Below are positions 1-48,601 of a stretch of DNA of 48,601 bases, piece by piece; the first letter of the stretch is position 1; every line of letters begins with the position of its first letter. Made by a program: the position numbers and the translations under genes. The notes beneath the pieces are model-generated. The model was given only the letters and a program-made list of their open reading frames with translations, made no database searches and was not told the origin of the DNA. This DNA comes from Clostridia bacterium (lineage in GTDB: Bacteria; Bacillota; Clostridia; Oscillospirales; Acutalibacteraceae): contig JAFTVI010000011.1 of NCBI GenBank assembly GCA_017465825.1, positions 1 to 48,601 of the forward strand, in the 5' to 3' direction.

Positions 1-30
1 GAAGGTGGTTACGTCTTTTTGCTGTGTCAT
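1..30 (-). CDS. Start of a gene cut by the window edge (first 10 codons)
   Basis: An ATG at 30 (minus) opens a frame beginning MTQQKDVTTF that runs off the window. An AAGGTGAT ribosome-binding site lies just upstream, overlapping the end of the replication primase gene, so the two are probably cotranscribed. Too little is visible to assign a product. Confidence 0.5.
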   Translation of the reverse strand, partial: MTQQKDVTTF

Positions 31-33
31 CCA

Positions 34-1305
34 TCACCTTCGCTCGTTTTGAAATGCATTTAATTTCTGTTTGTCAAGGGCGACGGATATTTTTTGATTT
101 TTTTCTATTTTGGGGCTTGACTTTTTATAGTTAGTCTTTCTCTTTGAGATGCCGACTGTATCTGCAATTGTCTGATGCTTCATACCGTTTGCTGCAAGCT
201 CAATAACCTGCATTGCCTGCGCCTGTTTGTCTATCTTGTTCTGCTGTTTTTTCAGCTCTTGCTTCGAAAGCTTAAACAAACCAAGCTCTGCAATTTCATC
301 GGGCGTAATTGCAAGATTCTGAATAATCCAGTCTTTGGTAAGTTTATAAAACCCTTCATAATCACTACCTTTGTTGCGGTCAATACATGCGGACAATGCC
401 TTTAACTGTGAATTGGGAACTGCACGAGCATCATCAAATTTATTTCTGAAAGCGACAAGTTTGTTATATGCAGTCTCTCTGTCAAACACTTGCACTGCTG
501 CATTGTAATATACAAAACACATATATTCACGACAACCACGGCAATCAAAATTTCTGTATTCCTGAAGTTTTTCAAGCTCGGCAAGTCTGATAGTGTGAAG
601 TGCCTGTCCGAATTCGTTGTTTTTTATCTTCTTTTTCGGTGCAGGCTTCTTTTTATTAGTTTTCAACAGCTCTTCGAAAGTATAATAATCCTCATCGTAA
701 TCAATAATCTTTGTTACTTTTCTGGCAGTTGTGTTCTTTGTGCCGGGAATTCGTGCAATACGGGATATATCTGATACTTTTGTATCAAGTTCAAGTACGC
801 AATTCGCTTCTTTAAGTACCGCTTGTATATCATCGCTGATAGAATTGATTATGCTTTCTCTGATTTTAAGACCTTTTTCATTTACAGACTTATCTGTCAG
901 GCGATAAGGAATGCTTTTTTCAAAGATATAATACAAATGCAATCCTCTGCCTGTATTGATAATCAGATTCGGTTTTTTCAGACGATTTTCTTCAATCGCG
1001 TCCTTCAACGATAAATATGTATGTTCAACACCCCAGCCTACTTCTTTAGTATATTTACAATGGCAATCCAGGTCAAAGAAAAGAGCATTTATCTGACGAC
1101 ACTCGTCTGTTTTTCTTGAGATTCCACAAAATCCGTTTATTGTTATGTAAACATCCTCATCAGATGATAGTTTTGTATCAAGAAAATCCTTTGCCTTTAC
1201 AACTTCATATATTTTATCGGATTTGGGTTTAAATTTCTGGATAATGTAATTACTGTTCTTATCGTCATGGAAGAGCATTGCTGAAAAAAGTTCTTTATCG
1301 GTCAT
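34..1305 (-). CDS. RepB/AEP-type replication primase of a mobile element
   Basis: 423 aa. The N-terminal two thirds carry the pattern of archaeo-eukaryotic-type primases found in plasmid and integrative-element replication proteins: an acidic FFDLDCH motif (about residues 76-82), GRGLHLYY (about 119-126) carrying the sxH-type histidine, and a third block ISRIARIPGT. The last ~60 residues contain a helix-turn-helix-like stretch (QTIADTVGISKRKTN). The family primes or initiates replication of plasmid-like elements. The gene lies downstream of AT-rich DNA with iteron-like 22-bp repeats and is followed at once by another gene start. This suggests the left end of the window is an autonomously replicating or integrative element. 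The family call is by motif only. Confidence 0.7.
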   Translation of the reverse strand: MTDKELFSAMLFHDDKNSNYIIQKFKPKSDKIYEVVKAKDFLDTKLSSDEDVYITINGFCGISRKTDECRQINALFFDLDCHCKYTKEVGWGVEHTYLSLKDAIEENRLKKPNLIINTGRGLHLYYIFEKSIPYRLTDKSVNEKGLKIRESIINSISDDIQAVLKEANCVLELDTKVSDISRIARIPGTKNTTARKVTKIIDYDEDYYTFEELLKTNKKKPAPKKKIKNNEFGQALHTIRLAELEKLQEYRNFDCRGCREYMCFVYYNAAVQVFDRETAYNKLVAFRNKFDDARAVPNSQLKALSACIDRNKGSDYEGFYKLTKDWIIQNLAITPDEIAELGLFKLSKQELKKQQNKIDKQAQAMQVIELAANGMKHQTIADTVGISKRKTNYKKSSPKIEKNQKISVALDKQKLNAFQNERR

Positions 1306-1397
1306 ATTATTACCGCCTTTCTGTAGTAATGGTGAAAGACGGAAAATAAAAACTTTTTTCTGTACAGTTTTTTTGGGGATATTTTTAAAATATTTTT

Positions 1398-1463
1398 TTT
1401 GTTTGCTATTTCTTTTATTTTTGTTTGCGATTTGCTTGTGTTTTGCTTGTTATCTGTTTGTGA
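1398..1463. repeat. Three tandem 22-bp iteron-like repeats upstream of the rep-type gene
   Basis: Units start at 1398, 1420 and 1442, exactly 22 bp apart. Each begins TTTG(T/C)TTG followed by a variable base or two and ATT/ATC. Neighbouring units match at about 16 of 22 positions. An A/T-only stretch lies immediately on the gene side (about 1370-1400). Spacing and placement suit an iteron origin, but the T-rich composition makes chance similarity possible. Confidence 0.4.
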
Positions 1464-1622
1464 TGATGAAAAAAATCTGATTTCAGCAGAAAAACTGCTG
1501 TAAGACCTTACAGAACTGCAATTCTGAAAGTGCAAAAAAATAAGCACGAGTATAGTGTGATTGGTGGTTATACTGACAGTAAGGCTGACTTCTACTTATG
1601 CTTCTTATAAATCTTTTATGGG

Positions 1623-1676
1623 AGTCGAATTGAGCCTGCGATAATTCGACTGCTTGGTTCTTCGCACAAGAAGAAC
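1623..1676. repeat. Two adjacent inverted repeats in the 1306-1823 intergenic region
   Basis: AGTCGAATT (1623-1631) pairs perfectly with AATTCGACT (1643-1651), and GTTCTTC (1657-1663) pairs with GAAGAAC (1670-1676). Neither is followed by a T-run. They lie between the iteron-like repeats and the beta-helix gene and could be protein-binding palindromes or part of an origin. The rest of 1306-1823 shows no convincing gene. Confidence 0.5.
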
Positions 1677-1823
1677 ATGAAGAGGATAATAAAAAAATAA
1701 TAAATGTATAAAGGATAAAGGAAACAAAGATTGTTTTCAGTGATAATTTTTTCATTGTTGACTACTTTCAGGGGAAATGCTACAATAAAATTACAGGAAA
1801 GAAAAATTCAGGAGGCAATCGCT

Positions 1824-3002
1824 ATGAATATTTCAAAAAGACTTTTTGCATGCATTACGGTTGTATTTATGATTATCGCTTTTTCCTTTGCTGTTTCTGC
1901 TTCGGAAGACAAGGGTTATATAGTTGTCACCGATACAGTTGATGCAAACAGCGGAATTGATGTTTCGGATGCAATTCAGAAGCTTATTGATGAGAATCCA
2001 AACAGAACAATTTATTTCCCTGACGGAGAATATCTTCTTTCAAAACCGATATATACTCCTGCTGACCCGACAAAAAGTGTTTCCCTTGAGCTTTCGGATT
2101 TTGCCGTGCTCAAAGCCACTGAAAACTGGCAGTCAGGCGAGGCAATAGTTCAGCTTGGCGGAAAGGACCCTGCCAACGATACTGCTACAAACGGCAGTAA
2201 CTACTCTCTTGAAGGCGGTATTATTGACGGCAGCTCAGTCGCAAACGGAGTATCAATAAACAGCGGAAGAGAAACTGCAGTACGCAATGTTTCAATCAAA
2301 AATACCGTAGTGGGACTTCATATTATGAACGGTGCAAACAGCGGTTCTTCCGATGCGGATATTTACGGCGTAAACATCATCGGTACGGGCAAAACTGATT
2401 CTGTAGGCATTCTTATTGAAGGCTACGATAACACAATCACAAATGTCAGAATCGGTTATGTTTTCACAGGTGTTCATCTTAAAGCGGCAGGAAATATGCT
2501 CCGAAATGTACATCCGCTTTATTATTCTGATTACACCGATTATCAGAACAGCTGTGCATTCCTTGATGAATCCGGAAACAACTGGTATGATTACTGTTAT
2601 GGTGACCAGTTTGCAACAGCCTTCCGCACAACTGACTGGGGACAGAATTTCTATAACGATTGTTATTGCTTCTGGTATTCTCCTCAGGGCGATGTTCACA
2701 CAGCATTCAGAGCTGACAAGCAGTTCAATGCCACAATCACAAATTTCAAGGCAGGCTTTGGTGATGATTGTGAAAATGTTGTTCTGACAGTAGGTGAAAA
2801 AGGCGGAAGCGGAACTATTGACCATATTGTTGTTCAGAATTCAACAAAAGATAACACATACAAGACCTATGTTGAAAATGAAGCTTCTGTGACACTTGTT
2901 GTGACCTTGTTTGCGGTTCTCATGGCTGTTATTGCCGTGATTACAGTTATGATTTTTGTTTACATAAAAAAGAAGATTAAAGCTACCATGGAAAATTCCT
3001 GA
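1824..3002 (+). CDS. Secreted, membrane-anchored right-handed beta-helix protein
   Basis: 392 aa from the ATG at 1824, chosen because a strong AGGAGG lies at 1810-1815; the frame stays open upstream to 1731 but has no ribosome-binding site there. It has a lysine/arginine-bearing signal peptide (residues ~1-27), then a body rich in short strands with repeated asparagine, glycine and aspartate turns. The DAIQKLIDENPNRTIYFPDGEYLLSK-type opening is typical of pectate-lyase-3/glycosyl hydrolase-28-like beta-helices. A hydrophobic segment near residues 355-378 followed by KKKIK anchors the C-terminus, so the helix should face outside the cell. No catalytic residues can be assigned, and the substrate, probably a polysaccharide, is unknown. 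Transcription ends at the hairpin at 3023. Confidence 0.65.
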   Translation: MNISKRLFACITVVFMIIAFSFAVSASEDKGYIVVTDTVDANSGIDVSDAIQKLIDENPNRTIYFPDGEYLLSKPIYTPADPTKSVSLELSDFAVLKATENWQSGEAIVQLGGKDPANDTATNGSNYSLEGGIIDGSSVANGVSINSGRETAVRNVSIKNTVVGLHIMNGANSGSSDADIYGVNIIGTGKTDSVGILIEGYDNTITNVRIGYVFTGVHLKAAGNMLRNVHPLYYSDYTDYQNSCAFLDESGNNWYDYCYGDQFATAFRTTDWGQNFYNDCYCFWYSPQGDVHTAFRADKQFNATITNFKAGFGDDCENVVLTVGEKGGSGTIDHIVVQNSTKDNTYKTYVENEASVTLVVTLFAVLMAVIAVITVMIFVYIKKKIKATMENS

Positions 3003-3022
3003 GGGTTGATAGAATAAAAAAC

Positions 3023-3053
3023 ATCGGACATCTGCGGATGCCCGATATTTTTA
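3023..3053 (+). terminator. Intrinsic terminator of the beta-helix gene
   Basis: ATCGGACATC (3023-3032) pairs with GATGCCCGAT (3037-3046), one mismatch, tetraloop TGCG, followed by ATTTTTAT. Confidence 0.75.
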
Positions 3054-3067
3054 TGCTATCTTAACAC

Positions 3068-3325
3068 TTATAAAGTCCTTGGATAGGCTTGCATATACAA
3101 GTCTAACAATGTGGACAGTTTTTCGACTTCGTTCCTTAACAAATCATATTCATACCGGTCAAGTTTTTCTTCAAGAGCTTTGGCATCTGAAAATTCCTGA
3201 CCATTGTATATAATTTTGTTTTCCACAACCGACTTAAACTCTGAAACCTCTGATATGTGGGTTTCGATTCTGAGAATCCCAAGCGATGTGTTAAACTCCT
3301 GAATATCGACTATTTTTGTTTTCAT
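3068..3325 (-). CDS. Small hypothetical protein of the mobile element
   Basis: 85 aa, acidic and mostly helical at the C-terminal end (EKLDRYEYDLLRNEVEKLSTLLDLYMQAY). It has no recognised domain. A GGAGAA ribosome-binding site precedes the ATG at 3325. It is the last of three closely packed minus-strand genes (3875 to 3068), so it is probably an operon partner of the DUF6809-like gene. Function unknown. Confidence 0.55.
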   Translation of the reverse strand: MKTKIVDIQEFNTSLGILRIETHISEVSEFKSVVENKIIYNGQEFSDAKALEEKLDRYEYDLLRNEVEKLSTLLDLYMQAYPRTL

Positions 3326-3337
3326 GTTGTTTTCTCC

Positions 3338-3631
3338 TCAAATAAACATCAGCTCATCAACATTGTCGAAGGTGTCAAATATAATTCTTGCTCCTATTTT
3401 GAAACCCCGAATAAAAGCTTCTTTGTCGTTAAGGGTAAATGCTCGCCCGAATGCATCTGCATATTCACGGAAGAGCCTGTGCTCTTCACCCGTCAGAATT
3501 TTTGAAAGTATTTCTTCGTTTTTCGAGAGCTTATCCCATGCTGTTTTGAACTCCTTATCTTTGCTCATCGACTGACTTTGTGGGGCAAGATTGCCGTGAT
3601 AAAATTCTTCAAGAAAATTATTCCTCATCAT
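3338..3631 (-). CDS. DUF6809-like small protein
   Basis: 97 aa from the ATG at 3631. The frame is open further upstream, but an AGGAGG lies 9 bases before this ATG and the gene then overlaps the end of the preceding gene by 14 bases, a usual translational coupling. The NNFLEEFYHGNLAPQ start and the KEAFIRGFKIGARIIFD end match what I recall of DUF6809 proteins of gut Clostridia (function unknown). Two more distant relatives of this small helical type occur at 31502-31805 and 42734-43021, there behind a structured RNA leader that this copy lacks. Confidence 0.65.
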   Translation of the reverse strand: MMRNNFLEEFYHGNLAPQSQSMSKDKEFKTAWDKLSKNEEILSKILTGEEHRLFREYADAFGRAFTLNDKEAFIRGFKIGARIIFDTFDNVDELMFI

Positions 3632-3875
3632 CACATTCTTCCTCCTCGTCATCACAAAAGTAGCAATCAAGTGCTTCGAAGTCTTCGATAGCTGTAAAAA
3701 TCTCTGCAAGGTTTTCAATGCCGGCAGGATAGCTCTGATGAATATATCTCTGCCATCCGTTTCTGCCGTCGTGAAATCTGACCCACGCATGATTGTTCTC
3801 AAAAATGATGCTGTAGAATGAACCATTTTCGTCCTTTTCTGTTGATAATTTGATTCTGCGAATAGTTTTGTCCAT
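3618..3875 (-). CDS. Small acidic hypothetical protein
   Basis: 85 aa. The N-terminal half (MDKTIRRIKLSTEKDENGSF) is strand-like. The C-terminus is very acidic, ending in CYFCDDEEEECDDEE with three cysteines, a possible metal-binding tail. A GGAG ribosome-binding site precedes the start. It is the first gene of the three-gene minus-strand cluster and lies downstream of a hairpin terminator (3894-3931). No family recognised. Confidence 0.5.
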   Translation of the reverse strand: MDKTIRRIKLSTEKDENGSFYSIIFENNHAWVRFHDGRNGWQRYIHQSYPAGIENLAEIFTAIEDFEALDCYFCDDEEEECDDEE

Positions 3876-3893
3876 TGTTTTTACTCCTTAATA

Positions 3894-3931
3894 AAAAAAT
3901 TGCGAAGTCTTGAATTACTCCAAAACTTCGC
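3894..3931 (-). terminator. Minus-strand terminator or attenuator ahead of the 3875-3068 cluster
   Basis: GCGAAGT (3902-3908) and ACTTCGC (3925-3931) form the stem; read on the minus strand it is followed by AATTTTTTTATT. It ends transcripts coming from the 33-bp repeat region or attenuates the small-gene cluster. Confidence 0.65.
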
Positions 3932-3950
3932 TTGTTATATTAATTATGAG

Positions 3951-4133
3951 TTATTCTGAATAAAACAATAATTTTTTATGATTATAGTGACATATATCAT
4001 AACTTGCACCAATTTGCAAGTTTTTCAGAGAGTTATTTGCACAATTTTCGATGTTTCTAAAGAAGTTGTTTGCACAAATTTCAATGTTTTTCAAAGAGTT
4101 GTTTGCACATTTTAACACTTTTCTGCTATTCAC
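3951..4133 (-). CDS. Possible small repeat-encoded peptide (doubtful)
   Basis: A 60-codon frame with a GTG start reads MNSRKVLKCANNSLKNIEI and repeats the 11-residue unit CANNSLKNIEI about three times, because the 33-bp DNA repeat here is an exact multiple of three. The frame ends 20 bp before a minus-strand terminator and starts 38 bp after another, which fits a discrete transcript. No good ribosome-binding site is seen and the frame stays open upstream without an ATG. It may be a chance reading of the repeat. Confidence 0.25.
   Translation of the reverse strand: MNSRKVLKCANNSLKNIEICANNFFRNIENCANNSLKNLQIGASYDICHYNHKKLLFYSE
4004..4125. repeat. Tandem array of a 33-bp repeat (about 3.7 units)
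   Basis: Units begin at 4004, 4037, 4070 and 4103, each starting TTGCAC and ending AGAGTTAT/AGAAGTTGT/AGAGTTGT before the next TTGCAC. Spacing is exactly 33 bp with no spacers, so it is not a CRISPR. The array is flanked by two minus-strand terminators (3894-3931 and 4172-4202). Confidence 0.8.
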
Positions 4134-4171
4134 CCCATCAAAACCCCAAAAACAGCCTTTTTCAACAGTAA

Positions 4172-4202
4172 ATAAAAAATGAGGTCCATCAACAAGACCT
4201 CA
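4172..4202 (-). terminator. Minus-strand intrinsic terminator
   Basis: TGAGGTC (4180-4186) pairs with GACCTCA (4196-4202); on the minus strand a TTTTTTATT run follows. It would end an RNA arising from 4255-4356 or readthrough from hsdR. Confidence 0.7.
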
Positions 4203-4254
4203 GATTGATACTATATATTATATGATATTAATTTTTATTTTATAACTAAAACCG

Positions 4255-4356
4255 TCCTCATAAAACACACCGATAATTGCCAGGAGAAAAAAGAATTCGG
4301 ATATATACTATATTTGACATTAGAGTCTGATTCACTGATGACCGGTGTGCTTTACG
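4255..4356 (-). ncRNA. Candidate structured RNA downstream of hsdR
   Basis: Two 17-nt arms, CCTCATAAAACACACCG (4255-4271) and CGGTGTGCTTTACGAGG (4340-4356), are inverted repeats with two differences. Read as minus-strand RNA both differences become G-U pairs, giving a fully paired 17-bp stem with a 68-nt loop; as plus-strand RNA they are mismatches. A terminator follows at 4172-4202. It could also be the ends of a tiny foldback element. The remainder of 4134-4464 shows no gene. Confidence 0.35.
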
Positions 4357-4423
4357 AGGATTCATTCTCTTCTGTCCTGACAATATAATTATGACAGACT
4401 ATCTTCAAAAACAACCGTATTAC

Positions 4424-4455
4424 ATAACAAAAACTGCCCTCGTGAGAGAGCAGTT
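4424..4455 (-). terminator. Terminator of the restriction operon
   Basis: AACTGCCCTC (4432-4441) and GAGAGCAGTT (4446-4455) form a 10-bp stem with a TCAC loop (the single difference is a U-G pair on the minus strand), followed by TTTTTGTT. It lies 10 bases after the hsdR stop codon. Confidence 0.8.
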
Positions 4456-4464
4456 GAAAATCTG

Positions 4465-7400
4465 TTATGCAGCAGTTGCATTTGCATTGATAGATTTGAT
4501 AATCGTCATAATATCTGCCCAGACAACTGTATCTGTAAAGATATCGCCTACTGTACCGTTGTTGGTGAACGGAGCATCCTGCATAACGGACATATCTTTC
4601 ATCATACCGTTTTTGACAATGTAATTGATAATCTGATTCACAAAATAAATCTGTCTGCTGTCGAGATTGACATCATTAAGATACTTTGAAAAAGCTTCCT
4701 TTGCAGTGTTCATATCAAGACCGACAATTTCCCTTACAAGCTCACCGAGAGGCTTGTCCTGATACTCACTTGCATAATCATCCTTTGTGCCGAGTTCTGA
4801 CCAGAGGATTTTCTCAAGAGATTTGATGTCTTCTTCGGTCAATGGCTGATTTGTATGCAGTTTTGCAATTGCGGGACTATCCATATGATTTCTGATATAA
4901 TGATTGACCTTCATTCTGTAATTCATAAGGTCATCGTTGCCCAGTTCTGATTCATTCCAGTCAATTGAAATAACATCATCGTCTAAATCTATATGAATTG
5001 GCTCAAAAATGGGGGCAGGAATATATTTGATAAGGTCACGGAGTGTTTCTCTGATAATTTCAAAATCATTGATATCTGCCGTTTCAACATAATCAGTATG
5101 CAGAATTTTCTCCAGCATTTCACTCTGCTCAACAACTGCAGGGATTGTTGAGATTTTTGCAAGCTCCCTGACCTTCTTTTTAAGGTCTTTTGTGCCTCGT
5201 TTGTATGTATTACCGATAATATATCCCAGTTCGATAGCATAAATAAGAGCATCAAAACGGACTGCATTGATTTCATCATTGTAAGGCAGAATCAGCGGTG
5301 CAACCTCGTCTTTGAGCTGCTGAAGGTCTGCAGGTGTGAGAACATTCAGCTTTTCCGCATCTGAATACATATCAATATATTTAAGGTGCTGTTTTACCGC
5401 AAAGTTATCCCTGTTCAGCTCCTTGATTTTAAATATAACATCATCAGCAAGAGCTTTTCTGAATTCTTTGAGTGCATCTGTCTGATAAGCCAAATCCTGC
5501 AGTTTGTAAAGCATTGTTGTTTTGAGATTGAAAATTCTCTCCTGAACGGACAGCGTTGCAGGTACTTCCTTACCCTTGCTGTTCATTCTGAAAAATTCAA
5601 AGTTTCCGCAGAAATCGAAGATATAGAAAATATCCTTATCTTTTCCGTCAATCAGACCTTTGCAAAGACGAGTGCCTCTGCCTATCATCTGCCAGAATTT
5701 TGCCTTACTCATAACCTTTTTGAAGAATACGAGATTTACCACCTCGGGCACGTCGATACCTGTATCCATCATATCAACGGACACAACAATCTGAGGCATC
5801 TTTTTCGGGTCTGAAAATTCATCAATAAGGCTCTGCGCATAGTTTGTGTAATTGTCAATCACACGACAAAATCCGTTTGTATAATTCGGATATTCCTTAT
5901 TGAATATATCGTAAATCTTCTCTGCATGACGATGATTCTTTGCAAAAATAATCGTCTTACCGATTTTACTGCCCGAATCAATTTTAATACCCTTTTCCAT
6001 AAGAATTGAAAGTACTTTTCTGATTGTATCTTCATTGAAGATTTTTTCGTTAAGGGCAGAGCTGTCAATTGACTCGGGAATTTCACCGTCTTCAAGAGCA
6101 AACATATCTTCATAAATTGCCCGGTCTTCGGGTGAAAGGTCATCATAGACAATACCGTCGCTCATAAATTTGAGAGTTGTCTCAACGCTCATAAAATCAA
6201 CGAGATATCCGTCCTGAACAGCCTGAGCGAGTTCGTAACCGTAGGTGGGAACACCGCTTTCAAGCTCAAAAATGCTGTAGGTATTCTTATCGATTTCATC
6301 TCTGGGGGTGGCAGTAAGTCCTACAAGATGAGCATCGAAATAATTGAAAATATCTCTGTATTTATTGTAAATACTGCGGTGTGCTTCATCGCAGACAATA
6401 AGGTCAAAGTGACCTACTGTATAAAGTTTGCCGCCGTTTTCGTCCTTTGCATCGTCAATGCAGTTCATCATAGTCTGATAGGTGGAGAAAACACCACGGG
6501 CATTGTAGTTTTCCTTGTCTTCGCAGAGATTTACAACAGACAGATTGGGAAGCAGATTCACAAAAGCTCTTTTTGCCTGCGTAACGAGAGAATTTCTGTC
6601 TGCAAGAAAAAGAACATTCTTGACCCAACCGTGTCTTAAAAGAACATCGACGATTGAGATAACAGTTCTTGTTTTTCCTGAGCCTGTTGCCATAACAAGC
6701 AGAGCCTTGCGGCGGTTTTCTTCATCAAAGGTACGGCAGACAGCCTTAATGGCTTCTTTCTGATAATATCTGCCTGAAATATCGTCACTTATGCGGACAT
6801 TGTTAAGATGTGTTCGCATTGTGAGTTTGTTGAATTCCTTTTCAAGGTCACGCTTTGAGTAAAAACCGCTGACCTTGTGCTCGGGATAATATTTATCGTT
6901 CCAGATTCGGGTGTCAAAGCCGTTTGTAAGGAAAATAATCGGTCTTCTGCCGAATTTCTTCTCAAGCAGGTCGGCATAGAGCTTTGCCTGCTGTCTGCCT
7001 ACGGCAACATCCTTGCAGGTGCGTTTTGCTTCAATAACAGCAAGAGGTTTGCCGTCATCGCCGAAAAGGACATAATCGGCGAAACCGACTTCGGACTTGT
7101 TGGGCATACCGGGAAGTTCGTATTCATTATACCAGTCTTTACCCTCGGTCCAGCCGGCATCAATGAGCATTGTGTCGATGTAAAGTTTTCTTGTTTTATA
7201 TTCTGAAATATCAAGAGGCTTGGGGACATAGGTCTGCTGCTGTTCTTCACGGCGGGAAGTAAGCTCCTCTTTGAGAGCCTTATTTTCAGCCATAAGCTGT
7301 TCGAGATTGAGCTCCATTGCATGGTCAATAACAGTTTCGTTCTGTTTGTTGATAAGAGAAGCATCAAAATGCTGTTCGGTGTAGTTGTTGCCGTAGAAGT

Positions 7401-7767
7401 ATGCAACAAGGTCAAGAAAAACGTGAAGATTTTCAAGACAAAGAACAGCCTGTTCTTCGGTGATTTTACGACCTGTATGGGCGGCGATATTGCCCGATTT
7501 TCTGATAAAGTCAAGACGGCGGTAAACATCGTTACCGACAATATCCTGAAATGATGCATCTGACATAAGTGCCTGCAGATTATCGGCATAGGGCATTACA
7601 AGGAATTTGTCAACGGAGTACATCCATTTTATGGCAAACTCCATTGCCCGACGACAAGCAATGATTGACGACGCCGGGTCAATATGTAATATTCTTTCTG
7701 CAGTTATCGCCACATCAGAAAATGTATCAAATTGATTGTCTTGTTTTAAGAAATCAAAGTTGGTCAT
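4465..7767 (-). CDS. hsdR: Type I restriction enzyme, R (motor/nuclease) subunit
   Basis: 1100 aa. HsdR cuts unmodified DNA after ATP-driven translocation by the HsdR2M2S complex. Visible in order: an N-terminal DUF4145-like helical region (~1-130), a coiled coil (~150-180), the endonuclease core (D231 and E246-A-K248 in VIEAKRT), Walker A ATGSGKT (360-366), the DEAH box (460-463), motif III TATP (485-488), motif VI QMIGRGTRL in the second RecA-like domain, and a helical EcoEI-type C-terminus. Length and domain order fit the EcoEI-like (type IB) class. It is the last gene of the hsdM-hsdS-44 aa-abiH-hsdR operon, starting 14 bp after abiH. All key motifs are present, so it is probably active. 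Confidence 0.95.
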   Translation of the reverse strand: MTNFDFLKQDNQFDTFSDVAITAERILHIDPASSIIACRRAMEFAIKWMYSVDKFLVMPYADNLQALMSDASFQDIVGNDVYRRLDFIRKSGNIAAHTGRKITEEQAVLCLENLHVFLDLVAYFYGNNYTEQHFDASLINKQNETVIDHAMELNLEQLMAENKALKEELTSRREEQQQTYVPKPLDISEYKTRKLYIDTMLIDAGWTEGKDWYNEYELPGMPNKSEVGFADYVLFGDDGKPLAVIEAKRTCKDVAVGRQQAKLYADLLEKKFGRRPIIFLTNGFDTRIWNDKYYPEHKVSGFYSKRDLEKEFNKLTMRTHLNNVRISDDISGRYYQKEAIKAVCRTFDEENRRKALLVMATGSGKTRTVISIVDVLLRHGWVKNVLFLADRNSLVTQAKRAFVNLLPNLSVVNLCEDKENYNARGVFSTYQTMMNCIDDAKDENGGKLYTVGHFDLIVCDEAHRSIYNKYRDIFNYFDAHLVGLTATPRDEIDKNTYSIFELESGVPTYGYELAQAVQDGYLVDFMSVETTLKFMSDGIVYDDLSPEDRAIYEDMFALEDGEIPESIDSSALNEKIFNEDTIRKVLSILMEKGIKIDSGSKIGKTIIFAKNHRHAEKIYDIFNKEYPNYTNGFCRVIDNYTNYAQSLIDEFSDPKKMPQIVVSVDMMDTGIDVPEVVNLVFFKKVMSKAKFWQMIGRGTRLCKGLIDGKDKDIFYIFDFCGNFEFFRMNSKGKEVPATLSVQERIFNLKTTMLYKLQDLAYQTDALKEFRKALADDVIFKIKELNRDNFAVKQHLKYIDMYSDAEKLNVLTPADLQQLKDEVAPLILPYNDEINAVRFDALIYAIELGYIIGNTYKRGTKDLKKKVRELAKISTIPAVVEQSEMLEKILHTDYVETADINDFEIIRETLRDLIKYIPAPIFEPIHIDLDDDVISIDWNESELGNDDLMNYRMKVNHYIRNHMDSPAIAKLHTNQPLTEEDIKSLEKILWSELGTKDDYASEYQDKPLGELVREIVGLDMNTAKEAFSKYLNDVNLDSRQIYFVNQIINYIVKNGMMKDMSVMQDAPFTNNGTVGDIFTDTVVWADIMTIIKSINANATAA

Positions 7768-7781
7768 AATATCACCTACAT

Positions 7782-8960
7782 TTAAAATAAGTTTTCTAAA
7801 GATAAAAATGTCAAATTTTTATCTGATTTAAGATAATCAAAATCATCTTTTCCATAAATTGCAACCAGATTCTTAATGTACTGTTCTAAAGCGCTTTGAT
7901 TATGATAATAAATTGTAATGTTATCGGTCCTTTTAAATAAATCTTTTATGATATCTTGGTCTGTTATATCAAGAGAATGACCGATAATATTAAGATTGTC
8001 TATTGGTAATACATAATCTTTTATAGATTTAATAAATTCTTTATAAGAGTCATCAGTTCTAAAAATCATGCGTTGATAGTATTTTTTGAAATAAATGAAT
8101 GTAGTGTCCACTGTTCCCAATTTATCATAATCATCAGGATTGATACCTAAAACAATCTTGTTATCAACTGTTCCATGTATATGGTGAACATTTTTATTAG
8201 AATATAGTTTTTCATAAGTGTTGGTATAATTAAAAGTTATTACTGCCGATACATCTTCAAATGCGTTCTTTTTCCATTTATAATACGATTTCTGCATTGT
8301 ATTTAATGGTTTTTCAACAAAACATTCAAGATATACATCTAACATTTTCGAAAGTTCATTTAATGCTTCGTATAATGTTTCTGCTACTTTTTTACTGTTA
8401 ATCATATAATTTTTAGAACCAAACGGCTCTTCAAGAATATACTCTTTTTGTATGCTTGTTCTATGCGATGACCTGTTCTTGGATTTTTCTTCATAATGTA
8501 TTTCAATGAAAAAATTAAAACTTTTTAGTATATAAGAAATTTCTCTTGTAATTGTAATATCTAAATCATTTTTGTTAACTCTGTTCTCTTTTTTGATATA
8601 AAGTCTTATTGCATTTATAACTCGTGCTATTTCTTTTTCAAAATCAATCCATCCAACATCGTTATTTAATGATTTACTAAAATAATTAAACCAAATATTG
8701 CTGTTTGCTTTTTCTATAAGAAAAGATATCTTTTCTTTGTTAAGTTTTATGCTGTGATAAAAAGATTTGAAATGTTCATAACTAATTTTTATCTGCTTTT
8801 CTTTCGTTTGAAGTTCGGCTTGTTTAAATACATCATTAATTGTATTAAATTCAGTTTGTGAATTATCTTTTAAATAATTAACGGTATGTAAAAAACAGGC
8901 ATAAGATGTAGGTAAATTATGCCACAAATCAAAACCATTTCCTAAAAGTAATATATTCAT
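7782..8960 (-). CDS. AbiH-like abortive phage infection protein
   Basis: 392 aa. The start MNILLLGNGFDLWHNLPTSY is the signature glycine-rich opening of the AbiH family, and the later blocks ITFNYTNTYE and HHIHGTVDNKIVLGIN fit the family's conserved NYT and HxHG motifs. AbiH proteins are linked to abortive infection in lactococci; the mechanism is unknown. It is more AT-rich than the hsd genes, which suggests it was inserted into the operon separately. The start abuts the stop of a 44 aa gene (TAA then ATG) and hsdR follows after 14 bp, so it should be expressed with the restriction system. Confidence 0.85.
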   Translation of the reverse strand: MNILLLGNGFDLWHNLPTSYACFLHTVNYLKDNSQTEFNTINDVFKQAELQTKEKQIKISYEHFKSFYHSIKLNKEKISFLIEKANSNIWFNYFSKSLNNDVGWIDFEKEIARVINAIRLYIKKENRVNKNDLDITITREISYILKSFNFFIEIHYEEKSKNRSSHRTSIQKEYILEEPFGSKNYMINSKKVAETLYEALNELSKMLDVYLECFVEKPLNTMQKSYYKWKKNAFEDVSAVITFNYTNTYEKLYSNKNVHHIHGTVDNKIVLGINPDDYDKLGTVDTTFIYFKKYYQRMIFRTDDSYKEFIKSIKDYVLPIDNLNIIGHSLDITDQDIIKDLFKRTDNITIYYHNQSALEQYIKNLVAIYGKDDFDYLKSDKNLTFLSLENLF

Positions 8961-9095
8961 TTATTTCACCTGTTTTTTAATTTCGTCAATTAAAGATTTT
9001 AACAATTCTTTTTCATAATGACTTAAATTTGGGTTGTTATCAATCTCTAATTTTCTAAATGCTGCGAGAATTTCTACAAACTGTTTTTGCGTCAT
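8961..9095 (-). CDS. 44 aa helical protein coupled to abiH
   Basis: The short frame MTQKQFVEILAAFRKLEIDN (first 20 residues) ends in a lysine-rich helix and has a strong GGAGAG ribosome-binding site 9 bases upstream of the ATG at 9095. Its stop touches the abiH start, indicating translational coupling. It is entirely helical and amphipathic with no family recognised. It may be a partner of AbiH or just a leader peptide; neither is shown. Confidence 0.6.
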   Translation of the reverse strand: MTQKQFVEILAAFRKLEIDNNPNLSHYEKELLKSLIDEIKKQVK

Positions 9096-9201
9096 AATGA
9101 CATCTCTCCATTCCTCTTAAATTATACCAATACAGGCAATTTAGCACAATGTCATAAAGATGTCATTTCCGTGCCATTTTCGTGTATTTTTCGTGTAGGA
9201 T

Positions 9202-10317
9202 TCACCCAAAATATTCTTGCATCAGACTGTCGAATAATGTCTGTGCTTCGTCAAGTGCTTTCTGCACGGCAAATTTTGATTTATCAATTTGCTCAACGAA
9301 TGCTACAAACTGATTTTGAAGTTCTAATGGTGGCAAAGGCATAGCAAGTTTGCGAACAATTCCGAGATTAAGAATATCCATTGTTCCTCCGTGTGTATTT
9401 TCTGCTAATGCCTTCTTGAGAGAATCTGACTTGAAATAATGCTGAAAGTAATAGGGATTAACTCTCTTTTTATCAAATGTTATTTTCATTAGTCGTGGGT
9501 TAATTATTCCTGGCTCAAATTCTTCGGGCATAATAAGCAACTTTCCATATGTTCCGACCAAGCTGATTAACACATCTCCAGCCTGTACAGCACAATTTTC
9601 AAGCAATTTATATCTTTCTTCGTCAATGTAATAATCACCAAACATGTGGTCGCCACTAATCACTTGCTCCTGACCATAAATCTTGTATCCAGAACTAACA
9701 TAGTAATCTTTTTTTAATGCTGAGCCAAATGGACCTGCTTTTAAAGCATTTTTTTCATTGGCAACTACATCTTCTATAAGGGGCATATCCCACCCTTTTT
9801 GATTAATAACAGGGTCGCCAAACATCTCGACAAATCGGGCTTTAACTAAGTCGTCAAGCTGTTGGAGTTGCTGTTTGCGAGCAGAAATAATGTTTTCAGT
9901 TTTCTCTAAAACAGTTACAATTTCATTTTGTTTTTCAAATGATTCACAATTGAATTCTTCGTTCTTATAATCTCTAAAATATATATGTGGAATTGTTGCA
10001 CCTGAAAAATATTTTTCCAAATGCATGTGTTTGACAACATAGTATAAATACTTAGGGACTATGTTGTCTTTAGGCAACAGATACTGCATTGTACCAATTA
10101 CAGATGATTTTGCAGGAAGCAACATTGCTCTGCCGATACCTGCACCATCTTTTACAACAGCAACATATGGTTTGTCCTGATGATAAAAATCAACATTTCC
10201 AATATAACCTGACGCACCATAAATAGGAAATTCTCCGATTTGGTCTATAATATCCGATTGTTTTAAGTTTGATGAACCTCTTTCACAAACTTCTTCTAAC
10301 TTAACTCTCATATTCAT
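9202..10317 (-). CDS. hsdS: Type I restriction/modification specificity subunit
   Basis: 371 aa. HsdS determines the DNA sequence recognised by the type I complex through two target-recognition domains. TRD1 spans roughly residues 1-125, the central conserved helix about 126-165 (EKTENIISARKQQLQQLDDL), TRD2 about 175-330, and the distal conserved helix is at the C-terminus (LQNQFVAFVEQIDKSKFAV). It begins 38 bp after hsdM. It is full length and no second or silent hsdS fragment is visible, so recognition is probably fixed despite a tyrosine recombinase gene nearby. The recognition sequence cannot be read from the protein. Confidence 0.92.
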   Translation of the reverse strand: MNMRVKLEEVCERGSSNLKQSDIIDQIGEFPIYGASGYIGNVDFYHQDKPYVAVVKDGAGIGRAMLLPAKSSVIGTMQYLLPKDNIVPKYLYYVVKHMHLEKYFSGATIPHIYFRDYKNEEFNCESFEKQNEIVTVLEKTENIISARKQQLQQLDDLVKARFVEMFGDPVINQKGWDMPLIEDVVANEKNALKAGPFGSALKKDYYVSSGYKIYGQEQVISGDHMFGDYYIDEERYKLLENCAVQAGDVLISLVGTYGKLLIMPEEFEPGIINPRLMKITFDKKRVNPYYFQHYFKSDSLKKALAENTHGGTMDILNLGIVRKLAMPLPPLELQNQFVAFVEQIDKSKFAVQKALDEAQTLFDSLMQEYFG

Positions 10318-10355
10318 CCCTACAAATCCGAATTTGTTTTATTAAACTTAAAAAA

Positions 10356-11831
10356 TCAGTTCAGACCGAGCATTTTTTCAAGTTCATCCATCGCTGACCC
10401 GATTTCAATTTCAAGCTCACGGATATTTGCCATAATCTCGCTTGTGGGCGGATATTCCACGGCAACATACTCCGTCTTTTTATACTTATTGATTGAAAGG
10501 TCATAATCGTTTGCTATGATTTCATCTTTAGCCACAAAGAATGATTTTTCTGTTCTTGCTCTGTCCTTTTCTGCGTCAAGGTTGCCAAAACGGGCAATAA
10601 TATCGGGAATATCATTCTCGCTGACTGCTGTTCTCTTGTCGTCAAGGCTGTAGCCGTCTGCCTGCATATCATAAAACCAGACATTATCCGTACCGCCGTG
10701 ACCTGTCTTTGTGAAAATCAGAATTCCTGTTGAAACTCCCGCATAGGGCTTGAACACTCCCGAAGGCATTGAAATAACTGCTTCAAGACGGTTGTTTTCT
10801 ATAATCTCCTTACGGATTGCCTTGTGTGCGGTTGATGAACCAAAAAGAACACCGTCAGGAACGATACAGGCACATCTGCCGCCGACTTTAAGCATACGAA
10901 GAAACAGCGCAAGGAAAAGAAGCTCTGTCTTCTTTGTCTTACACACTTTGAGAATATCGGCAGATACTGTATCTGCATCAAGACTGCCCTTAAAGGGAGG
11001 ATTCGCAAGAATAATTGAATACTTGCCTGTGTCCGTATTCCGGTCTGAAAGGCTGTCACGGTAATCGATATTGGGATTATCAACACCGTGTGTCATCATA
11101 TTCATTGCACCGACACGGAGCATTGTTCTGTCCATATCATAACCGTAGAACATATGGTTATTGTAGTGGTCTTTCTTCTCACGGTTATAGAAAATTTCAT
11201 CGTGATATTTTTCTTTGAGATATTCACCGGCAGAAACAAGGAATCCCGATGTACCGCAAGCAGGGTCACAGATAGTGTCATCGGGCTTTGGGTCAAGAAG
11301 TTCAACCATCATTCTGATAATATGTCTGGGTGTTCTGAACTGACCGTTAACACCTGCTGTTGCAAGCTTTGAAAGCAGACTTTCGTAAACATCACCCTTG
11401 GTGTCGTTCTCAATTTCTTTAGCCATATCGATATAGAGATTGTCGAGTGCATCAACAATCTTTGAAAGCAACTGCGGAGTGGGGATTTTGAAAATCGCAT
11501 CTGCCATATATTTTGAATATGTGCTCTCTTTTCCGCCGTGAAGATTCTTTATAAATGGGAAAATCTCTGTCTGCATCAGCTCATACATTTTCTCCGCAGG
11601 CAAATCACGGAATACGGACCACTTATACTGGTCGTGACCTTCAAACATAGATGTATAGGGCAACTCGAGCATCATACTGCTCTTTGCTTTCTTTGCATCT
11701 GTTTCATCCAAATCGTGAATGAACATAAGATATGTCATCTGTTCAACAACATCAAGGGGATTTGTGATACCGCCTGTCCAGAACATTTCCCAAATCGCAT
11801 CGATTTTGTTTTTAAGTTCACCTGTTAACAT
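10356..11831 (-). CDS. hsdM: Type I restriction system DNA methyltransferase subunit
   Basis: 491 aa. HsdM transfers a methyl group from S-adenosylmethionine to adenine N6 in the target site. Visible are the N-terminal helical HsdM domain (~1-145), the SAM-binding motif DPACGTSGF (189-197) and the catalytic NPPF (277-280). The C-terminal helices end in ELEIEIGSAMDELEKMLGL. It is the first gene of the operon, behind a GGAGG ribosome-binding site and a promoter ~130 bp upstream. All motifs are intact. Confidence 0.95.
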   Translation of the reverse strand: MLTGELKNKIDAIWEMFWTGGITNPLDVVEQMTYLMFIHDLDETDAKKAKSSMMLELPYTSMFEGHDQYKWSVFRDLPAEKMYELMQTEIFPFIKNLHGGKESTYSKYMADAIFKIPTPQLLSKIVDALDNLYIDMAKEIENDTKGDVYESLLSKLATAGVNGQFRTPRHIIRMMVELLDPKPDDTICDPACGTSGFLVSAGEYLKEKYHDEIFYNREKKDHYNNHMFYGYDMDRTMLRVGAMNMMTHGVDNPNIDYRDSLSDRNTDTGKYSIILANPPFKGSLDADTVSADILKVCKTKKTELLFLALFLRMLKVGGRCACIVPDGVLFGSSTAHKAIRKEIIENNRLEAVISMPSGVFKPYAGVSTGILIFTKTGHGGTDNVWFYDMQADGYSLDDKRTAVSENDIPDIIARFGNLDAEKDRARTEKSFFVAKDEIIANDYDLSINKYKKTEYVAVEYPPTSEIMANIRELEIEIGSAMDELEKMLGLN

Positions 11832-11959
11832 AGTGCCGCCTCCGAGATATAATATTTCAACATAAGTCTATCAGAAGAAGTGTCCGATATAGTGTACCTT
11901 TTGTCATTTTCTCCGACAGAATCGTTCAATTTAACTTATAATTATACTTAATCTACTAT

Positions 11960-11988
11960 ATAATACCATAATATATAAGTAAATTCAA
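11960..11988 (-). promoter_or_regulatory. Probable sigma-A promoter of the hsd operon
   Basis: On the minus strand TTGAAT (11988-11983) is separated by 17 bp from TATTAT (11965-11960). This leaves a ~120-nt leader before hsdM. Confidence 0.5.
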
Positions 11989-12011
11989 TCGAGAAATGTG
12001 ACACAAAATCG

Positions 12012-12038
12012 AAAAAAAACTCCCGAAAAAATCGGGAG
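12012..12038 (-). terminator. Terminator of the tyrosine recombinase gene
   Basis: CTCCCGA (12020-12026) pairs with TCGGGAG (12032-12038); on the minus strand it is followed by eight T. It lies directly after the recombinase stop codon. Confidence 0.85.
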
Positions 12039-12045
12039 AAATTTG

Positions 12046-13017
12046 TTATTGCCAAAGATAATGGTCTGCCACAACGGAAGCGCGATTGTGTCCGAGATTC
12101 TGTGAACATTTAAGAAGGGCCAATCTATCATAACAGATGTGTTTTTTGTCATCTTTGCAATGATAAGCAGTCCGAACGTCTGTAAAGCCTTTTTTTACTG
12201 TGCCATCTGAATTGAAATATTGGCTGACTTCATTTTTATCGGTATATGTAGTGACAAGACGATTGTGATAGAGAATCATTCTTTCATTTTTATACTCATT
12301 TCTATGGCGGGCATATTTTTCATAGATGCTTTTTGCGTATTCGGCACGAAGGGCATGGATATCTATATCGGGGATTTTATCAAAAACTTTGTTTTGTTCA
12401 GCTTTTTGCATTTTATCAATAACGAAGGCAATATCTTCTTTACTGCCGATTATTTCTGAAAGTCTTTTTCTGCCGCCCTTGCCGTTCTTGACAAAAATAT
12501 AATATTTGCCGTCTTTAATTTGCAGGCAACCACCTCGAAGTTCGGTAATTTCTCTTCGGCGCAGTCCGGTGCATTTACAGAATCTGATAAAATCATCATT
12601 TTTACCTGATTTATATCTTCCGTCTCGTTCAACAGCGAGGCGGCTTCTTTTGATGTTTTTCCGTTCTCGGGGTGGTGTGGGAATAAATTCTTTTGTGCTA
12701 CAATGGAAAAGTTTCGCAAGAGCAGAAGCCTGAAGCTTGATTGTGTAAGCAGAATAGTTTTTATCGATATTGTATTGCAGATACTCATTGATATACTGTC
12801 TGCAATCTGTAAGATTTTTTGCTTTGTGTTGACTTTTGCAATAAACGGCAAAGGCAATGCATTGTTGCTGATAGGCATTGAAAGTACCGAATGAATATAT
12901 TTTCTCGGAAGTTTCTCCGGTTACCTTGTCAATATATTTGCTCTGACCGATAGCGAGCATACTGCGAAGTTCTTCATCAACCTGTTGCTTTAAGCTTTTC
13001 TTGTTTTTATGACCCAT
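12046..13017 (-). CDS. Tyrosine site-specific recombinase / integrase
   Basis: 323 aa from the ATG at 13017, chosen because GGGGTG lies 6 bases upstream; in-frame starts at 13023 and 13065 are less well placed. It has an N-terminal SAM-like core-binding domain (~40-110) and a C-terminal catalytic domain. Catalytic residues are visible: arginine in GLRRREI (~153-155), a beta-hairpin lysine region (VKNGKGGRK), HALR (H221, R224), LGHNR (H310) and the tyrosine nucleophile in DHYLW (Y320). It probably integrates or excises the element containing the restriction operon. A role in hsdS inversion cannot be excluded but no silent hsdS cassette is seen. Confidence 0.85.
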   Translation of the reverse strand: MGHKNKKSLKQQVDEELRSMLAIGQSKYIDKVTGETSEKIYSFGTFNAYQQQCIAFAVYCKSQHKAKNLTDCRQYINEYLQYNIDKNYSAYTIKLQASALAKLFHCSTKEFIPTPPRERKNIKRSRLAVERDGRYKSGKNDDFIRFCKCTGLRRREITELRGGCLQIKDGKYYIFVKNGKGGRKRLSEIIGSKEDIAFVIDKMQKAEQNKVFDKIPDIDIHALRAEYAKSIYEKYARHRNEYKNERMILYHNRLVTTYTDKNEVSQYFNSDGTVKKGFTDVRTAYHCKDDKKHICYDRLALLKCSQNLGHNRASVVADHYLWQ

Positions 13018-13174
13018 TTTCATCACCCCATATATAAAATGATATGTTAAAATAATCACCCACATTTATTGAAGAGTTATGGTTCTCTTATTTTATTTTG
13101 TTTTGTTGTTTTTTTTGCTCCTTTCAGTTCCATATCATCTTATAATCAATATAATTATGTATGGTTTCTTTCGC

Positions 13175-13262
13175 CAGCAAAGAAAAAATTCCCGCATAAA
13201 GCGGGATTCCGTATACAGTTTTTGCTGTTAGCCGTTTATTCGGAGTAAAATCCCCCGAATAA
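13175..13262 (-). ncRNA. Candidate structured RNA between the two recombinases
   Basis: Read on the minus strand there are consecutive hairpins. TTATTCGG/CCGAATAA (13236-13243 with 13255-13262) comes first. An outer stem of CAGCAAA (from 13175) with TTTGCTG (13223-13229) then encloses TCCCGC/GCGGGA (13190-13195 with 13201-13206), whose arm is followed by TTTTTTC like a terminator. No gene is apparent in 13018-13691. Identity unknown; it could be recombinase attachment-site structure. Confidence 0.3.
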
Positions 13263-13312
13263 CCGTCAACAAGGCTCAGTTGCACTTTTTATTATATATT
13301 AAAAACAACTCT

Positions 13313-13350
13313 AACCGACTGTTTCTGCTTCAGATTCAGTCGGTTTTTTT
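13313..13350 (+). terminator. Terminator-like hairpin
   Basis: AACCGACTG (13313-13321) pairs with CAGTCGGTT (13337-13345), followed by TTTTTTT on the plus strand. The upstream transcript is not identified. Confidence 0.6.
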
Positions 13351-13409
13351 GCTTTTGTATCGTTGGAACGATAGTTTTATGAAAAATTGAGTAATTTTAA
13401 TGATTTATT

Positions 13410-13439
13410 GCCGTCGGAAGTGAAATTCCGGCGGCTTTT
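13410..13439 (+). terminator. Second hairpin with short T-run
   Basis: GCCGTCGGAA (13410-13419) pairs with TTCCGGCGGC (13426-13435); the one difference is a U-G pair on the plus strand. TTTTG follows. Confidence 0.45.
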
Positions 13440-13691
13440 GTAATATATGCACAAGAAAATTGTTAAATGTTTGTGCAACATTTTTTCAAAAATTCTGTAG
13501 GGGAGAATTTTGTCCCTTTTTGAACTTTCATCATTAGTCCGACAAGAGCGAAAAAGTTCTGATTTTCAAAAAATCTGTTCTGAAAATTATCGAAGCTTCC
13601 CGGCAATCATAATTACTTTAAATTTGATGAATTGGATTTTTCGGAATTGAACATCGGATTTTGTTAAAACTAATTTTAACAGGAGGACTAC

Positions 13692-13823
13692 ATGATGTCT
13701 ACAAAAGAAATGAATCAGGTTGCTGAAAACATCTGGATTAAATACTTCTCCGAAGTGCTTGTAGAAAGCTCATTGCTCACTCAGGAAGAAGCAGACTTAA
13801 TCATATCAACCTGTGCGGCATAA
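13692..13823 (+). CDS. 43 aa protein upstream of the serine recombinase
   Basis: Short frame starting MMSTKEMNQVAENIWIKYFS and ending LLTQEEADLIISTCAA, with a perfect AGGAGG (13681-13686) upstream. The LLTQEEADLI tail resembles the SHOCT-type mini-domain found in many bacterial small proteins, by eye only. It precedes the recombinase gene by 88 bp and could be a recombination directionality or regulatory factor. Function unknown. Confidence 0.6.
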   Translation: MMSTKEMNQVAENIWIKYFSEVLVESSLLTQEEADLIISTCAA

Positions 13824-13911
13824 TTGCCGTTACATAAAGGAAATATTTATTCATTGCCACAACAAAAAAATATAAACTATAATAAATTAATATTATAAGG
13901 AGTTATTACAA

Positions 13912-15549
13912 ATGGATATTTTAAAAGTTCAGAATGATTTTACAAAAGGAATCACTATCAATCAGATGAATTGCAGAGTTGCATATTACTGCCGAGTTTC
14001 AACCGACAAAGATGTGCAGATTAACTCTCTCGAAAATCAGAAGCAGTATTTTGAAAATTTTATAAAAGAGAATGAAAACTGGAAGCTTGCAGGTTCGTAT
14101 ATCGACCAGGGAAAGTCAGGCACATCATTGAAGGTGCGTCCCGAATTCAACAGAATGATTGCAGATGCCAAACGGGGCAAGTTTGATTTGATTGTTACAA
14201 AAGAAGCTTCACGATGGGCAAGAAACATTGTCGATGCAATCAGCGTTGTCCGTGATTTGCTGCAATACGGTGTAGGTGTAATTTTTCAGAATGACGGAAT
14301 CTGCACTTTTGAAAAAGATTCTGAAATGTATCTGTCAATTATGAGTACCATGGCACAGAATGAATCAAGAAAGATTTCTTCACGAGTTTCTTGGGGACAT
14401 AAAATGGCAATCAAAAACAACCATGTTCTCGGAAAGGCACCCTTCGGATATGCCAACGATGACAGAAAACTGAAAATCAATCCTGCTGAAGCTGAAATTG
14501 TGAAAAAGCTTTACACAATGTACTCAACAGGCAACTACAGCCTTAAGGAGCTTGAAAGATATTTCTATGAGCAGGGCTACCGCAACAGAAACGGAAACAA
14601 GATTGCTCATAACACGTTGGGTAACATTATTATCAATCCTAAGAATATGGGCTACTATGTGGGCGGTAAGGTTATAATTGAAGATATGTTCACCAAGAAA
14701 CAGAGATTTCTTCCCGAAGAAGAATGGAAGATGGAATATGCACCTGAAATTGTACCTCCTATTGTTGATGAGAATACATGGCGAAAGGCTTTTGACATTT
14801 TTAAGGAGAGAAGTGAAGATGTCAAAGCAAACCGTAATATATGCAATAAGGACAATCTGCTGACAGGAAAGATGTACTGTGCACACTGCGGAGCACCTTA
14901 TTATAAAAGAGAGCGTGGCAGATGGGTATGTTCATATAAAAAGGAACACGGCAAGGATTCCTGCCCATCACTCACAATCTGTGAAGATGAAATCAGACCT
15001 ATATTGCTTGATGTGTTCCGACAGACATCATCCGCATCTGAAGTTGCTATCAGAAAAATGATGCAAGCCATTGAAAAAATGATGCAGGGTGATGAAACTG
15101 AAAAAGCAATAAGTGCATATCAGAATGAACTTGATAAACTCAATACGAGAAAATCAAATCTTCTTGATTTTGCTGCAGACGGTACAATCTCAAAGGCAGA
15201 CTTGAAAAACAAGATTGATGAACTGAATGAAAAAATCAGTGAAATTGAAGAATCAATCAGAGAAATTGAAGGCAGCCGCTTGACTAAAGCTGATTTGGCT
15301 GATAAACTTAATGATATAAGAAAGACATTGGTTCAGGCGGAAAAGGATGTAGATAACGGAATTATTACTCCTGACTTCGTTAAACATTATATTAACAGAA
15401 TCAATGTGTCAACCGAGGGCAACACAATCAACCTTGAAATTGAACTTTTTTCGGGAGTGAAGGTTGCTTCTGTAATAGAAAAGCTCAGATGTCGTTCGGG
15501 TACTATGAGCAAGAAAATGATCGAAGCTTACGAAAACGGTATGAAATAA
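13912..15549 (+). CDS. Large serine recombinase
   Basis: 545 aa. These enzymes integrate and excise mobile elements through a serine nucleophile. Visible in order: the resolvase catalytic domain with S30 in YYCRVSTD and RWARN (~104), a recombinase domain, a zinc ribbon (CAHCGAPYYKRERGRWVCS with a later cysteine in DSC, about 323-351), and a long coiled coil (about 375-450) that is typical of this class and controls directionality. GGAG before the ATG at 13912 fixes the start. It is preceded by a 43 aa gene and followed by a terminator. It is intact and probably the mobility enzyme of an element ending near here. Confidence 0.93.
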   Translation: MDILKVQNDFTKGITINQMNCRVAYYCRVSTDKDVQINSLENQKQYFENFIKENENWKLAGSYIDQGKSGTSLKVRPEFNRMIADAKRGKFDLIVTKEASRWARNIVDAISVVRDLLQYGVGVIFQNDGICTFEKDSEMYLSIMSTMAQNESRKISSRVSWGHKMAIKNNHVLGKAPFGYANDDRKLKINPAEAEIVKKLYTMYSTGNYSLKELERYFYEQGYRNRNGNKIAHNTLGNIIINPKNMGYYVGGKVIIEDMFTKKQRFLPEEEWKMEYAPEIVPPIVDENTWRKAFDIFKERSEDVKANRNICNKDNLLTGKMYCAHCGAPYYKRERGRWVCSYKKEHGKDSCPSLTICEDEIRPILLDVFRQTSSASEVAIRKMMQAIEKMMQGDETEKAISAYQNELDKLNTRKSNLLDFAADGTISKADLKNKIDELNEKISEIEESIREIEGSRLTKADLADKLNDIRKTLVQAEKDVDNGIITPDFVKHYINRINVSTEGNTINLEIELFSGVKVASVIEKLRCRSGTMSKKMIEAYENGMK

Positions 15550-15566
15550 ACCGTCCCGTCAGGGAG

Positions 15567-15600
15567 CGGGTGTGTCCTAAGGGATGCACCCGTAATTTTT
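15567..15600 (+). terminator. Terminator after the serine recombinase
   Basis: CGGGTG (15567-15572) and CACCCG (15587-15592) close a stem that also holds GTCC/GGGA; TAATTTTTATT follows. Confidence 0.7.
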
Positions 15601-15607
15601 ATTAATG

Positions 15608-15768
15608 GGGCACCTCTAAAAACTCAATGCACGAAATCCTGTGTGCTCTTTTTCCGTCATATAGCCCAAAAATACTCGTTAATACACAAAGTATTGCCTG
15701 CGTTTTTTGAACTATCTGACAAAAAAATTTCTACACAGCCTTTGCACCTTGAGTTTTTAGAGATGCCC
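15608..15768. mobile_element. 161-bp foldback MITE with 20-bp terminal inverted repeats
   Basis: GGGCACCTCTAAAAACTCAA (15608-15627) is inverted at 15749-15768 with one difference. The interior is also an imperfect palindrome over its whole length (for instance CTGTGT near 15639 against ACACAG near 15733). AATG occurs at both edges (15604-15607 and 15769-15772), consistent with a 4-bp target duplication. There is no coding capacity, so mobilisation would need a transposase elsewhere. It lies between the recombinase terminator and the MATE promoter. Confidence 0.8.
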
Positions 15769-15806
15769 AATGTACAATTATTTTTTTATACAAATTAAAA
15801 AAACTG

Positions 15807-15835
15807 ATGACAAATACAAAAAACAGGTATATAAT
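15807..15835 (+). promoter_or_regulatory. Promoter of the MATE gene
   Basis: ATGACA (15807-15812), 17-bp spacer, TATAAT (15830-15835). The predicted start leaves only about a dozen bases before the ATG at 15854. Confidence 0.65.
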
Positions 15836-15853
15836 TGTGTCGGGTGTTTAAGT

Positions 15854-17212
15854 ATGACAAAAACAAAAACTGTTGATATGACAAACGGACCGTTTGCCGG
15901 AAATATGATAAAATTTGCATTACCGCTTATATTCACGGGATTGCTCCAGCTCCTTTACAACACGGCGGACTCGGTGGTAGTCGGCAAATTTGCAGGTAAT
16001 GAAGCTCTTGCGGCAGTCGGCTCAACGGGCTCACTCGTAAACCTTATAGTCAATCTGTTTGTAGGATTGTCTATGGGGTCCGGCGTTATTGCGGCAAGAT
16101 TTTTAGGTGCAGGCGACAAAAAGCGTATTCACCGCTGTGTACATACGGCTATGTCAATAAGCCTTGTATGCGGCGTTATTATGATGGTCGTAGGCTTCTT
16201 CTTCGCAAAAACCTTTCTTCGGCTTATGAACTCACCTGAAAACGTTATTGACCTGTCCACGCTCTATCTTAAAATATATTTTCTCGGTGCTCCGGGCTCG
16301 CTTGTATACAATTTCGGCGCGTCGATTCTGCGTGCATCGGGCGATACAAAAAAACCGCTGTATATTTTGCTTTTTTCCGGCATAGTAAATGTTATACTCA
16401 ATTTAATACTGGTAATTCCTTTCAAAATGAGCGTAAGCGGTGTTGCGATAGCAACAATCGTTTCCCAGTACATATCGGCTGTAATGATAGTCATATTCCT
16501 TATGAAGGATAAGGGTGACATCAGGCTTTCGCTGAAAGCGCTGAGATTTTACAAGGTTGAGCTCAAAAGCATACTCCGGCTCGGAATCCCCGCAGGCTTG
16601 CAGAACGCCCTTTTCTCCGTTTCAAACGTTATAATTCAGTCAGCCGTTAACAATTTCGGTGACATTGCTATGGCAGGCATTGCCGCAGGCTCGAATTTTG
16701 ACTCCTATGTGTATACCTGTACGAATGCAATCGGACAGACGTCTATGACATTTTCATCCCAGAATATCGGTGCAGGCAAGCCGCAGAATGTAAAAAGAGT
16801 TTACCGTAACGCATTTTTAATGACGCTGATAATAGGCTCGGTGCTCAGCTGGTTAGGCTTTTTCTTCAGAGAGCCTCTCGTGGGAATTTTCTCAAGCGAC
16901 CCCGAGGTTATCGAAATCGGCGCGCAAAGACTTGCACTGATAATGCCGTTCTACGTGCTCTGTTCATTACAGGATACGGCAGGCTGTCAGATAAGAGGTA
17001 TGGGCAAATCAATTGAGCCTATGACAATTTCGCTCATCGGCGTCTGCGGAATAAGAATTTTCTGGGTGTTTGCAATTCTGCCTATGATGTACAGTCTTAT
17101 AAATCTGTATTGGGCGTACCCCATATCCTGGTTTGTAACATTGGTTGCTCAGTCGGTGCTTATAGTCATAACCCAGAAGCAGCTTGACAAAAAATATTCA
17201 TTGGCAACATAA
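15854..17212 (+). CDS. MATE-family multidrug/toxin exporter
   Basis: 452 aa from the ATG at 15854; the frame is open to 15770 but the promoter at 15807-15835 lies inside that extension, so the shorter start is right. It is an antiporter of organic cations or drugs in the cytoplasmic membrane. About 12 hydrophobic segments are arranged as two similar halves, and the N-terminal block MTNGPFAGNMIKFALPLIFT through NTADSVVVGKFAG is the classic clostridial MATE opening. The substrate cannot be predicted. The foldback element ends 38 bp before its promoter. Confidence 0.9.
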   Translation: MTKTKTVDMTNGPFAGNMIKFALPLIFTGLLQLLYNTADSVVVGKFAGNEALAAVGSTGSLVNLIVNLFVGLSMGSGVIAARFLGAGDKKRIHRCVHTAMSISLVCGVIMMVVGFFFAKTFLRLMNSPENVIDLSTLYLKIYFLGAPGSLVYNFGASILRASGDTKKPLYILLFSGIVNVILNLILVIPFKMSVSGVAIATIVSQYISAVMIVIFLMKDKGDIRLSLKALRFYKVELKSILRLGIPAGLQNALFSVSNVIIQSAVNNFGDIAMAGIAAGSNFDSYVYTCTNAIGQTSMTFSSQNIGAGKPQNVKRVYRNAFLMTLIIGSVLSWLGFFFREPLVGIFSSDPEVIEIGAQRLALIMPFYVLCSLQDTAGCQIRGMGKSIEPMTISLIGVCGIRIFWVFAILPMMYSLINLYWAYPISWFVTLVAQSVLIVITQKQLDKKYSLAT

Positions 17213-17267
17213 TAAATATTTACAAGACAAAATAATTGTGCTAATATAATATCAAGAGGTGATTTTT

Positions 17268-17699
17268 ATGATGGTTTATGTATGGCTTATCGTTTTAGCC
17301 GCAATGGTTGTGCTTGAGATTGTTACAACACAGCTTGTTTCGGTGTGGTTCGCCGTTGGCGCGCTTGCCGCATTTCTTGTTGCGCTTGCCGGCGTGGAGG
17401 CTGTATGGATACAGATAGTTGTTTTCGTTACTGTATCAGCCGTTGCAGTTGCCGTTACAAGACCTCTTGTAAGAAAAATGGTTAACAGAAAAGCAGAACC
17501 TACCAATGCAGATATGGTTATAGGCAAAACCGGCATTGTTACGGATAAAATCGACAATATCGCCGAAACGGGACTTGTAAAGGTAAACGGCTCACTCTGG
17601 ACTGCAAGAACGGCAGACGGCTCACAGGTTGACATAGGCGAAAAGGTAAAAATTTTGGAAATAAGCGGCGTAAAGCTTATTGTAGAAAAAGAGATTTAA
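17268..17699 (+). CDS. NfeD-like membrane protein
   Basis: 143 aa from the ATG at 17268, with AAGAGGTG 6 bases upstream. Transmembrane segments occupy about residues 1-65. The C-terminal 75 residues form the OB-like NfeD soluble domain (GKTGIVTDKIDNIAETGLVKVNGSLWTAR). Short NfeD proteins occur with SPFH/stomatin-type proteins, as here where the SPFH gene starts 12 bp downstream, and are thought to help organise membrane microdomains. Confidence 0.85.
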   Translation: MMVYVWLIVLAAMVVLEIVTTQLVSVWFAVGALAAFLVALAGVEAVWIQIVVFVTVSAVAVAVTRPLVRKMVNRKAEPTNADMVIGKTGIVTDKIDNIAETGLVKVNGSLWTARTADGSQVDIGEKVKILEISGVKLIVEKEI

Positions 17700-17711
17700 G
17701 GAGGCTTTTTT

Positions 17712-18641
17712 ATGGAATGGATCATTATTTTAGCGGTGCTTTTGCTTGCAATCGTTATTCTTGTGGTTGCAAACATCAAAATCGTACCTCAGTCAAAGGC
17801 GTACGTTATTGAAAGACTGGGCGCTTACAAATGCACCTGGCAGACGGGACTTCACGTGAAAATCCCGTTTCTTGAGAGAATTGCAACCGTGGTTTCTCTT
17901 AAAGAAAAGGTTGCGGACTTTCCCCCTCAGCCCGTTATCACAAAGGATAACGTTACTATGCAGATAGATACCGTCGTTTTCTATCAGATTACGGACCCCA
18001 AGCTTTTCACATACGGCGTTGAGCATCCCGTTGCGGCTATAGAAAATCTTACCGCAACAACTCTGCGTAACATCATCGGTGAAATGGAGCTTGACCACAC
18101 TCTTACGTCAAGAGATGTTATCAATGCAAAAATCAGAGGAATCCTCGACGAAGCAACCGACCCATGGGGTATCAAGGTAAACAGAGTTGAGCTTAAAAAT
18201 ATTTTCCCGCCCAAAGAGATTCAGGACGCGATGGAAAAGCAGATGAAGGCTGAGCGTGAACGCCGTGAAGCAATCCTGCGTGCAGAGGGTGAAAAGGCAA
18301 GTAAGATTCTCGTTGCCGAAGGTCAGAAGGAATCACAGATTCTTGCGGCTGAAGGTGAAAAGCAGGCGGCAATTCTCCGCGCCGAAGCTATCAAGGAATC
18401 AAAAATCCGCGAGGCAGAGGGTGAAGCCGAAGCTATCGTTGCTGTTCAGCGTGCAAAAGGTGAGGGTATCAGGCTCCTTAACGCATCCGAGCCCACAAAG
18501 GAAGTTCTTACTCTTAAAGGACTTGATGCATTTGCCGCAGCAGCAGACGGCAAGGCTACAAAGATCATCATCCCCTCCGAGCTTCAGGGACTTGCATCAA
18601 TTACAACGACAGCGGCAGAGCTGTTCAAGGATGCAAAATAA
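17712..18641 (+). CDS. SPFH/band-7 (slipin/QmcA-like) membrane scaffold protein
   Basis: 309 aa. An N-terminal membrane anchor (~1-22) leads into the band-7/SPFH domain (KAYVIERLGAYKCTWQTGLHVKIPF, DNVTMQIDTVVFYQITDPKLFTYGV), then a long alanine/glutamate-rich coiled coil (~185-255) with repeated AEGEK-type units. SPFH proteins oligomerise at the membrane and often regulate proteases. A GGAGG ribosome-binding site and 12-bp spacing to the NfeD gene mark a two-gene operon that ends at the hairpin at 18658. Confidence 0.92.
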   Translation: MEWIIILAVLLLAIVILVVANIKIVPQSKAYVIERLGAYKCTWQTGLHVKIPFLERIATVVSLKEKVADFPPQPVITKDNVTMQIDTVVFYQITDPKLFTYGVEHPVAAIENLTATTLRNIIGEMELDHTLTSRDVINAKIRGILDEATDPWGIKVNRVELKNIFPPKEIQDAMEKQMKAERERREAILRAEGEKASKILVAEGQKESQILAAEGEKQAAILRAEAIKESKIREAEGEAEAIVAVQRAKGEGIRLLNASEPTKEVLTLKGLDAFAAAADGKATKIIIPSELQGLASITTTAAELFKDAK

Positions 18642-18657
18642 TTCACACATAACACAA

Positions 18658-18685
18658 AGGGACGGCATATGCCGTCCCTGATTTT
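18658..18685. terminator. Terminator between the SPFH gene and the phage module
   Basis: AGGGACGGCAT and ATGCCGTCCCT form an 11-bp perfect palindrome (18658-18679) followed by GATTTTATT on the plus strand. It lies at the convergent junction and may also stop minus-strand phage transcripts. Confidence 0.75.
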
Positions 18686-18700
18686 ATTGTATATATGAAA

Positions 18701-19153
18701 TCATATTATAAGCGCTGTCGGATAAATTGAGCCCTTGTTTATGGTTTCGCTTACGGTGAATGATGCCGTAAGGTTGAGCGAATCCGTATTTCTTATATAT
18801 TTTGTTTCCGCTGATTCGATATTGCTTATCTGCAAAGGAGTTGCATACAGAAGCAGGTCCATAAGTCGGTCGAGAATCTCACAGCAGGCGACACCGCCGT
18901 TTGCACGGGGCACGTGAATGCTGATTGAAAACTTCTCCTCGGCAATACGGCTGTCCGTTATGATTGAGCCTGTTTCGTCAATTGCGTTGTCAAGAATCTC
19001 AACGGACTTCGTACCGAATACTACAACCGGCTTTGTAAGGGGAGTAGCCTTTGTGCTTGAGGGGAACGTGGTACAGAACGTGTATGTTGAAAACTCTGCC
19101 ATATCCGAAAACCACTCGCAAAGCCTGTCCGGAAGCTTTGTAATTAGTGACAT
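18701..19153 (-). CDS. Phage tail-completion/neck-type protein (tentative)
   Basis: 150 aa. No strong motif is seen. The assignment comes from position: it is the last gene of a terminase-portal-protease-capsid-connector series, where HK97-like phages carry the tail terminator or minor neck protein. AAAGGTGAG precedes the start. No tail tube, tape measure or baseplate gene follows; the next gene is a host gene on the other strand. Confidence 0.55.
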   Translation of the reverse strand: MSLITKLPDRLCEWFSDMAEFSTYTFCTTFPSSTKATPLTKPVVVFGTKSVEILDNAIDETGSIITDSRIAEEKFSISIHVPRANGGVACCEILDRLMDLLLYATPLQISNIESAETKYIRNTDSLNLTASFTVSETINKGSIYPTALII

Positions 19154-19169
19154 TTTGTTATCTCACCTT

Positions 19170-19532
19170 TCATATAAAATGGTTGTATACAGGATAATCT
19201 CCTGTGTTGCGCTCTCTGAGGATAGCCCAAACGTACATTACTCTGTCACCGAAATAAACCTTTTCACTGCGGTCAAGGTGGTAGGTCATATCGCTGTCGG
19301 CAATATATCCGTTTTCATCGGTGTTGCTCAGCTGTAACGTCGAGGGCGCAAGCATAAGGTAATATCCCGACTGAGCAAGACCTATCTCGGTGGGCGTACC
19401 CTGTGTATACATTTTGTTTTTGTATCTCAACGGCTGAATGATGCACTTTGTATGCTGAGTTACGTTGCCCTTGCTGTCGCAGACACTTACGCTTCTGCCG
19501 TATTTTTTTATAACTCTGTCGGATATTTTCAT
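19170..19532 (-). CDS. Phage head-closure-like protein (tentative)
   Basis: 120 aa, beta-rich (VKKYGRSVSVCDSKG-type start, later SGYYLMLAPSTLQLS and KVYFGDRVMYVWAILRE), the pattern expected of a minor capsid or head-closure protein. A GAGGTGA ribosome-binding site precedes the start. It sits between the connector and the tail-completion candidate in canonical order. Confidence 0.55.
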   Translation of the reverse strand: MKISDRVIKKYGRSVSVCDSKGNVTQHTKCIIQPLRYKNKMYTQGTPTEIGLAQSGYYLMLAPSTLQLSNTDENGYIADSDMTYHLDRSEKVYFGDRVMYVWAILRERNTGDYPVYNHFI

Positions 19533-19541
19533 TCAGTCACC

Positions 19542-19904
19542 TCACAATGCCCTGAATAAAAATGACGTGTCCGTAAGCAGGTCTTTTGCATCCTCCAGAG
19601 CGGCTTTTGCAAAGGAGTGAATACTGCCCGAAGCATCGCCCGATGCCTTTGAAAGGGAAATATCACCCGCCTTGATTGATGTAAGATTGCCTTCCTCAGC
19701 GTTTTTTATAAGCAGATAGCGGCTGTACGCTGTTGCGGCTGCCGCCATAAGCAGACGGATGTCTGACGCATCGGCATCCGTCCTCATTTTGCCGTTTATC
19801 ACGGCGGCGGCTGACTCGCAAAAGGGGAGTAAAGCGGTCTTTTCGCTTTCATCCGTGTCGGTTATCTGCGTTAATTTTTCATAAACCGAATCCGCCGTCA
19901 GCAT
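19542..19904 (-). CDS. Phage head-tail connector-like protein
   Basis: 120 aa, almost all helical (VYEKLTQITDTDESEKTALL, then alanine-rich helices). It resembles the short gp6-type connectors that follow capsid genes. Its ATG overlaps the capsid gene stop by one base (TGATG), so it is translationally coupled to the capsid. Confidence 0.6.
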   Translation of the reverse strand: MLTADSVYEKLTQITDTDESEKTALLPFCESAAAVINGKMRTDADASDIRLLMAAAATAYSRYLLIKNAEEGNLTSIKAGDISLSKASGDASGSIHSFAKAALEDAKDLLTDTSFLFRAL

Positions 19905-20911
19905 CAGACGGAAAGTACCTTTGATGCGTCGGGGAAGATTTTTGAAAAGCCTGTGGTGCAGGTAATGGCGGCTCTTTCAAGCTGTCTGTCAATGAGCTTG
20001 TCGTATTCGGTAACGATGCCGCCTGCTTCAACAGCTTCAAGAGCGCAGGATTTGTCAAGACCGATAATCATACCCTCGGGAACGTCGTTCGTTCTGATAA
20101 GAGATGCACCCAGAGGAGTAATCATTTTGCCTGTGCCGTGGAAATTGAGTCCTGCGGCGGAATCCTTGAATTCCTCAATATTCATAAGCTTTTCGGTCAT
20201 ATCCTTTGATGTGATAAGGGTTGAAAGGTCGTAGGGCGCAAAGCTGTTCCAGAATCTGATAAGGTCAGCATATGTAAGCACGCCTGCATCTGCGGCGCTG
20301 ATGATTTCAGCCGCATTGTTGTTGCCGTCGCCGTTGATAAGCACGTCGACCGCATCCTTGAGCTGACTTCTTGCAATGTAAAGACCGATCTGGCGGAGAG
20401 TTACTGTGAAAAGGTCAAGATGCTGGTATCTGATAGCCTCGTAAGATGAAACGAGCATTCTGCCTCTTTTGTGAAGAGTTACAAGGTTTTCCTGTGTTCT
20501 GACGGTTGTCTGAGGAATAGACGCACCCTCTGCAACAACTTTGAGCTCCTTTTCATCCTCTGTGGGGACGGATGTGATTGAACGGTAGTCAAGACCGTTG
20601 ATTTTTGTGGTTGAGGCAACGATGCCTGAGAGCACGTCCGCATCCTCCATACCCTGTCTTACGGCTCTTGAAATGTATTCGGGAAAAAGTGCCGCAGAAT
20701 CGCTTGTCTGGAAGAATTTATCCACCACATCGGAGGATTTTCCGCTTACCCTGATGTCAAATCTCTTGAGCTGACGCTGAAAAGCATCAAGATTTTCAAG
20801 AGGAGTGCCCTTGTAGTTTTCGGAAGGGTCGATTTCTTCAAGCACGGCTGAAAAGCCCTTTGAAGATGCATACATACCCTTTTCAAGTCTGATATTGTCA
20901 AAATTAGCCAT
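19904..20911 (-). CDS. Phage major capsid protein (HK97-like)
   Basis: 335 aa. The size, the position directly after the protease/scaffold and decoration genes, and the pattern of an N-arm followed by VVAEGASIPQTTVRTQENLVTLHKRGRMLVSSYEAIRYQ fit the HK97-fold capsid family. The C-terminal GLDKSCALEAVEAGGIVTEYDKLIDRQLERAAI block fits the A-domain end. GAAAGGATG precedes the start at 20911. An encapsulin role was considered, but the surrounding terminase and portal genes favour a capsid. Confidence 0.78.
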   Translation of the reverse strand: MANFDNIRLEKGMYASSKGFSAVLEEIDPSENYKGTPLENLDAFQRQLKRFDIRVSGKSSDVVDKFFQTSDSAALFPEYISRAVRQGMEDADVLSGIVASTTKINGLDYRSITSVPTEDEKELKVVAEGASIPQTTVRTQENLVTLHKRGRMLVSSYEAIRYQHLDLFTVTLRQIGLYIARSQLKDAVDVLINGDGNNNAAEIISAADAGVLTYADLIRFWNSFAPYDLSTLITSKDMTEKLMNIEEFKDSAAGLNFHGTGKMITPLGASLIRTNDVPEGMIIGLDKSCALEAVEAGGIVTEYDKLIDRQLERAAITCTTGFSKIFPDASKVLSV

Positions 20912-20932
20912 TGTGATTCATCCTTTCTGTTA

Positions 20933-21274
20933 TCAGAGAATAATTCCTGCGGTGGAGCTTACGGTGTCAACGTCTGTAACAATAAACTGTCTGCCCGATT
21001 CGCTGACGCATACACCGCCGTTGCCGTCAGCGGCAAGATTGCAGATGCCTACTTCGGGAGCTGTGCCCGAGTAAGTGAAGGTTGCATAGCCGTCAAGCTG
21101 TACGCAGGCGTAGCCGTCCTTTGAATTGACCGCACAGCCGATAAATGCATCGCCTGCCTCACAGGACTTTACCGTAAGATTATCTTCCATACAGACGGGC
21201 TCGCCGCCTGTGATTGCGGAATTGATTTTAAAAGTGGCTGTGTTTTCGCCATAGCCTTTGAGTGAGATTTTCAT
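20933..21274 (-). CDS. Probable capsid decoration protein
   Basis: 113 aa from the ATG at 21274; an earlier in-frame ATG at 21283 overlaps the ribosome-binding site and is unlikely. It is small, beta-rich and glycine-rich (VCMEDNLTVKSCEAGDAFIG, AVNSKDGYACVQLDGYATF), resembling DUF2190-type decoration proteins encoded just before capsid genes. A foldback repeat of ~200 bp separates it from the protease/scaffold gene. Confidence 0.6.
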   Translation of the reverse strand: MKISLKGYGENTATFKINSAITGGEPVCMEDNLTVKSCEAGDAFIGCAVNSKDGYACVQLDGYATFTYSGTAPEVGICNLAADGNGGVCVSESGRQFIVTDVDTVSSTAGIIL

Positions 21275-21294
21275 TTTTTTCATCCTTTCGTAAG

Positions 21295-21497
21295 TAATAA
21301 TTTATCATCCTGTAGGGAGCGACGCCCTCGTCGCTCCGATTGATAAAAATGTATCATTTTCATCAATAAAAAGATTTATTGCAAATTTGAAAATATCCAT
21401 TTTTCGGTGATATGTTAAATTGTAATTATCAAAATCACAGATTTTGATAATTCGGCGCGACGAGGGCGACGCGCCCTACGGAATACCGATAAATTAT
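21295..21497. repeat. Foldback repeat (GC-ended family) inside the phage operon
   Basis: Outer ends TAATAATTTATC (21295-21306) and GATAAATTAT (21488-21497). Within them TGTAGGGAGCGACGCCCTCG (21311-21330) and its inverted, partly diverged counterpart ending GCGCCCTACGG near 21482. Internal hairpins pair ATCAAAATC with GATTTTGAT. The same family recurs at 25952, 42526, 43434 and 48442. It is placed exactly between two coding regions. Confidence 0.8.
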
Positions 21498-21504
21498 CGT
21501 CTGA

Positions 21505-22518
21505 TTAAATCCTGAATTCTGAATTATCGCAAATGTTTGCTTTCTCTCCCGCAAAAACGGGTGCAAACGCATCTGCCGCCTCGGCTTTGAGCTCAAACGC
21601 CTTGCGGAGCATAAATACCTCGTTGCTGTCGAGCTTTTTAAGGATTTTTCCCAGCATTTCCGTGTTCGCATCGGGGAGGGTGAAAGCGCAAAGAGCAACC
21701 GTTTCCTTTTCAGCGGCTTTCCTGTGCTGAGTGCCGATGTCTGCAAGGCTTTCCTTTTCGGCAAGATAGCCTGCAAGAGCCTTGAGCTGTGCCTGACTGA
21801 GCGCAACGCAGTCCTTTGCGGTGATGTTGCATATTGATTTTGCAATTTCTTCACCGCTGTGAGCGTCAATGGTGGTGTAGTCGTTTTCCGGCTTCTTTGC
21901 CGATTTTGAAACTCCTGCATTTCTCTGCGCAGGTACGGCTACGAAGGACCACTCGTATGCATCTGCAGCGTCGGTGAGGATCGCGTGGCAGACCTTGCCG
22001 TTTACCGTTTCGCTCTGTGTGTGAGGACAGTCGTGGGTGCGCATATCCTTGCCGCAGACGGAGCAGATGCGCGATTTTACACTGCAGCTGATGCTCACTT
22101 CCTTTTTGATTCCTGCATCGATTTCTTCAATCAACGATGCGTTTTTCTCAGCACGGAGCATATAGCACCACGCCTTGAGATAAGTGTAAGGCTCGCCGCA
22201 GGAGGTTGTGCGTACAGAGTCGGTAATGACCTGTGTTTTATAAATCCTCGCAGTCTGGTCACAGCTTTTCATACTGTGGTCAAATATGCCCGTAACGCCC
22301 ACGAACATATCCCTGAAGGCGTTTATTGCGCTGAGCGAAAACCTCTCGCAGTCGCGGTCAACCTCGTTGTCGCAAAGGGTTACAGTGAAGGTGTAAATGT
22401 CCTTTGCATCGGGCGTTTTCCGCGCAAAACGGGAAATCAGCTCAATGTCCTCAGCGGTGGGTACGCCCGTGCCGGAATGTATTATGTTCGAGCTTTTGTT
22501 GATAGTATATTCAGCCAA
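21505..22518 (-). CDS. Prohead protease fused to a scaffold-like tail
   Basis: 337 aa with a TTG start at 22518 behind AAAGGAG. The N-terminal ~200 residues have the outline of a capsid-maturation serine protease: histidine in TGIFDHSM (~79) and serine in KEVSISCSV (~146), followed by an unusual zinc-like CSVCGKDMRTHDCPH insertion. The C-terminal third is helical and lysine/glutamate-rich, as expected of a scaffold delta-domain. It sits between portal and capsid genes in the classical HK97 order. Confidence 0.65.
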   Translation of the reverse strand: MAEYTINKSSNIIHSGTGVPTAEDIELISRFARKTPDAKDIYTFTVTLCDNEVDRDCERFSLSAINAFRDMFVGVTGIFDHSMKSCDQTARIYKTQVITDSVRTTSCGEPYTYLKAWCYMLRAEKNASLIEEIDAGIKKEVSISCSVKSRICSVCGKDMRTHDCPHTQSETVNGKVCHAILTDAADAYEWSFVAVPAQRNAGVSKSAKKPENDYTTIDAHSGEEIAKSICNITAKDCVALSQAQLKALAGYLAEKESLADIGTQHRKAAEKETVALCAFTLPDANTEMLGKILKKLDSNEVFMLRKAFELKAEAADAFAPVFAGEKANICDNSEFRI

Positions 22519-22520
22519 AA

Positions 22521-23693
22521 TTATTCTCCTTTCCCCAAAGCCACAGCTTCGGCGTGATATTTTTCTGCCTGAGCGTTGTAATAGCGTGCTTTTGCCTGCT
22601 CGGTTTCGTCAAGCAGGGATATGTCATCCCAGATTACGGTACAGCTGTCCGTACAGCCGTTCATTCTTAAAAACATCGTTGCGATTTTCGTTATCACGGG
22701 GGTGAGAATACGCCTGTAATGGTACAGCTCACTTGTGAGCATATCCGTCTGCTGCTGAGCCATACGCTCAGTGGTTGACCAGTTAAGACCGAGCATAAAG
22801 GGCGGCAGACCTGTTTTTGCGATTATCTGCTCCATAAGTTGTCTTACGGGGATCTCGCTGTCAAGAATCTGATTGTCCGCACCGATGACCTTTATGTCAA
22901 CGTCACCAACGGCAATAAAATCCTTGATCTCATTGCCCGATTTCATCGCATCGCTCCAGCCTTTCGCAATCTGCAAGGCTCTGTCCTTGGCGTAGGCTTT
23001 TTCAAGAGCGTCATTCTGCGGACGGTAGGTAACGGCGTACCTGAGATTGCCCATACGCTCCCAGTTGGAGGCAATCGACTCAAAAATCTGCATCAGCACA
23101 CCGCTTACAAAGGGAAGTCCCTTGAGCAATGAGTTGCCGTGAAGCCTGCCTGCATCGGGGTCAAGCACCGAGATGAGAATGGTGTTCTGATTTGCAACAG
23201 GTGTTCCTGTTCCCTGTGATGCATTGCATATGTCAATCTGCATAGGATTTTTTCCGTTGCGCTTAAGTACGATATTATTAAGCTCGCTGTTGTACAGTGA
23301 GAATGAACGCATATCCTTATTCATAATCATTTCACCCACAGCAGTGCCGTATGTAAGGAGCTGGTCAAGGTATAAGTCAATAAACGCATCAATTCCCACC
23401 GAGTTACCGCCTACGCAGACGTTTGCAAGGAAGTCCGAAAGCAGCTTTTCGTATTTTTTGTCGGGACAGGTCACGGTAAAACCGCCTGTAAGACGCACGA
23501 TTTTGGATATTGCCCCGTTGATTACGGGCACGTTGTTTTTAAGGTTTTCGTAAAGCTGACGCTCTGCAAAAAAGCTTTTTGAATCACCCAGCAGCTGAGC
23601 GAACGGGCGCGAAGCAGTCTGCGGAACAGCCGTAACTGCGGCGTGAGAATAATTTTTGCGTTCTTTTTTTGAGAACGGTCTGATATTGTTCAC
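22521..23693 (-). CDS. Phage portal protein
   Basis: 390 aa, GTG start at 23693 overlapping the terminase stop (ATGTGA). The portal forms the DNA-entry vertex of the head. Family features include the NVPVINGAISKIVRLTGGF opening, LYLDQLLTYGTAVGEM, the long central helices (DALEKAYAKDRALQIAKGWSDAM) and a GLPPFMLG-NWSTTERMAQQQ block typical of portals. It is slightly short for the family but complete. Confidence 0.88.
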   Translation of the reverse strand: MNNIRPFSKKERKNYSHAAVTAVPQTASRPFAQLLGDSKSFFAERQLYENLKNNVPVINGAISKIVRLTGGFTVTCPDKKYEKLLSDFLANVCVGGNSVGIDAFIDLYLDQLLTYGTAVGEMIMNKDMRSFSLYNSELNNIVLKRNGKNPMQIDICNASQGTGTPVANQNTILISVLDPDAGRLHGNSLLKGLPFVSGVLMQIFESIASNWERMGNLRYAVTYRPQNDALEKAYAKDRALQIAKGWSDAMKSGNEIKDFIAVGDVDIKVIGADNQILDSEIPVRQLMEQIIAKTGLPPFMLGLNWSTTERMAQQQTDMLTSELYHYRRILTPVITKIATMFLRMNGCTDSCTVIWDDISLLDETEQAKARYYNAQAEKYHAEAVALGKGE

Positions 23694-24943
23694 ATCCTTT
23701 CACTTGCAAGAACGAAGAACGAACTGTCTGCACCGCCGTAAAGCACCGTAGACACAAAATATCTCATATCGTCCATTGCGTGATCGTGTTCTTTTCTGGG
23801 GCAGTCCTTCGCTGAGCCGTTATCCCAGCGATATAAACCGAATTCTCTGAGAATATCCGTACAGTTGCCCGAAATTTTGATTTTTTCGCTTTTGAGCGCT
23901 TCGGATACACGCCGTATGCCGTCTGCAACGTCATTCTTTGCAGGAATTACACGGAATCTGCCGTGTCGGCGTATACATTCAATAAAGCTGACGGCGGAGG
24001 GGTCAACGATAACGCTTTCAATGTCCTTACCCTCTGCCAGCTTTTCGAGCTGAGCGTAATATTCTTCATCGGTTTTCTGACTGCCCTCTTTTTTTGACGA
24101 CCAGTAGTATTCGTCTGTTCTGTACCACACTCCGCCGCTGTAGCCCCACAGACCTAAGGAGAAGGGATTGACAGTTCCGTAATCGCAGGAGATGTAATAT
24201 TCACTGCAATCGTCGGGCGGAGTGCATACGTTGGTTTCCCTGTTGAAAAAGGGATATACAAGTCCCTCTGCGGCTACCCATTTGCCCTCAACGAAGCGCT
24301 CGTAGAATGCGCCCGAATAAAGGGAGCGGTAGCGCTCAATGATAGATTGGGGCAGAGAGGGATTGTCCTGCATTACAAAGTGCAGATACAGGCAGTTTTT
24401 CTCTTTTGCTTTCTGTATCCATTCCTTGTGAAACCAATGCAGGGGATTTTCGGGGTTGCAGTTGAACCAGAGCTTTGAGCCGGTAACGGAGCATCGTGCA
24501 ACCGCCTGTTCAACAAAGGAGCGGGGCATAAGTGCCACCTCGTCAAGCAGAATACCGCCGAGGGTGAGTCCCTGAATAAGTGCCGCTGAGGACTCATCCC
24601 TGCCGCCGAACAGATAAAATCTGTTTTTTGCGTTGCCGTATTCTATTTCAACAATTCCCTGAGAGATTTTTTCGCGGCAGCTGAAGCCTAAATCGGTGAG
24701 AACAGGCAGTAAAGGAGTTACAAGATTTCTTCTCAGGGAGGTGACGGTTTTGCCGCACAGCGCAAAGGATGTGTCATTGAAATTGCCCATCGCCCAGGCA
24801 ACGAATGATAACGACATACAAAGGGTTTTGCCGCTTCTTACCGCTCCGTCACATATAATGCCGTCAAAATCGCTGTATCTGCTGTTTTTGCACCACCAGG
24901 TGAGCACTGTGAGCTGTTTTTTTGAAAAGGTATCAAATTTCAT
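23690..24943 (-). CDS. Phage terminase large subunit
   Basis: 417 aa from the ATG at 24943, inside the end of terS (11-bp overlap); the frame is open to 25048 but that lies within terS. The ATPase that drives DNA into the head has Walker A CDGAVRSGKT (~31-40) and Walker B GGILLDEVAL (~130-139). The C-terminal RNase H-like nuclease has acidic residues in YISCDYGTVNP, VIVDPSAV and HAMDDMRY. All are intact, so the packaging motor could be functional. Confidence 0.92.
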   Translation of the reverse strand: MKFDTFSKKQLTVLTWWCKNSRYSDFDGIICDGAVRSGKTLCMSLSFVAWAMGNFNDTSFALCGKTVTSLRRNLVTPLLPVLTDLGFSCREKISQGIVEIEYGNAKNRFYLFGGRDESSAALIQGLTLGGILLDEVALMPRSFVEQAVARCSVTGSKLWFNCNPENPLHWFHKEWIQKAKEKNCLYLHFVMQDNPSLPQSIIERYRSLYSGAFYERFVEGKWVAAEGLVYPFFNRETNVCTPPDDCSEYYISCDYGTVNPFSLGLWGYSGGVWYRTDEYYWSSKKEGSQKTDEEYYAQLEKLAEGKDIESVIVDPSAVSFIECIRRHGRFRVIPAKNDVADGIRRVSEALKSEKIKISGNCTDILREFGLYRWDNGSAKDCPRKEHDHAMDDMRYFVSTVLYGGADSSFFVLASERM

Positions 24944-25418
24944 CGGTATCATCCTGTCTTTCAGCGCTGTTTTCAAGCGCCTGATAAAATGATACACAGC
25001 CGGCAGTCTGCTCACGGGCGGATTCGGTAAGCTCGCCCAACCTTTCAAGTGCCTTTATGCGGTCAAAAAACTTGATTTCAAGTCCGCCGCCCTTAGGTCT
25101 TTTTATTTCGGACACGTTAAAAAGGTCAAGTGATTCCACGTCAAGGGACGAGGGATTTTCCTCAAGAATCAGCCTTACGGCATCGGCGGAGGAGGCAAAG
25201 GCTATACGGCGCAAGCCTGCTTTTACTTCATTGAGTGTAATTTTGTTTTCTTCGGAGATTTTTTCAATATGCTCCCTTATCAGTCCGTTTCGCAAAAGCT
25301 TTCTCGCGTGCATTTCGGGACAGACCGTGTAGCCGGCTTTGTATGCCGCCTCTCTGCCGTTAAGACAGCTTGCGTATGCGGCGCAGAAAAGCTGTTCACG
25401 GCGGGTGAGTTTTTTCAT
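24933..25418 (-). CDS. Phage terminase small subunit
   Basis: 161 aa from the ATG at 25418 (AAAGGATGATG upstream; the frame extends to 25529 without a ribosome-binding site). It has the terminase-2 pattern: KKLTRREQLFCAAYASCLNG, then a DNA-binding helix-turn-helix (GREAAYKAGYTVCPEMHARKLL) and a central oligomerisation helix region. It recognises packaging sites on DNA. It is the first gene of the minus-strand head module; no clear promoter was identified upstream. Confidence 0.85.
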   Translation of the reverse strand: MKKLTRREQLFCAAYASCLNGREAAYKAGYTVCPEMHARKLLRNGLIREHIEKISEENKITLNEVKAGLRRIAFASSADAVRLILEENPSSLDVESLDLFNVSEIKRPKGGGLEIKFFDRIKALERLGELTESAREQTAGCVSFYQALENSAERQDDTDEI

Positions 25419-25590
25419 TTCATCATCCTTTCCTTTGTTTATTGGATATTGTTTCGGGTTGGCTCCCATCCTTAGGGCAAACGGGGTGAAATCAATACTC
25501 AAAAACGCAGAAAAAACTAAAAAACTCAAAATGTTTACAATTTATTCACATTTACTTGTTGAATATCCATAATATATTCTTAAAAAACTC

Positions 25591-25619
25591 TTGATTTTTA
25601 TTTTAATTAATACTATAAT
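25591..25619 (+). promoter_or_regulatory. Promoter of the ydbC-like gene
   Basis: TTGATT (25591-25596), 17-bp spacer, TATAAT (25614-25619), then AGGAGG before the ATG at 25648. Confidence 0.75.
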
Positions 25620-25647
25620 TGAGTAAATAGAAACAGGAGGTTGTACT

Positions 25648-25872
25648 ATGGCGGAATTCAGTTACGAAATTGTAAAAACATTCGGTGTTATATCCGAAGG
25701 AGCCGGCGGCTGGGCAAAGGAGCTTAATCTTATCAGCTGGAACGGCAAGGAGCCCAAGTATGATATCCGTGATTGGGGTCCCGACCACGAAAAGATGGGT
25801 AAAGGGGTTACTCTCACCGCTAACGACGCTAAAGCACTCAAAGAGCTTCTCGCCGAAATTGATTTTGATTAA
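25648..25872 (+). CDS. YdbC-like PC4-fold single-stranded DNA-binding protein
   Basis: 74 aa. MAEFSYEIVKTFGVISEGAGGWAKELNLISWNGKEPKYDIRDWGPDHEKMGKGVTL matches the short YdbC/PC4 transcriptional-coactivator family of Firmicutes: a curved beta-sheet that binds single-stranded DNA, plus a C-terminal helix (DAKALKELLAEI). It is a monocistronic unit with its own promoter and terminator, lying between the phage module and the glycogen operon. Confidence 0.85.
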   Translation: MAEFSYEIVKTFGVISEGAGGWAKELNLISWNGKEPKYDIRDWGPDHEKMGKGVTLTANDAKALKELLAEIDFD

Positions 25873-25886
25873 AATATAAAAATTTA

Positions 25887-25916
25887 AGGGATAGCATAAG
25901 CTATCCCTGTTTTTTG
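25887..25916 (+). terminator. Terminator of the ydbC-like gene
   Basis: AGGGATAGC (25887-25895) pairs with GCTATCCCT (25900-25908), followed by GTTTTTTG. Confidence 0.9.
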
Positions 25917-25951
25917 TTTTCAATAATTCAGTAATAAATTGAACTGTAAAT

Positions 25952-26097
25952 CGTAGGGAGCGACGCCCTCGTCGCTCCGAATAATCCAAATCTGCGATTT
26001 GGATAATTATAACGGGTTAAGTTAGATTTTAATATTATTATTAATAAAAATGGCACATTTTTATTAATCGGCGCGACGGGGGCGACGCGCCCTACGG
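25952..26097. repeat. Foldback repeat (GC-ended family), second copy
   Basis: CGTAGGGAGCGACGCCCTCG (from 25952) is inverted at the right end (GCGCGAC...CGCGCCCTACG to 26097). Inside are ATCCAAATC/GATTTGGAT and TTAATAAAAATG/CATTTTTATTAA hairpins. The outer AAACAATAATTTA ends are degenerate here. Confidence 0.8.
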
Positions 26098-26119
26098 AAT
26101 AACACTGAATTCTTGTTTC

Positions 26120-26335
26120 TCATTTCTGTTTTTCGGGCTTATCCGTCTGGCAGAGAATATAATCAATTGAAACAGAATAATAATCTGACAGTTTTACAAG
26201 CACATCCGTAGGAATGTCACGTTTCCCCAGCTCGTAACGGGAATAACATACCTGCGTGCAGTTGATTACAGCCGCAATATCTTTTTGCAACAGGTCTTTA
26301 TCCTCACGCAATTCTCTTAATCTGTTACGGATCAT
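26120..26335 (-). CDS. XRE-family (Cro/CI-type) transcriptional repressor
   Basis: 71 aa from the ATG at 26335, behind GGGGTGAT. It is almost entirely a Cro/CI helix-turn-helix: IRNRLRELREDKDLLQKDIA, then INCTQVCYSRYELGKRDIPT, then VLVKLSDYYSVSIDYIL. The recognition helix is near residues 25-38. Two similar palindromes lie immediately upstream, so it is likely autoregulated. It could control the neighbouring phage head module or be an orphan element regulator. Confidence 0.85.
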   Translation of the reverse strand: MIRNRLRELREDKDLLQKDIAAVINCTQVCYSRYELGKRDIPTDVLVKLSDYYSVSIDYILCQTDKPEKQK

Positions 26336-26373
26336 ATAATCACCCCGATAATAAATATATTTTATTATACGGG

Positions 26374-26413
26374 AAACCAAAATGGTATATTGAAATATAA
26401 ACCAAAATGGTTT
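26374..26413. promoter_or_regulatory. Two operator-like palindromes upstream of the XRE repressor
   Basis: AAACCAAAATGGTAT (26374-26388) and AAACCAAAATGGTTT (26399-26413) are 25 bp apart; the second is a perfect AAACCA-aaa-TGGTTT palindrome. They lie just upstream of a minus-strand TATAAT (about 26369-26364), as expected for repressor operators. Confidence 0.6.
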
Positions 26414-26441
26414 GTGGATGTAATTGTTTTAAATGTCGGAT

Positions 26442-26608
26442 AAACAATAATTTATCAGTTAGCAGTGAGGAGTGAGAAGTGAGGAATGAAGGAAAAGGCT
26501 CCGCCTTTTGAACCATTTGAATCCAAGCCGCTTTGCGGCTTCCTTAACTTCTAACTCCTAACTCATCACTCCTAACTACAATAATTTAGCGGTACGATAA
26601 ATTATTGT
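26442..26608. repeat. Word-type foldback repeat bounded by AAACAATAATTTATC
   Basis: Left end AAACAATAATTTATC (26442-26456), right end GATAAATTATTGT (26596-26608). The left interior is built of variants of AGTGAGGAGTGAG and the right interior of the complementary CTAACTCCTAACTCATCACT. The core contains AAAAGGCTCCGCCTTTT and AAGCCGCTTTGCGGCTT hairpins. No coding capacity. The region 26336-26790 is otherwise operators and the glg promoter. Confidence 0.7.
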
Positions 26609-26724
26609 CTATCATTTCGTTTTTTCGCACTTTTTCGAGTGTTGAACTACCATATTTGTGCAAACTATACAAGAAACGGTAAAAAATATTAGTAGCCTCT
26701 CTTGCAATATAGTCAAAAAACATC

Positions 26725-26753
26725 TTGAAATATTAAAAAAAATTTGATAAAAT
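26725..26753 (+). promoter_or_regulatory. Promoter of the glgBCD operon
   Basis: TTGAAA (26725-26730), 17-bp spacer, TAAAAT (26748-26753); the glgB start follows 37 bp later. Confidence 0.65.
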
Positions 26754-26790
26754 AATCTTAATTATACAATGGATGCAAAGGGGTGTTTTT

Positions 26791-28695
26791 GTGGAAAGAA
26801 AAATAAAGGACGAATACCGTGTGCCGATGTACCTGTTTCACGAGGGTACAAACGCAAGAGCTTATGAGTTTTTGGGTGCTCATAAGACGGCGGACGGCAA
26901 GGTGGTTTTCCGTGTGTGGGCGCCCAATGCAAAGGCTGTAAGCGTTGTCGGTGATTTCAACGGCTGGTCAGACAGCGCAGATCCTATGACACGCATCAAC
27001 GGCGGCAGTATATGGGAAGCCGTGATTGAGGGTATCAGCGTTTACGATACTTATAAATATTGCATCCTTGCTGAAAACGGCAAAAAATTTATGAAAGCCG
27101 ACCCTTACGGTTTTCATACGGAAACAAGACCCGATACGGCGTCAAAATTCTACGACATAAGCATTTTTCAGTGGGATGATGCCGACTGGCAGGCTGAGAA
27201 AAGGCAGAACAGCATCTATGCATCACCCGTCAATATTTACGAGGTTCACGCGGGTTCGTGGAAAATGCACGGTGACGGCAATTTCTATTCTTACAGAGAG
27301 CTTGCGGATTCGTTGATTCCTTACGTAAAGGATATGGGTTACACTCATATTGAGTTTCTGCCACTTACGGAGTATCCCTTTGACGGCTCCTGGGGTTATC
27401 AGGTAACGGGATACTTTGCTCCCACCTCACGCTACGGCGCACCCGAGGACTTTGCATATCTTGTTAACCAATGTCATAAAAACGGTATAGGAGTTATTCT
27501 GGACTGGGTTCCTGCCCATTTCCCCAAGGATGCTCACGGACTTTACGAATTTGACGGCACTCCCTGCTACGAATATGCCGACCCTCGCAAGGGCGAGCAT
27601 TATCAGTGGGGCACGAGAATATTCGACTACGGCAAAAACGAGGTTCGCAGTTTTCTGCTTTCAAGCGCAGAGTTCTGGCTGCGAGAGTATCACGTTGACG
27701 GACTTCGCGTTGACGCCGTTGCATCAATGCTCTACCTTGACTACGGCAGAGACGAGGGACAGTGGATAGCCAACAAAAACGGCGGCAGAGAAAATCTTGA
27801 GGCGGTTGCATTCCTGCGCAAGCTTAACGAAGTTGTTTTCTGCGAGCACCCCGACGCGCTCGTTATCGCCGAGGAAAGCACAGCCTGGCCTCTTGTTACA
27901 AAACCCACCGCTGTGGGGGGATTAGGCTTCAACTTCAAGTGGAATATGGGCTGGATGAACGACATTCTCAAATATTCTTCACTTGACGGCTACTTCAAAA
28001 AATACAATCACGACCTTGTTACATTCTCGCTGTTCTACGCATTTTCCGAGAATTTTGTGCTTCCCATATCCCACGACGAGGTAGTTCACGGCAAGAAGTC
28101 ATTGCTTGACAAAATGCCCGGTGCTTATGAAGAAAAATTCCACGCTATGAGGGCGTTTTTAGGCTATATGTACGCTCATCCCGGCAAAAAGCTCCTGTTT
28201 ATGGGTCAGGAGTTCGGTCAGTTCATCGAATGGGATGAGAAAAAGCCTCTTGACTGGTTCCTGCTTGACTACGATTCACACCGTCAGCTCCATAATTACG
28301 TAAAACAGCTCAATCATTTTTATAAAGATAACTCACCGATGTGGGAGATCGACTACTCCTGGGACGGCTTTAAATGGATAGTCAGCGATGACTGCGACAA
28401 TTCCGTTATCGCATTCACAAGAACGGACGAAAAGGGCGAAACGGTCGTTGTTGTGTGCAACTTTACTCCCGTTGCGAGAGATTCCTATAAAATCGGCGTT
28501 CCCGAAAAAGGCTCGTATGACGTTGTATTCAACTCCGATGCAAAAGAGTTCGGCGGAACGGCATACACCAAAAAACGTGTTTACAGAACGAAGAAAGCAC
28601 CTATGCACGGTATGGACTGCTCAATAGACCTTACTCTGCCACCGCTTTCAGCCGTTTATCTTAAAATCAGAAAAAACGAAAAAAAGAAAGGATGA
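26791..28695 (+). CDS. glgB: 1,4-alpha-glucan branching enzyme
   Basis: 634 aa from a GTG at 26791, preceded by AAAGGGGTG at 5 bases; an in-frame ATG at 26773 sits before that site and is rejected. GlgB makes alpha-1,6 branches in glycogen. An N-terminal CBM48 domain (~15-100) is followed by the GH13 barrel with [19 protein letters not shown], the nucleophile aspartate in GLRVDAV, the acid/base glutamate in VIAEEST and the HD pair in SHDEVVHGK, then a beta C-terminal domain. First gene of glgB-glgC-glgD. Confidence 0.95.
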
Positions 28696-28700
28696 TTTCA

Positions 28701-29921
28701 ATGGCAAGAAAAACCGAATGTCTTGCAATGCTGCTTGCCGGCGGTCAGGGCAGCAGACTTGGTATTCTCACAAAAAACGTGGCAAAACCGGCAGTGCCCT
28801 ACGGAGGTAAGTACAGAATTATCGACTTCCCCCTTTCAAACTGCGTAAACTCCGGCATTGATACGGTGGGCGTTCTCACCCAGTATCAGCCTCTTGAGCT
28901 TAACGATTACATCGGCAACGGTCAGGCGTGGGACCTTGACAGAGCCAACGGCGGCGTGCATATCCTTTCACCCTATCAGCAGATAAAGGGTACGGACTGG
29001 TACAGAGGCACGGCAAACGCCATTTATCAGAACATCAATTTTATTGACAGATACAATCCCGAATACGTTGCGGTTCTTTCGGGTGACCATATCTACAAAA
29101 TGGACTACTCCGAGATGCTTAAGTTCCATAAGGAGAAGGACGCAGCCTGCACGATTGCTATGCTCGAAGTACCGTGGGAAGAGGCATCAAGATTCGGTCT
29201 TATGTTCGTTGATGACGACGGCAAGATCACCGCATTTGAGGAAAAACCCAAGAATCCCAAGAGCAACAAGGCTTCAATGGGTGTTTATATGTTCACCTGG
29301 AGCAAGCTTCGCGAGTATCTTATTGCAGACGAAGAAAAGGAAGGCTCCTCCAACGACTTCGGTAAGGACGTTATCCCTGCAATGCACACAGCAGGGGAGA
29401 GAATGTACGCATTCCCCTTTGACGGCTACTGGAAGGACGTAGGAACAATCGATTCTCTCTGGGAAGCTAACCTTGATATGCTCAATCCCGTTGCAAATAT
29501 CGACCTTTCCGACACAAGCTGGAAAATCTATTCAAACAACCCCGTAACACCGCCTCAGTATATCTCCGATAAGGCTCAGGTGCAGAATTCACTTGTAACG
29601 GGCGGAAGCCATATAGAGGGTGAAATTGATTACTCCGTTCTCTTCTCAAACGTTATCGTTGAAGAGGGCGCACAGGTTAAATATTCAATCGTTATGCCCG
29701 GCGCAAAAATCGAAAAGGGCGCAAAGGTGCAGTACGCTATGGTTGCAGAAAATGCAGTTATCAGAAGCGGTGCAGTAGTCGGTGAAGACCCCGAAGAGGT
29801 TGAAAACCGCGATGAATGGGGCGTTGCCGTTGTCGGTCCCGCTCTTACAATCGGCGAAAAGGCAAAGGTAAAAGCAAAAACAATGGTTGTTGAAGATGTT
29901 GAAGGAGGTGCAACGGTATGA
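28701..29921 (+). CDS. glgC: ADP-glucose pyrophosphorylase, catalytic subunit
   Basis: 406 aa from the ATG at 28701 (AGAAAGGATG upstream; an ATG at 28692 lies within that site). It makes ADP-glucose from ATP and glucose-1-phosphate, the committed step of glycogen synthesis. The nucleotidyltransferase signature [20 protein letters not shown] is intact, followed by [18 protein letters not shown] and [20 protein letters not shown] left-handed beta-helix forms the C-terminal ~110 residues. It lies 5 bp after glgB and its stop overlaps the glgD start. Confidence 0.95.
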
Positions 29922-31033
29922 GAGCAAATAATGTTTTAGGTATTCTCTATACCGATACTTATTCAGAGTGCATCAGCGACCTTACCGCACTGCGTACAAT
30001 GGGCTCAGTTCCCTACGGCGGCAGATACCGTTTCGTTGACTTCGCTCTTTCAAATATGGTAAACTGCGGCATTTCAAAGGTCGGCGTTGTTACCAAGAGC
30101 AACTACCGCTCACTTATGGATCACCTCGGCACAGGTAAGCCCTGGGATCTTTCAAGAAAAAACGAAGGTCTGTTTATGCTGCCCCCGTTCAACAGAGGTA
30201 TGGGCGCTTACACAAACCGTCTTGACGCATTGAGAGGCATTATGGAGTTTATCCATATGTCAAAGGAAGAATATGTTGTTCTCTGCGATACAAATATCGT
30301 CTGCAATATGGACTTCGGCAAGCTTATTGAGTACCATATGGCAAAGAACGCCGATATCACAATCTGCTATAAAGAGGGCAGATATCCTCAGTTGGCTAAC
30401 GTTATGCATTTCAAGTTCGGTGAGGATGACAAGATCCGCAAGGTTGCTGTTCCTCCCGTTGCAGAAGAGGGCGAAGGCGCTTACGGCGTAAACTACCTCG
30501 TTATGAGAAAGTCACTTCTTGAAAGACTTGTAAATCAGGCAACTGCAGGTGACTACGACGTCTTTGAAAAAGAAGTTATTATGAAGAACGTTGAAAAGCT
30601 CAATATCTACGGCTATAAGATTGACACTTACTGCTCCGTTATCGACTCCGTTCAGTCATATTTCGACACAAGTATGGATCTTCTTGACCCTGCAAAGAGA
30701 GAGCAGATCTTTGACCGTGAAAGCCCCGTTTACACAAAGGTAAACGACGATATGCCGTCTATCTACGGTATCGGCTCAAGCACAAAGAACTCCTACATCG
30801 CAGACGGATGCAAAATCGAGGGCACGGTTGAGAATTCAATCCTTTTCAGAGGCGTTCACGTTGCAAAGGGCGCAGTTGTAAAGAATTCAATCATTATGCA
30901 GTCCTGCTACATCGGTGAGGATGCAGACCTTAATTGCGTAATTATGGATAAGCACGGCGTTATCAGACCCAGAAAGAATATCTCGGGCGATACCACATAT
31001 CCTATCTATATCGGCAAAAACATCACAATTTAA
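29918..31033 (+). CDS. glgD: GlgD, non-catalytic ADP-glucose pyrophosphorylase subunit
   Basis: 371 aa, start overlapping the glgC stop (ATGA) behind AAGGAGGTG. It has the GlgC fold, but the N-terminal loop reads [20 protein letters not shown] where the catalytic GGxGxRL-K signature should be, as is known for GlgD of Firmicutes, which modulates Glg[11 protein letters not shown] and the C-terminal beta-helix repeats are retained. The operon ends at a strong terminator at 31039. Confidence 0.92.
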
Positions 31034-31038
31034 CAAAC

Positions 31039-31066
31039 AGGGACAGCCAACGCTGTCCCTTATTTT
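31039..31066 (+). terminator. Terminator of the glgBCD operon
   Basis: AGGGACAGC (31039-31047) pairs with GCTGTCCCT (31052-31060), followed by TATTTTT. Confidence 0.9.
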
Positions 31067-31078
31067 TGGTTTACAGAC

Positions 31079-31353
31079 AAACAATGATTTATCGGGAAAT
31101 TGAATTGATATTGTAGAGCGTGTCTATCGGGCGTCTTCAAACGACAGCACAAAATTAACAAAGAGAACAAGCCTTCCTCTTTGAGGAAGGTGGCGCCGAA
31201 GGCGACGGATGGAGTAAAGTTACTGTAAATTTTAACTCCCTCAGTCTTTTGCTACGCAAAATCCAGCTCCCTCAATGAGGGAGCTTTGATTCTCTGTTTT
31301 TGTTTTGTGCAGATTTTTACCTTTTCGAACGGACGCTCAATGAGCACCCCTAC
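31079..31353. repeat. Composite foldback repeat with GAGGAAGG and GAGGGAGC hairpins
   Basis: It begins with AAACAATGATTTATC (31079-31093), a variant of the recurring boundary motif. Inside, GCACAAAATTAACAAAGAGA (from 31147) is inverted near 31296-31314, CTTCCTC/GAGGAAG (31173-31188) and CTCCCTC/GAGGGAG (31267-31283) form hairpins, and GGGCGTCTTC near 31130 roughly matches the inverse of GAACGGACGCTC. No gene is present here. The right edge is uncertain. Confidence 0.55.
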
Positions 31354-31361
31354 GGTATAAG

Positions 31362-31445
31362 ATAAAAAATAACCGCCCTGTTGACGCTTAGGGCAGCTAT
31401 TTAACAAAAAAAACGAAGCCAACCGCTTTAAAACGATTACCTCTT
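31362..31445 (-). ncRNA. Orphan antitoxin-type RNA (degenerate copy of the 32183-32467 locus)
   Basis: Read on the minus strand, TTGACA (31480-31475) and CATAAT (31457-31452) with a 17-bp spacer drive an RNA beginning AGCCAAGAGGTAATCG and ending in AGCTGCCCT/AGGGCGGTT followed by ATTTTTTATC. It closely matches the antitoxin RNA at 32218-32302, in inverted orientation. The toxin reading frame that should lie opposite is missing. A plus-strand hairpin with T-run (AGCACC-gcag-GGTGCT, 31480-31502) is the relic of the toxin mRNA terminator. Confidence 0.65.
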
Positions 31446-31451
31446 GGCTTT

Positions 31452-31480
31452 ATTATGGCATATGCAATAATTATTGTCAA
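31452..31480 (-). promoter_or_regulatory. Promoter of the orphan antitoxin-type RNA
   Basis: TTGACA (31480-31475), 17 bp, CATAAT (31457-31452) on the minus strand. Confidence 0.75.
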
Positions 31481-31501
31481 GCACCGCAGGGTGCTGTTTT
31501 T

Positions 31502-31805
31502 TTAATCCAACATCATATCTTCAAATAAAGCATCACGGTCCTTCAGTCCGATAATGCCGCAGATGAATCCCTCTGTGAAATATTCAGACTTAGCAGCAAT
31601 TTCTCTTTTTAACAAGCAGAAGCGGTAAGCTTCAAATACCTCTTTCTGATTATCGTCAAGCATTTGTATAAACTTTGAATAACAATCCTCATATTCTTTC
31701 ATCAACTTTTTTTCTGCTTCCGTAAAAACATAAAATCCTGAATTTTTTTTCTGCTTCATAAGCGTCCAAGGCGTCTAAGACGTACTTATCAAATTTTTCA
31801 AACAT
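31502..31805 (-). pseudogene. DUF6809-like small protein, frameshifted at an A8 run
   Basis: The frame begins MFEKFDKYVLDALDAYEAEK from the ATG at 31805 (GGAG upstream) and shifts by one base at a run of eight A (about 31749-31756). It then reads NSGFYVFTEAEKKLMKEYED to the stop at 31502. The intact relative at 42734-43021 shows the same layout (DYEDDKNSGDFPFTEEQ), so seven A would restore a 100 aa protein. Either the gene is broken, or transcriptional slippage or phase variation at the A run restores it. It lies directly behind the structured leader RNA at 31822-32062. Confidence 0.7.
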
Positions 31806-31821
31806 TAAAATCCACTCCAAA

Positions 31822-32062
31822 TAAAAAAAGTGCACCAACCGAAGCCGGCGCACCGAAAAACGCAAACTCCGCTTGTTGCTACACAAAACAGAATATATGG
31901 TCATTTTCAATCATATCTGCTGAAATTTGCCCATCGTCTGTCGGAATTTGCGGTTTTGCAAAATTCAAAAACGACGAGCAGAAATACAAACATACAAAAA
32001 GATACAGCATCTCTATAAAAGAAAATGCCATTGTTCGCATTATATATTCTATTTTGTGTAGC
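31822..32062 (-). ncRNA. Structured leader RNA, copy A, ahead of a DUF6809-like gene
   Basis: Minus-strand RNA predicted to start at 32062. A 21-bp closing stem joins 32062-32042 with 31898-31878 (one U-G pair). The rod between carries CGCAAATTCCG (31952-31942), complementary to the later CGGAGTTTGCG (31871-31861). The 3' end is a terminator: GTGCGCCGGC-TTCG-GTTGGTGCAC (31853-31830) then seven T. The small gene starts 17 bp further on. Copy B at 43042-43275 has the same plan with different stem sequences. Not a family I recognise. Confidence 0.7.
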
Positions 32063-32068
32063 ATAGTC

Positions 32069-32097
32069 AGTATATCACAAAAAATTATAATAATCAA
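32069..32097 (-). promoter_or_regulatory. Promoter of leader RNA copy A
   Basis: TTGATT (32097-32092), 17 bp, TATACT (32074-32069). The rod stem begins 7 bases downstream of the -10 box, as in copy B. Confidence 0.75.
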
Positions 32098-32116
32098 TAT
32101 TTATTTGCGGTTATTG

Positions 32117-32155
32117 TAAATTGTACATTGTACATTGTAAATTGTTCATTGTGTT
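32117..32155. repeat. Short word repeat (TTGTACATTGTACATTG type)
   Basis: A run of AATTGTACATTGTACATTG-like words ending TTGTTCATTG. It is half of the word-type repeat seen at 36391 and 38530. Confidence 0.5.
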
Positions 32156-32161
32156 ACGCAT

Positions 32162-32182
32162 TAAAAAAGCACCTGACGGTGC
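32162..32182 (-). terminator. Terminator of the type I toxin mRNA
   Basis: GCACC (32169-32173) and GGTGC (32178-32182) with T-run 32168-32163 on the minus strand. It directly abuts the -35 box of the opposing antitoxin promoter. Confidence 0.75.
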
Positions 32183-32211
32183 TTGACAATATATAATTAT
32201 TCTGCTATAAT
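32183..32211 (+). promoter_or_regulatory. Consensus promoter of the type I antitoxin RNA
   Basis: TTGACA (32183-32188), exactly 17 bp, TATAAT (32206-32211). Confidence 0.85.
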
Positions 32212-32217
32212 AAAGCC

Positions 32218-32302
32218 AAGAGGCAATCGTTTAAAGCGGTTGACTTTTAGGTGAATTTTTTAAATAGCTGCCCTAAATGTCCAACAGGGCGGTTATTTTT
32301 TA
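32218..32302 (+). ncRNA. Antisense antitoxin RNA of a type I toxin-antitoxin locus
   Basis: About 85 nt, from the consensus promoter at 32183 to a terminator (AAATAGCTGCCCT 32262-32274 with AGGGCGGTTATTT 32286-32298, then T-run). It is fully complementary to the 3' half of the toxin mRNA, including the last third of the toxin coding sequence. Its 5' part (CAAGAGGCAATCG, AAAGCGGTTGAC) also resembles the 5' end of the toxin mRNA. The order and convergent layout are those of type I toxin-antitoxin systems. Confidence 0.75.
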
Positions 32303-32369
32303 TGTTCTTAATTGCTTCACTGACTGCAATTACTAAAAGTAATACAATAATTAAAGTAGAAAGATCCAT
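32247..32369 (-). CDS. Small hydrophobic type I toxin-like peptide
   Basis: 40 aa starting MDLSTLIIVLLLVIAVSEAI and ending in a basic tail (FKKFT). It has one transmembrane segment (residues 4-20) and AGGAGG 8 bases before the ATG at 32369. Size, single membrane helix and charged tail match Fst/TxpA/holin-like toxins of type I systems, but the sequence is not one I can name. The mRNA runs from the promoter at 32467-32439 to the terminator at 32162, and the antitoxin RNA is transcribed against its 3' half. Confidence 0.7.
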   Translation of the reverse strand: MDLSTLIIVLLLVIAVSEAIKNIKNNRPVGHLGQLFKKFT

Positions 32370-32438
32370 AATGCAACACCTCCTCTCGGAGTGTGTGCCA
32401 ACCGCCTTTTTTACGCCGATTACCTCTCGACCGATGTG

Positions 32439-32467
32439 ATTATACCGAATATATCATTTTTTGTCAA
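32439..32467 (-). promoter_or_regulatory. Consensus promoter of the toxin mRNA
   Basis: TTGACA (32467-32462), 17 bp, TATAAT (32444-32439) on the minus strand. Confidence 0.85.
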
Positions 32468-32553
32468 GATTAATCAGTAAAGCAATCCATCTGATTTTCA
32501 GCGCAGGCAAAATTATTATGAATTATGAATTTTGAATTATGCATTGTGTATTA

Positions 32554-32582
32554 TTGACAACCGCATATTTTTTTAATATAAT
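32554..32582 (+). promoter_or_regulatory. Promoter of parB-serS
   Basis: TTGACA (32554-32559), 17-bp spacer, TATAAT (32577-32582), followed by GGGAGGAG before the parB ATG. Confidence 0.85.
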
Positions 32583-32618
32583 ATATATAATTGTTTTACG
32601 TGTGGGAGGAGAATTTAA

Positions 32619-33479
32619 ATGCCACCTAAAAAAAGCGGATTAGGCAGAGGCATAAATGCGCTCTTTGTGGACAACTCCGTTGAGGAGCTTGCGGACGAAA
32701 AAAGCGTTATCACGCTGAAATTGAGCGACATTGAACCAAACAAGCATCAGCCCCGACAGTATTTTGATGACGAAGCTCTTTCCGAGCTTTCAGAGAGTAT
32801 AAAGGAACACGGCGTTTTACAGCCTCTTATTGTCCGCCCCTTGTCCGACGGCAGTTATCAGCTCGTGGCAGGTGAAAGGCGTTGGAGAGCATCCCGTCTT
32901 GCAGGTCTTACACAGGTTCCCGTAATCGTGCGTGCACTGACCGATTCCGAGGTTGCCGTAATCGCTCTTATCGAGAATTTACAGCGTGAAGACCTGAATC
33001 CTATCGAAGAGGCAGAGGGCATCAGCCGTCTTATCGAGGAGCACGGCTTTACTCAGGAGCAGGCGGCACAGAAATTGGGCAAATCCCGTTCCGCGCTGAC
33101 AAATACACTAAGACTTATGAATCTGCCCGAGAAGGTCAGAGGTCTTGTAAGTGATGAATTCCTTTCAGCAGGTCACGCAAGAGCGTTGCTCTCCCTTGAG
33201 GATAAGACAGTTATTGAGGAAACAGCGGAAGAAATCATTACGCGCAAGCTCTCCGTAAGAGAAACGGAAAAGCTCGTAAAACAGCTCAATTCTTACAAAG
33301 AAAAACAGCCTGCAAAGGTGAAAAAACGCGACACCTTCTACAGCGAGGTTGAACTTTCACTTTCAGATATTTTAGGCAGAAAAGTAACGGTAAAAGAGTC
33401 CGGAAAAGGCGGTAAGCTTGAATTTGAATTCTTCGATAAGGAAGATCTGAAAAAACTTGCAAAATTGTTTGATGAATAG
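32619..33479 (+). CDS. parB: Chromosome-partitioning protein ParB (Spo0J)
   Basis: 286 aa. ParB binds parS sites near the origin and loads SMC. Visible are the KSGLGRGINALF N-terminal tag that contacts ParA, the CTPase/ParB core (ELSESIKEHGVLQPLIVRP, LVAGERRWRASRLAGL, ALIENLQREDLNPIEEA) and the helix-turn-helix (FTQEQAAQKLGKSRSALTNTLRLM). The C-terminal dimerisation domain follows. parA, normally immediately upstream, is absent; a toxin-antitoxin locus occupies that position. serS follows by 11 bp. Confidence 0.95.
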   Translation: MPPKKSGLGRGINALFVDNSVEELADEKSVITLKLSDIEPNKHQPRQYFDDEALSELSESIKEHGVLQPLIVRPLSDGSYQLVAGERRWRASRLAGLTQVPVIVRALTDSEVAVIALIENLQREDLNPIEEAEGISRLIEEHGFTQEQAAQKLGKSRSALTNTLRLMNLPEKVRGLVSDEFLSAGHARALLSLEDKTVIEETAEEIITRKLSVRETEKLVKQLNSYKEKQPAKVKKRDTFYSEVELSLSDILGRKVTVKESGKGGKLEFEFFDKEDLKKLAKLFDE

Positions 33480-33490
33480 GAGAATAGAAA

Positions 33491-34777
33491 ATGATTGATA
33501 TTAAATTTTTAAGAGAAAACCCCGATGTTGTCAAGGAAAACATCAAAAAGAAGTTTCAGGACAGCAAGCTCCCCCTTGTTGACGAGGTAATTGAGCTTGA
33601 CAGGGAGTACAGAGCAAACAAATCCGAGGCGGACAACCTCCGTGCATCAAGAAATAAGATTTCCAAGCAGATAGGCGCACTTATGGCTCAGGGCAAAAAG
33701 GACGAGGCAGAGCAGGCAAAGAAAACCGTTGCCGAGCAGGCTCAGCAGCTTGCCGCTTGCGAAGCTAAGGAAACAGAGCTGTCCGAGCAGATTAAAAAGA
33801 TTATGATGATTATTCCCAATATCATCGACGAGAGCGTTCCCGTAGGCAAGGACGACTCCGAGAACGTTGAGGTTCAGAAGTACGGCGAGCCTGTTACTCC
33901 CGACTTTGAAATTCCCTATCACACCGATATTATGGAGCGCTTCTGCGGTATCGACCTTGAGTCCGCAAGACGCGTTGCAGGTAACGGCTTCTATTACCTT
34001 ATGGGCGATATTGCAAGACTTCACTCCGCAGTTATCTCCTACGCAAGGGATTTTATGATCGACAGAGGCTTTACCTACGTCGTACCTCCCTTTATGATTC
34101 GTGCTGACGTTGTAACGGGCGTTATGAGCTTTGCCGAAATGGAGGCTATGATGTACAAAATCGAGGGCGAGGACCTTTACCTTATCGGCACAAGCGAGCA
34201 TTCAATGATAGGCAAGTTCATCGACCAGATGATACCCGAGGAACAGCTCCCCCTCACTCTTACAAGCTATTCACCCTGTTTCCGTAAGGAAAAGGGCGCT
34301 CACGGCATTGAGGAACGCGGCGTTTACAGAATTCATCAGTTTGAAAAGCAGGAAATGGTTGTTGTATGTAAGCCCGAGGAGAGCAAAATGTGGTTCGACA
34401 AGCTCTGGCAGAACACAGTTGACCTGTTCCGCTCACTTGATATCCCCGTAAGAACTCTTGAGTGCTGCTCAGGCGACCTTGCAGACCTTAAGGTCAAGTC
34501 AATCGACGTTGAAGCCTGGTCACCCAGACAGCAGAAGTATTTTGAGGTCGGCTCCTGCTCAAATCTTGGCGATGCACAGGCAAGACGCCTTTCAATCAGA
34601 GTAAAGGGTAAGGACAGCAAATATCTCGCTCACACTCTTAACAATACCGTTGTTGCACCTCCCAGAATGCTTATCGCATTCCTTGAGAATAACCTCAACG
34701 CAGACGGCAGTGTCAATATCCCCGTTGCACTTCGTCCCTATATGGGCGGTATGGAAAAAATGCTCCCCAAAAATTAA
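33491..34777 (+). CDS. serS: Seryl-tRNA synthetase
   Basis: 428 aa, normal length. It charges tRNA-Ser. The N-terminal two-helix coiled-coil arm (~25-105) binds the tRNA long variable arm. Class II motifs follow: motif 2 at SPCFRKEKGAHGIEERGVYRIHQFEK and motif 3 at NNTVVAPPRMLIAFLENN. No T-box leader is present; it is co-transcribed with parB, a pairing common near clostridial origins. A strong terminator follows. Confidence 0.97.
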   Translation: MIDIKFLRENPDVVKENIKKKFQDSKLPLVDEVIELDREYRANKSEADNLRASRNKISKQIGALMAQGKKDEAEQAKKTVAEQAQQLAACEAKETELSEQIKKIMMIIPNIIDESVPVGKDDSENVEVQKYGEPVTPDFEIPYHTDIMERFCGIDLESARRVAGNGFYYLMGDIARLHSAVISYARDFMIDRGFTYVVPPFMIRADVVTGVMSFAEMEAMMYKIEGEDLYLIGTSEHSMIGKFIDQMIPEEQLPLTLTSYSPCFRKEKGAHGIEERGVYRIHQFEKQEMVVVCKPEESKMWFDKLWQNTVDLFRSLDIPVRTLECCSGDLADLKVKSIDVEAWSPRQQKYFEVGSCSNLGDAQARRLSIRVKGKDSKYLAHTLNNTVVAPPRMLIAFLENNLNADGSVNIPVALRPYMGGMEKMLPKN

Positions 34778-34784
34778 TAATTGC

Positions 34785-34813
34785 AAAAGGATGTCGGAAG
34801 ACATCCTTTTTTT
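34785..34813 (+). terminator. Terminator of parB-serS
   Basis: AAAAGGATGTC (34785-34795) pairs perfectly with GACATCCTTTT (34800-34810), loop GGAA, followed by further T. Confidence 0.92.
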
Positions 34814-34814
34814 A

Positions 34815-34964
34815 ATGAGCAATGAGCAGTGAGAAATGAGCAATTGAGGAAGCCCTACGGGCTTGATTTGTATAAAACGGGTCAAAGGGCAACGCCCTTT
34901 CCACCATTACTCATTGCTAATTGCTACTTACTCATTTTTATCGGCATCCGCCGATAAATTATTG
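34815..34964. repeat. Word-type foldback repeat ending in GATAAATTATTG
   Basis: The left arm is made of AATGAGCAATGAGCAGTGAG-like words, the right arm of TACTCATTGCTAATTGCTAC-like words. The core has GCCCTACGGGC and AAAGGGCAACGCCCTTT. The right edge GATAAATTATTG (34953-34964) supplies the last codon and stop codon of the transporter gene at 34959. Confidence 0.65.
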
Positions 34965-36371
34965 CCCGTGCTTTTCTTTTAAAACCCTCACATTCTCATC
35001 CACCTGTTTTTTGTGCAGGGGATACCAGAACCACAGCACAGTTGCCAGCATTATGAAGCCTGCGGCGGGTACCAATGTTGAGATATCGTAAATGCCGTCG
35101 AGCACCTGCGGTGTCTGTGCAACGCCGAGGCTTGCGGCGCTTTCATTGTAGCCGATAAGGGTCAGCAACCAGCCTGAAAGTCCCGATGCAAATGCCTGAC
35201 CGAGCTTTCTTGCAAAGGAGTAAAGCGCGTACACCACACCGTCCTCACGGATGCCGTTTCTGATTTCGGAGTAGTCAATTACATCCGTAATCAGCGCCCA
35301 GCTTACCATTGAAAACATACCCAGACCGAACCAGCACAGCGTTTGCAGAATAATATATATCCACACGTTTTCGGGGCGGAAAAGGTACATCACAATGCAT
35401 ACGACAGCGGCAAAAATGCTCGAAAATACGCTGATTTCCGCCTTGCCGAACCGTTTCGTTACGGGATTTGTTATAAGTGCGGCGGCTGTCATTCCCACAA
35501 GCATAAACACGTTTGAAAGCGACTGCGCCGTTGCGTTGTTGTAGTATTCGGGGTATACGTAGCCTGCCATATTCTGCATAGTAAGCTGTGCAAGCAGAAC
35601 TACTATTGATGCAACTATAATTGAAATCAAGGCTCTGTTTTTGAATGCGTTTTTGAACATATTGCCAATGGAATTGCTTTTGAACGCGTCCTCGCTCACC
35701 TCGGGCCGCACTCTTTCGGTTATCATAAAGTAGCACAGCAGATAGCATATTACCGCAAGGATTGAGAAAATACCAGCAATCAGCGTGACCCTGCTGCCCA
35801 CAAGGATCTCCTTGCCTGCCTCGTTCTTTTGGTAAGCAAATAAGGGCAGTCCTACGCCGATGATAACACCTGCAAACACGCCGCCCATTGTACGGAATGT
35901 GGAAAGTGACTGCCTTTCCGACGGCTCAGGTGATATGGCGGATGCCATCGAGCCGTAGGGGATGTTTATCGCCGTGTAGAAAACGGATCCCCATAAAATA
36001 TACGTTACGGTAAGATAACAGATTTTTGCCCACATAGGCAGATTGACCAGTGAGCTCTGGTAAACAAGAAAGGATGCTATTGCCACGGGACCGCACATTC
36101 TCAGAATCCAGGGCTTGAATTTGCCGTGCCTGTTGCCCTTGCTCCTGTCGCAGATTCTGCCCATTGTGACATCTGTAAAGGCGTCAACAAACCTTGCAAG
36201 CATCATAACAGTGCCCACCACGCCTGCGGACACGCCCATAACGTCCGTGTAGAATTTCATCAATATCGTAGTTGAAAAAACAAAGGTGAAATCGTTTCCG
36301 AAGTCGCCGAATAAATATCCTAACTTGTCACGGATGCCGAAGGGGCGCACATCTTTCAGAACTTTAGCCAT
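34959..36371 (-). CDS. GPH-family sugar:cation symporter
   Basis: 470 aa with 12 hydrophobic segments. The N-terminal GIRDKLGYLFGDFGNDFTFVF, the loop MGRICDRSKGNRHGKFKPWI and YGSMASAISPEPSERQSLSTFR are hallmarks of the glycoside-pentoside-hexuronide (MelB-like) branch of the major facilitator superfamily. It imports oligosaccharides or glycosides with Na+ or H+. The substrate is not predictable. AAGGATG precedes the ATG. The final codon and stop lie in a repeat element (34953-34964), so the C-terminus may have been altered by insertion. Confidence 0.9.
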   Translation of the reverse strand: MAKVLKDVRPFGIRDKLGYLFGDFGNDFTFVFSTTILMKFYTDVMGVSAGVVGTVMMLARFVDAFTDVTMGRICDRSKGNRHGKFKPWILRMCGPVAIASFLVYQSSLVNLPMWAKICYLTVTYILWGSVFYTAINIPYGSMASAISPEPSERQSLSTFRTMGGVFAGVIIGVGLPLFAYQKNEAGKEILVGSRVTLIAGIFSILAVICYLLCYFMITERVRPEVSEDAFKSNSIGNMFKNAFKNRALISIIVASIVVLLAQLTMQNMAGYVYPEYYNNATAQSLSNVFMLVGMTAAALITNPVTKRFGKAEISVFSSIFAAVVCIVMYLFRPENVWIYIILQTLCWFGLGMFSMVSWALITDVIDYSEIRNGIREDGVVYALYSFARKLGQAFASGLSGWLLTLIGYNESAASLGVAQTPQVLDGIYDISTLVPAAGFIMLATVLWFWYPLHKKQVDENVRVLKEKHGQ

Positions 36372-36390
36372 AAAAACACATCCTTCATTT

Positions 36391-36492
36391 AATGTACAAT
36401 GTACAATTTACAATTTACAATGTATAATTATCGAATAATATAATTTGGGTTAAAGGGCGAAGCCCTTTCATTCATTGTACATTATTATTTAT
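36391..36492. repeat. Word-type foldback repeat (TGTACAAT words)
   Basis: The left arm has AATGTACAATGTACAATTTA and similar words (36391-36420), the right arm the complementary TTCATTGTACATT (36472-36484). The core is AAAGGGCGAAGCCCTTT (36452-36468). Confidence 0.6.
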
Positions 36493-36510
36493 CTGTTCCC
36501 CGAAATAATA

Positions 36511-36536
36511 AAAATATCCCGAAAATGAATTCGGGA
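36511..36536 (-). terminator. Terminator of the DUF896 gene
   Basis: TCCCGAA (36517-36523) pairs with TTCGGGA (36530-36536); on the minus strand TATTTTTATT follows. Confidence 0.8.
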
Positions 36537-36543
36537 GATGACT

Positions 36544-36750
36544 TTATTTTGTTTTTTTTGTTACCTTGTGCCTTGAGCCGTCGGGATTGACTATCGTCGT
36601 GTGCTCAAGCTGATTCACAAGTGAGGCCTTGAATGAAGCCACATATTCGGCACGCAGGATTTTCTGCTCTTCCTTTTCTGCATCCGTAAGTCCTGCTGTT
36701 TTTGATTTTCTTGCCAATTCGTTTATTCTGTCAATTTTGCTTTGTTCCAT
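36544..36750 (-). CDS. DUF896 (YnzC-like) protein
   Basis: 68 aa from the ATG at 36750 (GGTGAT upstream). MEQSKIDRINELARKSKTAG, LTDAEKEEQKILRAEYVASF and KASLVNQLEHTTIVNPDG match the DUF896/YnzC family: a helical hairpin with a short C-terminal extension, of unknown biochemical function in Firmicutes. It stands alone with its own terminator. Confidence 0.9.
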   Translation of the reverse strand: MEQSKIDRINELARKSKTAGLTDAEKEEQKILRAEYVASFKASLVNQLEHTTIVNPDGSRHKVTKKTK

Positions 36751-36836
36751 TATTATCACCGCAGATATTATATATTATTATAAAAAAATTTGCAATAGAT
36801 ACTTGAAGAATTCCGATATAAATGTATAATATATAT

Positions 36837-36992
36837 AAACAGTAATTTATTAGAATTCATAATTCACAATTCATAATTCACAATTGTGGAAAAGGCTCCG
36901 CCTTTTGAACCATTGTAACATTTAAAATACAATCACTGCGCACAGTTTCAATTTTATCTAATTATGAATTATGCATTATGAATTATGAATTA
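36837..36992. repeat. Word-type foldback repeat (GAATTATG words)
   Basis: It begins AAACAGTAATTTATT. The left arm consists of TTCATAATTCACAATTCATA-like words, the right arm of the inverse ATTATGAATTATGCATTATG words (36960-36991). The core is AAAAGGCTCCGCCTTTTGAACC (first 17 bases palindromic, from 36891). Confidence 0.65.
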
Positions 36993-37015
36993 AATCAACA
37001 TAAGGAGCTAAAATT

Positions 37016-38515
37016 ATGACCGTTTTTTCCGCAATTGAATCCTTGCTTAACTACGGCGAAAAGAATTCTCTTTTTGAAAAAGAGGACAGAATCTACTGCC
37101 GCAATCTTATACTTGACGTGCTTCATCTTGATTCTTTCGAGGATGCCGAGCCCTGCAACGATGCACCTGTTGAGGACATTCTCGCCGTTATGCTTGACTA
37201 CGCCTGTGAGCAGGGCATTATCGAGAACAGCGTTACATACAGGGATTTGTTTGACACAAAAATTATGAACTGTATGATGCCCAGACCCTCTGAGTTTATC
37301 GCTAAATTCAATGCTCTTTACGCTGAAGATCCCGTAAAGGCAACCGATTGGTACTACAATATCAGCCGTGCATCCGATTACATAAGAACCTACCGCGTGC
37401 GTAACGATATGAAATGGCTTGCCGAAACACCTTACGGCGAAATGGATATAACGATCAACCTTTCAAAGCCCGAAAAGGATCCCAAGGCTATTGCCGCCGC
37501 CGCAAAAATGAAAGCCGCATCGTACCCCAAGTGCGCTCTGTGCAAGGAGAATGAAGGCTATGCAGGCAGAGTGAATCACCCTGCAAGAGAAAATCACAGA
37601 ATTATTCCGCTGACCGTTGACGGCGGTGAGTGGTTCATTCAGTATTCGCCCTATGTTTACTACAACGAGCATTGCATCGTGTTCAACGGCGCTCATACTC
37701 CTATGAAAATAGACAAAAGCGCATTCAGAAAGCTTTTTGATATAGTCAAGTATCTGCCCCATTATTTTGTGGGCTCGAATGCAGACCTGCCCATCGTCGG
37801 CGGCTCAATTCTCTCACACGAGCATTTTCAGGGCGGTCATTACGAGTTCGCTATGGCGAAGGCTCAGATTGACGAGAAGTTCACGTTCAACGGCTTTGAC
37901 GATGTTGAAGCAGGCGTTGTAAACTGGCCTATGACCGTTATCCGTCTTTCAGGCGAGAATACGGACAGCATCGTTGAGCTTGCTGATAAAATTCTTCTTG
38001 CGTGGCGCGGCTATTCCGACGAAGAGGCGCTCATTCTTGCCGAAACCAACGGCACACCCCACAATACTATTACTCCCATTGCAAGAAAGAGGGGAGAGAA
38101 GTACGAGCTTGACCTTGTTCTTCGCAACAACATCACAACGGATATTTATCCCGACGGACTTTATCATCCGCATCCCGAGCATCACCACATCAAAAAGGAG
38201 AATATCGGTCTTATTGAGGTTATGGGACTTGCCGTTCTTCCTGCAAGACTTAAGGGCGAAATGGATGCTCTCGGCAAGGCTATGGTCAGCGGCGCAGACA
38301 TCGCAAACGACGGGCTTCTTTCAAAGCACTATGATTGGGTAGAGCAAATCAAAGCAAAATACAGCGATATAAACGCTGATAACGTTGCAGATATCCTCAA
38401 AAAGGAAATCGGCATTGTTTATTCCGAAATCCTTGAACAGTGCGGCGTTTATAAGCGCACCGAAGAGGGCAGAAAATATCTGCACAGATTTATTGATTGT
38501 GTAAACGGTAAGTAA
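37016..38515 (+). CDS. galT: UDP-glucose/galactose-1-phosphate uridylyltransferase, class II
   Basis: 499 aa. It transfers UMP between UDP-glucose and galactose-1-phosphate in the Leloir pathway. The length and the blocks NEGYAGRVNHPARENHRIIPL, WFIQYSPYVYYNEHCIVF and SILSHEHFQGGHYEF (active-site histidines) identify the Firmicutes class II GalT rather than the shorter class I enzyme. AAGGAG lies upstream of the ATG. No galK or galE is nearby. Confidence 0.95.
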   Translation: MTVFSAIESLLNYGEKNSLFEKEDRIYCRNLILDVLHLDSFEDAEPCNDAPVEDILAVMLDYACEQGIIENSVTYRDLFDTKIMNCMMPRPSEFIAKFNALYAEDPVKATDWYYNISRASDYIRTYRVRNDMKWLAETPYGEMDITINLSKPEKDPKAIAAAAKMKAASYPKCALCKENEGYAGRVNHPARENHRIIPLTVDGGEWFIQYSPYVYYNEHCIVFNGAHTPMKIDKSAFRKLFDIVKYLPHYFVGSNADLPIVGGSILSHEHFQGGHYEFAMAKAQIDEKFTFNGFDDVEAGVVNWPMTVIRLSGENTDSIVELADKILLAWRGYSDEEALILAETNGTPHNTITPIARKRGEKYELDLVLRNNITTDIYPDGLYHPHPEHHHIKKENIGLIEVMGLAVLPARLKGEMDALGKAMVSGADIANDGLLSKHYDWVEQIKAKYSDINADNVADILKKEIGIVYSEILEQCGVYKRTEEGRKYLHRFIDCVNGK

Positions 38516-38518
38516 TTA

Positions 38519-38623
38519 GCAGTGAGCAACGTTAAATGTACAATGTACAATTTACAATGTACAATGAATTTTCATATCAGAATTAGCTGATAAATCGTAG
38601 GGAGCGTCGCCCACGTCGCTCCG
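38519..38623. repeat. Word-type repeat half plus a solo GC-rich end
   Basis: AATGTACAATTTACAATGTA words (about 38530-38568) are followed by CGTAGGGAGCGTCGCCCACG (38595-38614), one end of the GC-ended foldback family without its partner. Confidence 0.6.
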
Positions 38624-38670
38624 TAAATTCAGCAAAAACAAACTATCTTTTTCAGAAAGGGACGATTTTT

Positions 38671-39318
38671 GTGAACAGATTTTTCAAAGACGGTGCAACC
38701 GTACTTTTTCAGGGTGACAGCGTTACCGATTGCGACAGAAACAGAGAGCTGACCGCCACCTATCCCGAAAATATGGGTGAGGGTTACGCAAAGCGCTTTA
38801 AAGACCTTTACGATACACTTTTCCCCGACAATAAGGTAAATTTTATCAACAGAGGTATCTCCGGCAACAGAGTCAGAGACCTGCTCGACAGATACGATGA
38901 TGATTTCAAGGCTGTAAATCCCGATTTTATTTCAATTATGATTGGCATCAACGATACCTGGAGAGGCTATGATTCCGATGAATTCTGCTCACCCGAGCGC
39001 TTTGAGCAGGAGTACGAGCTGCTCCTTTCAAAGCTTAAAGCAGATTTCCCGGATGCAAAAATCCTTATCATTGAGCAGTTTGCGCTCACAGCCCATCCCG
39101 AAAGACATTGGAGCGAAGACCTCGACCCGAAAAGAGCCGTAACAAAGCGTATGGCTGAAAAATACGCTGATTATTTCATTCCTATGTACGATATTCTCAA
39201 TAACGCGGCAGATAAGGAATTCTCCCTTTACGAGCTGTCACAGGACGGCGTACATCCCGCACCCACAGGACATTCATATATCGCGGCGGAGATATTTAAA
39301 GTTCTGGGGATAATGTAA
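38671..39318 (+). CDS. SGNH/GDSL-family hydrolase
   Basis: 215 aa, GTG start at 38671 behind AAAGGGACG. Block I FQGDSVTDCDRN (serine nucleophile in GDS), block II glycine in NRGISGNRV, block III GINDTW, and block V DGVHPAPTGH (catalytic Asp/His) are all present. The family includes esterases and carbohydrate acetyl esterases. There is no signal peptide, so it is probably cytoplasmic. The stop codon TAA is the first three bases of a recurring boundary motif. Confidence 0.9.
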   Translation: MNRFFKDGATVLFQGDSVTDCDRNRELTATYPENMGEGYAKRFKDLYDTLFPDNKVNFINRGISGNRVRDLLDRYDDDFKAVNPDFISIMIGINDTWRGYDSDEFCSPERFEQEYELLLSKLKADFPDAKILIIEQFALTAHPERHWSEDLDPKRAVTKRMAEKYADYFIPMYDILNNAADKEFSLYELSQDGVHPAPTGHSYIAAEIFKVLGIM

Positions 39319-39533
39319 ACAATAATTTAGCGCTATGCGATAAATTATTGTTGCGATATAAATCCGTAAACGGATTTTCGATATACCTGACGGTGCGATA
39401 TATACATTCGTATGCGATATGTGCCTGTCGGCACGCGGATTTATATCATATCGCATTTGAGCGTTAGCGACAAATATATCGCATTGAAAATATATCGCGT
39501 TGCGTCAGCAACATATCGCTAAATTATTATATA
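39317..39533. repeat. Word-type foldback repeat built of GCGATATA / TATATCGC words
   Basis: Starts with AACAATAATTTA (39318-39329), inverted at once as TAAATTATTGTT (39341-39352). Then TGCGATAT words run on the left half and their complements ATATCGCA on the right half. Hairpins such as AATCCGTAAACGGATT, GTGCCTGTCGGCAC and GTTGCGTCAGCAAC are interspersed. The right end is GCTAAATTATTAT. It fills 39319-39622 apart from the rarA upstream region. Confidence 0.7.
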
Positions 39534-39622
39534 TTTTAAATTTTTTAAAATTAGCTCTTTATTTTTACAAAAATATATGTTAATATAAACTGTGTATACT
39601 TATTTTGAGAAAGGGATTTGTT

Positions 39623-40906
39623 ATGTCTTCACCTCTTGCGGACAGAATAAGACCTATGACGCTTGACGAGGCGGTAGGACAAAGGCATCTGCTTTCTCAG
39701 GGCGCACCGCTGAGGAATATCATCGAATCGGGAGTAATTCCCAACCTGATATTCTACGGTCCGTCAGGTACGGGTAAAACCACCGTTGCAAACATTATTG
39801 CGGCATCAACCAACAAAAAGCTCTGCAAGCTCAACGGCACGAACGCCTCAATTGCAGATATCCGCAACATCGTGGCGCAGATCGACACCGTTGCCGCTCC
39901 GAACGGAATACTTCTTTATCTTGACGAGATTCAGTATTTCAATAAAAAGCAGCAGCAGTCACTTCTCGAATACATCGAAAACGGTTCAATTACCCTTATC
40001 GCATCTACTACCGAAAACCCCTATTTTTACATATACAGCGCAGTTCTCAGCCGTAGCACGGTGTTTGAATTCAAAACCGTAACCGCAGAAGATGTTATTC
40101 CCGCGATTGAGCGGGCGTTCCGCCTTATTGCCGAGGAGATGAAATGTCCTGCCGATATTGAGGACGGCGTTATAAATCACATTGCTTACGCTTGCGGCGG
40201 TGACGTGAGAAAATCAATCAACACCGTTGAGCTTCTCTACCTGAGTGCACCCATTCCCAAAGAGGGCGAGAGCAGAAAAATCACTCTCGAAAACGCAAAA
40301 CAGCTTTCACAGAAAACCTCTCTCAGGTACGATAAGGACGGCGACGAGCATTACGATCTGCTCTCGGCATTCCAGAAGTCTATGCGCGGCTCAGATGCGG
40401 ACGCCGCCATACATTATCTTGCAAGAATCCTTGCGGCAGGTGACTTACCCTCTGCCTGCAGACGGCTTATGGTCTGTGCCTGTGAGGACGTCGGACTTGC
40501 TTATCCTATGATAATGCCCATTGTCAAGTCCTGCGTTGACATCGCTTTGCAGGTGGGACTTCCCGAAGCAAGACTTCCCCTTGCAGATGCTGTTATTCTC
40601 GTGTGCAATGCTCCCAAGTCAAACTCGGGACACGACGCAATCAACGCGGCTATGGCAGACCTTGAAAAAGGCAATTACGGCCCCATTCCCAGGCAGCTGC
40701 AGAATATGCATTACGACGGTGCAGAGGTGGAAAACAAAGGTCAGTTCTATCTTTATCCACACGACTATCCCAACCATTGGACATATCAGCAGTATCTGCC
40801 CGATGCGCTTAAGGACACCGTATATTACGTCCCCGGCGATAACAAAAACGAGCAGGCGTATAAGGAGTATTGGGACAAAATCAAGAAAAACGAGGGCAAA
40901 AAATGA
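39623..40906 (+). CDS. rarA: RarA/MgsA-type replication-associated AAA+ ATPase
   Basis: 427 aa from the ATG at 39623 (AGAAAGGGAT upstream). It acts at stalled replication forks. Walker A YGPSGTGKTT (~45-54), Walker B LLYLDEIQYF, sensor-1 IASTTENPYF and the arginine-finger region SRSTVFEF are visible, followed by the helical RarA/WRNIP1 C-terminal tetramerisation domain (DLPSACRRLMVCACEDVGLA). Its stop overlaps the next gene's start. Confidence 0.93.
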   Translation: MSSPLADRIRPMTLDEAVGQRHLLSQGAPLRNIIESGVIPNLIFYGPSGTGKTTVANIIAASTNKKLCKLNGTNASIADIRNIVAQIDTVAAPNGILLYLDEIQYFNKKQQQSLLEYIENGSITLIASTTENPYFYIYSAVLSRSTVFEFKTVTAEDVIPAIERAFRLIAEEMKCPADIEDGVINHIAYACGGDVRKSINTVELLYLSAPIPKEGESRKITLENAKQLSQKTSLRYDKDGDEHYDLLSAFQKSMRGSDADAAIHYLARILAAGDLPSACRRLMVCACEDVGLAYPMIMPIVKSCVDIALQVGLPEARLPLADAVILVCNAPKSNSGHDAINAAMADLEKGNYGPIPRQLQNMHYDGAEVENKGQFYLYPHDYPNHWTYQQYLPDALKDTVYYVPGDNKNEQAYKEYWDKIKKNEGKK

Positions 40907-41778
40907 AATTCTCAGTAAGTACATACAGCTATTGCCGACTTGTAAATTCAGGCGAAAAAACTCTTGCCGAGTGTATTCAGCTTGCAAAGGACACGGGCTT
41001 TGACGGCATTGAGTTTGTCGATTTTGACCCGCCCGAGGGAATGTCAATGACGGAATACGCGGCTTTTCTCAGAAGTGAGTGTGAGCGCGTCGGCATTGAA
41101 CCCGTTGCTTACACCGTGGGCGCAGACTTTATTAACGGCAGTGAGGGCGACCTCAACAAGGAAATCAAACGGCTCAAAGGTCAGGTTGATATCGCAAACG
41201 CTCTTGGCGTAAAGCTTATGCGGCACGATTCTTCAAGAGGCTACGACAGCGAAACGAGGGGTTACAAGGGCTTTGACGATGCTCTTCCCCGTATAGTACA
41301 GGGAATCAGAGAGGTCACGGAGTACGCAAAACAGTACGGCATTAAAACTATGACCGAAAATCACGGCTTTTTCTGTCAGGAGAGCCTGAGAGTTGAAAAA
41401 ATCGTAAACACCGTAGCAAACGATAACTTCGGCTTGCTCGTTGATATAGGCAACTTTATGTGTGCCGACGAAAATCCCGTTGAGGCTGTGGGCAGGCTTG
41501 CTTCCTATGCATTCCACGTTCACGCAAAGGATTTTCATAAAAAGAGCGGCAACGCCCCCTTCTTCTGTGACGGCTTCTTTAAAACAAGAGGCGGCACTTA
41601 CCTCAGAGGTGCAATCATCGGTCACGGTGACGTTCCCGTTTATCAGTGCCTTTCAACCCTTATCGCAAACGGCTATGACGGCTACGTTACGGTAGAGTTC
41701 GAGGGTATGGAGGACCAGATTACAGGCACGACCTACGGTCTTAACACATTAAAGAGAATGTGTGCATCAATTTGTTAA
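40903..41778 (+). CDS. Sugar phosphate isomerase/epimerase-like TIM-barrel protein
   Basis: 291 aa from the ATG at 40903, overlapping the rarA stop by 4 bp (ATGA). The family is xylose-isomerase-like TIM barrels binding a divalent metal. Likely ligands: E in TMTENHGFF, D and N in LLVDIGNFM, H in AFHVHAKDF, and E in GYVTVEFEG. DTGFDGIEFVDFDPP is the typical N-terminal strand. The substrate is unknown, and linkage to rarA looks positional rather than functional. Confidence 0.88.
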   Translation: MKFSVSTYSYCRLVNSGEKTLAECIQLAKDTGFDGIEFVDFDPPEGMSMTEYAAFLRSECERVGIEPVAYTVGADFINGSEGDLNKEIKRLKGQVDIANALGVKLMRHDSSRGYDSETRGYKGFDDALPRIVQGIREVTEYAKQYGIKTMTENHGFFCQESLRVEKIVNTVANDNFGLLVDIGNFMCADENPVEAVGRLASYAFHVHAKDFHKKSGNAPFFCDGFFKTRGGTYLRGAIIGHGDVPVYQCLSTLIANGYDGYVTVEFEGMEDQITGTTYGLNTLKRMCASIC

Positions 41779-41832
41779 ACTGCCCTTGCGGTTTAAAATA
41801 AATAAGTAAATAATTTTAAGGAGTGTTTCCTA

Positions 41833-42459
41833 ATGACAAAAAAGATTATGGCAATTATCCTGAGCGCAGTGCTCTGTGCGGCTTGCTGCATTCCTGCTTT
41901 TGCAGAAGATTCCGAGGCTTCAGGCGGTTTTGATATGGAGAGCATCCTTGCTTCTGAAATCGTACAGGAGATTCTTGCAACAGAAGGTATGTCAGACATC
42001 ACAAACGTTGTTATTGACGTTGTTGCAGGCGTTGGCGGACTTGACATTCAGGCTATGGGTAAAGAAAAAGCAACAGCATTCATTCAGGGCATTATCGGTA
42101 TGGTAGGCGAGGAGCTTCAGGACACCGTTACCAACGTTGATGCATTTGCAACAAATCCCGTTGACATCGTTGACCGTCTTTTCGACACAGAGATTAAGGA
42201 TACGGTTGAGGATATCGTAGACCAGCCCGAAAACAGCGACACTGACCTTGTTATAAATTACGGTGACGTTGACGGCGACGGTATTTACACCTCAGCAGAT
42301 GCAAGAATTATTCTCCGCAGAGCGGCAGACCTTATCACTCTTACAGACGAGCAGGAGTATCTTGCTGATACAGACGGTGACGGCGAAATCACAGCTAAAG
42401 ACGCAAGAATCGTGCTTCGTATCGCGGCAGGTCTTGAAACAATCGACGCATATCTTTAA
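41833..42459 (+). CDS. Secreted protein with a C-terminal type I dockerin
   Basis: 208 aa. A signal peptide (residues 1-24, ending PAFA) precedes a ~110-residue helical region of unknown fold (FDMESILASEIVQEILATEG onward) and a dockerin. Two calcium-binding repeats are visible: DVDGDGIYTSADARIILRRA (~142-161) and DTDGDGEITAKDARIVLRIA (~178-197). Dockerins attach proteins to cohesin scaffolds in cellulosome- or amylosome-like complexes of Ruminococcus. No enzymatic domain is present, so it may be a structural or accessory subunit. GGAG upstream; strong terminator follows. Confidence 0.9.
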   Translation: MTKKIMAIILSAVLCAACCIPAFAEDSEASGGFDMESILASEIVQEILATEGMSDITNVVIDVVAGVGGLDIQAMGKEKATAFIQGIIGMVGEELQDTVTNVDAFATNPVDIVDRLFDTEIKDTVEDIVDQPENSDTDLVINYGDVDGDGIYTSADARIILRRAADLITLTDEQEYLADTDGDGEITAKDARIVLRIAAGLETIDAYL

Positions 42460-42480
42460 TATTGTAACAACAATTGATTA

Positions 42481-42507
42481 AGTGGCAGGTTTTTCCTGCC
42501 ACTTTTT
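42481..42507 (+). terminator. Terminator of the dockerin gene
   Basis: AGTGGCAGG (42481-42489) pairs perfectly with CCTGCCACT (42495-42503), followed by TTTT. Confidence 0.92.
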
Positions 42508-42525
42508 GTGATTTGTAATGGATAT

Positions 42526-42711
42526 AAACAATAATTTATCGGCATAAAATTGAATGGTTAAATCGTAGGGAGCGACGCCCTCGTTGCTCCGAATTAACCA
42601 AATCTGCGATTTGGTTAATTACAACAGGCTGAATGCAGATTCTTAGATGCCATTATTGATAAAAATGGTACATTTTTATCAATCGGAGCGACGAGGGCGT
42701 CGCTCCCTACG
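42526..42711. repeat. Foldback repeat (GC-ended family), third copy
   Basis: Left boundary AAACAATAATTTATC (42526-42540). GC-rich ends begin CGTAGGGAGCGACGCCCTCG (42564) and finish CCTACG (42711). Inner hairpins: AACCAAATC/GATTTGGTT and TTGATAAAAATG/CATTTTTATCAA. Confidence 0.85.
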
Positions 42712-42733
42712 GTATATCATCAAAGCATATTTC

Positions 42734-43021
42734 TCAGTCAAATATATTCCCGAATTCTTTTACGCCGATGAATCCCAGAAAGAATCCCAGCGTGAAGCAT
42801 TCGTCTTTGAGTGCGTGTTCCATTTTCCTTATACAGACATAGTAATTCTTAAAAACTTCCTTTTGTTGCGGGTCAAGCATTTCAAACAATTTATGCTGAT
42901 ATTCGTGATATTCATTTTGTAGTTTTATCTGTTCTTCTGTGAAGGGAAAATCCCCTGAATTTTTATCATCTTCATAATCTTTCAATACGGCGTTGATGTA
43001 TTCATTAAGATTCTTTTCCAT
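42734..43021 (-). CDS. DUF6809-like small protein behind the leader RNA, intact copy
   Basis: 95 aa from the ATG at 43021 (GGGGGA upstream). It is acidic and helical: MEKNLNEYINAVLKDYEDDK, then EYHEYQHKLFEMLDPQQKEV and a C-terminal ECFTLGFFLGFIGVKEF. The layout (disordered N-part, helical hairpin, amphipathic glycine-containing final helix) resembles DUF6809 proteins and closely matches the frameshifted gene at 31502-31805. Both copies follow the same kind of terminator-ended RNA leader, so expression is probably controlled by attenuation. Function unknown. Confidence 0.7.
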   Translation of the reverse strand: MEKNLNEYINAVLKDYEDDKNSGDFPFTEEQIKLQNEYHEYQHKLFEMLDPQQKEVFKNYYVCIRKMEHALKDECFTLGFFLGFIGVKEFGNIFD

Positions 43022-43041
43022 AAAAAAATTCCCCCAAAAAC

Positions 43042-43275
43042 AAAAAAAGTGCGCCAACCGAAGTCAACGCACAAAAAATGCAAACTCCGGTAGTCGCCAA
43101 ACTAACTTTATGTGATTGGAATAATTCATTACCGAAATATTAACATCATCGAACCATCATTACCACAATAAACGGAATTTGCATTTTTAACAAATCCAAT
43201 TGTAGTAATGTTGGTCTTTAAAGGCAGAATTATTCCATAGAAAGGTGTAATTGTCACATATTAAGTTAGCTTGGC
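43042..43275 (-). ncRNA. Structured leader RNA, copy B
   Basis: Predicted start at 43275. The closing stem joins 43275-43254 with 43115-43096 (GCCAAGCTAACTT type, 2-nt bulge, one G-U). Inner stems: GAATTATTCC (43227-43236) with GGAATAATTC (43118-43127), and 43199-43215 with 43153-43169. Near the tip lies ATGCAAATTCCG (43184-43173), complementary to CGGAGTTTGCAT (43089-43078). The terminator GTGCGTTGAC-TTCG-GTTGGCGCAC (43072-43049) with T-run follows, 20 bp before the small gene. Confidence 0.72.
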
Positions 43276-43281
43276 ATAGTT

Positions 43282-43310
43282 AGTATATCACAATAATTTG
43301 TAATATTCAA
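43282..43310 (-). promoter_or_regulatory. Promoter of leader RNA copy B
   Basis: TTGAAT (43310-43305), 17 bp, TATACT (43287-43282); the closing stem starts 7 bases after the -10 box. Confidence 0.75.
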
Positions 43311-43433
43311 TGCTTTCTTGCAATTTTACTTAAATTATAATACATCTGTAGGCGTGTCACTCCGGCATCCCGAGCAAAGTCCGAATTATATCTTAATTGA
43401 AAACTACCATTTTTTGTGTTTTATAATGGATAT

Positions 43434-43639
43434 AAACAATAATTTATTGAGCAGAAAATTGAATGGTTAAATCGTAGGGATCGACGCCCTCGTCGCTCCG
43501 AATTAACCAAATCTGCGATTTGGTTAATTACAACAGGCTGAATTCATATTCTTAGATACCATTATTGATAAAAATGGTACATTTTTATCAATCGGCGCGA
43601 CGAGGGCGACGCGCCCTACGGTACGTTAAATTATTGTTT
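43434..43639. repeat. Foldback repeat (GC-ended family), best-preserved copy
   Basis: Perfect 13-bp outer inverted repeats AAACAATAATTTA (43434-43446) and TAAATTATTGTTT (43627-43639). Inner GC-rich inverted ends begin CGTAGGGATCGACGCCCTCG (43473) and finish CGCCCTACG (43620). Two inner hairpins as in the other copies. 206 bp, non-coding. Confidence 0.87.
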
Positions 43640-43640
43640 C

Positions 43641-43669
43641 TTGACTTTATCTTCACAGTTTGTTAATAT
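43641..43669 (+). promoter_or_regulatory. Promoter of queT
   Basis: TTGACT (43641-43646), 17 bp, TAATAT (43664-43669), immediately upstream of the riboswitch. Confidence 0.6.
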
Positions 43670-43687
43670 ATAAGTGCAGGTATCTGC

Positions 43688-43727
43688 GGTCAGTTCGGAA
43701 CCATCCTGACCAAAAATAAAACTACGG
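43688..43727 (+). promoter_or_regulatory. preQ1-type riboswitch before queT
   Basis: Stem GGTCAG (43688-43693)/CTGACC (43706-43711) encloses TTCGGAACCATC. An A-rich linker AAAAATAAAACTA follows, then CGGAAAG, in which GG can pair with the loop CC to form an H-type pseudoknot. This is the plan of preQ1-I riboswitches (stem, UUC loop, A-rich third loop ending ACUA-GG). The pseudoknot strand overlaps the ribosome-binding site, so ligand binding would block translation. Confidence 0.7.
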
Positions 43728-43741
43728 AAAGAAGAATAACA

Positions 43742-44254
43742 ATGAACAAAAAATCCACCCTGTACGTCACACAGGCGGCTGTAATTGCCGCGCTCTACGT
43801 TGCCCTGACCTACGCATCCAACGCGTTGGGACTTGCCTATAACGCAATTCAGTTCAGGCTGTCGGAAATCCTTACGGTACTGCCCGTATTCACCCCTGCC
43901 GCAATCCCCGGTCTTGTAATCGGCTGTATTATTGCCAATCTGTCAAGTCCGTTCGGTATTATTGATATCATCTGCGGCTCTCTTGCCACATTATTGGCGG
44001 CAGTATCAACTTATTGGCTGAGAAATATCAGGTTTAAGGGTGCTCCACTGCTCGCAACACTGCCTCCCGTGATTTTCAACAGCATTATCATCGGTCTTGA
44101 GATATGGTATCTGGGCGACAAAACCGCCGAGCTGTTCTTTATTTCAGCTCTCGAGGTTTCCGCAGGTGAGATTGTTATGTGTTCAATAATTGGCACTGTT
44201 TTCATCAGAGCCGTTGAGCGCACACGCATTTTTGACCGAATTAGCAAAATATAA
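43742..44254 (+). CDS. queT: QueT-family queuosine-precursor transporter
   Basis: 170 aa with five to six hydrophobic segments. The YVTQAAVIAALYVALTYASNALGLAYNAIQFRLSEILTVLPVFTP opening and PFGIIDIICGSLATLL are typical of the QueT substrate-binding component of ECF-type transporters, which import preQ1 or related precursors. The riboswitch upstream supports the assignment. No ECF module genes are adjacent, so it must share a general energising module. Confidence 0.92.
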   Translation: MNKKSTLYVTQAAVIAALYVALTYASNALGLAYNAIQFRLSEILTVLPVFTPAAIPGLVIGCIIANLSSPFGIIDIICGSLATLLAAVSTYWLRNIRFKGAPLLATLPPVIFNSIIIGLEIWYLGDKTAELFFISALEVSAGEIVMCSIIGTVFIRAVERTRIFDRISKI

Positions 44255-44273
44255 ATATAAAGAAGGTATCGTT

Positions 44274-44945
44274 ATGAAAAAAATTCTCGTTGCAGACGAT
44301 GAAGAACTCATTATGAATCTTGTTTGCGATTTTCTGCGCCGTGACGGTTACGAGCCTCTTTCCGCAACCGACGGTGAAGAAGCGCTGGCTGTCTTTAAGG
44401 CAAATCCTGACATTGCCCTTGTAATTCTTGATATTATGATGCCCAAAATCGACGGCTGGGAGGTTTGCAGAACCATCCGCCAGACCTCCAACGTTCCCGT
44501 TATTATGCTTACCGCAAGAAGTCAGGAGTTTGACGAGCTCACAGGCTTTGAAGCAGGTGCGGACGATTACGTTACCAAGCCCTGCAGTCCCTCCGTGCTT
44601 ATGAAAAGGGTTGCGGCGCATCTCAGGCGTGACGCACAGAAAGAGGTCGGCAACATCAGTATGGGCGGCTTGAAGCTGAATATCGAAGCTCACGAGGTGT
44701 ATCTGGACGGCAAATCAATTATGCTCACTCTCAAGGAGTACAGCATCCTCAATAAGCTTATGTCCAATCCCGACAGAGTTTTCTCAAGAGAGCATCTGCT
44801 TGACGATATATGGGGCTTCGACTTCGACGGCGATATGAGAACGGTTGACTCCCACGTTGCAAGGCTCCGCACAAAGCTTGGTGATTGGGGCACGAAGCAC
44901 ATCAAGACAATCTACGGCACAGGCTATAAGATAGAGAGCAATTGA
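44274..44945 (+). CDS. OmpR/PhoB-family response regulator
   Basis: 223 aa from the ATG at 44274, with AGAAGGTATC upstream. Receiver domain with acidic pair ADDEE (9-12), phosphoacceptor D52 in VILDIMMP, T/K in TAR and VTKPC. The C-terminal winged helix ends RTVDSHVARLRTKLG...IKTIYGTGYKI. It pairs with the histidine kinase that starts 3 bases after its stop. Target genes unknown. Confidence 0.95.
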   Translation: MKKILVADDEELIMNLVCDFLRRDGYEPLSATDGEEALAVFKANPDIALVILDIMMPKIDGWEVCRTIRQTSNVPVIMLTARSQEFDELTGFEAGADDYVTKPCSPSVLMKRVAAHLRRDAQKEVGNISMGGLKLNIEAHEVYLDGKSIMLTLKEYSILNKLMSNPDRVFSREHLLDDIWGFDFDGDMRTVDSHVARLRTKLGDWGTKHIKTIYGTGYKIESN

Positions 44946-44947
44946 TT

Positions 44948-46480
44948 ATGGCAGACAAAATCCGTAAAAAGCACAAAACGGCAACAGTCAAGCTGAGCAG
45001 AAGGCTGTCAAGAACAATCACCCTGATACTTACCTTTGTTATGGCGGTTATAATTTTTGCAACGTACACAGGTCTTGACTGGGTAAACCTCGGCTATGCG
45101 GCTGTAAGAATGTTCTTTGCCGAAAGAGAGATCGAGGAAGCCTACATAACGGGTGATAAGAATTTCATTTCACTTATGGACAGCGTAGAACGTGAATCCG
45201 AAGTAACCATTGAAATTTACACGAAGGACGGGGATTTTGTATACTCATCATCCTATAAAGGTGAGATGTCCACTCCGCCCTACAAGCAGGATATTATCAT
45301 CATTCCCGATACGGAAAAGAAAAATTACACGGTTACCACAGACCTTGGTTCAACGACCTACAACGAATTCAATCTGAGCGTAGACACCGCCTCATCCCAG
45401 AAAAATGCCACCTATCTCGTAGGCACCTGGCACACGGAATCGGGCGTTACAATTAAGCTGTTCAAATTGAAGTCCGCCGTTGACCTTAATACAAAAATCA
45501 CTATCATATTCATTTCATCCGTTGCAATGCTGGTGCTGATTGCGGCTCTTTTGATTACGTCAAAGCTTGTAAAACAGACCACAAAGCCTCTTGAGGAAAT
45601 GAGCCGTATCACAAAAAATATGGCAAAGCTCAATTTCAGCCAGAAATGTGAGACCAACAACATCGTGGAAATTTCCGAGCTTTCAGACAGTATCAACGAG
45701 ATGTCCGAATCACTCGAAAACGCCCTTCTTGACCTTCAGCAGAAGAACAAAAAGCTTCAGGACGATATCGAGCAGGAAAAAACCATTGACCAATTAAGGC
45801 AGGTATTCATTTCAGGCGTATCACACGAAATGAAAACTCCCATTGCAATCATTCAGGGATATGCCGAGGGACTTAAAATATTCCTTGAATCCGACCCCGA
45901 AATGGCGGCAAAATACTGCGATACCATCATTGCCGAAACGGACAGAATGAACAACCTCGTTATGAAGCTGCTTGAAATCATCAAGTATGAATCGGGCGAG
46001 TATCAGATTCTCAGCGAAGCGTTCAATCTGCGTGAAATAATCGACAGCTGGTTTGACAGAAACAGTGAAATACTTAAGGAAAAAGGCATCACAATAGAAA
46101 ATCACATTGACTCGGGCATTGTTGCATACGGTGACACCTTCATAATCCCCACCGTTGTCAACAACTATATGTCAAATGCCGTATCTCACGTCAGCGGCGA
46201 AATGCTCATAAGAGCATCTGCAAGAAAAATTGACGGCAATTGCTACAGAGTAAGCATTTTCAACAGCGGCACTCCCATAGCTCCCAAGGATATCGACCAT
46301 ATCTGGGACAGCTTTTACAGAGCTGATAAGGCTATGTCCCGTTCGCAGGGCAGATTCGGTCTGGGACTTGCCATTGTTGCGGCTATACAGAAGCTTCACA
46401 AGCAGGACTACGGCGTTATAAATCACGAGGACGGCGTGGAATTCTGGTTCGATGTGGAGAAATACGAGGCTCAGTTATGA
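44948..46480 (+). CDS. Membrane sensor histidine kinase
   Basis: 510 aa from the ATG at 44948; a TTG at 44942 in frame is possible. TM1 (~18-40), an extracytoplasmic sensor domain (~41-180), TM2 (~183-207), HAMP (~208-260), a coiled coil, then the phosphoacceptor H in SGVSHEMKTPIAIIQGYAEG (~284-303) and an ATPase domain with NNYMSNAVSHV (N box) and GRFGLGLAIVAAI. Partner of the upstream regulator. The signal is unknown. Its stop overlaps aroK. Confidence 0.93.
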   Translation: MADKIRKKHKTATVKLSRRLSRTITLILTFVMAVIIFATYTGLDWVNLGYAAVRMFFAEREIEEAYITGDKNFISLMDSVERESEVTIEIYTKDGDFVYSSSYKGEMSTPPYKQDIIIIPDTEKKNYTVTTDLGSTTYNEFNLSVDTASSQKNATYLVGTWHTESGVTIKLFKLKSAVDLNTKITIIFISSVAMLVLIAALLITSKLVKQTTKPLEEMSRITKNMAKLNFSQKCETNNIVEISELSDSINEMSESLENALLDLQQKNKKLQDDIEQEKTIDQLRQVFISGVSHEMKTPIAIIQGYAEGLKIFLESDPEMAAKYCDTIIAETDRMNNLVMKLLEIIKYESGEYQILSEAFNLREIIDSWFDRNSEILKEKGITIENHIDSGIVAYGDTFIIPTVVNNYMSNAVSHVSGEMLIRASARKIDGNCYRVSIFNSGTPIAPKDIDHIWDSFYRADKAMSRSQGRFGLGLAIVAAIQKLHKQDYGVINHEDGVEFWFDVEKYEAQL

Positions 46481-46971
46481 AAAACGTAGTTTTAATCGGT
46501 ATGCCCGGTGCAGGCAAAAGCACAATCGGCGTTCTGCTTGCCAAGTCAATGCTGTATTCATTCGTTGATACAGACCTGCTGATTCAGCGTGAGCATTCAA
46601 TGAGCCTTTGCGAAATAATCGAAAGGGAAGGCACTCAGGGCTTTCTTAAAATTGAAAATGATATTATTTCAAAGTGTGACTTCTCCAACAGCGTTATTGC
46701 AACGGGCGGCAGTGCTGTGTACGGCAAGGATGCGATGCAGAAGCTTAAAGAAAACGGCACGGTGATTTACCTCGAACTGCCCGTAAATGAGCTTGAAAAG
46801 CGGCTCGGCAACATTCAGACAAGAGGCGTGGCTATGCCAAATGGCAATACCATAGCAGAGCTTTACAAAGAGCGCGAACCGCTGTATAAAAATTACGCTG
46901 ATATCACCCTGAACTGTGAAAATCTCACCGCAGAGCAGTGCGTGGATAAATGTATTTCATTTCTAAAATAA
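46477..46971 (+). CDS. aroK: Shikimate kinase
   Basis: 164 aa. It phosphorylates shikimate in aromatic amino-acid synthesis. Walker A GMPGAGKST (8-16), substrate aspartate in FVDTDLLIQ, arginine/glutamate in FLKIEND, the GGS motif ATGGSAVY and the R in QTRGVA lid are visible. The usual FRxxE shikimate-contact motif reads FLKIE, so the arginine is missing and activity or specificity may differ. Start overlaps the kinase stop by 4 bp; terminator follows. Confidence 0.85.
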   Translation: MKNVVLIGMPGAGKSTIGVLLAKSMLYSFVDTDLLIQREHSMSLCEIIEREGTQGFLKIENDIISKCDFSNSVIATGGSAVYGKDAMQKLKENGTVIYLELPVNELEKRLGNIQTRGVAMPNGNTIAELYKEREPLYKNYADITLNCENLTAEQCVDKCISFLK

Positions 46972-46977
46972 TAAAGA

Positions 46978-47007
46978 AAGACGAGGATTATTTCTTCGTC
47001 TTTTTCT
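46978..47007 (+). terminator. Terminator after aroK
   Basis: AAAGACGA (46978-46985) pairs with TCGTCTTT (46996-47003), followed by TTCTTTT. Confidence 0.88.
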
Positions 47008-47022
47008 TTTGCGAATAAAATA

Positions 47023-47051
47023 TTGACATAATAGCATAATTATATTATAAT
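47023..47051 (+). promoter_or_regulatory. Promoter of the Phd/RelE-type toxin-antitoxin pair
   Basis: TTGACA (47023-47028), exactly 17 bp, TATAAT (47046-47051). Confidence 0.85.
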
Positions 47052-47084
47052 TTAATCAGAATAATACTATGAGGAGTGGATAAT

Positions 47085-47360
47085 ATGTATATCAAACCGT
47101 CAGCATCAATAAGACAGAACTATAATGAAATTTCGGAATTATGCAAAAAAACAGGTGAACCCGTGTACCTCACAAAAAACGGAGAGGGCGATCTTGTGGT
47201 TATGGATATCGAAGCCTTTGAAAGACGGGAGAAAATGCTTAAACTTCGTCAGGAGCTCTTGCAGGTAGATGCCGACAGAATGGCAGGCAGAAAAGGATAT
47301 ACAATAAAAGAAGTTACAGAAATGATGCGCAATGCCGTAAAGGAGACAACCAATGGATGA
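47085..47360 (+). CDS. Phd/YefM-family antitoxin
   Basis: 91 aa from the ATG at 47085 (AGGAG 9 bases upstream). MYIKPSASIRQNYNEISELCKKTGEPVYLTKNGEGDLVVMDIEAFE is the Phd/YefM fold that binds operator DNA. The C-terminal helices (KLRQELLQVDADRMAGRKGY) wrap the toxin. It overlaps the toxin start by 8 bp and probably represses the operon together with the toxin. Confidence 0.92.
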   Translation: MYIKPSASIRQNYNEISELCKKTGEPVYLTKNGEGDLVVMDIEAFERREKMLKLRQELLQVDADRMAGRKGYTIKEVTEMMRNAVKETTNG

Positions 47361-47670
47361 ACCGATGATATATACTGTTGAAATCTCTGAAAATGCGGCG
47401 CAGATGCTTGTTTCTCACGCAACCTTTCTTGGACATATCAGCATTAATGCCGCGGACGAGCTGATTCAGGCATTTGAAGATGCAGCAAGCTCTCTGGAAC
47501 TGTTGCCTAAGAGATGTCCTTTTCTGACAGATGAAAATATACCGAAAAATCTGTACCGCTATCTTATTTTTGAAAAACGGTATATGCTTATTTATAAAAT
47601 AATTGAAAATGTCGTATACATTGATTATGTCATTGACTGCCGTCAGGATTACGGCTGGCTTATAAAATAA
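47353..47670 (+). CDS. RelE/ParE-family toxin
   Basis: 105 aa. YTVEISENAAQMLVSHATFLG, then FEDAASSLELLPKRCPFLTD and LYRYLIFEKRYMLIYKIIENVVYIDYVIDCRQD follow the RelE/ParE superfamily pattern (two N-terminal helices then a beta sheet with a late arginine). Whether it cleaves mRNA or poisons gyrase cannot be told from sequence. It is overlapped by its antitoxin and followed by a hairpin at 47702. Confidence 0.88.
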   Translation: MDEPMIYTVEISENAAQMLVSHATFLGHISINAADELIQAFEDAASSLELLPKRCPFLTDENIPKNLYRYLIFEKRYMLIYKIIENVVYIDYVIDCRQDYGWLIK

Positions 47671-47701
47671 ATCTGTCCGTTTGTGCGGACTTGCAAAAAA
47701 A

Positions 47702-47732
47702 CACCTCTGTTTTCATAAAGTTAACAGAGGTG
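47702..47732 (+). promoter_or_regulatory. 10-bp perfect hairpin covering the sigK ribosome-binding site
   Basis: CACCTCTGTT (47702-47711) pairs with AACAGAGGTG (47723-47732); the second arm contains the AGAGGTG ribosome-binding site of the TTG start at 47739. ATTATTTT follows, so it may also act as a weak terminator of the toxin-antitoxin operon. Confidence 0.6.
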
Positions 47733-47738
47733 ATTATT

Positions 47739-48443
47739 TTGGACTTTTTGGCATTTGCGGATTTTTTCAAGGATCTGATTTTCTTTGCATTGCACATAGG
47801 CAATTTCGGGTATTTTCCCACACCGCTTTCAAAGCAGGAGGAGGCTCAGGCGCTTGAAAAAGCCGAAAAGGGTGACGTCGAAGCAAGAAATATGCTTATC
47901 GAGCACAATCTGAGACTCGTGGTGCATATTATAAAGAAGTATTATTCCAATTACAGCGATCAGGAGGACCTTATATCAATCGGCACTGTGGGACTTATAA
48001 AAGGCGTGAACAGCTACAGAAGTGAAAAAGGCACCAGACTCGCAACCTACGCCGCAAGATGCATAGAAAATGAAATCCTTATGTATTTCAGGGGCTTGAA
48101 AAAGACGTCGCAGGATGTGTCTATGAGTGACCCGATTGAAACTGACAGCGAGGGCAATCCTCTCACGCTTGCGGATGTGCTCAGCACGGAGGACACCGTG
48201 ATAGATGACCTCGACACGTCAATGAAATGCGCGCAGATCCGCCGTTTTGTTAACGAGATTAAAAATCCGCGGGATAAAGCGGTAATCACAATGCGCTACG
48301 GACTTGACGGCAATGAGCCGATGACACAGCAGGATGTTGCGGATATTCTTGGAATCTCCCGCTCGTACGTTTCACGGATTGAAACCAAAATTCTGAATAT
48401 GCTCAAAAAACGCCTTGAAAGCGAGAATGTTTTCGGAAGATAA
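47739..48443 (+). CDS. sigK: RNA polymerase sporulation sigma factor SigK
   Basis: 234 aa from a TTG at 47739 with AGAGGTG 6 bases upstream; the open frame continues to 47691 but through the hairpin. Region 2 (ARNMLIEHNLRLVVHIIKKY, DLISIGTVGLIKGVNSY, LATYAARCIENEILMYFRGLKKTSQDVSMSDPI) is nearly diagnostic for SigK/SigE, and the N-terminus matches SigK. Region 4 helix-turn-helix is MTQQDVADILGISRSYVSRIE. It controls late mother-cell genes in sporulation. The gene is uninterrupted (no skin element) and there is only a short hydrophobic pro-like N-terminus. The stop codon lies in a repeat boundary motif. Confidence 0.93.
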   Translation: MDFLAFADFFKDLIFFALHIGNFGYFPTPLSKQEEAQALEKAEKGDVEARNMLIEHNLRLVVHIIKKYYSNYSDQEDLISIGTVGLIKGVNSYRSEKGTRLATYAARCIENEILMYFRGLKKTSQDVSMSDPIETDSEGNPLTLADVLSTEDTVIDDLDTSMKCAQIRRFVNEIKNPRDKAVITMRYGLDGNEPMTQQDVADILGISRSYVSRIETKILNMLKKRLESENVFGR

Positions 48444-48601
48444 ACAATAATTTAGCTTAGCGTAGGGCGCGTCGCCCCCGTCGCGCCGATTGATAAAAAT
48501 GTGCCATTTTTATCAATAATAATATTTAAAAATTTGATTTGACCTGTTGTAATAACCCAAATCGCAGATTTGGATTATTCGGAGCGACGAGGGCGTCGCT
48601 C
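48442..48601. repeat. Foldback repeat (GC-ended family), cut by the window end
   Basis: AAACAATAATTTAGC at 48442-48456, CGTAGGGCGCGTCGCCCCCG from 48461, then the TTGATAAAAATG/CATTTTTATCAA and ATCCAAATC-type hairpins in the opposite order to the 42526 copy. The right GC-rich end runs off the window. Confidence 0.8.

Follow-up and report, generated by a model that had tools for sequence, protein, structure and literature searches.

The window analysed here, a stretch of 48,601 nucleotides from the genome of a Clostridia bacterium, carries on its minus strand two copies of a structured leader, each followed by a DUF6809-like gene. Copy 1 starts with a promoter (32069..32097) that combines a -35 box TTGATT (32097-32092), a 17-bp spacer and a -10 box TATACT (32074-32069) with a TG extension. 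For the model discussed below, the RNA encoded downstream may be divided into five segments. Segment 1 would be the 5' half of a long rod and includes the 5' arm of the closing stem P1 (32042..32062), whose pairs covary and whose first base lies at about +1, and the remainder of this half (31958..32041), delineated from sequence and fold. Segment 2, the 3' half, would consist of the A-strand AAAACCGCAAATTCCG (31942..31957), which has a potential partner both in the 5' side of the rod and in the distal segment, and of the 3' arm of P1 (31878..31898), in which UUGU also complements the ACAA of the linker. Segment 3 would combine this 7-nt linker, AACAAGC (31871..31877), which can form either a 4-bp hairpin with the 3' arm or part of a putative antiterminator, with the distal segment GGAGTTTGCGTTTTT (31856..31870), which is complementary to the A-strand and, together with the linker, to the 5' arm and loop of the terminator. 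This UUCG intrinsic terminator, T2 (31823..31854), begins 1 nt past the distal U5 and would contribute segment 4 (5' arm and loop) and segment 5 (3' arm).

Copy 2 shows the same arrangement, with a promoter (43282..43310; -35 box TTGAAT, 43310-43305; -10 box TATACT, 43287-43282; TG extension), a rod (43096..43275) containing the P1 5' arm (43275-43256), the A-strand (43188-43173) and the P1 3' arm (43109-43096), the linker GACTACC (43089..43095), whose T is matched by an A in the 3' arm (TTAGT), the distal segment GGAGTTTGCATTTTT (43074..43088) and a UUCG terminator T2 recognised from the sequence (43042..43072). The ATG start codons lie at 31805, 17 nt past the U-tract of copy 1, and at 43021, 20 nt past that of copy 2. 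All the elements named in the earlier note on this DNA, namely promoter, closing stem, apical segment, distal complement, UUCG terminator and gene, could be located in both copies. Both copies fold far better than shuffled sequences (z-scores of -8.4 and -8.1 for copies 1 and 2, with none of 200 shuffles as good for either), but the interior of the rod is branched or contains asymmetric loops in the minimum-energy folds. In these folds T2 is formed in copy 1 and the distal segment is paired into T2 instead in copy 2. Copy 2 is flanked by REP-like repeats (window 42560-42720 and 43480-43600) consisting of blocks with GGAGCGACGAGGGCGTCG and its inverse; similar blocks were observed near the copies at loci L008, L011 and L013.

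The gene following copy 2 (42734..43021, minus strand) is intact and encodes a protein of 95 aa. The gene following copy 1 (31502..31805, minus strand) is broken into a first frame of 38 codons starting at 31805 and a remainder at 31759-31502; relative to the copy 2 protein, the register changes in an A8 run (window 31740-31760, minus strand), through decay, assembly error or slippage. In the Pfam scan both window proteins stopped just short of the DUF6809 cut-off of 27 bits, with scores of 24.7 and 26.7 bits. The earlier note had placed the leader before such genes, but a leader specific to them is not supported. The genome contains nine DUF6809 matches, of which four have a leader match just upstream and five have none nearby (for one of the five, the contig extends only 94 nt upstream). 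Most elements of the family precede other genes, and a DUF6809-specific leader was rejected on these grounds; DUF6809 is only a local partner. At another locus of this genome (L016, G000:C22:9694), one leader is followed by a very short remnant, the end of which resembles the end of a DUF6809-like gene.

Family of leader elements and the genes behind them

A BLAST search with copy 1 identified 9 places in the genome of the window, and a 65-nt query from the tail of the element produced matches in 13 of 60 relatives. A covariance model was built from 29 sequences and confined to the tail, which comprises the 3' closing arm, the linker, the distal segment and T2, so that the upstream anatomy serves as a separate test. 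This model matched 27 of the 60 relatives (E<=1e-3), 139 of 394 genomes of the order (E<=1e-6) and 75 of 291 genomes of the class, the class sample including members of the order. It detected 15 copies in the window's own genome in the search of the relatives, at least 13 in the order search and at least 15 in the class search, the per-genome copy numbers in the latter two being lower bounds. The leader is present twice within the window, as the earlier note stated, but at least 13-15 scored copies occur in the genome. A pattern scan of named genomes returned at least 120 matching stretches; among the matches listed, the record titles include Clostridia, Clostridiales, Oscillospiraceae, Ruminococcus sp. 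and Christensenella sp., as well as Pumilibacter intestinalis and Lachnospiraceae bacterium MD329. We also considered a phage or plasmid element and rejected it: with one element as query, only 2 of 50,697 phage records produced a match (MT835503.1, 379-545, and MT835845.1, 2170-2243, both unannotated faecal assemblies) and plasmid records produced none, and one strict pattern had 0 matches in viral contigs; with looser searches, more matches might appear in any of these collections.

Comparison with Rfam 15 argues against a known RNA identity. No family reached its gathering score in the whole window, the surroundings of copy 1 gave only chance-level matches down to E<=10, and the elements of 20 loci gave no match down to E<=5, in line with the earlier note, which had not recognised the class. 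The 'skipping-rope' motif, considered as a candidate, is not among the Rfam matches. Nor was there a match to 6S RNA, the models of which belong to the Rfam library, in the window, around copy 1 or at the 20 loci; the leaders share with 6S RNA a long rod starting at the transcription start but differ from it in their many copies and in the linker, distal segment and T2 that stand ahead of genes. A limited search of the literature, including parts of PMC8040213, PMC8632094 and PMC2864571, yielded no description of the element. From this search and Rfam, the leader family may be undescribed; PMC8040213 reports 3161 candidate RNAs in its supplements, and the family may be among the unnamed ones.

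For comparative analysis, 156 tail matches at 146 loci were reduced to 152 distinct elements; 80 of the regions were taken from among the matches listed, and the sample is therefore not random. An anchor independent of pairing was passed by 140 of the 152 elements, the other 12 being dropped for a weak stem, unusual length, or the absence of an A-run motif or of a U-run. The 80 elements with rods of at least 130 nt were designated class I and the 60 with shorter rods class II. A second set comprises 104 further distinct elements from the named genomes. Tandem copies 230-480 bp apart occur at L177 (three copies) and at L170, L016, L136, L163 and L019 (two each), some upstream copies being without a full rod in the stretch examined. 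Near the leader copy at L018, a ZMP/ZTP riboswitch (1102-1184, minus strand, 60.9 bits) was observed.

Across the elements, the unit has one order: promoter, rod, 7-nt linker, distal segment, T2 and then usually a gene. In the first set, the -10 box ends 6 nt ahead of the first stem base in 122 of 140 elements, a spacing at which +1 would fall at or beside the first base pair. A cruder promoter scan recovered the same spacing in only 37 of 102 elements of the second set, and the promoter register therefore rests on the first set. T2 starts exactly 1 nt past the distal U5 in 122 of 138 elements, and 112 of the 138 T2 hairpins have UUCG. Of 140 leaders, 138 have the closing stem of the rod in their minimum-energy fold. 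Pairing amounts to 96-100% at the first 11 positions of this stem, and double changes are numerous; five rod pairs reached E<=0.025 under a tree-based null that is our own imitation, and for four of these the observed value was not attained in any of 40 simulated alignments.

The rod sequences vary almost freely. Hairpins between the apical 5'-strand and the A-strand are seen in many local folds, but no single register holds. Neither an alignment of 26 rows nor the class I 5' halves listed showed a ligand-binding core, although a short one could escape notice in both, and the pattern of conservation lends no support to a small-molecule aptamer. ATGs occur in some 5' halves, but no conserved ORF of a leader peptide was apparent there by eye. 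On the reverse strand of the class I 5' halves, inspection by eye revealed TATAAT-like stretches and no -35 box.

The genes behind T2 are placed closely. A strict ORF (ATG, Shine-Dalgarno sequence, at least 60 aa) starts 8-45 nt past T2 in 97 of the 152 elements and is missing by this test in 55. The control frequencies are about 3%: 87 of 2840 for downstream positions chosen at random and 3 of 138 for positions that diverge upstream. Under looser rules some ORF follows within 130 nt in 148 of the 152 elements, at a median distance of 21 nt. The downstream genes are diverse, and BspA-type LRR proteins are the commonest among their products: a Pfam scan of 128 distinct downstream proteins with a Shine-Dalgarno match, restricted to the first 330 residues, yielded LRR_5 (BspA-type) in 22, LRR_8 in 14, zinc ribbons in 6, MazE/AbrB-like domains in 4, AMP-binding in 3 and DUF6809 in 3, with 67 families in all. 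By a crude pattern, 73 of 129 downstream proteins start like lipoproteins, secreted or membrane proteins.

This placement bears on the alternative that the element is an independent trans-acting non-coding RNA, for which T2 would be the true end and behind which the genes would be served by basal read-through or by signals of their own. Such an RNA would account for the element having its own promoter, structured 5' end and terminator, for the 4 of 152 copies without any ORF behind them and for the tandem copies. However, the ORFs are tightly placed after T2, the linker and distal segment covary with internal partners, and an antiterminator, described below, makes little sense in a stand-alone RNA; we therefore regard this alternative as unlikely.

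Rival partners of the linker and distal segment

The earlier note had proposed that the distal segment could compete with the rod, and both indeed claim the same strand, the A-strand. We analysed this pairing together with that of the linker with the 3' arm of the closing stem (pair 2:3). All four linker:3' arm pairs are possible in 132 of 139 elements, compared with 0-1 at slid registers, and rows with minor bases are paired in 25 of 25 (5.0 expected), 8 of 8 (3.1) and 2 of 3 cases (0.1). At the variable position, the linker has T in all 25 rows in which the 3' arm has A or G; the G rows pair as G-U, which indicates that the linker follows the 3' arm and is not a copy of the 5' arm. In the second set all four pairs are possible in 100 of 104 elements, with T-A in 42, A-T in 30 and G-T in 28 at the variable position; the remaining linker is fixed by construction in this set, and by our arithmetic about 53 variable-position pairings would be expected if the two sides were independent. 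The pairing is broken in the other four (L210, L242, L257 and L277).

The A-strand:distal helix is paired in 88-100% of class II and 86-100% of class I elements at each of nine positions. In class II, 52 of 60 elements are fully paired over five positions, compared with a mean of 36.0 and a maximum of 42 in 500 swaps, a control that, like all swap and shuffle controls used for pairs 2:3 and 3:4, ignores relatedness. The class I count, 60 of 80, is barely above its swaps (mean 53.9, maximum 59) and, with only Watson-Crick pairs allowed, not above them (27 versus a mean of 20.4 and a maximum of 28). The best rod-to-distal match scores a median of 29 versus a mean of 15.9 with shuffled rods; the pairing score filter of 17 lies near the latter, so that passing it is weak evidence. 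In the alignment of 26 sequences, a 38-pair structure has 96.4% paired cells, compared with 31.5-52.0% when slid, and in 15 of its pairs, including three of the distal helix, both partners have changed. Individual pairs of the A-strand:distal helix are not significant under the tree-based null (E 1.5-9.3), which gives the best linker:3' arm pair an E value of 0.075.

The shape of this helix suggests a further alternative. Its consensus, AAAAA-YGC..YUCC / GGRG..GCR-UUUUU, resembles a bidirectional terminator, and with its A-tract, stem and U5 the helix might itself be the main terminator (T1), followed in tandem by T2, with the rod as anti-terminator, close to the pT181/pIP501 type. The frequency of another terminator-like hairpin, with a U-run (GGGGATATTATACCC-TTTTT type), in the 5' half of class I elements, 34 of 80 versus 1.9 in shuffles by a simple test, also speaks for it. 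We consider this quite unlikely because the conserved antiterminator described next makes T2 itself the regulated stop, for which T1 would be unneeded, although both could act together. In class II, the hairpin with a U-run occurs in 9 of 60 5' halves versus 0.1 in shuffles. Examples of the class I hairpin are found at L019, L088 and L103.

The pairing scheme of the earlier note set the distal segment against the rod, which stands, but overlooked a second partner, the terminator (pair 3:4). With the rod closed, the linker and distal segment have a mean unpaired fraction of 0.43 and are, in most leaders, paired with T2 in the predicted folds. In a segment ending just past the T2 loop, their pairing with the T2 5' arm and loop amounts to 8 bp or more in 136 of 138 elements. 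Pairing with an element's own T2 is stronger than with swapped ones in both classes: the mean energy is -12.2 versus -10.6 kcal/mol in class II (lowest of 60 swaps, -11.2) and -10.2 versus -9.6 kcal/mol in class I (lowest, -10.0), and the ungapped score is 16.9 versus 15.1 and 16.6 versus 16.1, respectively. The number of class I antiterminators with at least 8 pairs, 76 of 78, is not above the swapped maximum of 77. Of the 121 elements scored (17 of 138 had unscored loops), 110 have a distal-segment head that pairs fully with the pentamer of the T2 loop; the T2 loop has changed together with the distal head at L104, L137 and L149, and the 11 elements without full pairing include L030, L086, L114 and both L163 copies.

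The linker contributes to the same pairing. Its base LK3 fits the T2 base opposite in 108 of 117 elements (shuffled mean 73.3, maximum 85) and in 85 of 89 elements of the second set (shuffled mean 47.0, maximum 60). For LK4, a pair with T2 is found in only 71 of 117 elements of the first set, and LK1 showed nothing beyond chance with T2 in the second set. In two element sets, a single linker base thus shows covariation with each of its rival partners, the 3' arm and T2.

Predicted switch and proposed mechanism

Of 138 full leaders, 87 have the antiterminator and 51 have T2 in the minimum-energy fold; with the 5' half removed, the numbers are 15 and 123, and 72 of 138 leaders change from the antiterminator to T2 upon losing the 5' half. 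Two of these groups run counter to a simple switch: the 51 leaders that, like copy 1, favour T2 although the rod is closed, and the 15 that retain the antiterminator after loss of the 5' half. Without this half, 125 of 140 leaders form the A-strand:distal helix and 103 form the linker hairpin. When the A-strand:distal pairing was forced in the full leader, the median cost was about 20 kcal/mol and it was favoured in 0 of 140, implying that the rod is the default and that a strong trigger must remove the 5' half. The rod and the 2:3 helix are mutually exclusive, given the strand that they share and the 7-nt linker. A pseudoknot between the apical loop of an intact rod and the distal segment was rejected on geometric grounds, since a 7-nt linker faces rods of about 90-190 nt.

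The anatomy of the leader, its family, its placement ahead of genes and the two rival partners of segment 3 are shown by sequence comparison and by predicted folds. As in attenuators, a promoter, an intrinsic terminator and a gene on the same strand are found in this order, and conserved, mutually exclusive pairings are present, one of which overlaps the terminator. The element is probably a cis-acting transcription attenuator that permits read-through while the rod is intact and stops transcription when the 5' half is captured; we infer that termination is regulated in this manner in the cell and that the closed rod is the ON state. In this model, pairs 1:2 (the rod) and 3:4 (the antiterminator) would coexist and the polymerase would continue into the gene. 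If segment 1 were removed, by a bound RNA, a bound protein or folding kinetics, pair 2:3 could form, with up to 16 bp between A-strand and distal segment and 4 bp between 3' arm and linker. Acting as an anti-antiterminator, this pair would free segment 4 for pair 4:5, that is, T2, and transcription would stop ahead of the gene. The conserved regulatory RNA or attenuator suggested by the earlier note has gained many homologues and is the best reading of the element; of the findings that the note had set against its proposal (no further homologues, no covariation, an Rfam match), none occurred.

Pairing of the linker and distal segment with T2 gives the switch a direction opposite to that of a reading in which read-through occurs in the other state, with the 2:3 helix, its U5 ending 1 nt before T2, crowding the base of T2 out of the RNA exit channel. 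The fixed 1-nt spacing described above would suit such crowding, but the 3:4 antiterminator, which places U5 and its neighbour in or near its loop, accounts for it too, and T2 does form in the great majority of predicted folds without the 5' half. This makes the crowding reading highly improbable.

A factor loaded at the promoter or onto the RNA (Q/AlpA-like, or a put/EAR-like polymerase contact) might alternatively carry the polymerase past T2, with the alternative pairings merely shaping the signal. Promoter, leader and T2 do form one unit, and several terminator-like structures stand in a row. The LoaP, put and EAR leaders similarly combine a 5' leader RNA ahead of terminators with several loci per genome, but they differ from the present family, which has no Rfam match and in which 26 of 27 element-bearing relatives are without a second NusG match (E<=0.001; the exception is G001, and the search covered NusG). 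This disfavours antitermination dependent on a NusG paralogue, and since pair 3:4 would provide antitermination without any factor, we judge a factor-based mechanism very unlikely.

The proposed attenuator has several relatives in design. pT181 repC and pIP501 repR are antisense-controlled transcription attenuators of plasmids. As in these, a 5' segment of the leader pre-empts a downstream one, and its loss lets the terminator form; in contrast, the present family is chromosomal, has up to 15 scored copies per genome and precedes diverse genes, and antisense RNA is not part of the picture so far. With the amino-acid attenuators of the trp type it shares a chain of mutually exclusive hairpins that ends in an intrinsic terminator but differs in its five segments and in having no conserved leader ORF (by eye) and no theme of biosynthesis genes. 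The logic of anti-antiterminator, antiterminator and terminator ahead of a gene is that of riboswitch-type attenuators, whereas no aptamer-like core was seen, the rods are nearly free in sequence and the genes show no metabolic theme. Although this kind of attenuator is itself known, what appears to be new here is a large class of attenuator-like RNAs that are built of five segments and show no ligand-binding core.

More speculatively, the leader might be a portable promoter-leader cassette, shared as a switch by accessory and surface genes in many Clostridia, that senses the closure of the rod rather than a ligand of a conserved aptamer. Many leaders of unrelated rod sequence could then be switched together by one general trigger, for instance a nuclease, a protein that binds double strands or the mutual capture of halves between leader RNAs, a prospect that we put forward only tentatively. 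The pairing scheme gives precise predictions for each strand, and a simple reporter could open the question of what the leader senses. A family without Rfam assignment that occurs in about one-quarter to one-third of the sampled genomes of the class and order, that reaches up to 15 scored copies per genome and that precedes genes for surface proteins, lipoproteins, zinc-ribbon and AbrB-like proteins and enzymes, would rank among the larger unexplained groups of leader RNAs of gut bacteria.
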